NCBI GenBank assembly: GCA_937951345.1
Contig: CALFCF010000080.1
Location: forward strand, 1-41,743
Direction of reading: 5' to 3'
DNA length: 41,743 bases
Source of the DNA: an uncultured Granulosicoccaceae bacterium
GTDB lineage: Bacteria; Pseudomonadota; Gammaproteobacteria; Granulosicoccales; Granulosicoccaceae
The position numbers and the translations under genes were made by a program. The notes under the pieces were generated by a model that was given only the letters and a program-made list of their open reading frames with translations, made no database searches and had not been told where the DNA came from. This document shows positions 1 to 41,743 of the stretch, one piece after another; positions within the stretch are counted from its first letter, which is position 1; the number at the start of each line of letters is the position of its first letter.

Positions 1-6
1 AACATA

Positions 7-255
7 CTAGCCTGCTCTATTCATGAAGGGTTCGCCACCAGAGTCTGGCTACCTAAGCAGCTCGCTCGATTCAGCGAAATTCGTAGAAATCTACGGATTG
101 AGCTCAATCGAGTGAGCTGCGACGGCAGACGGGCACTGGTGGTGAATAGAAAACAGTGTGCGGACACCCACAGCGACGCTAAAACTGCTTTGCTAACTGG
201 AAATGGCTTAGTTTTCATTGTCACTGTTTTCGCCTTCGTGAATAGAGCAGGCTAG
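7..255 (-). repeat. Miniature inverted-repeat element, copy A (MITE-like)
   Basis: The core at 11-251 (241 bp) starts with CCTGCTCTATTCATGAAGG and ends with its inverse (CCTTCGTGAATAGAGCAGG), with one mismatch between the ends. CTAG borders the core on both sides (7-10 and 252-255). This may be a 4-bp target duplication or simply part of the ends. The reverse complement matches the element at 28170-28418 over its full length, with 13 differences by hand count and no gaps. It contains no transposase. A 67-codon frame inside is shared with the other copy, but most of the differences change the amino acid, so it does not look like a conserved protein. The right half of the element orientation contains nested inverted repeats, one arm of which has decayed in this copy. 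I infer a non-autonomous mobile element moved by a transposase encoded elsewhere. Confidence 0.85.
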
Positions 256-301
256 TTAACCCAATCCGGTTCGACTGATAGAGTCAGGCAATTCAAAACA
301 C

Positions 302-1117
302 TCAGTCAAAACGAAATCCTTTATGAAGCGCTACAATGCCGCCTGTCATATTTTGAAAACTTACATCTTCATAGCCTGCATCCCGCATCATGCCGGCCAG
401 GGTATCCTGATCAGGATGCATACGAATGGATTCTGCAAGGTAACGGTAGCTTGATGCATCGTTAGCAACAAGCTGCCCCATGACCGGCAGCGCTGTGAAA
501 GAATACAAATCGTATGCTTTACCGAGTAACGGCAAAACAGGTTTGGAAAATTCTAATATCACAACTCGTCCACCGGGTTTCAACACACGGAAGATCGACG
601 CCAATGCCTGGTCCTTATTCGTGACATTGCGTAAACCGAATGCCATAGTGACACAATCGAACGTCTCATCATCAAAGGGTAGTGTCTCGGCATTGACCTG
701 AGCATAAGTGACATTGTCCGTTATACCCTTGTTGATTAACCTGTCACGTCCCTGTTCGAGCATTGCGTTGTTAATATCCGCAAGCACTACCTCTCCAGTT
801 GCACCCACACGACGCGAAAGCTTAATAGCCAGATCCCCTGTACCGCCTGCCAGATCCAGTACACGATGACCTGCTCTGACGGAAGTATGTTCGATCGCTA
901 TACGCTTCCATGCGCGATGAACACCAAAAGACATTAAGTCATTCATCACATCGTAGCGTGATGCAACAGAATCAAATACCTCACCGACCCGGTTTGCCTT
1001 CTCGTCGGCCGGTATCTGCTGATAACCAAAATGCGTTGTTTCCGCATTGGCAGGCTCATCTGTGCTGTTCGAACTTCCAGCGCTGGCGAATGTGTTGGCA
1101 GTTGTCTTGTTATTCAT
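302..1117 (-). CDS. ubiE: Ubiquinone/menaquinone biosynthesis C-methyltransferase UbiE
   Basis: UbiE is an SAM-dependent methylase that methylates the quinone ring in ubiquinone synthesis (2-methoxy-6-polyprenyl-1,4-benzoquinol) and demethylmenaquinone where menaquinone is made. The 271-residue product has the SAM-binding motif [10 protein letters not shown] at residues 86-95, then [13 protein letters not shown] and the family signature around [15 protein letters not shown]. It carries about 20 extra polar residues before the conserved ETTHFGYQ compared with the E. coli enzyme, so a later start cannot be excluded. The ATG at 1117 has an AGGA sequence about 10 nt upstream. That sequence lies in the end of the DUF971 gene, which stops only 6 bp away, so the two are probably translated from one message downstream of hslVU. 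Confidence 0.96.
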
Positions 1118-1123
1118 TGTCGA

Positions 1124-1498
1124 TCAATCCTTTGCCGGACCGTCCTGACGCTCATGACCTTCAGCTTTTAATCGTTGTAGATAATCCTGCCAGTTATGCT
1201 CATAGCGCTTACCCAGTGCATAGAGGTAATCCCATGTATATAAACCGGTGTCATGTCCATCATCAAAATGCAGCTTGATAGCGTAATTTCCCTGTGGCGT
1301 TATTTCAGAAATGCTGACCATCTCTTTACCGATCTGAAGTACTTCCTGGCCCGGGCCGTGACCCTGTACTTCAGCGGAAGGCGAAAAGACACGAAGATAC
1401 TCGCAAGTGAGATGACATTCGTAGCCGTCATCAAAATGCAATTCCAAAACCCGGCTCTTTTGGTGTAATTTGATTTCAGTTGGCTTGTGATCAGTCAT
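1124..1498 (-). CDS. DUF971 / gamma-butyrobetaine hydroxylase N-terminal-like protein
   Basis: This is a small 124-residue protein of the DUF971 family, a fold also found as the N-terminal domain of gamma-butyrobetaine dioxygenase. The repeated pattern LHFDDGYECHLTCEYLRVFSPSAE and KLHFDDGHDTGLYTWDYLYAL is typical of the family. In other proteobacteria this gene commonly sits next to hslVU and ubiE, exactly as here. It lies 18 bp after hslU and 6 bp before ubiE, so it belongs to the hslV-hslU-DUF971-ubiE transcription unit. No catalytic residues can be recognised. A role in iron-sulfur or protein quality control has been suggested for some relatives, but nothing in this sequence shows which applies. 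Confidence 0.9.
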   Translation of the reverse strand: MTDHKPTEIKLHQKSRVLELHFDDGYECHLTCEYLRVFSPSAEVQGHGPGQEVLQIGKEMVSISEITPQGNYAIKLHFDDGHDTGLYTWDYLYALGKRYEHNWQDYLQRLKAEGHERQDGPAKD

Positions 1499-1516
1499 GG
1501 TGTCACCGCGTTGTGG

Positions 1517-2857
1517 TTACAGAATATAACGACTCAAGTCGACGTTCTGTACGAGATCGCCGAGGTTCTGGTCTACATAATCAGCATTTACACGAATTGA
1601 CGTATTACCCAGATCTGGCGCATCAAACGATGCCTGCTCTAACAGTCTCTCCATGACTGTGTGCAACCGGCGCGCACCGATGTTCTCTGTTGTCTCATTG
1701 ACCTCGTAGGCGACTTCAGCAATGCGTCGAACCCCGTCATCGGTAAATTCAAGTTTTAGATTTTCAGTGTTCAGCAGTGCGGTGGATTGCTCACAGAGCG
1801 AAAAATCCGGTTCTTTTAAAATACGTTCGAAGTCTTCTGTCGACAATGCCTTCAGTTCCACCCGAATCGGTAATCTTCCCTGTAATTCCGGAATAAGGTC
1901 AGACGGTTTTGATAAATGAAATGCGCCTGACGCAATGAACAGAATATGATCGGTTTTAATCATACCGAACTTCGTAGAAACCGTAGAACCTTCCACAAGC
2001 GGCAGAAGATCACGTTGCACACCTTCACGCGAGACTTCACCGCTACCGTTACCACGTTCGCCGGTCTTGGTTACCTTATCAATTTCATCAATAAAAACGA
2101 TACCGTTCTGCTCGATATTCTCCAGCGCCTTTAGCTTCATTTCATCTTCATTAATCAGCTTGAGGGCTTCTTCATCAGTCAACAGTCGCATCGCCTCCCT
2201 GACTGATAACTTGCGTGTCGATGATTTTGCTGAACCGAGGTTTTGAAACATACCCTGTAACTGCTGAGACATTTCCTCCATGCCGGGTGGCGCCATGATT
2301 TCTACACCGATTGGCGAATTACTCACATCGATTTCGATTTCTTTTTCGTCAAGATCACCCTCACGCAGCTTTTTACGAAACTTTTGTCGGGTACTGCTCT
2401 CTGGTTCACTATCGTTGGTATTCGTAAAACCAACACCTTTCGCTGGTGGCAGTAATACGTCAAGAACACGTTCCTCCGCCGCATCTTCCGCTCGGTTACG
2501 CACCTTTTCTTTTTCACGCTCTCGCGTCTCTTTCATGGCAACGTCGGCAAGATCACGAATAATGGACTCAACATCCCGCCCTACGTAACCAACTTCGGTG
2601 AACTTGGTGGCTTCAACCTTTATAAACGGGGCATTGGCCAGTTTCGCAAGTCGTCGGGCTATTTCGGTTTTACCGACTCCTGTTGGCCCAATCATCAATA
2701 TATTTTTAGGTGTTACTTCATTGCGCAATTCTTCATTGAGCTGAATTCGCCGCCAGCGGTTTCTAAGTGCGATTGCAACGGCACGTTTAGCACTGCTCTG
2801 GCCAATGATATGTTTGTCCAGTTCCTGAACAATTTCACGCGGTGTCATTTCAGACAT
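1517..2857 (-). CDS. hslU: ATP-dependent protease ATPase subunit HslU
   Basis: HslU is the AAA+ unfoldase of the two-component HslVU protease. It unfolds substrates and threads them into the HslV chamber in the cytoplasm. The 446-residue protein matches the usual length. It shows Walker [10 protein letters not shown] at 57-65, the pore loop GYVGRD from residue 91, a charged intermediate domain rich in Glu/Lys/Arg (about 110-240), Walker [10 protein letters not shown], the arginine-containing sensor [14 protein letters not shown], and the C-terminal tail ending LSRYIL that docks into HslV. It lies 79 bp downstream of hslV on the same strand. The start ATG gives [20 protein letters not shown], the conserved family N-terminus. 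Confidence 0.98.
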
Positions 2858-2936
2858 TGGGGATTAACTCGTTCTACTGTTACCAGCCATGCGACCTAAA
2901 AGCACACATGGGGAAATGATTTTGTGATCCAGGAAG

Positions 2937-3485
2937 TTACGACTGGTCGGTACGCAATGACTCAATCGTTAAATTTTCATTCGTGTAAATACAGATCGAT
3001 GCAGCAATTGAAAGACTTTGCTCTACAACTTCCGTGGCGCTCAATTCTGTGTGCTTTAGCATGGCAAGCGCTGCAGCCTTGGCAAAGTCGCCACCGGATC
3101 CGATGGCAATTAACCCATGTTCCGGCTCGATAACATCACCGTTACCTGATATTACCAGTGACGCTGTGGAGTCAGCGACTGCCAGCAACGCTTCCAGGCG
3201 CCGCAACATACGATCGGTTCGCCAATCTTTCGCAAGCTCAACCGCCGCACGTGTCAGATTACCGCTATGGGTTTCAAGCTTTCCCTCGAATCGCTCAAAC
3301 AGAGTGAAAGCATCAGCCGTTCCACCGGCAAACCCGGCCAGCACCTGATCATGGTAGAGTCGCCTGACTTTTCTGGCATTGCCTTTCATAATGGCATTGC
3401 CCAGTGTGACCTGCCCGTCACCACCGATAACGACCTCATTGCCGCGTCGCACGCTGACAATGGTTGTTCCACGATATTGCTGCAA
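2937..3485 (-). CDS. hslV: ATP-dependent protease proteolytic subunit HslV (TTG start)
   Basis: HslV is the N-terminal-nucleophile threonine peptidase that forms the double hexamer capped by HslU. The frame is open further upstream, but the family begins just before the catalytic threonine of [10 protein letters not shown] chose the TTG codon at 3485, which gives [14 protein letters not shown] (182 aa) with a six-residue propeptide and Thr7 as nucleophile. A GGAG sequence 8 nt upstream of this TTG (3494-3497 on the plus strand) supports it. No ATG occurs nearby, and the upstream residues up to 3602 do not resemble HslV. Conserved blocks [47 protein letters not shown] and GSGGDFA are all present. 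hslU follows after 79 bp. Confidence 0.95.
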
Positions 3486-3924
3486 ACCCGATACTCCGGC
3501 GGTGTCTACCAAGTCCCACAGTTTAACCGAAAGGACAAGCGCGGTCGCGATGAACTGACACACACAAGCCAAATCGAAACAGTTCTCATACAGTGGTCTC
3601 AAGTTTCAGCCTTTGGGTAACAGCTCAAACTTCGTTTATCGCTGTCGGACAACCTCGAATGCCTGTGATAGGCTTCAAATAAATGTCAGCCCAGCGTTAG
3701 TGTTCAAAGGCAGCGTTGATCGCTGCGATATAGTAGCTGTACCAACGGCTGTAACAGTGCCGTAACAGCGGCTGTGATAACCGGTGTAAGAACCGTTTTA
3801 AGAACAGAGCGCCAGCATGACGAACGCGACAATCTCACCCGGCAAGTTGCCGGAGATTGAATCGCAGAAAACCAGCAAACGCATTACATATTCATTGCGC
3901 ACAGCACAGCAGAATTAACTGAGC
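3486..3924. other. Divergent intergenic region hslV / PilZ-like gene, with dyad
   Basis: This 439-bp space separates the divergent starts of hslV and the PilZ-like gene and should hold both promoters, although I see no convincing sigma70 pair. At 3839-3853 there is a perfect dyad, CCGGCAA-G-TTGCCGG, flanked by AATCT (3831) and AGATT (3854), which would extend it with a small bulge. This could be an operator or a hairpin. Upstream, 3745-3785 carries loosely repeated GGCTGT and GTAACAG words. A 33-codon frame at 3817-3918 ends 6 nt before the downstream ATG, but its ribosome site is poor. Confidence 0.45.
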
Positions 3925-5457
3925 ATGTCACTTCGAGTACCCAGCAGACGACCAGGTTCAGCCGGTCAGTCCTTTCTGACCTCGGCGGTTGAGGTGCAAT
4001 CGTGGGCGAACAGATTGTTCGAATCCGGTTCATCCGACTGGAAACAAAAGCTGTATCGTGGATTAAAACACTGCAACAGACTTGACGTTAACAGTCGACG
4101 CCGCGTTGAAATACTAACCATACTTGAGCCTGTTATTGATCACGCACTCGATGAGCTGGTGATGCTGTATTACGAGCAGCCATTGCCTCTTGGGCGTAAA
4201 CCTGCGAAGGCGCATCAGCTTGCCGGCAGCCTGTTACAGGAGCTGAGTTACGCCTGGCACATTGTCGTCAATGATACTTACGCAACGCTTCTACAAGGTC
4301 AACAAGGTGTACGTGCTCAGGCCATTTTGCGGGCGTTACGTGTATGCAGCAAACGTTTCATGCACCATAGCCTGATTTACAATCCCTTACCCACCGGTCT
4401 GCTATCTGACGCCAACACGCTTTATAAGTATGCTGAAGACTCCGGTTTTGAAAAGACAGACCAACGCATAGATAATACCGACGATACCTGGACTATCACA
4501 CAGGCCTGGATGCATATACAGCTGCTGGCACTGAGTGATCTGCGCACGCAACGAGTCACGCAGATACCGCTGATCATACAACTGCTGGAGTCACTCGCTG
4601 AGCCTATCGAGATACAAAGCGGAAGAATTGTCCACACAGCTGACGAATGCCTTTTTTCCGTACATCTTGAACAGGATAGTCCACCACTACCTGCAGATCA
4701 CACGGCGCCGAAGCGCAAGCCATTGATGCGGTTTTTCAATTTAACTGCGGTTATAGAAAATGTTAAAAAAGAGATCGAACTGGCGCCGATAACATTGAAC
4801 AGGGAAAGTGAAACCCGTCAGCTTCAGCGTTCATCGTTACAACGCATTGTCGAGCGTTGGCAACCAACCCGCAAGCGTGAATCACAACGAACTATTTCCT
4901 ATCAACCGGCATCTCTGCATACCGGCCTGAAAGATATCCATTCCTACATAACCTCAGGACAGACGCCAAAACGTACTGGAGGATCCGGGGACACTGGCTG
5001 GCGCATCGTTAACGGTTCTGCCGCCGGATATTGCATCGCCTGGGACGGTCAGCGAAACGAGTATCTACAGGTCGACGAGCTGGTTGCACTGATAGCTGAT
5101 GACGCGACTGACTTACTCGTCGGCAGGGTTGTCTGGATGTCATACCAAAATGGCGCTGATCTAACCTGCGGCATCGATGTACTGACCGACAAGGTTGCAG
5201 CTGTCACTGCACAGAGCCGGGGTAGCGACTCAGAGACATACACTCAAGACTGTTTATTGAGTTTACGCTCAGTGCAAGCAGACGCAACACAGGAAAACGG
5301 CGACGCCTCGACCACTTTGCTAGCACCGGTTAATACGTTCGAGCACGCCAGCCAGTTAACCATTCACCAACAGAATCAAACGCGCGAGTGGTCGATAGAT
5401 TTGCGCAGACCGGAAAGCGCGTTATTCGACCATCTGGATGTTTCTGCAGTCAAATAA
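3925..5457 (+). CDS. Putative PilZ-domain (c-di-GMP binding-like) protein
   Basis: The 510-residue product has no recognised enzyme motif. Residues 1-300 look mostly helical, soluble and without membrane segments or a signal peptide. The last third resembles a PilZ-type beta barrel. The segment GWRIVNGSAAGYCIAW (358-373) contains the [D/N]xSxxG signature as NGSAAG at 363-368, and it is followed by a VDELVALI...LLVGRVVWM...LTCGIDVL pattern usual for PilZ domains. RESQR at 318-322 fits the RxxxR motif but lies about 40 residues ahead, further than in classical PilZ proteins. By family knowledge such domains bind cyclic di-GMP and control motility or adhesion, but binding here is an inference. 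It stands alone, divergent from hslV and convergent with xerC, so the neighbours give no clue. Confidence 0.55.
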   Translation: MSLRVPSRRPGSAGQSFLTSAVEVQSWANRLFESGSSDWKQKLYRGLKHCNRLDVNSRRRVEILTILEPVIDHALDELVMLYYEQPLPLGRKPAKAHQLAGSLLQELSYAWHIVVNDTYATLLQGQQGVRAQAILRALRVCSKRFMHHSLIYNPLPTGLLSDANTLYKYAEDSGFEKTDQRIDNTDDTWTITQAWMHIQLLALSDLRTQRVTQIPLIIQLLESLAEPIEIQSGRIVHTADECLFSVHLEQDSPPLPADHTAPKRKPLMRFFNLTAVIENVKKEIELAPITLNRESETRQLQRSSLQRIVERWQPTRKRESQRTISYQPASLHTGLKDIHSYITSGQTPKRTGGSGDTGWRIVNGSAAGYCIAWDGQRNEYLQVDELVALIADDATDLLVGRVVWMSYQNGADLTCGIDVLTDKVAAVTAQSRGSDSETYTQDCLLSLRSVQADATQENGDASTTLLAPVNTFEHASQLTIHQQNQTREWSIDLRRPESALFDHLDVSAVK

Positions 5458-5472
5458 CCTGACACCGTTTAA

Positions 5473-5489
5473 ACACACATCCGGTGTGT
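5473..5489. terminator. Small hairpin between convergent genes
   Basis: ACACAC-ATCCG-GTGTGT forms a perfect 6-bp stem with a 5-nt loop between the PilZ-like gene and xerC, which converge here. No T-run follows on either side, so it is at best a weak or Rho-assisted terminator. Confidence 0.25.
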
Positions 5490-5515
5490 ATAACTGATGA
5501 TGGAATTATCGCAAG

Positions 5516-6442
5516 CTACTGCGGCTTGCGATTGTCTCTGTTTTCATCCTGCCGTGCTCGAGGATGTGCTTTGTCATAGATCCCCGCCAGGTGCTGGAAG
5601 TCGAGATGTGTGTACACCTGGGTTGTGCTGATATCTTCATGCCCGAGTAATTCCTGAACCGCACGCAGATTGCCACTGGACTCCAGCAAATGACTCGCAA
5701 AGGAATGACGAAGCATGTGCGGATAACAGTTACGAGTCAGTCCCTGCGACTCGGCCAGTTTCTTTAACCGCATTTGCACAGTTCTGGGTGCGATGCGCTT
5801 TCCGCGGGTGCTTATGAATACTGCACTGTCACTCGAACCCGGCAACGTGCGACGGTAAACAAGCCATTTGTTGATAGCGAGTATGGCGTATTTGCCTACC
5901 GGTAAATCACGGGTCTTGCCACCCTTACCAGTGACTCTCACCAGCCCAACGCTCAAATCGAGATCAACCAGATCAATGCTTACAAGCTCCGATAAGCGCA
6001 AACCGGATGAGTACATCAACTCGAACATAGCGAGATCGCGGCAAATCATTGGATCGTTCAGGTTTTCCTGCAGAAGCCTGCTGACTTCATCAGCGTCTAG
6101 CGTTGCCGGTAACGCACGCTTGCCTTTGGGAGCCAGCACATCAGCAGCCGGGTTGGCTTCCACCAAACCGAGCTTTAGCAGGTAATTTAGCAAGCCGCGC
6201 AACGCCGATAACCGGCGCGCCAGACTTCGGCCGGACACCCCTTCCATGTGTTGCTCCGCCACCATCGCGCGTATGGTTTTCCCGTCAAGCTCTTTCCATT
6301 CAACCAGACCGCGGGTTGTTGCGCTTGATGCGAAGACTTTCAAATCACGCTGATAGTTTGCCAGCGTATGCGGTGAGTAGCGCTTGGTAACCCGAAGTTC
6401 CTGCAGGTATTCAGCAATAGTTGGTTCAAATCTCGAGGCCAT
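5516..6442 (-). CDS. xerC: Tyrosine recombinase XerC
   Basis: XerC is a tyrosine site-specific recombinase that works with XerD at dif to resolve chromosome dimers. The 308-residue protein has the N-terminal SAM-like DNA-binding domain (about 1-100) and the C-terminal catalytic domain. All six catalytic residues can be placed: Arg149 in SSGLRLSEL, Lys173 in TGKGGKTRDLP, His242 and Arg245 in PHMLRHSFASH, His268 in LLGHE, and the nucleophile Tyr277 in TTQVYTH. The neighbours (dapF, then DUF484, then xerC) are the classical gammaproteobacterial order that distinguishes XerC from XerD. It starts 9 bp after the DUF484 stop, so it is the last gene of the lptM-lysA-dapF operon. Confidence 0.97.
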   Translation of the reverse strand: MASRFEPTIAEYLQELRVTKRYSPHTLANYQRDLKVFASSATTRGLVEWKELDGKTIRAMVAEQHMEGVSGRSLARRLSALRGLLNYLLKLGLVEANPAADVLAPKGKRALPATLDADEVSRLLQENLNDPMICRDLAMFELMYSSGLRLSELVSIDLVDLDLSVGLVRVTGKGGKTRDLPVGKYAILAINKWLVYRRTLPGSSDSAVFISTRGKRIAPRTVQMRLKKLAESQGLTRNCYPHMLRHSFASHLLESSGNLRAVQELLGHEDISTTQVYTHLDFQHLAGIYDKAHPRARQDENRDNRKPQ

Positions 6443-6451
6443 TGTTATACC

Positions 6452-7138
6452 TCACATAAAAGCGGCTATTCTGCGACTGAGCATCTGACCCAGCTCAGTA
6501 AGAAATAGCACGTCTTTATCAAAATCAAATCGTCGCGGATCAGCGCTGGTCAATACTATCAGCCCGAGATTACGCTCGTACCGCAGTGGAATGATCGCGA
6601 TCGAACCGACTTTATCCTGTTCACTGAACAGGAATTCGCGTTGCTCATCGGTAGGTCGACCACAAGTGGTTTTAGCCTGGCGCAGATTGTCTTCGAAGTG
6701 CTTTAGTGCCGGCTCATCCGGTGGCACATAAATGTCAGGGCGTTCATCGGCACGTTCACTGTCCGTTTTATCAATGAGCAAAAACTTAACGTCATCGGCA
6801 CGGAAGTTACGGACAAGCGTATCGCGTGTTAGCGAAACGACAGAATCCATATCAGGAGCGGAAATTATCTCCTGGACAAGCAAATGCAAACGTTTGTGGA
6901 GTTGCTCGTTTTCGCGTGCAACAGAGATCAACTCACCTAACTGATTCTCCAGTGCCGTACATCGTCCACGGTATACGCTGAGTTGCTTCTCTATCAGAGA
7001 TACCGCACCACCCGCTTCATGGGGTATGCGCAACTTAGGCAGAATTTCCGCATTCTGGTTGAAGAAATCCGGATTACCCTTGAGAAAAGCCAGTACTGAA
7101 CCGGCATCCAGTGAGTTGTTTTCCTGTTCGGCTTGCAT
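6452..7138 (-). CDS. DUF484 family protein (GAF-like)
   Basis: This 228-residue DUF484 protein is found between dapF and xerC in many gammaproteobacteria. The N-terminus SVLAFLKGNPDFFNQNAEILPKLRIPHE is the family hallmark, followed by a coiled-coil-like stretch (about 50-90) and a GAF-like domain (about 95-225) containing KVGSIAIIPL and LIVLTSADPRRF. No catalytic residues are evident, and its molecular role is unknown. It starts 2 bp after the dapF stop and ends 9 bp before xerC, which suggests coupled translation. No transmembrane segment is seen. Confidence 0.93.
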   Translation of the reverse strand: MQAEQENNSLDAGSVLAFLKGNPDFFNQNAEILPKLRIPHEAGGAVSLIEKQLSVYRGRCTALENQLGELISVARENEQLHKRLHLLVQEIISAPDMDSVVSLTRDTLVRNFRADDVKFLLIDKTDSERADERPDIYVPPDEPALKHFEDNLRQAKTTCGRPTDEQREFLFSEQDKVGSIAIIPLRYERNLGLIVLTSADPRRFDFDKDVLFLTELGQMLSRRIAAFM

Positions 7139-7140
7139 CG

Positions 7141-8061
7141 CTACATTTCAATAAGACCCTCAAAGACTGTAGTGCATGGGCCAGTCATTTCAACGTCGCG
7201 TTTATCATCCGGCCAGTAAATATCCAGCGAACCACCGGGCAACGTGATAGTGACCTTGCGCTCCAGCAAACCGCCGAAACACGCAGTTGCGACTGCGGCA
7301 CACGCACCGGTTCCGCAGGCTCGTGTCTCCCCGACCCCACGCTCAAAGACTCGTAATAACGCCTTGTTGCGTGTCTGGATCTGCAAAAAACCGACGTTAA
7401 CGCGCTGCGGAAAGGCATCATGGGATTCAAGCCAGGCACCGATTTCGTTAACCGGTGCTGATTCAACATCTGAAACCAGTATTACCGCGTGCGGGTTACC
7501 AATGGAGGCGGAATAAAAAGCCAGTTGACCCGATGCACGATCAAAATTTGTAAGCAATTCCGGGGTTACGCCCGATTGGGCCAACAGGTTTTCCGGTACA
7601 GGAAGAGAAAACAATGATGAGCCCGTTGACTCATCCCGGCCGCTTGTCAGGCAATCGGTGTTTAACGGAATACGTGCCGGGTCGAAATTAGGAACACCCA
7701 TCGCGACCGTAACGCGACCGTCATCCAACACTGTCAGTTCGATCCGACCACCCGAGGTGTTAACCGGGATAGTCGTGCTGTCAGTCAGTGCTTTGTCTTG
7801 AACGTAACGCGCAAAGCAACGCGCACCATTGCCACAGTGTTCGACCTCAAGACCGTCAGCATTGAAAATGCGATAGTTGAATTCAACGTCGTCAGTGGTT
7901 GCTTTTTCAACAACCAACAGCTGATCAAACCCGATTCCGGTATGACGATCAGACAATTTGCGAATCCACGCCGACTCAAGGTGCACGTCACCTTGCATGT
8001 TATCGATAACGATAAAGTCATTACCGAGTCCATGCATTTTGGTAAACGCAAGCGTACCCAT
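7141..8061 (-). CDS. dapF: Diaminopimelate epimerase DapF
   Basis: DapF converts LL-diaminopimelate to meso-diaminopimelate, the precursor of lysine and of the peptidoglycan crosslink. The ATG at 8061 overlaps the lysA stop by one base (TGATG), so translation is coupled, and it gives the normal start MGTLAFTKMHGLGNDF. The TTG codon just before it is unlikely to be used. Both catalytic cysteines are present: Cys76 in EHCGNGARC and Cys249 in GETRACGTGAC. At 306 residues it is about 30 longer than the E. coli enzyme. The extra residues fall around 130-180, where a Ser/Thr-rich insert follows PNFDPARIPLN. Its place between lysA and DUF484-xerC is typical. Confidence 0.97.
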   Translation of the reverse strand: MGTLAFTKMHGLGNDFIVIDNMQGDVHLESAWIRKLSDRHTGIGFDQLLVVEKATTDDVEFNYRIFNADGLEVEHCGNGARCFARYVQDKALTDSTTIPVNTSGGRIELTVLDDGRVTVAMGVPNFDPARIPLNTDCLTSGRDESTGSSLFSLPVPENLLAQSGVTPELLTNFDRASGQLAFYSASIGNPHAVILVSDVESAPVNEIGAWLESHDAFPQRVNVGFLQIQTRNKALLRVFERGVGETRACGTGACAAVATACFGGLLERKVTITLPGGSLDIYWPDDKRDVEMTGPCTTVFEGLIEM

Positions 8062-9320
8062 CAACCCGGCACTACCGATTCGAGGGCGAGCAATTCGTCA
8101 ATAAATTCCCGTTGTCTGACCAAATAAGACTTGTCTTTGTCAACTATCACTTCAGCACTGCGTGCGCGCGTGTTGTAATTGGAGCTCATTACAAATCCGT
8201 ATGCACCACAGGATTTAATCGCAAGCAAATCATCAGCGCCAACCTCAAGCTGTCTGTCCTTGCCCAGAAAATCACTTGATTCACAAATAGGTCCGACAAT
8301 ATCGTAGCTGGGTGTATCTGCTGTGTGGGATACCTCTTTGACAGAGACTATGTCCTGCCAGGCTGAATACAACGGCGGCCTAATAAGATCGTTCATTGCC
8401 GCATCAACTACCAGAAAACTTTTAGCTTCCATTGCTTTTATGTACTCAATCCGTGTCAGCAAAATACCTGCGTTACCGACAATTACCCGCCCCGGCTCCA
8501 CTAACAGTTCAAGCTGATAAGGATTCAACTGTTCGGTTACCGCGGTAGCCCACTGTCCGATATCCATCGGGGTCTCATCACGATAACGAATTCCCTGACC
8601 GCCACCGATATCAAGATGATGTATATCGACACCGTCACTACGAAGCTCACCAACTAACTGCAATAAACGCTCTAGCGCGTCCATGTATGGTTCTATGGTC
8701 GTCAACTGTGAACCTATATGACAATCGATTCCTTTGACATCAAGACTATCTGAATCTGCCGCCTGCGCATAAGCCTGACGAGCATGCGCCATGGGGATAC
8801 CAAACTTGTTATCTTTTAATCCAGTCGAAATGTATGGATGGGTTTTCGCATCCACATCCGGATTAATCCGCAGTGATACCGGTACTTGTACGCCATGCGC
8901 TTTGGCCACTTCGGTCAGACGTGACAATTCCGGTAACGACTCAACATTAAAGCAGCGAATTCCCTGTTGCATGGCGTAAGCCATCTCCTCGCGCTGCTTA
9001 CCGACACCTGAGAATACCGTTTTGGCAGGATCGCCCCCGGCTGCTATCACCCGCTTCAACTCACCCGCGGAAACAATGTCAAAGCCAGAGCCAAGCCTGG
9101 CAAGAATGCTCAGCACTCCCAAATTCGAATTCGCCTTTACTGCATAACAAATCAACGCACCGTGGCGATAGGTTGATAGCACCTGATCGAAAGCGCGCCA
9201 TGCGGTTTCAATCGCATCACGTGAATATACGAATAAGGGTGTACCGAATTCCTCAGCCAATGTCACGCAATCTACATCTTCAGCATGCAGAACAGTATTT
9301 TTGTAGGTGAACGCATCCAT
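8061..9320 (-). CDS. lysA: Diaminopimelate decarboxylase LysA
   Basis: LysA is the PLP enzyme that decarboxylates meso-diaminopimelate to lysine, the step after DapF. The 419-residue protein is a fold-type III alanine-racemase-like barrel. The PLP lysine is Lys62 in CYAVKANSN. HIGSQL, the glycine-rich phosphate site IGGGQGIRY, EPGRVIVGNAG and the C-terminal substrate loop CESSDFLGKDR (with the catalytic Cys) and GAYGFVMSSNYN are all present. It lies between lptM and dapF and overlaps dapF by one base. This is the usual constitutive arrangement rather than one with a divergent lysR regulator. Confidence 0.98.
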   Translation of the reverse strand: MDAFTYKNTVLHAEDVDCVTLAEEFGTPLFVYSRDAIETAWRAFDQVLSTYRHGALICYAVKANSNLGVLSILARLGSGFDIVSAGELKRVIAAGGDPAKTVFSGVGKQREEMAYAMQQGIRCFNVESLPELSRLTEVAKAHGVQVPVSLRINPDVDAKTHPYISTGLKDNKFGIPMAHARQAYAQAADSDSLDVKGIDCHIGSQLTTIEPYMDALERLLQLVGELRSDGVDIHHLDIGGGQGIRYRDETPMDIGQWATAVTEQLNPYQLELLVEPGRVIVGNAGILLTRIEYIKAMEAKSFLVVDAAMNDLIRPPLYSAWQDIVSVKEVSHTADTPSYDIVGPICESSDFLGKDRQLEVGADDLLAIKSCGAYGFVMSSNYNTRARSAEVIVDKDKSYLVRQREFIDELLALESVVPG

Positions 9321-9493
9321 CAGTTAATTTCAATTCAAAACAATAACAATAAGTGGGCAGGGAGAAATCTAAACGGAAAGTTGATCTTACGTGGTGACAA
9401 GGTAGTGATGCTGCGCTGATAAGGCTGAGACGACGCAGTGAAATCTACACCGGCGTTTAAACCTCGCGTACGACGACAGGCACAGGTTAAAGA

Positions 9494-9802
9494 CTATTCG
9501 TCGGTGTTGCCTGTGCCTGTTGTGCCAGCTGCGCCTGCAGATCCCTTTTTGCGGGAATTTTCCACCTCTTCATCAGCCTGCTCAATTTCCTGACTCAACA
9601 CTTCGAGCTCACGCAGTGTGTCTTGATCCACCTCCAGGTACAAAGGTCCCTTGTTACCACAGGCTGCCAGCAAAAACGAAAGCGACAGCAGAACCCCTGC
9701 TGTCAAAGCGGAGCAGCGTTTTGTATCATGCGCCCTCTGGGTTTGAATGGCTGGCTGGAGAACCGGGCGAAGACCGGCGCTCTTGTATTCTGGTCGATTC
9801 AT
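9494..9802 (-). CDS. lptM: LPS translocon maturation lipoprotein LptM (YifL-type)
   Basis: This is a small outer-membrane lipoprotein that in enterics assists oxidative maturation of the LptD/LptE translocon. The product shows a hydrophobic core and lipobox LTAGVLLSLSFLLAAC followed by the family hallmark GNKGPLYLE right after the lipidated cysteine, then a Glu-rich tail ending in a Gly/Ala/Thr-rich stretch. The ATG at 9802 leaves about 30 residues before the hydrophobic core, long for a lipoprotein signal peptide, but I see no better ATG/GTG/TTG downstream. A TATACT sequence lies only 7 nt upstream of this ATG (minus strand, 9810-9815). It heads the lysA-dapF-DUF484-xerC operon, 173 bp before lysA. 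Confidence 0.85.
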   Translation of the reverse strand: MNRPEYKSAGLRPVLQPAIQTQRAHDTKRCSALTAGVLLSLSFLLAACGNKGPLYLEVDQDTLRELEVLSQEIEQADEEVENSRKKGSAGAAGTTGTGNTDE

Positions 9803-9988
9803 GTATTTGAGTATACTTCGCGTATCGGTGTACCGCTATGTGGATGACCGAATTGCGTCCAACAGGCCACTGTTATGTCTGTTATGTCAGCGATGGCCGG
9901 CAAAATGACCGTTGAGCAGTTGGGTTAACTGACTGTAGATTATGTGTTTGGCAACACCCGCCAACCCGAACCCGGTGAAAAACCCCTT

Positions 9989-10675
9989 ATGTCAGATGCT
10001 CCAATCGAAATAGTATCCGGTGACCCCGGCGCTCCTGTTGCCGCTAGTGTTATCTGGCTGCACGGATTAGGTGCCAGCGGTGATGATTTCGTGCCGGTAG
10101 TGCCGGAATTGAATATGCCGGCAACACCTGCCGTACGATTCATATTCCCTCATGCACCCGTGCAGCCCGTCACGATAAATGGTGGTATGCCAATGCGCGG
10201 CTGGTTTGATATTACGTCGCTTGACTTTGAACAACGCGAACAGGATCTGACCGGTATGCGGAAATCTGTAGCATCGGTAAACGAGTTGATCGAGCGAGAA
10301 GTCTCACGCGGTATCAGTCCCGACAAACTTGTCGTCGCGGGTTTTTCCCAGGGTGGTGCAATCGCTCTTATGACGGCTTTGGAAGGACCCCACGCGGTAG
10401 CCGGCGTAATGGCTCTGTCCACCTACCTGCCCGATGCAGACAATGTGCTGCAAACATTTGCCGGGCGCTCTATTGATGCCGCATCGTTACCGGTTTTTAT
10501 GGCACACGGACAATATGACGATGTGATTCAAATACGCTTTGCCGAAGCATCGCGCGAAGCCATGCACAAGCAAGGGATAAACGTGCAATGGCATGCGTAC
10601 CCGATGCCACACAGTGTCAGTGCGGAGGAGATCAACGCCATCAGTCAGTGGCTGAAAGGCGTTTTATTACCTTGA
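9989..10675 (+). CDS. Alpha/beta-hydrolase, phospholipase/carboxylesterase family
   Basis: This 228-residue serine esterase belongs to the carboxylesterase/thioesterase family that includes Pseudomonas EstB and eukaryotic acyl-protein thioesterase. The oxyanion region is VIWLHGLGASGDDF. The catalytic triad is Ser120 in GFSQGG, Asp177 in GQYDDVI and His208 in PMPHSV. There is no signal peptide, so it is presumably cytoplasmic. I chose the ATG at 9989 because MSDAPIEIVSGDP is where family similarity should begin. The frame is open to a GTG at 9944, which would add 15 unconserved residues. The natural substrate is unknown. It is a single gene convergent with argH, with 47 bp between the stops and no obvious terminator. 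Confidence 0.93.
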   Translation: MSDAPIEIVSGDPGAPVAASVIWLHGLGASGDDFVPVVPELNMPATPAVRFIFPHAPVQPVTINGGMPMRGWFDITSLDFEQREQDLTGMRKSVASVNELIEREVSRGISPDKLVVAGFSQGGAIALMTALEGPHAVAGVMALSTYLPDADNVLQTFAGRSIDAASLPVFMAHGQYDDVIQIRFAEASREAMHKQGINVQWHAYPMPHSVSAEEINAISQWLKGVLLP

Positions 10676-10722
10676 AGTGTGGTTCATCGCCATCTGCCAA
10701 CAAGTAACGCTTATCACGAACC

Positions 10723-12153
10723 TTAAGTTGCGCTTGCAAGGCGCACACGTGCTTTATCGATAGCTGCCCTGACACATTCAGGTGCAGTTCCGCCTATGTG
10801 GTTGCGCCGTGCAACTGAGCCTTCGAGTGTCAACACGTGATAAACATCGTTGTCAATCAAGTCACTCATCGCGCGCAATTCTTCCAGACTCAAATCGTCA
10901 AGGTAACGTTCCTGCTCAGTGCAGATGGCAACAGCCTTACCGACCACAGCATGTGCATCGCGAAATGGCATACCCTTCTCCACCAGATAATCAGCCAGAT
11001 CTGTAGCGGTCGAAAAACCCTCTCTGGCTGATGCGTACATGCTGTCCGTGTTTGGTACTAACGCACTGGTCATATCAGCAAATGCACGCAGTGATTGCAG
11101 CAATGTATCGATCGTATCAAACAGCGGTTCCTTGTCTTCCTGATTATCCTTGTTGTATGTCAGTGGCTGGCCCTTCATTAATGTCAGTAGGTTCATCAGA
11201 TTGCCATAACAGCGACCGGTTTTTCCTCTGACCAACTCAGCAACATCCGGATTTTTTTTCTGCGGCATGATTGATGAGCCCGTGCAATAACGATCCGGTA
11301 ATTCAACAAACCGAAATTGCGCTGATGTCCAGAGTATCAACTCTTCAGCAATGCGCGATAAATGCATCATCGTCATACTCGCGAAACTACAGAACTCAAT
11401 CGCGAAGTCACGATCTGCAACCGCATCGAGCGAGTTAGCACAAACACTGGAAAACCCGAGTAATTCTGCCGTCATCTCCCGGTCGATCGGAAAGCCTGTG
11501 CCCGCCAACGCTGCACTACCCAGCGGACAGGCATCGAGTCGCTTCAGTGTGTCTTGCAAGCGATCAAGATCACGCATACCCATTTCAAACCAGGCCATAA
11601 TGTGATGGCCGAAAGTCACAGGTTGAGCAGTTTGCAAATGAGTGAAGCCCGGCATAATCACATCAGTATGTCGTGATGCCAGTTCAAGATACCCTTCAAG
11701 CAAACGTTTCAGCTCACGTTCGATATCGGTACAGCAATCGCGCAAATACAAACGTATATCAGTTGCGACTTGATCGTTACGCGAGCGACCCGTGTGCAGC
11801 TTCTTTCCAGCGAGCCCTATGTCATCGGTCAAACGAGCCTCGATGTTCATATGGACGTCTTCAAGTGCCACCGACCATTCAAAGCGCCCTTCCGCTATTT
11901 CTTGACGAATGTTCTCCAAACCCTGACGAATTGCCAATGCTTCATCTGCGGTTAGTACACCGGTTTTTTCGAGCATCGCAGCGTGCGCAAGTGAACCGCG
12001 AATGTCCTGCTTTGCCATACGTTGATCAAACGTAACAGACGCGGTAAATGCCTCAACAAAGGTATCCGTATCCTCGCTGAATCGCCCACCCCAGAGCTTC
12101 TCTGGCTGACCGGACTCATGATTGGATTGTGATGGCGGTTGTTTAGAAGACAT
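10723..12153 (-). CDS. argH: Argininosuccinate lyase ArgH
   Basis: ArgH catalyses the last step of arginine synthesis, cleaving argininosuccinate to arginine and fumarate. The 476-residue protein belongs to the fumarase/aspartase superfamily. [10 protein letters not shown] is the start of the conserved core, [14 protein letters not shown] contains substrate-binding residues, and the superfamily signature [11 protein letters not shown] at 292-302 contains the mobile catalytic serine loop. About 18 polar residues precede the core, somewhat more than usual. It is divergent from hemD, whose ATG at 12193 is only 39 bp away, so the two promoters must overlap or lie inside the opposite gene starts. 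Confidence 0.98.
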
Positions 12154-12179
12154 TTAAATAGGAGACCGAGCAAAACCTC

Positions 12180-12185
12180 TATACT
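12180..12185 (+). promoter_or_regulatory. Possible hemD -10 element adjacent to its start codon
   Basis: TATACT matches the sigma70 -10 consensus in 5 of 6 positions and ends 7 nt before the hemD ATG. The hexamer 17 bp upstream (12157-12162) is a poor -35. If used, transcription would begin at about the first base of the start codon. Confidence 0.35.
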
Positions 12186-12192
12186 AGCCCCC

Positions 12193-12981
12193 ATGAATAA
12201 TGCTGGCCAGCCATCTGTGTATCCTCATGGAGATAAATCCCTCCCCGGGGTTCTGGTCACTCGCGCCGCCGAACGCGCCAGGGTGCTGGTTGAGACTTTG
12301 AACACGAACGGATTCCGCGCTGTTGAACTCCCGAGCATCACAATTAAAGAATTGCCGGTCGACACCCGGGCTTTCAGCGAGTTGTCTGTTGATGCAGTAA
12401 TTTTTACGAGCCAACATGCCGTCGACTCAATGCACAAAGCCAGAGCGTTTCCGTGGACCGACTACACGGGTGGGCTGTTTGCGATTGGCCCGGCAACTGC
12501 GAACCGCTTGGCAACATTGAAGCAATCGCTGACAAGACAACCCGTTCATCCGTTCAACAGCGAAGCTCTGTTGTCGCTTGAAGAATTTAAAAACGGGAAA
12601 CACCGAATAGTTGCTATCGTCAAAGGAAAAGGCGGTCGAGACTACCTGCAGCAGGAACTCTCGAAACGCGGTGTCGAGCTACACAACATTGAAAGCTATG
12701 AACGCGTGTTACCGCAATACCCTGGCGCTAAACTGGATACGGTATTCACACCCGATGCAGTCGACGTCATTAGCGTAACCAGTAATGAAGTTTTGAAAAA
12801 CCTTCTGCTGATTGCCGGTACTCGCCACACTAACTTTCTACTGGGTTTGCCGGTTATTGTCGGCAGTCAGCGTGCAGCGAACCTGGCAGGAGAATTAGGC
12901 TTTAGCAACGACATTATTGTCGCCGGATCACCGGGTGATGCAGATATGCTGTCTGCGCTGCAAAGCTGGCGACAGAGCTAA
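12193..12981 (+). CDS. hemD: Uroporphyrinogen-III synthase HemD
   Basis: HemD cyclises hydroxymethylbilane to uroporphyrinogen III with inversion of ring D, on the way to haem and sirohaem. From the ATG at 12193 the product is 262 residues, the usual size. Family features include GVLVTRAAERARVLVETLNTNGF at the start, AVIFTSQHAVDSM, LFAIGPATANRL, VKGKGGRDYLQQELSKRG and DVISVTSNEVLKNL. The family is divergent in sequence, but this pattern of two alternating domains fits. The frame is open to a TTG at 12139, inside the argH start, and I judge that less likely. No Shine-Dalgarno sequence precedes 12193. hemC and hemX, the usual partners, are not present in the window. Confidence 0.9.
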   Translation: MNNAGQPSVYPHGDKSLPGVLVTRAAERARVLVETLNTNGFRAVELPSITIKELPVDTRAFSELSVDAVIFTSQHAVDSMHKARAFPWTDYTGGLFAIGPATANRLATLKQSLTRQPVHPFNSEALLSLEEFKNGKHRIVAIVKGKGGRDYLQQELSKRGVELHNIESYERVLPQYPGAKLDTVFTPDAVDVISVTSNEVLKNLLLIAGTRHTNFLLGLPVIVGSQRAANLAGELGFSNDIIVAGSPGDADMLSALQSWRQS

Positions 12982-12996
12982 AAATAACAGTTACGA

Positions 12997-15030
12997 CTAT
13001 GCAGCCAAACCGGTATGGCGTAGCAATGCATCGATCTTCGGTTTGCGGCCCCTGAAGTTTTCAAACAATACCATCGCTTCGCTGGTCCCACCTTTCTCCA
13101 GAATGTTCTGCATAAAAGCGGTGCCCGTTTCGCGATTGAAGATACCGTCTTCTTCAAACTTCTCAAATGCGTCTGCCGATAAAACCTCTGCCCACTTGTA
13201 ACTGAAATAACCCGCCGCATAACCACCGGCAAAGATATGACTAAAGCCATTTTGAAAGCGATTAAATGATGGCGCTTTAACAACTGCTACTTCTTCACGT
13301 ACTTCATTGAGTACCTGTTGGATATCAACCGGTTTCTCTGGTTGCGACTCACTGTGGATGCGCATATCAAACAGAGAGAACTCCAGCTGTCTGACCATTT
13401 GCATCGCTGACTGAAAGTTCTTTGCTCGTTGCGCACGCTCGAGTAAATCTTCAGGTATCTTTTCACCGGTTTTATAGTGACCGCTAATCAGATCCAGTGC
13501 TTCTCGTTCCCAACACCAGTTCTCCAGGAACTGACTGGGCAATTCAACCGCATCCCATTCAACACCACTGATACCTGCGACTTCCGGTGCATCAACCAGT
13601 GTCAACATATGATGAAGACCATGCCCGAATTCATGGAACAGCGTTGTCACTTCATTGTGTGTCAGCAATGCCGGATCATTGCCGACAGGTGGTGTCAGGT
13701 TGCAAGTCAAATACGCAATCGGCACTTGAATTGTTTTGTCGTCGATACGGCGGCGACTGACCGCCACATCCATCCATGCACCACCACGCTTATTGGCACG
13801 GGCAAAGTTGTCCATGTAAAACTCACCACGCAAAGTGCCATTGCCATCATGAATTGCATAGCACTCAACATCGTCATGCCATACATCGCTATTTTCGACG
13901 CGTGTTATTGTTACACCGAACAATCGTGACACCACTTCAAACATCCCGGGTATCGCTTTGCTTGCCGGGAAATAGGGTTTCAGGTCTTCTTCGGAAATTG
14001 CATAACGTTGTTGCCGCAGTTTGTCCGAGTAGTAAGCAAGATCCCACGCGTTTAATGATTCGCGGTTATCTGTTTCACGCGCAAACTCTGTAAGTTCCTG
14101 CATTTCTTTCCTGGCCTGCGGTAATGCGCGAGCAGCCAGATCGCGTAGAAAATCGACAACCTGTTGGGGGTTTTCAACCATTTTTGTTTCAACTGACAGC
14201 TTCGCATAACTGTCGAAACCAACCAGTGCTGCCTTCTCAACACGCAACGCGAGAATTTCATCCATCAATTCAGCGTTATCGTACTTTTTGTCATGTGGTC
14301 CCTGATCCGATGCACGTGTGTTGTAGGCCGTGTAAATTTCCTTACGTAACGTTTCATTATCGGCAAATGTAATTACTGCATAGTAGGTTGGAAATTCCAG
14401 GTTTAAGAGCCACCCTTGCTGTTCTTTTTTCTCAGCACGTTCTTTTGCAGCTGCAACGGCATGCTCTGGTACACCGGACAATTGTGTTTCATCGGTAATT
14501 AATTTTTCCCATGCATTGCTACTGTCGAGTACATTCTCTGAAAACTTGTTTTGTAGCTTGGAAAGCCGTAAGGATATTTCCATGTAACGCTTTTGTTTTT
14601 CTGCCGGTAACGCCACACCACTTAAGCGAAAATCCCGCAAACGGTTATCAACGGTTTTTTTCTGCGCTTCACTGAGCTGATTGAACGCGTCACTGTCACG
14701 CAACGCCTGTGTTTTTTTATAAAGCTGTTCGTTTTGACCCATCTCCGTATGGTATTCACTGAGTTTCGGGAGACAGGCGTTATAGGCAGAACGCAGTTCA
14801 TCACTGTTCATGACTGAATTTAAATGACTGACAGGAGACCAGAAGCGCGCAAGCTCATCATGCAGCGCTTCTTCAGGTTCCATCAGTTGATCCCATGTGG
14901 GGTCAGCCTGTGCACCGAGCTCGGCCACCAGTTTGCGTCCACGCGCCAGGTACTCATCGAGATCACTTTCGATGATTGAATAGTCAAGCGCTTTGAAACC
15001 CGGTCGGTTTGTTACCGGTGTGGTGGTCAT
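12997..15030 (-). CDS. prlC: Oligopeptidase A (M3 zinc metallopeptidase)
   Basis: This is a cytoplasmic thimet-type oligopeptidase that degrades short peptides, including cleaved signal peptides. The 677-residue protein has the length of E. coli PrlC. The zinc-binding HEFGH motif is at 466-470 (FHEFGHGLHHML), with the downstream glutamate within VEWDAVELPSQFLENW. The C-terminal GISGVEWD and FSHIFAGGYAAGYFSYKWAEVLSADAFEKF blocks are typical of oligopeptidase A. It is convergent with hemD, with only 15 bp between the two stop codons, and lies 85 bp downstream of gyrB on the same strand. Confidence 0.97.
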   Translation of the reverse strand: MTTTPVTNRPGFKALDYSIIESDLDEYLARGRKLVAELGAQADPTWDQLMEPEEALHDELARFWSPVSHLNSVMNSDELRSAYNACLPKLSEYHTEMGQNEQLYKKTQALRDSDAFNQLSEAQKKTVDNRLRDFRLSGVALPAEKQKRYMEISLRLSKLQNKFSENVLDSSNAWEKLITDETQLSGVPEHAVAAAKERAEKKEQQGWLLNLEFPTYYAVITFADNETLRKEIYTAYNTRASDQGPHDKKYDNAELMDEILALRVEKAALVGFDSYAKLSVETKMVENPQQVVDFLRDLAARALPQARKEMQELTEFARETDNRESLNAWDLAYYSDKLRQQRYAISEEDLKPYFPASKAIPGMFEVVSRLFGVTITRVENSDVWHDDVECYAIHDGNGTLRGEFYMDNFARANKRGGAWMDVAVSRRRIDDKTIQVPIAYLTCNLTPPVGNDPALLTHNEVTTLFHEFGHGLHHMLTLVDAPEVAGISGVEWDAVELPSQFLENWCWEREALDLISGHYKTGEKIPEDLLERAQRAKNFQSAMQMVRQLEFSLFDMRIHSESQPEKPVDIQQVLNEVREEVAVVKAPSFNRFQNGFSHIFAGGYAAGYFSYKWAEVLSADAFEKFEEDGIFNRETGTAFMQNILEKGGTSEAMVLFENFRGRKPKIDALLRHTGLAA

Positions 15031-15115
15031 AGGGAGCTTCCCGTTTTAGAAAAACAACTGGAATCAGTGCGAAATTCCTGCCGTTTACAGGTAGTGGCAA
15101 GTCATGATCGACGAC

Positions 15116-17596
<2,481 letters not shown>

Positions 17597-17747
17597 TCAG
17601 TTCTTTACCACGACTGGTTGTCTATCGTTGTGCGGACTAACGAAGTGCCGGCTATTCTTACCTTTGAAACCAGCAACAACCCGCAGACCTTGCACCAACC
17701 AAAAAGAACAGACAGACGGATAGTCAGCTGCTCTATGCAAGCCTTCT

Positions 17748-17753
17748 ATTATA
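17748..17753 (-). promoter_or_regulatory. Probable gyrB promoter (extended -10)
   Basis: On the minus strand the sequence reads TGGTATAAT, a perfect TATAAT with the TGn extension that can replace a good -35. The -35 itself is poor. It overlaps the recF stop codon and would give a gyrB leader of roughly 195 nt. Confidence 0.6.
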
Positions 17754-18828
17754 CCACTTTGGCAACCAAACCACCCTGCATATGAAACGTCCGGCCAACG
17801 CTTGCAGCGGACTCCGGTAACGCCATATTTCCGGTTATAAACGACTGCGTTTTAAGGCGTTGTAACACGCTAAGCACCCGCTGTAGAAAGTCGCTATCCA
17901 GCTCGGCGGCCAGATCATCCAACAGTACAATTGGTTTGCGCATACCGCTGCCAATGGCGTGTTCCAGTTGCGCCAAGTGCAGCGCATAGACAAGTAGTTT
18001 TTGCTCTCCTCGGGACAGGTGTTCGCGGGCTACTCTGCCGTGGTAGGTCAACACCATATCTGCCCGGTGCGGACCAGCCGTGGTGAAAGCTGGCGCCATT
18101 GATTGTTGTTGCTCATCTTTGAGCGCATCGAGAAGTGACTTTTCCTTTGACCAGCCCTGACGGTAACGGATATCCAGCGCATCCAGTTCCGGTAATCGGG
18201 TTTTCACTTCAGCGAGCACAGAACACAGACTGTCAACATAGTCGTGCCTGTGCTGACTGAGTTTTTCGCCGACCTCGCTTAATTGCTGATCCCAGGCTGA
18301 CAGTGCGTTATCCCTGCCGGGAAACTTGAGTGCCTGATTGCGCTGTTGCAGGATTCTTCGATACGCCTGCCACAATGACAGAAACTCGGGTTCCACGTGA
18401 AACAAACCCCAGTCGAGGAATTGCCGACGCTCATCAGGACCCTCCTGGACGAGCGCATGACTATCAGGCGAAATGATTTTAACCGGCAGCATGCGCGTGA
18501 CTTCAACGATGCTACTCAACGACAGATGATCGAGCTTCAGTCGCGTACCTCCGGCTCTGAGTTTTTGCAATCCTATGTGATGCAGGCGGGATGCAGCTGG
18601 ATCATGCAACGCCATTCGCACGGTCACGGCTTCCTGGTCCGGTGGCAATAGTGACTGTACTTTGCGACTGCGGTAGGAGCGCCCTGTCGCGATCAGATGA
18701 ATGGCTTCTAGAACACTGCTTTTCCCTGCACCGTTTTCACCAACAATAGAATTTATACCAGGGTCAGGGTCCAGACTGACATTTTGCAGCGTTCGCAACC
18801 CGTCTATAGATAATTGCTGTATTAGCAT
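17749..18828 (-). CDS. recF: DNA replication and repair protein RecF
   Basis: RecF is an SMC-like ATPase that loads RecA through RecOR at single-strand gaps. The 359-residue protein has Walker A GENGAGKS at 30-37 within the N-terminal strand-loop motif. The ABC signature is HLSRGEQKLLVYALHLAQLEHA, and Walker B is PIVLLDDLAAELD. The C-terminus ends with QSFITGN, where family members have the D-loop and switch. It is 198 bp downstream of dnaN on the same strand, the classical order. Within it, at 18389-18404, lies a parS-like palindrome with two mismatches. Confidence 0.97.
   Translation of the reverse strand: MLIQQLSIDGLRTLQNVSLDPDPGINSIVGENGAGKSSVLEAIHLIATGRSYRSRKVQSLLPPDQEAVTVRMALHDPAASRLHHIGLQKLRAGGTRLKLDHLSLSSIVEVTRMLPVKIISPDSHALVQEGPDERRQFLDWGLFHVEPEFLSLWQAYRRILQQRNQALKFPGRDNALSAWDQQLSEVGEKLSQHRHDYVDSLCSVLAEVKTRLPELDALDIRYRQGWSKEKSLLDALKDEQQQSMAPAFTTAGPHRADMVLTYHGRVAREHLSRGEQKLLVYALHLAQLEHAIGSGMRKPIVLLDDLAAELDSDFLQRVLSVLQRLKTQSFITGNMALPESAASVGRTFHMQGGLVAKVV
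18389..18404. promoter_or_regulatory. parS: Degenerate parS site inside recF
   Basis: GGTTCCACGTGAAACA matches the parS consensus TGTTTCACGTGAAACA at 14 of 16 positions, with an intact CACGTG core and one perfect half-site. It lies within the recF coding sequence, about 600 bp from the better site beside dnaN. Confidence 0.5.
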
Positions 18829-19005
18829 CTATACACTACAACTTTCGACAAATTGCGGTAAATAAACCCGTTGAAGGTTTCGTCAGCGCGGCATCGTTGA
18901 AAACAAATATCAGGCAGGACACCTACCCGCGAAAGCCTGTGGCAACAAGATCGACTGAGGCTTTGCCTGGTTTGCAGCCGAAACCGACCACAGAATCCGT
19001 TGGTC

Positions 19006-19021
19006 GGTTTCACGTGAAACA
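19006..19021. promoter_or_regulatory. parS: parS centromere-like site
   Basis: GGTTTCACGTGAAACA matches the bacterial parS consensus at 15 of 16 positions. Only the first base differs. It lies just past the dnaN stop codon, within about 1.2 kb of the predicted origin, and the same window encodes ParA and ParB. ParB is expected to bind here and spread. Confidence 0.92.
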
Positions 19022-19026
19022 ACCGG

Positions 19027-20127
19027 CTAGAGCCGCATAGGCATGATGACATATTTGGTGGTATCAGCCGTTTCCGGCATCACCAGAGCGCTGCTGTTGC
19101 TGTCCTTCAACAGCAAGCGGGCGTTGTCAGTATCGATGGCATTTAAAACATCAAGCAGGTAATTGACGTTAAATCCGATTTCGGCGCTGTCTCCGGAATA
19201 ATCAATTTCCAGCTCATCGACCGCTTCTTCCCGCTCCGGATTATTGCTGCTGACCGTTAGAACCTTGTCATCGATAGCCAATCTCACACCGCGATATTTT
19301 TCACTGGACAATATCGCTGCCCGCTGCAAAGTGCCACGGAGCAACTCGCGATCAAGGAGCAGTTCCTTGTTGCCATCTATCGGGATCACGCGGTTGTAAT
19401 CAGGAAATGTTCCGTCGATAAGCTTTGAGGTCAGGATGGAATCACCCATGGTTATCTGTAGAAAATTCTTTGACAAAGCCACTTTTGCCGCGCCCCCCTC
19501 CGGGTTAAGCAATCGCGACAGTTCAAGTACGGTTTTACGTGGAACAATGGCGCGAATCGGCTCGTCAGGTATAGCAGCCGTGGCACACTCCGAATACGCC
19601 AATCGATGGCCGTCAGTTGCCACACAGCAGAGCCGCTCTTCCGATATTTCCATCAACAAGCCATTCAAATAAAAACGTACATCCTGTTGCGCCATCGAAA
19701 ATGCAGTGGCTCGGACTGCCTGGGATAGAACCAATTGTTCGATTTCGATCGATTGCGCTTGTTCGAGCGGATCAGTACGTGGGAACAAATTCGCCGCCAT
19801 TGTTGATAGCGAAAACCTGGTTCTGCCTGATTTAACTTTGAGTTGCTCGCCGGAGAGCTCCACGTCTATTCGGGATTGCTCAGGCAATGAGCGACAAATA
19901 TCGACAAGCTTGCGCGCCGGGACCGTTATTGCACCTTTTTGATCGATACTGACCTCAACGCTGGATGTCAGCTCGATTTCTGAATCGGATGCGGTAATGG
20001 TCAGTGAAGATTCATCAGCTTCAAGCAGCAAATTGCCCAGCACAGGCATAGTTTGCTTTCTCTCAACCGCTCCGATCACGGTTTGTAGCGGCTTCAGAAA
20101 ATCTTCACGTTCAATACTGAATTTCAT
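19027..20127 (-). CDS. dnaN: DNA polymerase III beta sliding clamp
   Basis: DnaN forms the ring that tethers DNA polymerase III and other enzymes to DNA. The 366-residue length is standard (E. coli 366). MKFSIEREDFLKPLQTVIGAVERKQTMPVLGNLL is the conserved N-terminus, with three repeated clamp domains. VATDGHRLAYSE and PRKTVLELSRLL lie in domain II, and the C-terminal VMPMRL forms part of the peptide-binding pocket. The ATG at 20127 follows directly on the AT-rich region of the predicted origin. It lies 251 bp downstream of dnaA and is followed by recF, with a parS between them. Confidence 0.99.
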   Translation of the reverse strand: MKFSIEREDFLKPLQTVIGAVERKQTMPVLGNLLLEADESSLTITASDSEIELTSSVEVSIDQKGAITVPARKLVDICRSLPEQSRIDVELSGEQLKVKSGRTRFSLSTMAANLFPRTDPLEQAQSIEIEQLVLSQAVRATAFSMAQQDVRFYLNGLLMEISEERLCCVATDGHRLAYSECATAAIPDEPIRAIVPRKTVLELSRLLNPEGGAAKVALSKNFLQITMGDSILTSKLIDGTFPDYNRVIPIDGNKELLLDRELLRGTLQRAAILSSEKYRGVRLAIDDKVLTVSSNNPEREEAVDELEIDYSGDSAEIGFNVNYLLDVLNAIDTDNARLLLKDSNSSALVMPETADTTKYVIMPMRL

Positions 20128-20378
20128 TAATAAAATTTTTTCTTTATATATCTATTTATTATTGTATTTATTAGATGCCATTATTGATGTGGATATCACC
20201 ATTTTATGCTTAAAAATCAAATACTTGAATCAATCATAAATACGTGGATAAGAGCCGGTGATCGGTATCGAAAAGCTGTCTGTTATTTGTGGATAAATAC
20301 ACCTCTAGTTTGTCCACAGTTCAATCCACAATGCTGTCATACCGGTTATCAACAGGGTATACAGATGGATTATCGTGC
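20128..20378. other. oriC: Predicted replication origin (oriC) between dnaA and dnaN
   Basis: The gap holds an AT-rich half (20128-20240), which could be the unwinding element, followed by a cluster of DnaA boxes. These are 20243-20251 (minus, one mismatch to TTATCCACA), 20288-20296 (minus, perfect), 20310-20318 (plus, TTGTCCACA, fits TTNTNCACA), 20322-20330 (plus, two mismatches) and 20346-20354 (plus, TTATCAACA, one mismatch). There is only one GATC in the box cluster, unlike the E. coli origin. Gene direction reverses across the dnaN-dnaA-rpmH segment, as expected near an origin, and a parS lies on the far side of dnaN. The dnaA-rpmH gap shows no comparable boxes. The same boxes may also regulate dnaN. 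Confidence 0.7.
20288..20296 (-). promoter_or_regulatory. Consensus DnaA box
   Basis: TGTGGATAA on the plus strand is a perfect TTATCCACA on the minus strand, the high-affinity DnaA box. It is the strongest of five boxes in the dnaA-dnaN gap. Confidence 0.85.
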
Positions 20379-21758
20379 CTATGATGTCAGTATTCTGACG
20401 AGATTGGAATAATCCTCTTCAATAGCCGGGTCACTCTCACGCAGTTCAGCAATCTTTTTGCACGCATGGATAACAGTCGTATGATCGCGCCCACCAAAAG
20501 CTCTGCCGATCTCCGGCAGGCTTTTGCTGGTTAGTTCTTTGGATAGTGCCATTGCCATCTGACGCGGTCTGGCAATTGAGCGGCTGCGTGTTTTGGCGGA
20601 TAAATCCGATAGGCGGATATTCGAGTATTCGGCCACAACCTTCTGGATGTTCTCAATGCTGACCTGCTTGGCCCTGACCGCAATGATGTCGCGCAACGCC
20701 GTTTGGGCAAAATCGATGGTTATCGGAGCTTTATTAAAGTCTGCTGCTGCTATAACACGCTTAAATGCGCCTTCGAGCTCTCGCACATTGGACCTTATCG
20801 CCTGCGCTATGTAGAAACTCACTTCAGACGGCAGGTCGACTTTCTCGAATTCAGCCTTTTTGTTGAGTATTGCAACGCGTGTTTCAAGATCCGGGGGTTC
20901 AACGGCAACTGTCATGCCGCCGGCAAAGCGCGAAACTAGCCGATCCTCCAGTCCTTCAACTTCATTCGGGTAGCGATCACAGGTCATGATTATCTGGCTT
21001 TTCGCACGATACAGCGCATTGAAGGTATGAAAGAACTCTTCCTGGGTCCGTCCTTTTCCAGCGAAAAACTGAATATCGTCGATAAGCAGCGCATCGGCGC
21101 TGCGATAGCGTCGTTTAAAATCATCCATCTTGTTGCGCTGTAGCGCCGTGACCATGTCAGCGACGTATTCTTCCGAATTCAGGTAGACCACCTTGGCATC
21201 AGGGCGCCGGTCAATAATGCCGTGGCCGATTGCCTGCATCAGGTGTGTTTTGCCGACACCGGAAGGTCCACACAGGAAAAACGGGTTGTATCCGGTTCCC
21301 GGTTTTTCACAAATTACTCGCGACGCTGCACTACCGAATTGATTGGATTTTCCGACGACGAAAGTGTCGTAGGTGTAAGAGGGGTCCAGATTGTTGCGGT
21401 AATTAGCAGTTTTATCGACGCTTTTGGTAGCACTTTGTGATGCCGACCGGGTGTCGCTGGCACCATTTTGACCAGTGGCGGGCTGCGGGTGAACAAACCC
21501 GAGAGATCGGGTTGCACCAGTACCAACTTCGAGGACAATTTGCGGATTCTGTGTCGGGCTGATAGCCGTCAGAATTTCTTCAATTCGTGAGATACAGTTG
21601 TCTTCGACCCAGTCACAGACGAACTGGTTAGGGGCCTTCAGTAGCAAATTACCCGTTTGCTCATCAGCCTGCAGAGGACGGATCCACATGTTCAGCTGTT
21701 GTTCTGTGTATTCGTTTTCCAGCTGTGTCAGACAACGATCCCAAATTGAATCAGACAA
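20379..21758 (-). CDS. dnaA: Chromosomal replication initiator protein DnaA (TTG start)
   Basis: DnaA binds DnaA boxes and, in the ATP form, unwinds the origin. The 459-residue protein has domain I (SIWDRCLTQLENEYTEQQLNMWIRPLQ), a variable linker (about 85-125), the AAA+ domain with Walker A GPSGVGKT at 164-171 and Walker B LLIDDIQFFAGK, and domain IV with the DnaA signature GGRDHTTVIHACKKI. The start codon is TTG at 21758. It gives the conserved MSDSIWDRC and has a GGGGGGAAG sequence upstream. No ATG is available. On the placement of oriC between dnaA and dnaN, dnaA itself would be read toward the origin. Confidence 0.98.
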   Translation of the reverse strand: MSDSIWDRCLTQLENEYTEQQLNMWIRPLQADEQTGNLLLKAPNQFVCDWVEDNCISRIEEILTAISPTQNPQIVLEVGTGATRSLGFVHPQPATGQNGASDTRSASQSATKSVDKTANYRNNLDPSYTYDTFVVGKSNQFGSAASRVICEKPGTGYNPFFLCGPSGVGKTHLMQAIGHGIIDRRPDAKVVYLNSEEYVADMVTALQRNKMDDFKRRYRSADALLIDDIQFFAGKGRTQEEFFHTFNALYRAKSQIIMTCDRYPNEVEGLEDRLVSRFAGGMTVAVEPPDLETRVAILNKKAEFEKVDLPSEVSFYIAQAIRSNVRELEGAFKRVIAAADFNKAPITIDFAQTALRDIIAVRAKQVSIENIQKVVAEYSNIRLSDLSAKTRSRSIARPRQMAMALSKELTSKSLPEIGRAFGGRDHTTVIHACKKIAELRESDPAIEEDYSNLVRILTS

Positions 21759-21803
21759 AGAATCTTCCCCCCAAACAGGCCTCAGTTAACTGAAGCGCTA
21801 CAA

Positions 21804-21832
21804 ATTATTTTCAACCAGCGAATTTTTGCTAA
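21804..21832 (-). promoter_or_regulatory. Possible dnaA promoter
   Basis: On the minus strand, TTAGCA (21827-21832) and AATAAT (21804-21809) are 17 bp apart, with 4 of 6 and 5 of 6 matches to sigma70. The expected leader is about 40 nt. The surroundings are AT-rich, so a chance match is possible. Confidence 0.3.
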
Positions 21833-22362
21833 CTTGAACCGGCAAAAATTTTTGGCCAGCTCGGTAACACTTTTTTTTTCTTCGCTCTTTGGCGAATTAT
21901 TCTTGTTCTGCCTTTACATAAGACAATACTGGCGCGTGGGCTGCGGACAAAACAGCGCAGTACACGCTTGGTAGCGTGCAACCAGATATATGATCTTGAA
22001 TCTGTGTGACGTCGTTTTTCCCTTAAAAATAAGGGGCAACGGCGATGACAGAGTCCACAAACGCCCGTTTTCTACTAATCATTCGCCGGCCGTTAAAATC
22101 CGTTTGCCGGTTCGTATGTAAAACTTCCTTAGGCAGACAACTCCTGAAATAGACTCGTGGTTGAAATACCCAACCATATAAACGAGTTATTGGACCTACT
22201 TGATAATTTCTATCCGATCGTTTGCCGGAGCAATATTTTGAAGCGAGAAGTGCAGAAAATAATTTCAAGACGTGCCACACATTTTTCGACCGGGCGACTA
22301 TATTAATCTTCTGGCAAACGTCTTTCCAGAAGAAATTTCTTGCTGCATGAAAACGATTTACG

Positions 22363-22391
22363 TTGACCTGTCGGCGCATCTCAAGTACTAT
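22363..22391 (+). promoter_or_regulatory. rpmH operon sigma70 promoter
   Basis: TTGACC (22363-22368) and TACTAT (22386-22391) are separated by 17 bp, a strong sigma70 arrangement. It would start transcription near 22398 and give a leader of about 165 nt before rpmH. It likely drives rpmH-rnpA-yidD-yidC-mnmE. Confidence 0.65.
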
Positions 22392-22561
22392 CGCTGACCC
22401 GTTTTTGCTCAGGTGTATGCGCGAAAACGAGGGTACAGGTTGCAACACGTTTGGCTGTGTTTGGCCCAGGTTTCTAACAAATCCGGGCAGGCCGGTTTAT
22501 CTGTCAGCAAACGTTTGTCGCTTGAGAAACGAACCTTATTCAGGTTCAGGAAGAGATCAAC

Positions 22562-22696
22562 ATGAAACGAACATTTCAGCCTAGCAAAATCAAACGCGCT
22601 CGCACTCACGGCTTCAGAGCACGTAAAGCGACGCGAGCAGGGCGTGCCATATTGGCTAACCGCAGACGCAAGGGCAGGGCGCGACTCAGCGCGTAA
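22562..22696 (+). CDS. rpmH: 50S ribosomal protein L34
   Basis: This 44-residue basic protein of the large ribosomal subunit begins [21 protein letters not shown], with [20 protein letters not shown] at the C-terminus, all conserved in L34. An AGGAAGAG ribosome site lies 6 nt before the ATG. It is the first gene of the plus-strand set next to the origin and is divergent from dnaA. The following gene, rnpA, normally starts within a few tens of bases but here begins about 290 bp downstream. Confidence 0.98.
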
Positions 22697-22983
22697 CGAC
22701 GTGCTCCGGTCTGAATGGCCGGCGCGATGATTGGTGTCCCAGCGAGCTATCGATATCAGTGAGTTACAACCGGTTGGACCTGATTCGATTGGTTGCAATG
22801 AGAACGCTGCGACTCCCGGCTACCAGCCCAGATCAAGTCATTTTCAAATCGGCAGACGACGTCGCATCGGTTAGCCGAACCGAACGTCTGCTATCGCGGT
22901 TTATACTCCCGGTAAAACCTACGCAGCGGGCAACATCAGCGTATTGCTGCACCCGTGCTGCTGCTCCCAATTAACCGTACGAT
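22697..22983 (+). other. Unusually long rpmH-rnpA spacer with an open frame
   Basis: The 287 bp between L34 and RnpA hold no recognised gene. A frame of 71 codons begins with GTG at 22759 and ends with TAA at 22972-22974. It is in the same reading frame as rnpA, separated only by this stop and three codons. Its product (about MSYNRLDLIRLVAMRTLRL) resembles nothing I know and is not an RnpA N-terminus. It could be a leader peptide, a small gene or chance. Confidence 0.35.
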
Positions 22984-23463
22984 TTGACGCCGGTGATTGA
23001 TTCAATATCTGCAGATCGATCTGAACCCGGTGCTGAAGGGTGCAGCTTTCCCCGTGCTGCCAGGCTACTGAACCCATCAGCTTACGCTGGCGTTTTTGGC
23101 GATCGAAAAAATATAAGGCTCTCCGATCGAAACTGGACAGTCCTTGCGGTTCGCAATTCACTTCATCCACCGATTGCGCGGCTGGGTCTTGCCATATCAA
23201 AAAAAAGGGCAAGGCGCGCGGTTGACCGCAACCGTTTAAAAAGACTGATCAGGGAGTCATTTCGACAACACCGTGCCGATCTCAGCGGTTACGATATCGT
23301 TGTGATGAATAGAGACCGTAGTCTTGAAACTGGTAACGGAGAGTTAAAAGGCGCATTGGAGCAGCACTGGACCAGGCTTTCGGGAAAGGCGAACGACCGC
23401 CGGCAGGGTAAAGCTACCGGCCGAGGCGAAAATCCCGGCAACAGAAGAGGCGGGCGCTCATGA
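22984..23463 (+). CDS. rnpA: Ribonuclease P protein component
   Basis: RnpA is the protein subunit of RNase P, which matures tRNA 5' ends together with the M1 RNA. Recognisable parts are CSFPRAARLLNPSAYAGVF (from residue 20), RLGLAISKKRARRAVDRNRLKRLIRESFR with the RNR motif at 82-84, and DIVVMNRD. Only TTG (22984) or GTG (22993) can start it, because a stop lies 9 bp upstream of the TTG. Neither has a clear ribosome site. With the TTG the product is 159 residues, longer than the usual 110-140. The excess is an N-terminal extension of about 19 residues and a Gly/Arg/Lys-rich tail (GKANDRRQGKATGRGENP...). The stop overlaps the yidD ATG (ATGA). Confidence 0.92.
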   Translation: MTPVIDSISADRSEPGAEGCSFPRAARLLNPSAYAGVFGDRKNIRLSDRNWTVLAVRNSLHPPIARLGLAISKKRARRAVDRNRLKRLIRESFRQHRADLSGYDIVVMNRDRSLETGNGELKGALEQHWTRLSGKANDRRQGKATGRGENPGNRRGGRS

Positions 23464-23759
23464 AGAAAGCCTTGCTACGCGCACTGGCATTTTACCAGCG
23501 CTGGGTCAGCCCGTTGACGGCACCTTCATGCCGTTTCCAGCCGACGTGCTCCAGCTACTTTATTGAAGCTGTGGAGCGTCACGGTGTCGTGTCTGGCCTG
23601 CGCCTCGGAATCACAAGGCTGTTAAAATGCCATCCGTTTCATAGCGGCGGTTATGATCCTTGCCCGGTCGACACCGAGCGTAGCGCGGTTCCAGTCCAAG
23701 GGGATGCGTGCCACGATCATAAAGCCGACTGCACTAACCATCGAATTACCAGGACCTAG
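23460..23759 (+). CDS. yidD: Membrane protein insertion efficiency factor YidD
   Basis: YidD is a small inner-membrane-associated protein that assists YidC-dependent insertion. The 99-residue product has the family core YQRWVSPLTAPSCRFQPTCSSYFIEAVERHG and LKCHPFHSGGYDPCP with the conserved cysteines. About 28 residues follow the core, rich in Cys/His/Asp, without evident function. Its ATG overlaps the rnpA stop (ATGA), and its stop lies 1 bp before the yidC GTG, so the three are translated in tight succession. Confidence 0.95.
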   Translation: MKKALLRALAFYQRWVSPLTAPSCRFQPTCSSYFIEAVERHGVVSGLRLGITRLLKCHPFHSGGYDPCPVDTERSAVPVQGDACHDHKADCTNHRITRT

Positions 23760-23760
23760 C

Positions 23761-25485
23761 GTGGATTCACAACGACTGTTCCTCTATATGGGGTTGCTCT
23801 TTATTTGCCTGTTAATTTATCAGGCATGGGTGATCGACTATGGCCCAAAGCCAGTCGCAGACACCGCTTCCGGTGTTGCGGATAGCAATGTTGCGACGGG
23901 CGCTGTTGATAGCAGTCAGGTCAACAGAATAAATGCCGGCTCTCCGACAACTGATTTACCTGCGGGAAATAATCAGGTTGATGCGACATCTTCGACAGCC
24001 ACAGCATCCGGTTCAACCGTAAATGCCAACGACGGTCAGCAGCAACCGGCTGAGACTCGCATCACGGTTACGACAGATGTTGTGGAGGCAACGATCAGCA
24101 CCATTGGCGGCACCATCCTCGGCGTCGACTTACTGGATTACCCGGTTTCACTCGAAGAACCGGATACACCGTTTTCCCTTGCCAGCGATACACTCGAGCG
24201 ATTTCTGGTCGCGCAATCCGGATTTCTACCAGTTGATGCCGGTATTGAAGCGCCGACACATAAATCTGCCTACACCGTTGAAGGTGGTAGCACTTATGCG
24301 TTGGAAGAGGGTAGCGATAGCGTGGTTGTTCCAATGGTCTGGGAATCTGCAGATGGTGTTCGTGTGGTTAAAACACTGACCTTCAGCCGCGGCAGTTACG
24401 AAATTAACATCGACTACCAGGTTGAAAATAATGCCGAAGCTCCGTGGCGGGTTAATCAGTACCAGCAATTGCAACGTAAACCGGTAACCAGTGATGAAAC
24501 ATCCCGGTTTTTGTATACCTACATCGGTGGTGTTATCAGCACACCTGAAGAGCGGTACACGAAAGCCAAGTTCGAAAAATTTGCCAAAGAGCCTGTGTCA
24601 ATCGACTCTGAAGGTGGCTGGGTTGCAATGATCCAACACTACTTCGCTGCGGCATGGATTCCTGATCAACTGGAGCGCAATAATTTTTATACCAAGTATG
24701 TTCAGAGCACTAACCGGTATTTGATCGGGATGATTTCGGGTATTCGCGAAGTGGCTGCGGGTAGTCAGGCAAACTTCACAACCAAAGCATACATTGGCCC
24801 GAAGGTTCAGGAAGAACTCTCCAAGTCGGCACCGCATCTGGAATTAACCGTCGACTATGGCTGGTTGCATATTCTCGCGCAGCCGCTGTTTGTGATTTTG
24901 AAGTTCATCCACGGTGTTCTGGGCAACTGGGGATGGTCAATCATTATATTGACCCTTATGATCAAGGCGGTTTTCTACAAGCTGTCGAAAGCGAGCTACA
25001 CGTCGATGGCTCGAATGAAAAAACTTCAACCGAAACTGCAATCACTTAAAGAACGCTATGGTGATGATCGCGCCAAGATGGGTCAGGAAACCATGGCGCT
25101 TTATAAAAAGGAAAAGGTTAATCCTCTCGGTGGTTGTTTGCCGATGATCGTGCAGATACCGGTGTTTATAGCGCTTTACTGGATGTTGCTTGAAAGCGTC
25201 GAATTACGTCAGGCGCCATGGATGGGCTGGATCCAGGATTTATCCATCAAAGATCCGCTGTTCATTCTGCCGTTATTGATGGGGCTGACGATGTTTATAC
25301 AGCAGAAGCTGAATCCTGCACCGGTTGACCCGATTCAGGCGAAAGTATTTATGGCCCTGCCTGTTGTATTCACGGTATTTTTTGCCTGGTTCCCGGCAGG
25401 ACTTGTATTGTACTGGGTTGTAAACAACACACTGTCCATCGCACAACAGTATTACATCACCCGGCATGTGCTCGCAGACAAGTGA
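23761..25485 (+). CDS. yidC: Membrane protein insertase YidC (GTG start)
   Basis: YidC inserts proteins into the inner membrane alone or with SecYEG. Its clients include the ATP synthase c subunit (atpE, in this window). I chose the GTG at 23761 because MDSQRLFLYMGLLFICLLIYQAW is the conserved start with the first membrane helix, and AGGA lies 6 nt upstream. The frame remains open upstream to 23653, but that part overlaps yidD. The 574-residue product has a Ser/Thr/Ala-rich linker (about 40-100), the large periplasmic P1 domain (about 100-380) and the C-terminal five-helix core beginning near WLHILAQPLF, with PLGGCLPMIVQIPVFIALYWML and the final helices FPAGLVLYWVVNNTLSIAQQYYI. Confidence 0.97.
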   Translation: MDSQRLFLYMGLLFICLLIYQAWVIDYGPKPVADTASGVADSNVATGAVDSSQVNRINAGSPTTDLPAGNNQVDATSSTATASGSTVNANDGQQQPAETRITVTTDVVEATISTIGGTILGVDLLDYPVSLEEPDTPFSLASDTLERFLVAQSGFLPVDAGIEAPTHKSAYTVEGGSTYALEEGSDSVVVPMVWESADGVRVVKTLTFSRGSYEINIDYQVENNAEAPWRVNQYQQLQRKPVTSDETSRFLYTYIGGVISTPEERYTKAKFEKFAKEPVSIDSEGGWVAMIQHYFAAAWIPDQLERNNFYTKYVQSTNRYLIGMISGIREVAAGSQANFTTKAYIGPKVQEELSKSAPHLELTVDYGWLHILAQPLFVILKFIHGVLGNWGWSIIILTLMIKAVFYKLSKASYTSMARMKKLQPKLQSLKERYGDDRAKMGQETMALYKKEKVNPLGGCLPMIVQIPVFIALYWMLLESVELRQAPWMGWIQDLSIKDPLFILPLLMGLTMFIQQKLNPAPVDPIQAKVFMALPVVFTVFFAWFPAGLVLYWVVNNTLSIAQQYYITRHVLADK

Positions 25486-27094
25486 GTCTGCATCGCGCTC
25501 TGCTACCCGCAACAGTTCTGACACTATCGCTGCCGTAGCAACACCGGAAGGCAGAGGAGGGGTTGGCATCGTAAGAATCAGTGGCGCAACTGCCACTGAT
25601 ATTCTTAATCGTATTTGCACATTCTATTCTTCAAATCCGAGCGACCCGCAACCAATCGGTAACCGTTGTCCCAAACCGCGCACTGCCGGCTTTCGTGTGT
25701 TTAACAACGCTGACGGCCAGGCGATCGATGAAGGTCTTGTCTATTTTTTTCCTTCTCCCAATTCCTACACTGGTGAAGACGTAGTCGAATTACACGGTCA
25801 CGGCGGACCGGTAGTGAGTGACTTGCTCTTGTCGAGCGTATTACATGCAGGCGCGCGTCTAGCCCGTCCGGGTGAATTTACTGAGCGTGCCTTTCTGAAT
25901 GACAAACTCGATTTATCACAAGCTGAAGCAGTTAATGATCTGATTAACAGCAGTACAGGTAGTGCCGCACGTGCGGCTGTGCGTTCACTGCAGGGAGAAT
26001 TTTCACAAGCAGTGAATGCAATTAAAGAGCAGCTTATTGAGTTACGTGTGTACATGGAGGCAGCACTTGATTTCCCTGAAGAGGAAATAGATTTTCTAAA
26101 GAGTTCTGAAATGCAGCAGCGTAGCGATGCACTCAAAGTTAGCGTTGATGCGCTGATGCAAAACATCAGTCAGGGACAGCGGTTACGTGATGGCTACAGT
26201 GTTGTGTTAGCTGGAAAACCCAATGCAGGAAAATCCAGTGTTTTGAATCGACTCTCGGGTGACGACACAGCTATCGTCACACCTATGGCCGGTACCACGC
26301 GTGATCTTGTCAGGGCAAATGTTGAAATTGACGGACTTCCTTTGCAAGTAGTCGATACTGCCGGTTTACGTGAATCTCAAGACCCGGTGGAAATTGAAGG
26401 TATGCGTCGCGCTGCCCGGGAATTTTTATCCTCTGATCGAATATTATGGATTGTCGACGCGAGTGCTGACGAGGTCGCAACATTGTCGAAATCGTCTCGC
26501 ATTGATTGGTGGCGTGATAACTTGGTTGTAGCGATCAGCTCGGCAGTACGTCTTGCGAATGAACTACTGAAAACTGATGAGCGATTTAGCAATGACTCAT
26601 TGTTGTCTGATGCATGGCAGCAAGCAGTAGCGGTTGACATCTGTTTTAACAAAACTGATCTCACGGGTGATGTGCCTTCAATTGAAAGTGCAGCTCAATG
26701 GTTAGGCTCAGATAGTACTGAGGCCGCATTGAATAACCCGACTGCACTTGAAGACGATGCAGATCGTTTTAGAATTGAGCCCGGTTCGGTTCTTTGTATG
26801 TCTGCTGCCAACGGCAACGGAATTGATTTGTTACGACAGCATTTGTACGCCAGTGCAGGGTTGCAGCGCAATGATGAATCCGTATTTATCGCAAGGCGTC
26901 GTCATATTGATGCGTTAGGTCGTGCGCGTGATTCTATCAGCAAAGGGTTTGACCAATTGGGCAGAAACGCCAGCCCCGAGTTAGCTGCAGAAGATTTTCG
27001 TGAAGCGCAGCAGGTGTTAAGCGAGATAACCGGTGAGTTCACATCGGACGACTTGCTGGGCAGGATATTCGCCGGGTTTTGTATCGGAAAGTAG
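25466..27094 (+). CDS. mnmE: tRNA uridine-34 modification GTPase MnmE (enlarged)
   Basis: MnmE, with MnmG, adds the aminomethyl or carboxymethylaminomethyl group to U34 of certain tRNAs. The N-terminal tetrahydrofolate domain (TIAAVATPEGRGGVGIVRISG) and the helical domain are followed by a G domain with G1 GKPNAGKSS (250-258), G2 GTTRD, G3 DTAG and G4 NKTD (395-398). The protein ends in the catalytic FCIGK. At 542 residues it exceeds the usual 450-460. The extra sequence is mainly in the G domain, both between IVDASADE and NKTD (with RIDWWRDNLVVAISS...) and between NKTD and the G5-like CMSAANG. It starts with ATG 20 bp inside the end of yidC, and no later start is available. Confidence 0.96.
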   Translation: MCSQTSESASRSATRNSSDTIAAVATPEGRGGVGIVRISGATATDILNRICTFYSSNPSDPQPIGNRCPKPRTAGFRVFNNADGQAIDEGLVYFFPSPNSYTGEDVVELHGHGGPVVSDLLLSSVLHAGARLARPGEFTERAFLNDKLDLSQAEAVNDLINSSTGSAARAAVRSLQGEFSQAVNAIKEQLIELRVYMEAALDFPEEEIDFLKSSEMQQRSDALKVSVDALMQNISQGQRLRDGYSVVLAGKPNAGKSSVLNRLSGDDTAIVTPMAGTTRDLVRANVEIDGLPLQVVDTAGLRESQDPVEIEGMRRAAREFLSSDRILWIVDASADEVATLSKSSRIDWWRDNLVVAISSAVRLANELLKTDERFSNDSLLSDAWQQAVAVDICFNKTDLTGDVPSIESAAQWLGSDSTEAALNNPTALEDDADRFRIEPGSVLCMSAANGNGIDLLRQHLYASAGLQRNDESVFIARRRHIDALGRARDSISKGFDQLGRNASPELAAEDFREAQQVLSEITGEFTSDDLLGRIFAGFCIGK

Positions 27095-27219
27095 TTGCGC
27101 CGTCATGTAGTCGTGGTTGATCCGACTAGTCAGAGTAAACGGCTTTCTCGACAACAACAACTTGCCGGTTTGCAAAGGGTTTATCGATAAGCGGTCACAG
27201 GTAAGAAAGGGAAGAGGTT

Positions 27220-28107
27220 ATGCGAAGACGGTTTATACAATGTGATGTGTTTTCACCGACACCTTTACGCGGTAATGCGTTGGCGGTAGTTGTTGATGGT
27301 GAGGGTTTAACAACTGAGCAGATGCAGTTGTTTGCCAACTGGACTAACCTTTCTGAAACCACCTTTCTGTTGGAACCTGATGATCCTGAAGCGGATTATA
27401 AAGTTCGTATTTTTACACCGGAAGAAGAAATGCCTTTTGCGGGGCACCCGACGCTCGGTAGTTGCGCAGCCTGGGTCGCGTCCGGTGGAAAGCAAAAGCA
27501 TGCTGATCGCATCGTGCAACAATGCAACATAGGATTGGTTGATGTCATAACATTGGGAAACGAGCTCGCTTTCGTTGCACCTTCCACCCGCGTCACACCA
27601 ATGGTGTCTTCAGTGGAGTCCGAATTACTGCAAGCGATGAGTATCGACACTTCAGTTCTAAGGCGTAGTACGCAGCTTAATAACGGGCCACATTGGCAGG
27701 TGCTTGAACTTGGCAGTGCAGATGATGTGTTGGCTGTGGAACGTGACCGAATAACCTGGCCGGATTTCACCAAACACGGATTTGACGGTCTGGCATTTAT
27801 CGGATTGGTCGGTCGTTATCATCAGAACAGTAACAACAATAAATCCACTGATGCGGATTATGAGGTTCGATTGTTTGCACCGACCAGTGGCATATCAGAA
27901 GATCCGGTAACCGGTTCATTGAACGCAGCGATTGCCTGCTGGTTAGATGCTTTGGATGAATTGCCCGACAGGCTAGTAATGTCTCAGGGAACGGCGCTTG
28001 GTCGACACGGACGATTGTCAATCACCAAAGAACATATCAGCCCCCAACCACGCATCCTGATCGGTGGTGCTACACAGCTACTGGTACAAGGTCATGTTGA
28101 GCTCTAA
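27220..28107 (+). CDS. PhzF-family epimerase/isomerase
   Basis: This 295-residue protein belongs to the PhzF (phenazine biosynthesis-like) family with a DapF-type two-domain fold. The N-terminal pattern QCDVFSPTPLRGNALAVVVD, the catalytic glutamate Glu46 in NLSETTFLL, FTPEEEMPFAGHPTLGSC and the second-half SEDPVTGSLNAAIACWL are diagnostic. Most members act on unknown small molecules, and no phenazine genes are present, so the substrate cannot be named. GGGAAGAGG lies 3 nt before the ATG. It sits with a MITE-like repeat between mnmE and mnmG, genes that are often adjacent elsewhere, suggesting a later insertion into the origin gene cluster. Confidence 0.92.
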   Translation: MRRRFIQCDVFSPTPLRGNALAVVVDGEGLTTEQMQLFANWTNLSETTFLLEPDDPEADYKVRIFTPEEEMPFAGHPTLGSCAAWVASGGKQKHADRIVQQCNIGLVDVITLGNELAFVAPSTRVTPMVSSVESELLQAMSIDTSVLRRSTQLNNGPHWQVLELGSADDVLAVERDRITWPDFTKHGFDGLAFIGLVGRYHQNSNNNKSTDADYEVRLFAPTSGISEDPVTGSLNAAIACWLDALDELPDRLVMSQGTALGRHGRLSITKEHISPQPRILIGGATQLLVQGHVEL

Positions 28108-28169
28108 GCAGTTTCTTAAAACCTGATTGTCAGCGCTATTTTCTTTGTTGGTTGGACATAACCGTTATC

Positions 28170-28418
28170 CTAGCCTGCTCTATTCACGAAGGCGAAAACA
28201 GTGACAATGAAAATCAAGCCATTTGCAGTTAGAAAAGCAGTTTTAGCGTCGCTGCTGGTATTCGCACACTGTTTTCTATTCGCCACCAGTGCCCGTCTGC
28301 CGTCGCAGCTCACTCGATTGAGCTCAACCCGTAGATTTCTACGAATTTCGCTCAATCGAGCGACCTGCTTAGGTAGCCAGACTCTGGTGGCGAACCCTTC
28401 GTGAATAGAGCAGGCTAG
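28170..28418 (+). repeat. Miniature inverted-repeat element, copy B (MITE-like)
   Basis: The core at 28174-28414 (241 bp) is bounded by perfect 19-bp inverted repeats, CCTGCTCTATTCACGAAGG and its complement, with CTAG on each side (28170-28173, 28415-28418). It is the same length as copy A at 7-255, inverted relative to it, with 13 base differences. The interior is highly structured. TTCGCCACCAG (28279-28289) pairs perfectly with CTGGTGGCGAA (28384-28394). Inside that, 28305-28323 pairs with 28350-28368 over 19 bp with two mismatches, and innermost CGTAGA-TT-TCTACG (28330-28343). GGCGAAAACAGTG near the left end also pairs with 28267-28284 with a bulge. No transposase is present. The 67-codon frame at 28201-28404 is not convincing as a gene. 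Confidence 0.9.
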
Positions 28419-28505
28419 TACGTTGAAATAAGGCTCAAAAATTTTATTCATCGCCTAAAAAGCAGTACGTGGTGTTAAATAGATGGCTTCTAATATAAAT
28501 AGTGT

Positions 28506-28524
28506 CCGGGAACGACAATCCCGG
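28506..28524. other. Hairpin in the mnmG leader
   Basis: CCGGGA-ACGACAA-TCCCGG forms a 6-bp stem about 75 bp before mnmG. A second one, GCTGC-GTATA-GCAGC, lies at 28562-28576, just before the start. Neither is followed by a T-run, so they are more likely leader structure than terminators. No promoter pair stands out in this 180-bp gap. Confidence 0.3.
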
Positions 28525-28598
28525 TGTATGTGATTGAACGGTGAACAGGTTCTCGCCGGATGCTGCGTATAGCAGCGCCTGAATGTTAAACTTGAGTG

Positions 28599-30545
28599 AT
28601 GCAATTTCCCGAATCTTTTGATGTCATTGTCGTAGGAGGTGGCCACGCCGGTACTGAGGCGTCGCTGGCGGCTGCGCGTGCGGGTGCGCGCACCTTGTTG
28701 CTGACACATAACATTGAAACCCTCGGGCAGATGAGTTGTAACCCGGCGATAGGGGGTATTGGCAAAGGGCATCTGGTTAAAGAGATCGATGCGCTGGGCG
28801 GCATCATGGGTCGTGCTGCAGATGCTGCCGGTATCCATATCCGCACGCTAAACGCGAGTAAAGGTGCAGCAGTAAGAGCAACACGTGCGCAGTCCGATCG
28901 CAGTCTTTATAAAGCTTTTGTGCGTAAAGCACTGGAGCAGCAACCCGGTTTGACTTTGTTTCAACAGGCTGTTGCAGATTTAACGTTAACAGGCGACCGT
29001 GTTACGGGTGTCGTGACGGAAACCGGCATCAGTTTTAAAGCCGCTGCTGTGGTGCTGACAGCCGGCACCTTCCTGGCTGGAAAAATTCATGTTGGTGAAG
29101 CGACGACTGCAGCAGGTAGGGCAGGTGATCCTGCATCAACACGCCTGGCTGAAAAGCTTCGCGAACTTCCCTTTAATGTGGAGCGTCTTAAAACCGGTAC
29201 ACCACCGCGTATAGACGGACGCACTATCGATTACACATCGTTAGAAGAACAGCCGGGTGATGATCCGCGGCCGGTTTTCTCTTACATGGGTTCGCGTGAA
29301 GATCATCCACAACAAGTGGTTTGTCATATCACCCATACCAATGTCGAAACGCATGAGCTGATCAATAATTCGCTATCGCGTTCACCACTTTTCTCTGGCC
29401 AGATAGAGGGTGTCGGCCCACGCTATTGCCCGTCCATCGAGGACAAAGTCGTGCGCTTTGCTGATAAACAATCGCATCAGATATTTATCGAGCCAGAAGG
29501 ATTAAACACGCCGGAGATTTACCCCAACGGCATCTCAACCAGTCTGCCGTTTGATGTGCAAATTGCACTGGTGCGTTCGATAAAGGGATTTGAATCGGCT
29601 CATATCACGCGTCCCGGCTATGCCATTGAATATGATTTTTTTGACCCGCGTGATCTGCGTGACACGCTTGAGACCAAGTGTATAAACGGATTGTTTTTCG
29701 CTGGACAGATCAATGGAACAACCGGCTATGAAGAAGCAGCAGCGCAAGGACTGCTTGCCGGAGTCAATGCAGCTCGTCAGACCAAAGATCTCGATGGTTG
29801 GTCGCCGCGACGTGATCAGGCTTACATCGGTGTGTTGGTCGATGACCTGATTACCCGTGGCACGCAAGAACCGTATCGCATGTTCACCAGCCGGGCGGAG
29901 TACCGTTTACTCTTGCGTGAAGACAATGCGGATGCTCGACTGACACCGGTAGGGCGAGAGCTCGGACTGGTTGATGACCTTCGTTGGCAGGCCTTTGACG
30001 AGAAACAACGCAGTATCAATAAACTGGAAAGCTACTTACCTTCTTATTGGATACGACCCGGCGATGCGCTGGCATCTAAGCTTGAACAAAACACTGGCTT
30101 TTCGTTATCCCGCGAAAGACGCTACAGCGAGTTGCTGAAAATGCCGGAGATAAACCTCAATCATTTGATTGCGTTAAGTGGTGCAGATGAGTTGACTGGC
30201 TTTCCTGAAGCGGTGATTGAGCAGGTTGAAATACGTTGTAAGTATGCCGGTTATCTTGATCGCCAGCGCGATGATATTGAACGCACAGCCCGCCAACAGG
30301 CCATCAAGCTACCGGCTGATTTTGATTATGCGAAAGTCAGTGGTTTGTCGACTGAAGTACGTCAAACACTTGAAAAGCAACGCCCTGATAACATCGGTCA
30401 GGCGTCGCGCCTGCCGGGTGTTACACCGGCTGCAATTTCGTTGTTACTGGTACAACTAAAAAAAGGCCTTCGTAGTCCGGCCCGGCAAGGCACAAGCACC
30501 CGGGATGATGGTCAATCGACGGATGCCTTAGAAATCAGTGTCTGA
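28599..30545 (+). CDS. mnmG: tRNA uridine-5-carboxymethylaminomethyl modification enzyme MnmG
   Basis: MnmG is the FAD-dependent partner of MnmE in U34 modification of tRNA. The N-terminal Rossmann motif [15 protein letters not shown] is followed by the family signature [26 protein letters not shown], and [21 protein letters not shown] is the second signature near residue 370. The C-terminal helical domain ending in [18 protein letters not shown] is complete, followed by a 26-residue polar tail. At 648 residues it is slightly longer than the usual 630. I chose the ATG at 28599 rather than the GTG just before it. Its last 8 bp overlap the rsmG start. Confidence 0.98.
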
Positions 30546-31245
30546 ACGGCCCCTGTCCGATCATGTACCTGCTGCTAAGAGCGGATCTGATCAGAAAAAC
30601 GTTTTACACGCGTTGTTATCTGAAGGTCTCGCCGATCTCGAGATTGATCTCAGTCAACACCAGCTACAACAACTCCTGAGTTACCAGCAACTTCTATCAC
30701 GCTGGAACAAGGTCGTTAATCTGACGGCAGTTCGCAATCCTGCTGAAATGATCTCGCGTCATTTGCTGGATGCGCTTTCGATTCTGCCGGTTATCCGCTC
30801 GCACCTGCTGAACGCTGATTCAACACAACTGCGTATTCTCGATATGGGTAGTGGCGCCGGCTTACCCGGGATTCCACTGGCTATTGCTGATTCCCGTCTG
30901 GAAGTGACTATGGTGGATAGTGCTGCGCGCAAGACGCGCTTCATACGTCAGGCGATAGCAGAGCTCAATATTGCAAACGCAACAGTTATCCACAGCCGGG
31001 TGGAAGATCTGACAATCGATGCCTTTCCTTGTCTGGTGGCAAGAGCGTTTTCAACACCAGTTGATATAATCAATAAAAGTGGACACCTTTGCACGCCCGG
31101 TGGCTGTTTTGTTCTGATGATGGCGCACACCGGTGACAAACTTGATCATTTGCCATCCGGTTACAAACTTAAGGGTGTTAAAACGTTGAACGTTCCGAAC
31201 GAGACAGCCCTCAGAACAGTCGCATTATGCAAACGCTGTGAGTAA
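30538..31245 (+). CDS. rsmG: 16S rRNA (guanine-527-N7)-methyltransferase RsmG
   Basis: RsmG is an SAM-dependent methylase that modifies G527 of 16S rRNA, and loss of it gives low-level streptomycin resistance in other bacteria. The 235-residue protein has [26 protein letters not shown] and the SAM motif [16 protein letters not shown], then [13 protein letters not shown] and ARAFS. It starts with GTG at 30538, overlapping the last 8 bp of mnmG, so it is translationally coupled to it. The first about 20 residues are extra relative to E. coli. The order mnmG-rsmG-parA-parB is the classical origin arrangement. Confidence 0.96.
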
Positions 31246-31301
31246 ATGATCGTTGCGGGTAATAAATATTGCCGGCAGAGTGCGACATTGTTAACAAGTC
31301 A

Positions 31302-31330
31302 TTGTGTAACGTACGGATTCAGACAATAAT
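31302..31330 (+). promoter_or_regulatory. Possible parAB promoter
   Basis: TTGTGT (31302-31307) and AATAAT (31325-31330) are spaced by 17 bp in the 112-bp gap before parA. The -35 is weak and the -10 has 5 of 6 matches. Confidence 0.35.
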
Positions 31331-31357
31331 TTGTACAACGACAGCCAGCGAAACTGA

Positions 31358-32203
31358 ATGATGGGCAAAATTATCGCCGTAGCCAATCAGAAAGGAGGCG
31401 TTGGTAAAACCACCACCAGCGTCAACCTTGCCGCTGGCTTGGCCAGCCTGCATGAACGCGTATTGCTGGTCGATATCGATCCGCAGGGCAATGCCACTAT
31501 GGGATGTGGCATTGATAAATTCTCGCTGGAAGCCACTGTGTCAGATTTGCTGCTGGGTGATATAACCCTCGAGCAGCTCGCCCTCAACGTTGATGCCGGG
31601 CAGCGTCATAAAGGCTGGGATCTACTGCCCGGCAATTCCGATTTAACAGCCACTGAAATCGAACTACTGGAGATGCCGGAGCGTGAGCGACGGCTCGCTG
31701 AAGCGCTGCTTACTGCACGCGATCATTACGCTTATGTGTTGATCGACTGCCCGCCGGCGCTGAATATCCTGACCTTAAATGCGTTTGTTGCAGCCGACAG
31801 CGTGTTGGTGCCGATCCAGTGTGAATACTATGCGCTCGAAGGTTTGTCGGCATTGCTACAAACTGTCGATGATGTACGCGAAGCGGTTAATCCGGAGTTA
31901 CATATTGAAGGGCTGCTGCGCACGATGTTTGATTCACGTAATCGCCTGGCAAATGATGTATCAGACCAGTTGATTCAACATTTTGGCGAACAGGTGCTGG
32001 CGACGGTTATACCGCGCAATGTGCGTCTGGCAGAGGCGCCCAGCCACGGCATGTCGGTGGTTAGCTATGACCAGACATCGCGTGGCGCGTTGGCCTATCT
32101 GGCGTTGGCCGGGGAGCTGGTGCGTCGCCAGCCTTTAGCGACGGTTGTGACAACGGATGATACCCGGCAGTCCCGTCCGGAATACGAAGCAGAGCCCGGT
32201 TAA
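31358..32203 (+). CDS. parA: Chromosome partitioning ATPase ParA (Soj)
   Basis: ParA is a deviant Walker-type ATPase that, with ParB and parS, moves sister origins apart. The 281-residue protein starts (M)[28 protein letters not shown], containing the deviant Walker A KGGVGKTT with its signature lysine. [15 protein letters not shown] follows, and [11 protein letters not shown]-type Walker B reads [17 protein letters not shown]. The absence of an N-terminal helix-turn-helix marks it as the chromosomal short form rather than a plasmid type Ia ParA. Two tandem ATG codons (31358, 31361) could start it. parB follows after about 70 bp, and parS sites lie near dnaN. Confidence 0.98.
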
Positions 32204-32272
32204 CATCGGGCATCATTACAGCAACCGGGATTGCATAACCCCGGTTTATAACGGTTTAACCGGTAGAAAGTG

Positions 32273-33265
32273 ATGGTTAAAAAAGGTGGACTCGGTACAG
32301 GTGTCGATACACTCCTCAGAGGATCGACACGTCAGCGCAACAAACAGCGGCTGCAGGATACGCCGGCTAAAGATTCTGCCAGGGTAACCGAACCGTCGAA
32401 TCTCGCAACACGAGAGCGACCCCGGGCGTCGGTTGTTGACCTGCCGCAGGACACGACCAAAGCGGTTGCTGGTGGTGACCGTTTAGTTAATCTGGCGCTC
32501 GATCAAATCAGCCCCGGTGGCTATCAGCCGCGGCGGCAGTTCGATGAAACTGCCCTTAAAGAGTTGGCGGACTCGCTGCAACAGCAAGGTCTGGTGCAAC
32601 CGATACTGGTGCGCCCTTATGCCGGGCGTTATGAGCTGATTGCCGGTGAGCGCCGTTGGCGTGCCGCGCAGATTGCCGGTCTGGAGAGTATTCCGGCCAT
32701 CGTCCGTCAGCTGGATGACCAGTCAGTAGCGGCCGTGTCGCTGATTGAAAACATTCAGCGAAAGGATCTTAACGCGTTGGAGGAGGCTCATGCACTGCAG
32801 CGCCTGCGTGATGAATTCGGTATGACACAAGAGGCGGTGGCCGAGGCTGTAGGCCGCTCGCGCAGTGCAGTGACCAACCTGTTGCGCCTGTTGGAATTGC
32901 ACGAAGAGGTAAAAATGTTACTTGAGAAGGGTCAGCTTGATATGGGACACGCGAGGGCGCTTCTCTCGCTACCCGGTCAGCAACAACCCGGGATCGCACA
33001 GCAGGTTGTTGCCAAGGGACTCTCGGTTAGGGCCACTGAGGCACTGGTTCGCGAGCAATTGCCGGGTGGAAAGTCGACGTCCGGCACTAAACGAAAAGCC
33101 GGAAGAACAGCCTCAGACCCTAATGTTCAGTCACTCGAGCGCAGGCTCGGTGACATTCTGGGTGCTCAGGTGACGATAAATCCAACAACGGGTGGTGGTG
33201 GAAAACTGGAAATTTCCTACAACTCTCTGGATGAACTTGATGGCATTATCGAGCACATAAAGTAG
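32273..33265 (+). CDS. parB: Chromosome partitioning protein ParB (Spo0J)
   Basis: ParB is a CTP-dependent clamp that loads at parS and spreads on flanking DNA. The 330-residue protein begins MVKKGGLGTGVDTLLRG, where the family has its ParA-activating N-terminus. A variable linker follows. Then come the CTPase/ParB-N domain (ISPGGYQPRRQFDE, QGLVQPILVR, YELIAGERRWRAAQIAG, IENIQRKDLNALEEA), the helix-turn-helix (MTQEAVAEAVGRSRSAVTNLLRLLEL) and a C-terminal dimer domain (LGDILGAQVTIN...GGGKLEISY). I chose the ATG at 32273, with GAAAG upstream, over the GTG at 32270. The matching parS sites are at 19006 and, degenerate, at 18389. Confidence 0.98.
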   Translation: MVKKGGLGTGVDTLLRGSTRQRNKQRLQDTPAKDSARVTEPSNLATRERPRASVVDLPQDTTKAVAGGDRLVNLALDQISPGGYQPRRQFDETALKELADSLQQQGLVQPILVRPYAGRYELIAGERRWRAAQIAGLESIPAIVRQLDDQSVAAVSLIENIQRKDLNALEEAHALQRLRDEFGMTQEAVAEAVGRSRSAVTNLLRLLELHEEVKMLLEKGQLDMGHARALLSLPGQQQPGIAQQVVAKGLSVRATEALVREQLPGGKSTSGTKRKAGRTASDPNVQSLERRLGDILGAQVTINPTTGGGGKLEISYNSLDELDGIIEHIK

Positions 33266-33836
33266 CTCACAGCGGCAAAGCTGACGATTGCAAATCAAGA
33301 CAATCAGCACTCAGATTAGTGCCTGGCGAAACCGGCACGTGCAATCAACTTGTTCTGCTCGGTAGTCGGTACTTTGCAGCTTGACCGCAGTAAGCTTCGA
33401 ACCTATACTTCCGCCCCATCAAATCGCAGTTCGGCAGCGTCTGAAACTTTGCCTCGACAACGGCCGGGGCAACACATGCTCAGTAGAAACTTTCCCGGGG
33501 ATACCCTGTTGGTACCTGATTAGGTTACCGGCACGTTTCAATCCGGTGAAACGAGCACTGCACTATGCCTCAGCAGGTTGTCTCACGTTTTCACTGATAA
33601 TCACGGTCCTGCCGGTTGGTTTCACGGACGGGATCTGTCGGACGAAACGGCTCGTACGATAGAGACAGCGCGAGATATGGGTGCCCGGCGTGCAAGAACA
33701 CGCCAACTGCGATAGTAACGATTTCTGAAATTTGAACCGGTAAGGTACACATCATCTAACACCGACGTGTGGCAGATTTTGCGTACCTAACGCTGTTTTA
33801 GCGACATCCGGCGGTTGATGACACTGGGGATCACTG
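33266..33836 (+). other. parB-atpI intergenic region with long atp leader
   Basis: This 571-bp gap holds a good sigma70 promoter (33381-33409) and then about 420 nt of untranslated leader before atpI. In the leader, CGTTTCA (33534-33540) and TGAAACG (33547-33553) form a perfect 7-bp inverted repeat around ATCCGG, resembling parS half-sites pushed apart or a simple hairpin. Frames inside, such as 33381-33662, look spurious. No terminator with a T-run follows parB. Confidence 0.5.
33381..33409 (+). promoter_or_regulatory. ATP synthase operon sigma70 promoter
   Basis: TTGACC (33381-33386) and TATACT (33404-33409) are exactly 17 bp apart, each with 5 of 6 matches to consensus. It is the best promoter in the window, about 428 bp before atpI and in the right direction. 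Confidence 0.75.
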
Positions 33837-34253
33837 ATGGCTCAGGCTACAGGAAAACTCACAGGTGTCCGCACCGTCAGGAAAGGGCAGCCGCCCGTCG
33901 TGCGCAGTGTATTGCTCTATCAGGGTATCGGTTGTGTGGTTGTATCGCTCACCGGCCTTCTTTGGGGGGTCGTCGCAGCCTACTCTGCTTTACTGGGTGG
34001 GCTCGTGTGTCTTGTGCCTAACTGCTATTTTGCATACAGGGCGTTCAAATTTCAGGGTGCCAGGGCTGCGCGACATATCGTGCGCTCGTTTTACGCAGGT
34101 GAAGCCGGAAAAATTATGCTTACGGCACTGCTTTTTGCACTTGTGTTTTCTCGGGTTAGCCCTATAAACGCTTTGGCAGTTCTGTTGGGTTTCGGTGCTA
34201 TACAGCTGGTTCACTGGCTGGTCCCGATCGTGCAGAGCAGGCCTGCAAAATGA
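33837..34253 (+). CDS. atpI: ATP synthase protein I
   Basis: AtpI is a small membrane protein thought to help assemble the c-ring. The 138-residue product has four predicted membrane segments: VLLYQGIGCVVVSLTGLLW, AYSALLGGLVCLVPNCYFAYRAF, MLTALLFALVFSRV and ALAVLLGFGAIQLVHWLVPIV. The charged cytoplasmic N-terminus and the pattern LLGGLVCLVPNCYFAYRAF are typical of proteobacterial AtpI. GGGGA lies about 7 nt before the ATG at 33837. It is the first gene of the atp operon, 56 bp before atpB. Confidence 0.93.
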   Translation: MAQATGKLTGVRTVRKGQPPVVRSVLLYQGIGCVVVSLTGLLWGVVAAYSALLGGLVCLVPNCYFAYRAFKFQGARAARHIVRSFYAGEAGKIMLTALLFALVFSRVSPINALAVLLGFGAIQLVHWLVPIVQSRPAK

Positions 34254-34297
34254 TGAAACAGATATTTTGAATTCCGACAAACCGGAAGTCAGCATAA

Positions 34298-35155
<858 letters not shown>

Positions 35156-35228
35156 TGTAACAGCCGCAAGCAGAGCTTCCGACTATCGATTATCAAAGCC
35201 TGCGGTAACCACTTGTAGTGATAAGACG

Positions 35229-35555
<327 letters not shown>

Positions 35556-35611
35556 GCAAACGAGTTGAAAACGGGTTGTTACAACACACCCGTTATTGAC
35601 AGGAGACAAAC

Positions 35612-36082
35612 GTGAATCTGAATCTTACGTTGCTGGGCCAGATGATATCGTTCGCGATCTTCGTCTTGTTCTGCATGAAATATGTCTGGCCGCCAATTAT
35701 GGCGGCGCTTGAAGAGCGTCAGAACAAGATCGCACAGGGTCTGGCAGATGCTGAACAGGGCGCGCAGCGTCGTGAAGAAGCTGAAGCTGAAATCGACCAG
35801 ATGCTAACTGATGCAAAAGCACAGGCTGCCGATATCGTTGCGCAAGCTCAAAAGCGTGGTAACGAAATCATTGAAGAGTCAAAAACCGGAGCTCGCTCTG
35901 AAGGTGAACGACTCAAGCTGGCGGCACAAGCTGATATCGAGCAGGAAGTCGTGCAAGCCCGTGAATCACTGCGACAGCAGGTTGGAAATATTGCTGTCAG
36001 TGGCGCGAGCAAAATTCTCGGTCAGGAAATTTCACCTGACTCGCACGCAAAAATTATCGACGAACTGGTAGAGCAAATTTAA
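35612..36082 (+). CDS. atpF: ATP synthase F0 subunit b
   Basis: Subunit b forms the peripheral stalk dimer that holds F1 against rotation. The 156-residue protein is the standard length. It has a single N-terminal membrane helix (NLTLLGQMISFAIFVLFCMKYVW) followed by a long charged coiled coil (PPIMAALEERQNKIAQGLADAEQGAQRREEAEAEID...) and a delta-binding C-terminus. It starts with GTG at 35612 (MNLNLTLLGQ), with AGGAG about 7 nt upstream. It sits between atpE and atpH, as in the classic operon. Confidence 0.97.
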   Translation: MNLNLTLLGQMISFAIFVLFCMKYVWPPIMAALEERQNKIAQGLADAEQGAQRREEAEAEIDQMLTDAKAQAADIVAQAQKRGNEIIEESKTGARSEGERLKLAAQADIEQEVVQARESLRQQVGNIAVSGASKILGQEISPDSHAKIIDELVEQI

Positions 36083-36125
36083 CTCTCTACCGGAAATCAA
36101 TGGCTGGCTAGCCTGGTAAACGACT

Positions 36126-36659
36126 GTGGCAGACTTCAAAACAGCAGCAAGACCGTACGCTAAAGCGGTATTTGAAATGGCACGTGAATCCGGCAACTTC
36201 GATGTGTGGTCGGATCGTTTGCAGTTTCTATCATCGGCCGTACAGTCGCCCGATCTTGCTTCCATGCTTGATACACCGAACATCACACATCAACAACGTT
36301 CCGAGTTACTCGAGAAAGTTGCTGGTGATCGGCTGGACGATCAGGGTCGAAACTTCGTCAGATTGATTGCGGAGAACAATCGAGTCGATCTGATGCCTGA
36401 TATCGCCGGCATATTTGATGGACTCAAGATGGAAGCCGAAGGTGAGATAGAAGCGCAGGTTACAACCGCTTTTGAATTAACCGGCGATCAAAGCGACAAG
36501 ATTGCAGGTGCGCTAGCGAAGCGACTGAACCGTAAGGTGCGCATCATCAGTAACGTCGACAGTGATCTAATCGGCGGTGCCATTATCCGTGCGGGTGATC
36601 TTGTTATAGATGGTTCGGTCAAAGGACGACTGGCGAAGATGTCGAGCCAGTTGCAATAA
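36126..36659 (+). CDS. atpH: ATP synthase F1 subunit delta
   Basis: Subunit delta connects the b-dimer to the top of the alpha3beta3 head. The 177-residue protein starts with GTG at 36126 (MADFKTAARPYAKAVFEMA, the family signature) and ends with GGAIIRAGDLVIDGSVKGRLAKMSSQL, the conserved C-terminal block. The ribosome site is weak. It lies 43 bp after atpF. A 159-bp spacer with several dyads separates it from atpA, which is longer than in most atp operons. Confidence 0.97.
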   Translation: MADFKTAARPYAKAVFEMARESGNFDVWSDRLQFLSSAVQSPDLASMLDTPNITHQQRSELLEKVAGDRLDDQGRNFVRLIAENNRVDLMPDIAGIFDGLKMEAEGEIEAQVTTAFELTGDQSDKIAGALAKRLNRKVRIISNVDSDLIGGAIIRAGDLVIDGSVKGRLAKMSSQLQ

Positions 36660-36679
36660 ACCGGACACGAAGAGTACGT

Positions 36680-36791
36680 AAACAAACCACAGTGCCTGAG
36701 CACTTTTTCATTTGCACAACGGTTTGTTTAAAACGAATTTACGACGTAAACAGTCCAAGTCAATTTAGATTCCTGCACCGTTTAAAACGGT
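36680..36791 (+). other. Nested dyads in the atpH-atpA spacer
   Basis: AAACAAACC (36680-36688) pairs perfectly with GGTTTGTTT (36721-36729). Inside that, AGTGC-CTGA-GCACT (36691-36704) is followed by TTTT, like a short intrinsic terminator. Downstream, ACCGTTT-A-AAACGGT (36777-36791) is a perfect dyad close to the atpA ribosome site. This could be an attenuator, an RNase processing site or an mRNA stability element. Confidence 0.45.
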
Positions 36792-36818
36792 TGACGGGAA
36801 AGTCAGGGGAAATAAGAG

Positions 36819-38360
36819 ATGCAACTCAACCCATCTGAAATCAGTGAGCTGATCAAGGAACGTATCGGTAACTTCGAAGCGGCTGCAGAAGCCAAAACCG
36901 AAGGTACGATCGTCAGCCTGAATGACGGTATTGTCCGCATACACGGCCTGTCTGATGTAATGTCAGGAGAAATGATCGAATTCGACGGTGGTCTCTTTGG
37001 ACTGGCATTGAACCTCGAGCGTGACTCGGTCGGTGCGGTTGTTCTGGGTGATTACGAAGGGCTGTCTGAAGGCGACAAGGTACGTTGTACCGGACGCATT
37101 CTGGAAGTGCCGATCGGTGAAGGGCTGCTTGGACGAGTAGTTGATTCACTCGGTACGCCAATTGATGGCAAAGGACCGATTGATGCTGCAGGCTCGGCAC
37201 CAATTGAAAAAGTTGCACCGGGTGTTATCGAGCGTCAATCAGTTTCTCAGCCGGTACAAACCGGTCTTAAATCTATCGACGCCATGGTGCCGATCGGTCG
37301 TGGGCAACGCGAACTGATCATAGGTGACCGCCAGACCGGTAAAACTGCTGTAGCGATCGATGCGATCATCAACCAGAAAGGCACCGGCGTTAAATGTATT
37401 TACGTTGCGATTGGTCAGAAGCAATCGACAATCGCGAACGTTGTAGCGAAACTCGAAGAATACGGCGCAATGGATCACACCATTATTGTCGCGGCCGGTG
37501 CATCAGACTCTGCGGCAATGCAGTACATCGCTCCTTATTCCGGTTGCAGCATGGGTGAATACTTCCGCGACCGCGGTGAGGATGCACTGATTGTTTATGA
37601 TGATTTAACCAAACAGGCATGGGCTTACCGTCAGGTATCGCTTCTGTTACGTCGTCCACCAGGTCGTGAAGCCTATCCGGGTGACGTTTTTTATCTGCAC
37701 TCGCGTTTGTTGGAACGAGCTGCACGCGTAAACCCCGAGTACGTCGAGAGAGAAACCAACGGTGAGGTCAAAGGCCAGACCGGATCACTGACAGCACTGC
37801 CAATTATCGAAACGCAGGCTGGTGACGTATCTGCATTCGTACCGACCAACGTAATCTCGATTACCGATGGTCAGATCTTCCTTGAAACGGACTTGTTTAA
37901 CGCCGGTATACGTCCGGCGATCAACGCAGGTTTGTCTGTATCGCGGGTAGGTGGTGCGGCACAAACAAAAATAATCCGTAAGCTCGGTGGTGGTGTACGA
38001 CTGGCACTGGCGCAATATCGTGAACTAGCGGCATTTGCACAGTTTGCATCTGACCTTGATGAAACAACACGTGCGCAGCTTGAACGTGGTCAGCGCGTCA
38101 CCGAACTAATGAAACAAAAGCAGTACACACCTCTGTCAGTTGCCGAAATGGGTGTATCGCTATACGCCGCTAACGAAGGCTACCTTGATGACATTGATGT
38201 CACCAAGATCGGTGATTTTGAAGAAGGACTGTTTGCGCATATGCGCAGCAATCATCAGGATCTCCTTGATCAGGTAAATGATGCCGGTGATTATGATGAC
38301 AACATCGAAGCGGCCTTCAAGAGTGCAGTTGAAGCATTCAAGAGCAACGGCTCCTGGTAA
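36819..38360 (+). CDS. atpA: ATP synthase F1 subunit alpha
   Basis: Subunit alpha carries the non-catalytic nucleotide sites and alternates with beta in the F1 head. The 513-residue length is the same as in E. coli. It has the N-terminal delta-binding helix [16 protein letters not shown], the P-loop [15 protein letters not shown], the alpha signature [17 protein letters not shown] and the arginine-finger region. The C-terminus ends [18 protein letters not shown]. An AGGGGA ribosome site precedes the ATG. The two structured dyads upstream could adjust its level relative to the F0 genes. Confidence 0.99.
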
Positions 38361-38403
38361 CAGCGTAGCTGGAAGTCATCGCTCACTCTAACGGGACACA
38401 CTA

Positions 38404-39267
38404 ATGGCAAGCGGCAAAGAAATACGCACGCAGATCAAGAGTATTCAGAATACTCAAAAGATCACCAAGGCCATGGAAATGGTCGCAGCGAGTAAAATGC
38501 GTAAAGCGCAGGATCGCATGGCGGCTAATCGGCCGTATGCAACACGCATGAAAAGTGTTGTTGGGCACATTGCGTCTGCAAACATAGAGTACCTCCATCC
38601 GTACCTTAAGGACCGCGACAGCGTTAAACGTGTCGGGTTTATTGTGGTATCGACAGACCGCGGACTATGTGGCGGTTTGAACACCAACGCTTTCAAAGCA
38701 GCCGTTTCTGCAATGAAAGAGTGGCAGGATCAGGGTGCTGAAATTGATCTTTGCACTATCGGGCGTAAAGCTAACGGTTTCTTCTCGCGGATCGGTGCCA
38801 ACATCGTTGGTCAGGTGGACGGATTAGGTGATGCACCTGAACTGGCCAAGCTGGTCGGTACGATAAAAATCATGCTGGACGCTTACGACGAAGGCCGTCT
38901 GGATCGTCTCTACCTGGTGGAGAATGAATTCGTTAATACCATGACCCAGACGCCGCGTGTTCAGCAGTTGATACCGGCAGAACCTGATGTAGATGAAAAA
39001 CTCGGTCACCACTGGGATTACATTTACGAACCCGATTCCAAAACCGTCGTTGACCATGTGATGACACGTTACATTGAATCGCTGGTTTATCAGGCGGTGG
39101 TTGAGAATGTTGCTTGCGAGATGTCTGCGCGAATGCTCGCGATGAAAAATGCATCAGACAATGCCGGTGATTTCATCAGTGAATTGCAAACCAAATACAA
39201 CAAAGCTCGTCAGGCGGCGATCACTCAGGAAATATCCGAGATCGTTGGCGGCGCGGCCGCAGTTTGA
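38404..39267 (+). CDS. atpG: ATP synthase F1 subunit gamma
   Basis: Subunit gamma is the central rotor shaft. The 287-residue protein matches E. coli in length. It has the N-terminal helix [39 protein letters not shown], the [16 protein letters not shown] motif and the C-terminal helix [45 protein letters not shown]. It begins 43 bp after atpA. A small TCTGT/ACAGA hairpin (39268-39284) follows its stop before atpD. Confidence 0.99.
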
Positions 39268-39304
39268 TCTGTTTTATATACAGACTAGCTGCAAACGAAA
39301 TTAA

Positions 39305-40744
<1,440 letters not shown>

Positions 40745-40806
40745 TAACCGTTAGTAACGGCAGTCACAGCACACAATAAAAGCGTTCTGTAAGAGGCAAT
40801 TTACGC

Positions 40807-41223
40807 ATGGCAGCTACAATGCAGGTTGATATCGTCAGCGCTGAAGCCGAGATTTTCTCGGGTGAAGCCACCATGGTGATTGCCTCGGCGGAACTCGGTG
40901 AAGTGGGTATCGCACCCGGTCACACACCGCTGATTACACGCATCCGTCCGGGTGAAATTCGTGTACAACAACCGGATGACGGTGAAGAAATCGATGTTTA
41001 TGTATCCGGCGGCATCCTCGAGGTGCAACCTTACGTCGTCACAGTTCTTGCTGATACTGCGCTACGTGCAGACGACATAGACGAAGCGGCTGCGCAAAAA
41101 GCAAAAGACGAAGCGGAGGCTGCATTGGCTGGTAAAAGTGGCGAAATCAATTTCGCTGACGTGCAACGTCAGTTGGCGGAAGCGTCCGCACAGCTTCAGT
41201 TGGTCAAGAAACTGCGTCGTTAA
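40807..41223 (+). CDS. atpC: ATP synthase F1 subunit epsilon
   Basis: Subunit epsilon sits on the foot of gamma and can inhibit ATP hydrolysis through its C-terminal helices. The 138-residue product has the N-terminal beta sandwich ([65 protein letters not shown]) and the two-helix C-terminal domain ([16 protein letters not shown]...[17 protein letters not shown]), so the inhibitory domain is intact. It is the last gene of the operon. Confidence 0.98.
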
Positions 41224-41262
41224 TTCGCGTTTTTACGCGCTCTACACTTGACCGGTAAGGCT

Positions 41263-41285
41263 GCCCATTTACGTCTGAAATGGGC
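41263..41285 (+). terminator. Hairpin after the atp operon
   Basis: GCCCATTT-ACGTCTG-AAATGGGC is a perfect 8-bp stem with a 7-nt loop, 40 bp after atpC. The flanking AGGCT and AGCCT can extend the structure. It lacks a T-run, so it may be a Rho-dependent end or a 3'-stabilising hairpin between the convergent genes. Confidence 0.4.
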
Positions 41286-41434
41286 TGGATAAGCCTGCAC
41301 CCCTCTCTGAAATTCCCGTCTTATAGTCTTTCCCGTATCTGCAATGCCGGATCGGGAATGCTCTATCGATTTAGTGGTCTGCAATTGCGCATTGTTCTTA
41401 AATTGAGCATCACAATCCGTTTTTAAAAACGTTG

Positions 41435-41743
41435 CTAATCGCTTGATACCTGTCTGGCGTTATGACTCGCCGGATCGAACAATGGCTGAGTACAGGCCTC
41501 AACTTGCATACGTTGCCCAGCAATATCAATCTCGACACTGAATGTTGGTGCTGGTCCGGTAACTCTGTTTTCGATGACAACACCGGACAACATAGTCCGT
41601 TCAACCTGTGCAATAGCAACCTGCATTTTCAGTCGATGCCCAAAGGACGCTGATGTTGTCTTACCGATAAGTTGATCGTTCAGGTAAACTGGCTCGTTAC
41701 CGAGCATCACCGGTTCAGTTTTTTCTGTGGACAGATAGAGCAG
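41435..41743 (-). CDS. GcvT-type C-terminal domain protein (partial, runs off the window)
   Basis: Only the C-terminal about 102 residues are visible, because the frame remains open to the window edge. The sequence EPVMLGNEPVYLNDQLIGKTTSASFGHRLKMQVAIAQV resembles the C-terminal beta barrel of the GcvT/aminomethyltransferase family. In that family GxEPVxxxGxxxGxVTSxxxG precedes a final VExxGxRxxxxVxxxPLFDP pattern, here VEIDIAGQRMQVEACTQPLFDP. It could be the end of a dimethylglycine or sarcosine dehydrogenase-like flavoprotein or of a DMSP demethylase-like enzyme. The visible part does not decide. It is convergent with atpC. Confidence 0.65.
   Translation of the reverse strand: MLYLSTEKTEPVMLGNEPVYLNDQLIGKTTSASFGHRLKMQVAIAQVERTMLSGVVIENRVTGPAPTFSVEIDIAGQRMQVEACTQPLFDPASHNARQVSSD

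Follow-up and report, generated by a model that had tools for sequence, protein, structure and literature searches.

MITEs are usually seen as decayed insertion sequences with incidental hairpins. Bacterial examples such as the Correia, ERIC and Chunjie elements are short, bounded by terminal inverted repeats (TIRs), free of transposase and able to fold into hairpins; the text of a review on bacterial MITEs (PMC10969869) mentions neither IS1380, CTAG nor covariation. The element described here is likewise short, TIR-bounded, transposase-free and hairpin-folding, but unlike in these three, compensatory change has preserved its predicted structure in many families. QMITE1 and QMITE2 of Coxiella burnetii are also high-copy gammaproteobacterial MITEs, with very stable transcripts and links to the small RNAs (sRNAs) derived from MITEs (PMC5896051). 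The direct repeats reported for them, of 2-4 bp and 7-11 bp, vary in sequence, whereas those of our element are YTAR; by their published description they also have other lengths, and no covariation has been reported for them (PMC5896051).

IS1380 insertion sequences resemble our element in their ends, CCTG...TTCAT, and in their 4-bp YTAR duplication, but they encode a transposase and have an unrelated interior, whereas our element has no transposase. The HEARO or omega RNA of IscB, too, is structured and moves along with a mobile element. That is its likeness to our element, which differs from it in having no Rfam match, no nuclease gene and a DDE-type target duplication.

MITEs, IS1380 elements and MITE-derived sRNAs are already known; the element itself is without a description that we could find in open-licence papers. 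It matches nothing in Rfam 15 at the gathering threshold (a permissive search gave weak plant and animal miRNA matches far below it) and nothing in viral, plasmid and phage collections. We argue, with a probability of roughly three in four, for a non-autonomous DNA transposon (MITE) that an IS1380-family transposase mobilises in trans and whose interior specifies a structured RNA that may aid its spread.

Results

The window is an entire contig (C80) of 41,743 nucleotides from an uncultured Granulosicoccaceae bacterium, whose assembly (G000) comprises 4.49 Mb in 115 contigs and is 95.5% complete. It holds two copies of the element (Table 1). As the original prediction had read from the letters alone, each copy has a 241-bp core with CTAG on either side, and the two differ at 13 positions across 249 bp; the 19-bp ends are perfect in copy 2 and carry one mismatch in copy 1. 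The opposite orientation of the copies had not been mentioned. The window contains four TIR matches, against none in 100 shuffles, and the element folds at -126.4 kcal/mol (z -13.6 against shuffles), far beyond chance. Copy 1 lies at the very start of the contig, with an outer flank of just 6 bp. Because these 6 bp equal the end of contig C110, its outer junction is less secure and may be an assembly overlap. The assembly also breaks within element copies at contig ends C80, C110, C63, C104, C102 and C50, so some contig-end copies may be graph overlaps.

Table 1. Positions of the two element copies and their parts in the window
Feature	Position	Strand	Remarks
Element copy 1 with flanking CTAG	7..255	+	Strand A (conserved-fold strand) is +
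Element copy 2 with flanking CTAG	28170..28418	-	Strand A is -; R1 match C80:28265-28400 minus, E 1.7e-41
CTAG target duplication, copy 2 left	28170..28173	.	Own, sister-genus and class-wide copies show YTAR duplications
CTAG target duplication, copy 2 right	28415..28418	.	YTAR duplications in other copies
CTAG duplication, copy 1 outer side	7..10	.	6 bp from contig end
CTAG duplication, copy 1 inner side	252..255	.	Sequence of copy 1
19-bp TIR CCTGCTCTATTCACGAAGG, copy 2	28174..28192	+	Predicted to form RNA P1; TIR match, folding
19-bp TIR, copy 2 opposite end	28396..28414	-	TIR match
TIR, copy 1	11..29	+	TIR match
TIR, copy 1 opposite end	233..251	-	TIR match
Predicted P2 of copy 2 (strand A hairpin, internal loops conserved)	28278..28395	-	Folding, covariation
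Predicted P2 of copy 1 (strand A hairpin)	30..147	+	Folding, covariance-model matches
Internal reading frame of the original prediction, not a conserved gene	28208..28405	+	Start or frame lost in several copies

A search of the whole genome bears out the MITE reading of the original prediction. It returned 159 first-look candidates and 93 left ends, none of them with more than 3 mismatches; we count at least about 90 copies, about a hundred, in the genome, and relatives are positive too. The element is 241 bp long (a MITE is under 500 bp), has 19-bp ends and a target duplication, and contains no transposase. The copies lie about 3% from their consensus and 5% from each other. They fall into size classes: copies of 238-242 bp, palindromes of 26-39 bp that consist of two element ends only and are collapsed forms, deletions of 120/123 bp, and composites of 385 bp. 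Palindromes of 26-43 bp made of ends alone (L073, L080, L085, L087, L072, L081 and L082; L051 in a same-genus species, G001) are mostly still flanked by YTAR, so collapsed elements occur in two species. Solo 13-bp ends with no second end stand right after the stop codons of neighbouring genes at L089:3734 and L090:4497.

Do the CTAG tetramers belong to the element or to its target? CTAG is palindromic, and its presence on both sides cannot tell duplication from longer ends; the original prediction had left both readings standing. The flanks are identical YTAR tetramers in 51 own, 31 sister-genus and 15 class-wide copies. Since non-palindromic direct pairs (TTAG/TTAG, CTAA/CTAA) occur seven times among own, sister-genus and other-family copies and inverted pairs never, these four bases represent a duplicated YTAR target and not element sequence: specific insertion with duplication stands, and longer ends fall away. 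TTAA/TTAA flanks likewise occur. CTAG is the strongly preferred target, though TTAA is far commoner in the window sequence. When the flanks of the copy near mnmG were joined, the locus was not syntenic and its upstream part could not be aligned in relatives, giving no clean empty site.

Judging from sequence, the mobiliser is probably a transposase of the IS1380 family, the bacterial relatives of eukaryotic piggyBac. The usual target of piggyBac is TTAA (PMC10813416). IS1380-family transposases (PF13701) are present in relatives, where their elements have CCTG...TTCAY ends and duplicate CTAG, CTAA or TTAG (all three in G036); CCTG...TTCAT ends with a 4-bp YTAR duplication are seen at loci L193, L197, L205, L210 and L213. 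At L197, in the sister-genus genome G027, an intact 470-aa transposase (NF033539 IS1380, E 3.4e-109) sits in a 1.7-kb element laid out as CTAG, CCTGATCTATTCATGAG...CTCATGAATAATCCAGG, CTAG. Over 18 bp the right end of this element, CCTGGATTATTCATGAGG, is identical to the MITE consensus of the sister genus, and the same genome carries many MITE copies besides the IS1380 gene. The ends in our own genome, CCTGCTCTATTCA, differ slightly from these. The original prediction had looked to a full-length transposon with the same ends for the donor family; the sister genus supplies such a relative, but the own genome does not, holding just the two solo 13-bp ends, collapsed miniatures and deletion forms. 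Because PF13701 has no match in the own assembly, in G001 or in G003, and is missing from 10 of the 15 class genomes tested, the mobiliser would be known through relatives only. The presence of a transposase in the same genome is no strict requirement, as the enzyme could have been lost or could be missing from the assembly. The interior of the MITE is unrelated to that of IS1380, and an R2 model search of 27 IS1380 loci found none with the RNA of the MITE. Elsewhere (G205, L334:1241-3011), a 1.77-kb element with a distant PF13701 match has perfect 22-bp ends, CCCGCTTTTCTCACAGCACTTC, and a CTAG duplication.

One strand of the element, strand A, folds better than the other, strand B, in 60 of 60 own, 43 of 43 sister-genus and 22 of 22 other-family elements. 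Its predicted fold is a three-way junction: P1, formed by the terminal repeats; P2, a hairpin of about 115 nt; and a variable P3, closed by GAC/GUC in the sister genus. Compensatory change is strong in P2. Among 39 full sister-genus elements, both partners have changed in 18 of 57 pairs, a level reached in none of 500 shuffles, and 97.6% of cells are paired, against 30-47% in slid-structure controls. One pair occurs there as U-A (15), A-U (14), C-G (5) and G-C (4). In other gammaproteobacterial families both partners have changed in 42 of 49 pairs (37 elements, aligned by MAFFT), in a set that is not fully independent, its members having been found with a model that includes structure. In G001 both ends have changed together (CCCGCTTTATTCA) and P2 is altered by paired substitutions. 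The internal loops are conserved in sequence, around GGCUAAGCAG / AUGCGACGCC and GAAGCAUAGC / GCUAUGGUUCAAG, as is the junction, CGAAUAGGCACAAACUG.

Searched with a covariance model, 17 of 48 host-family genomes contained the element, and a class-wide sample of 369 genomes added 17 more, spread over many families (E to 6.6e-23). The class-wide elements share its anatomy and YTAR flanks, and measure about 235-245 bp where ends could be found. By these comparisons the predicted RNA fold has been kept in many gammaproteobacterial families.

In pairs that are mostly Watson-Crick, replacements by G.U outnumber those by A.C, 29:10 in the sister genus (p 0.003) and 33:19 in other families (p 0.07), where the class-wide excess is not significant by itself. 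Because of this imbalance, the data favour strand A being read as a single strand, with RNA as the natural form. Single copies drift freely. Singleton mutations in the own genome occur at 0.38 per site in stems and 0.33 in loops, and 12 give G.U and 14 A.C. Since single-copy mutations neither avoid stems nor prefer G.U, selection acts on spreading lineages, not on loci: the structure is kept in the lineage of multiplying copies and not in each inserted copy.

The internal 67-codon frame does not behave as a protein. Its start is lost in several copies (to CTG, TTG or ATA), and frameshifts or nonsense interrupt it in several. The original prediction, that DNA or RNA is conserved and not protein, was right and understated, given repeated loss of the frame and a predicted RNA fold conserved class-wide. 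Transcription of strand A is a candidate, unproven property, because copy 2 has no promoter-like site or motif and the copies show no sense bias (22 sense and 34 antisense to neighbouring genes). Copy 2 also has no terminator motif. Many copies are located at gene 3' ends. In 16 of 46 analysed insertions an ORF ends exactly at YTAR, whose TAG or TAA is the stop codon; the base rate in the window, one of five non-coding CTAG sites at an ORF stop, is too small for a claim of enrichment. In many insertions the stop codon of the adjoining gene lies inside YTAR, as at own copies L009, L018, L028 and L140, and the protein is left intact. We also considered a resemblance to attC (GTTRRRY/RYYYAAC); on inspection only, the boxes do not pair as in attC.

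Discussion

In the mechanism that we propose, an IS1380-family transposase would act in trans on the MITE, recognising terminal repeats of the CCYG...TTCA type and inserting it at YTAR, with a strong preference for CTAG and duplication of 4 bp. On strand A the ends would pair as P1 and meet the long P2, with its conserved loops, and the variable P3 at the three-way junction. The RNA (or single strand) might then aid spread, whether it acts during transposition or renders new insertions into transcribed DNA tolerable; if so, selection would see source copies only. A fold kept by compensatory change while copies decay points to selection on the RNA for the spread of the element, and makes a DNA transposon's need for an RNA component a question open to experiment.

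Could the fold arise with no RNA function? Long imperfect palindromes get corrected during replication, and DNA-level hairpin correction could account for part of the covariation. An ordinary MITE whose fold is a by-product of such palindrome maintenance (template-switch correction) would also agree with the lack of pairing constraint on individual copies and with the collapsed 26-39 bp palindromes, a hairpin-type deletion. We consider this unlikely, though a serious contender: correction should yield perfect palindromes and act alike on both strands, whereas specific unpaired loop sequences are kept class-wide, G.U exceeds A.C on one strand, and pairs switch type while adjacent mismatches persist. 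A benefit to the host at every insertion site, with the structure acting as a terminator, mRNA stabiliser or sRNA, is rather improbable. The position of many copies at gene 3' ends, with 16 of 46 adjoining an ORF whose stop lies in YTAR, and the sRNAs to which Coxiella MITEs give rise (PMC5896051) would fit such a role. Against it, orientation to genes is unbiased, copy 2 has no terminator or promoter motif, and individual copies are free of constraint.

Two further alternatives concern the mobiliser. IS5 and IS701 members also use YTAR, and some copies harbour a second, nested MITE that has different ends and a YTAR duplication; yet the IS1380 elements of the host family have matching ends and duplication, which makes another YTAR-targeting family an improbable source. 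That a Y1 (RAYT) transposase moves the element as a REP-like palindrome we find very hard to credit. The 37-39 bp palindromes with CTAG and one degraded Y1 gene in the genome bring it to mind, but the 4-bp target duplication and the absence of element ends around Y1 genes, of which there is only one decayed copy, argue against it. That copy (L121, G000:C99) has three stops; G001 has an intact 225-aa frame (L122).

Beyond an IS1380-mobilised MITE with a structured RNA interior lies a wider reading, which we offer tentatively as possible and somewhat doubtful. The elements may make up one lineage of mobile structured RNAs, spread over the class and fitted with borrowed IS1380-type ends, in which the RNA is the conserved, propagating part and is active in its own mobilisation or acceptance. 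If true, they would be the bacterial equivalent of SINE-like parasites, with a DNA transposon as the element exploited.

The 385-bp class seemed a candidate for a longer parent of the element; it is in fact a 241-bp element into which another MITE, 142 bp long, has become nested, one that has different ends (GGGARCCTCTGATTTATTA) and its own YTAR flanks. The insertion point is a TTAG/CTAA site of which the 241-bp copies have just one, so an empty site is available for the 142-bp MITE. This MITE occurs with YTAR duplication at own-genome loci L094, L107, L129, L152, L154 and L159, and is nested at one shared site of several copies in both orientations.

Follow-up and report, generated by a model that had tools for sequence, protein, structure and literature searches.

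What does a strongly folded repeat between two bacterial genes do, and does it do it for the bacterium or for itself? The question is raised by a stretch of DNA within the window analysed here (41,743 nt from an uncultured Granulosicoccaceae bacterium, contig CALFCF010000080.1), where a sequence-only reading had described nested inverted repeats at 28279-28394 and had proposed a cruciform, a single-strand transposition substrate, a protein-binding hairpin or a small RNA. These stems are present as described. They occupy the right half of an element of 241 bp (28174-28414) that resembles a miniature inverted-repeat transposable element (MITE) and sits between a PhzF-like gene (27220-28107, plus strand) and the next gene, mnmG/gidA (28596-30545, plus strand). 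The strand whose fold is conserved is the minus strand of the window, with its 5′ end at 28414 and its 3′ end at 28174, and the 3′ end of the PhzF-like gene faces the 3′ end of this folded strand. A second copy lies in the window in the opposite orientation (11-251, plus strand; CTAG flanks at 7-10 and 252-255).

The element is bounded by perfect 19-bp terminal inverted repeats, the left one (CCTGCTCTATTCACGAAGG, 28174-28192, plus strand) and the right one (28396-28414, minus strand) pairing as stem P1 when the minus strand folds; the right repeat supplies its 5′ side and the left repeat its 3′ side. The target-site duplication CTAG flanks it on the left (28170-28173) and on the right (28415-28418), and the outermost 23 bp (28170-28192 with 28396-28418) also pair perfectly. 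The nested repeats correspond to a long conserved hairpin, P2 (28279-28395, minus strand; helices 2-4 of the consensus structure), in which 28279-28289 and 28384-28394 form a perfect stem of 11 bp, 28305-28323 and 28350-28368 a stem of 19 bp with two mismatches, and 28330-28343 a short hairpin. On the minus strand P2 carries a 3×3 internal loop UAA/GAC (5′ half at 28369-28371, 3′ half GAC at 28302-28304), which may resemble the UAA/GAN RNA motif, a conserved GG/GA internal loop (GG at 28364-28365; its partner at 28308-28309 is GC in the window copy) and a conserved GA/GA internal loop (GA at 28348-28349, partner GA at 28324-28325).

The predicted structure of the window copy is far above chance: the 241 nt of the minus strand reach −133.4 kcal/mol where 200 dinucleotide shuffles average −70.2 ± 4.2 (z −14.9), and those of the plus strand reach −117.5 kcal/mol (z −11.3 against shuffles). 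A protein-coding role was considered for a 93-aa minus-strand open reading frame and rejected, as it had no Pfam match (E 0.001) and as loop length changes by 1 nt in relatives. We detected no sigma-70-like promoter or terminator at the window copy, so that a transcript would start outside the element or from another type of promoter. No Rfam 15 family matched the window at the gathering threshold, and a permissive search returned two microRNA-precursor families only, at 21.1 bits (threshold 92) and 19.5 bits (threshold 100).

The element is one of many. The terminal repeat has 219 matches at up to 3 mismatches in the genome of the window, while the reversed-pattern control has none, and we put the number of copies at about 100, an uncertain figure as many contigs start or stop within a copy. 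Sixty-six copies could be extracted from this genome with both ends, of which 56 are 236-244 bp long and share a mean pairwise identity of 94.7%. Being short, multicopy, bounded by terminal inverted repeats and devoid of a transposase gene, the element qualifies as a MITE. A covariance model built from nine sequences of four genomes (R1) located its right half in 16 of 48 relatives. A second model, built from 42 sequences (R2), did so in 17 of 48 genomes from the order, among them the window's own. Matches to R2 fell in the genera g1, g2 and g3, with none in g4, g5 and g6; within g1, neither model detected a copy in G002, one of its three genomes. An exact pattern scan of a collection of 84,980 species, which may omit the records of the window's own genome, gave 104 stretches, and the best 80 of these were all from Granulosicoccaceae except for two from Chromatiales and one from a 'bacterium'. 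Related elements are 231-296 bp long, with ends such as CCTGSATTATTCATGAGG and flanks of the YTAR type. For the comparisons below, 73 sense-strand matches, the window copy included, were picked by hand among the 136 matches listed, leaving aside antisense matches of the same hairpins, duplicate loci, truncations at contig ends, the other copy in the window and L165, a weak match. The 62 of these with a terminal mismatch of at most 6 (61 related elements and the window copy) constitute the relatives' set. We found no description of such an element among the open-access papers listed for IS1380 MITEs, Granulosicoccaceae MITEs and structured nonautonomous elements.

What might move the element is suggested by its ends and targets. 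Identical 4-bp flanks were seen at 46 of 64 elements of the window's genome (40.1 when shuffled) and at 44 of 62 in the relatives' set, window copy included (33.5 when shuffled); TTAA, TTAG and CTAA flank pairs occur besides CTAG. Among the 36 flank pairs that are not wholly palindromic, 4 were direct repeats and 1 was inverted, as expected of a target duplication, although this is only a moderate test because most sites are the palindrome CTAG. An insertion sequence in a related genome (L245 in G027) has the ends CCTGATCTATTCATGAG and CCTGGATTATTCATGAG inside CTAG flanks, around a transposase of the IS1380 family (NF033539, E 2.7e-108). Like the element, this insertion sequence follows the pattern CCTG..TTATTCATGAG or CCTG..CTATTCATGAG with CTAG flanks, and its ends match those of the g3 elements, as termini and target of an IS1380-derived MITE should; unlike the element, which lacks a transposase, it carries an open frame of 470 aa and no hairpin, and model R2 gave only weak matches on it, at its two ends (20.8 and 18.3 bits). 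Based on this match of ends and target, we propose that the element is an IS1380-type MITE, probably mobilised, now or in the past, by a transposase of that family. No such transposase was detected in the draft genome of the window (PF13701, no match; 115 contigs, 95.5% complete), and among 20 relatives searched it was found only in G027 and G029. An IS701-type transposase (PF13546) was considered as the mobiliser and set aside, since it was absent from the window's genome and from G001, G002, G003, G006 and G031, with matches only in G029. Single-strand elements of the IS200/IS605 type, such as REPIN and PATE, have no terminal inverted repeats and no target duplication; the present element has terminal inverted repeats and a 4-bp flanking duplication, and does not belong with them.

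Derivative copies were also observed. Minimal forms consist of the two terminal repeats only (L034 and L094, 43 bp; L013 and L065, 37 bp; and L170 in G001). Other loci are truncated on one side: in L152, L154, L157, L158 and L159 all that remains is 32-76 bp at the folded strand's 5′ end, and in L160 and L162 it is the opposite, 3′ end. Near lone termini in G001 and G003 no transposase was recognised when the ORF translations of seven loci were read by eye. The deletion forms (37, 43, 120 and 123 bp) are too few to serve as proof of immobility. Five copies in the window's genome (L036, L049, L081, L115 and L155) are 385 bp long; in all of them a different MITE, roughly 140 bp in length and with ends like GGGAACCTCTGATTTATTA, sits in one and the same YTAR site of the left arm. 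It occurs there in both orientations, which makes the site a repeated landing place. We considered these composites as proof that the left arm is dispensable, and rejected this because the nested MITE occurs in two orientations and may have been inserted independently.

Covariation, which the sequence-only reading had suggested looking for, is present between lineages. We aligned, by sequence alone, 55 distinct elements of 230-245 bp (the window copy and 54 related elements, two of these from G001 and the remainder from genus g3, the longer g2 elements having fallen out). The consensus structure has 68 pairs, which comprise P1 (the two ends), P2 and three further pairs; 95.0% of cells are paired, and 41 of the 68 pairs show compensatory double changes. 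Double-change cells number 329, against 110.5 when shuffled (0/500) and 29-54 when the partner is slid, where shuffle counts are not probabilities because the sequences are related. One column pair, 61-103, is unpaired in 20 of the 55 elements. The two mismatches of the 19-bp stem had been taken for decay from an ancestral perfect stem, which need not be so: 28361/28312 is a G.U pair on the minus strand, and 28364/28309 falls within a conserved internal loop, where 52 of 55 elements have the G in column 54 and likewise 52 of 55 have it in column 110, on the other side. The left arm (28193-28276) behaves differently. It is folded in the window copy, where the pairing reported for the left end is perfect (28194-28203 with 28267-28276), but this pairing is not general, as neither sequence nor structure of the arm is conserved in relatives and their left arms are at chance level (mean z −0.05 against mononucleotide shuffles, n = 62 including the window copy; 3 below −2). 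The conserved core is P1 together with P2.

The two strands of the element are not equivalent. In an alignment of nine sequences from three genera, the minus strand folds with −65.0 kcal/mol and 48 pairs, and the plus strand with −32.2 kcal/mol and 34 pairs. The minus strand also folds better in all 56 copies of 236-244 bp among the 66 extracted from the window's genome (mean −123.1 versus −98.2). Within the relatives' set it does so in 60 of 62 elements; L188, where the strands are equal, and L241, where the other strand is slightly better, depart from this. The advantage of the minus strand stems from G.U pairs formed where the plus strand has A.C. In the structure derived from the minus strand, G.U cells number 289 and A.C cells 48; in the one derived from the plus strand the excess is smaller (133 versus 88; 31 versus 14 by pair). 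Since each such structure favours its own strand, we relied on the 63 pairs predicted on both, where G.U still exceeds A.C (132 versus 47; 31 versus 13 by pair, p 0.0096). The asymmetry indicates that a single strand is selected, rather than a cruciform, which uses both strands, so that of the explanations first offered the cruciform is disfavoured. That the structure is informative holds, and a single-strand substrate or RNA is the correct class of explanation.

When is this selection exerted? We placed changes on a tree of 110 elements. Internal branches carry about 36 G.U and 9 A.C changes and 32 double changes, whereas the terminal branches of copies in the window's genome carry 9 and 12, with 1 double change (Fisher p 0.004); relatives' terminal branches, where older divergence is also contained, fall in between (57 and 28, with 13 double changes). 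Singletons among the copies of the window's genome that alter a Watson-Crick pair likewise divide into 14 G.U and 14 A.C. Thus the random loss of pairing that had been set against covariation as the contrary outcome does occur, among resident copies, and it is between lineages that compensatory change keeps the pairing. The G.U bias on internal branches and its absence from the window genome's own terminal ones point to selection that acts on lineages as they spread and leaves resident copies alone. Residents would be protected if the host used the fold at each locus, and lineages if the fold served spreading. The data fit the latter; the fold is apparently preserved as an aid to the spread of the element and not for use by the bacterium.

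The neighbouring genes give another indication of which strand matters. In 66 of 80 cases the neighbour that adjoins the folded strand's 3′ end points towards the element (28/34 in the window's genome, 38/46 in relatives; p 3e-9), while the gene at that strand's 5′ end is unbiased (35/80), and between co-directional genes the folded strand is antisense in 38 cases and sense in 7. The count covers 34 of 66 elements of the window's genome and 46 of 109 related entries (the 109 containing repeat fetches of one locus), namely distinct elements of at least 200 bp with both neighbours callable within 600 bp by mechanical ORF calls. With the ORF minimum at 150 and 200 aa it becomes 17/20 and 16/19 in the window's genome and 35/44 and 29/36 in relatives, and at 80 aa 29/39 and 26/35. 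Gene ends of any kind within 400 bp are distributed 36:16 between the 3′ and 5′ sides in relatives (p 0.008) and 30:22 in the window's genome (p 0.33). The stop codon of a neighbour lies exactly at the element's edge 24 times on the 3′ side and 7 times on the 5′ side (p 0.003; 43 elements of the window's genome and 44 related), and these stop codons fall within the TAR of the YTAR target. Replication direction was considered as the cause of the bias and rejected: the folded strand has a mild bias in GC skew (positive in 20/61 related elements, p 0.0099, and in 9/26 of the window's genome, p 0.17), yet elements of either skew sign show a similar gene effect (15/19 and 29/35 in relatives, 6/9 and 14/17 in the window's genome). 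The simplest reading would be that harm results where a transcript carries the folded strand ahead of a gene, although the bias could also come from an insertion preference.

Taking these observations together, we lean slightly towards the explanation that P1 and P2 are the core of an IS1380-mobilised MITE, in which a strand-specific single-stranded fold, most likely that of a minus-strand transcript, is needed for spread. An IS1380-family transposase (piggyBac-like, of the DDE type) would mobilise, or would have mobilised, the MITE in trans through its 19-bp ends and YTAR targets. P2 and the pairing of the two ends would constitute the single-stranded fold, and this fold would be required for a copy to spread, so that copies keeping it found new lineages; we infer that it acts at a step of the spreading process. 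Once inserted, a copy would escape selection and decay. The folded strand would be unwelcome in cis upstream of a gene, so that most survivors would have its 3′ end abutting that of the neighbouring gene, and such junctions would often lie exactly at a stop codon supplied by the YTAR target. We consider it rather doubtful that, beyond this, the spread of a MITE by a DDE transposase depends on a folded RNA transcribed from one element strand; in that case the RNA may be a cofactor, may tie the ends together or may be a reverse-transcribed intermediate.

The selected molecule could instead be single-stranded DNA, one strand folding at excision or replication to serve as transposition substrate or to join the ends of a very short element. 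We regard this as possible, if on the unlikely side. G.T pairs are tolerated in DNA too, and with DNA energy parameters the same strand is favoured in 61 of 62 elements of the relatives' set, so folding energies do not settle the choice between RNA and DNA. A signal on spreading lineages is what a substrate role predicts; the mild skew bias in relatives also agrees with it, and the 43-bp forms L034 and L094 have their ends joined at TTCGCC, a sequence that borders the lost interior on either side, as could arise by slippage across a folded strand. However, the orientation bias goes with the adjacent gene and is much alike for either sign of skew, which points to transcription rather than replication, and the IS1380-type ends with their 4-bp duplication suggest not a single-strand mechanism but a DDE-type one, which we take to be characteristic of the family. 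Because orientation is linked to genes, RNA seems the likelier molecule.

Template switching can copy one arm of a palindrome onto the other, and the element might therefore be an ordinary MITE with a DNA palindrome or cruciform, whose compensatory changes reflect such quasi-palindrome correction and no selection of a strand. This is quite improbable, as it predicts equal numbers of G.U and A.C, contrary to both the internal branches and the shared pairs. Correction would also be expected to erase internal loops, whereas several unpaired bases of the P2 loops (UAA/GAC, GG/GA and GA/GA) are invariant or nearly so, columns 53, 70 and 115 being the same in 55 of 55 elements. Such bases would not be expected in a decaying or self-correcting palindrome, although overall the unpaired columns do not exceed the paired ones in conservation (mean entropy 0.525 versus 0.554). 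In favour of a plain palindrome, stable long stem-loops, also as transcripts, are usual in bacterial MITEs according to the available part of a review (PMC2229807); this also removes the ground for the earlier view that the element holds more structure than a typical MITE needs. Least probable of all, indeed very unlikely, is a small RNA or cis-acting RNA element used by the host (in mRNA stability or termination) and selected at each locus: orientation to neighbouring genes is non-random, and ERIC and NEMIS RNAs have been proposed to affect adjacent mRNAs (PMC2229807, available part), but resident copies show no excess of structure-preserving change in singletons or on terminal branches, their singletons are about as frequent at paired sites (76 in 192) as at unpaired ones (17 in 49), and no Rfam family matches.

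The preferred reading, a strand-specific fold serving the spread of an IS1380-type MITE, can be set beside known systems. ERIC/IRU, Correia/NEMIS and RUP are, like the element, short, bounded by terminal inverted repeats and able to form a long stem-loop, which in those MITEs is found in transcripts, and the effect of ERIC on mRNA is orientation-dependent (PMC2229807, available part). They differ in having 5′ TA termini (Table 1 of that review), where the element has 4-bp YTAR flanks and IS1380-type ends; judged by these flanks and the lack of an Rfam match, a comparison made without direct sequence alignment, the element belongs to none of the three. The word 'compensatory' does not appear in the available part of that review (PMC2229807), whereas compensatory changes were counted here across two genera in the 55-element alignment and three in the nine-sequence set. 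Coxiella QMITE1/CbsR13 is likewise a MITE of a gammaproteobacterium; its RNA is predicted to be very stable (−128.5 kcal/mol), and transcript reads map to it. Its duplications are WW, SS or GAAG, and we saw no evidence of strand selection in the part of the report available (PMC5896051). The piggyBac superfamily shares a 4-bp duplication of the TTAA type, mostly TTAA with CTAA and TTAG variants, and IS1380 serves as its outgroup (PMC10813416, available part). It is, however, eukaryotic, and no structured internal core was seen in that part of the source (PMC10813416). What is new here is strand-specific selection of the fold of a MITE, acting on spreading lineages and not on resident copies.

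A fold that serves the element is otherwise hard to tell from one that serves the host, and it is the many copies, both in the window's genome and in relatives, that allow the two to be separated. Independently of this, the orientation rule offers another way of telling which strand matters in the cell. Conservation confined to lineages and to one strand makes a direct transposition test of the fold possible. If spread does depend on RNA, the element would be an RNA-assisted DNA transposon, selected only while mobile.
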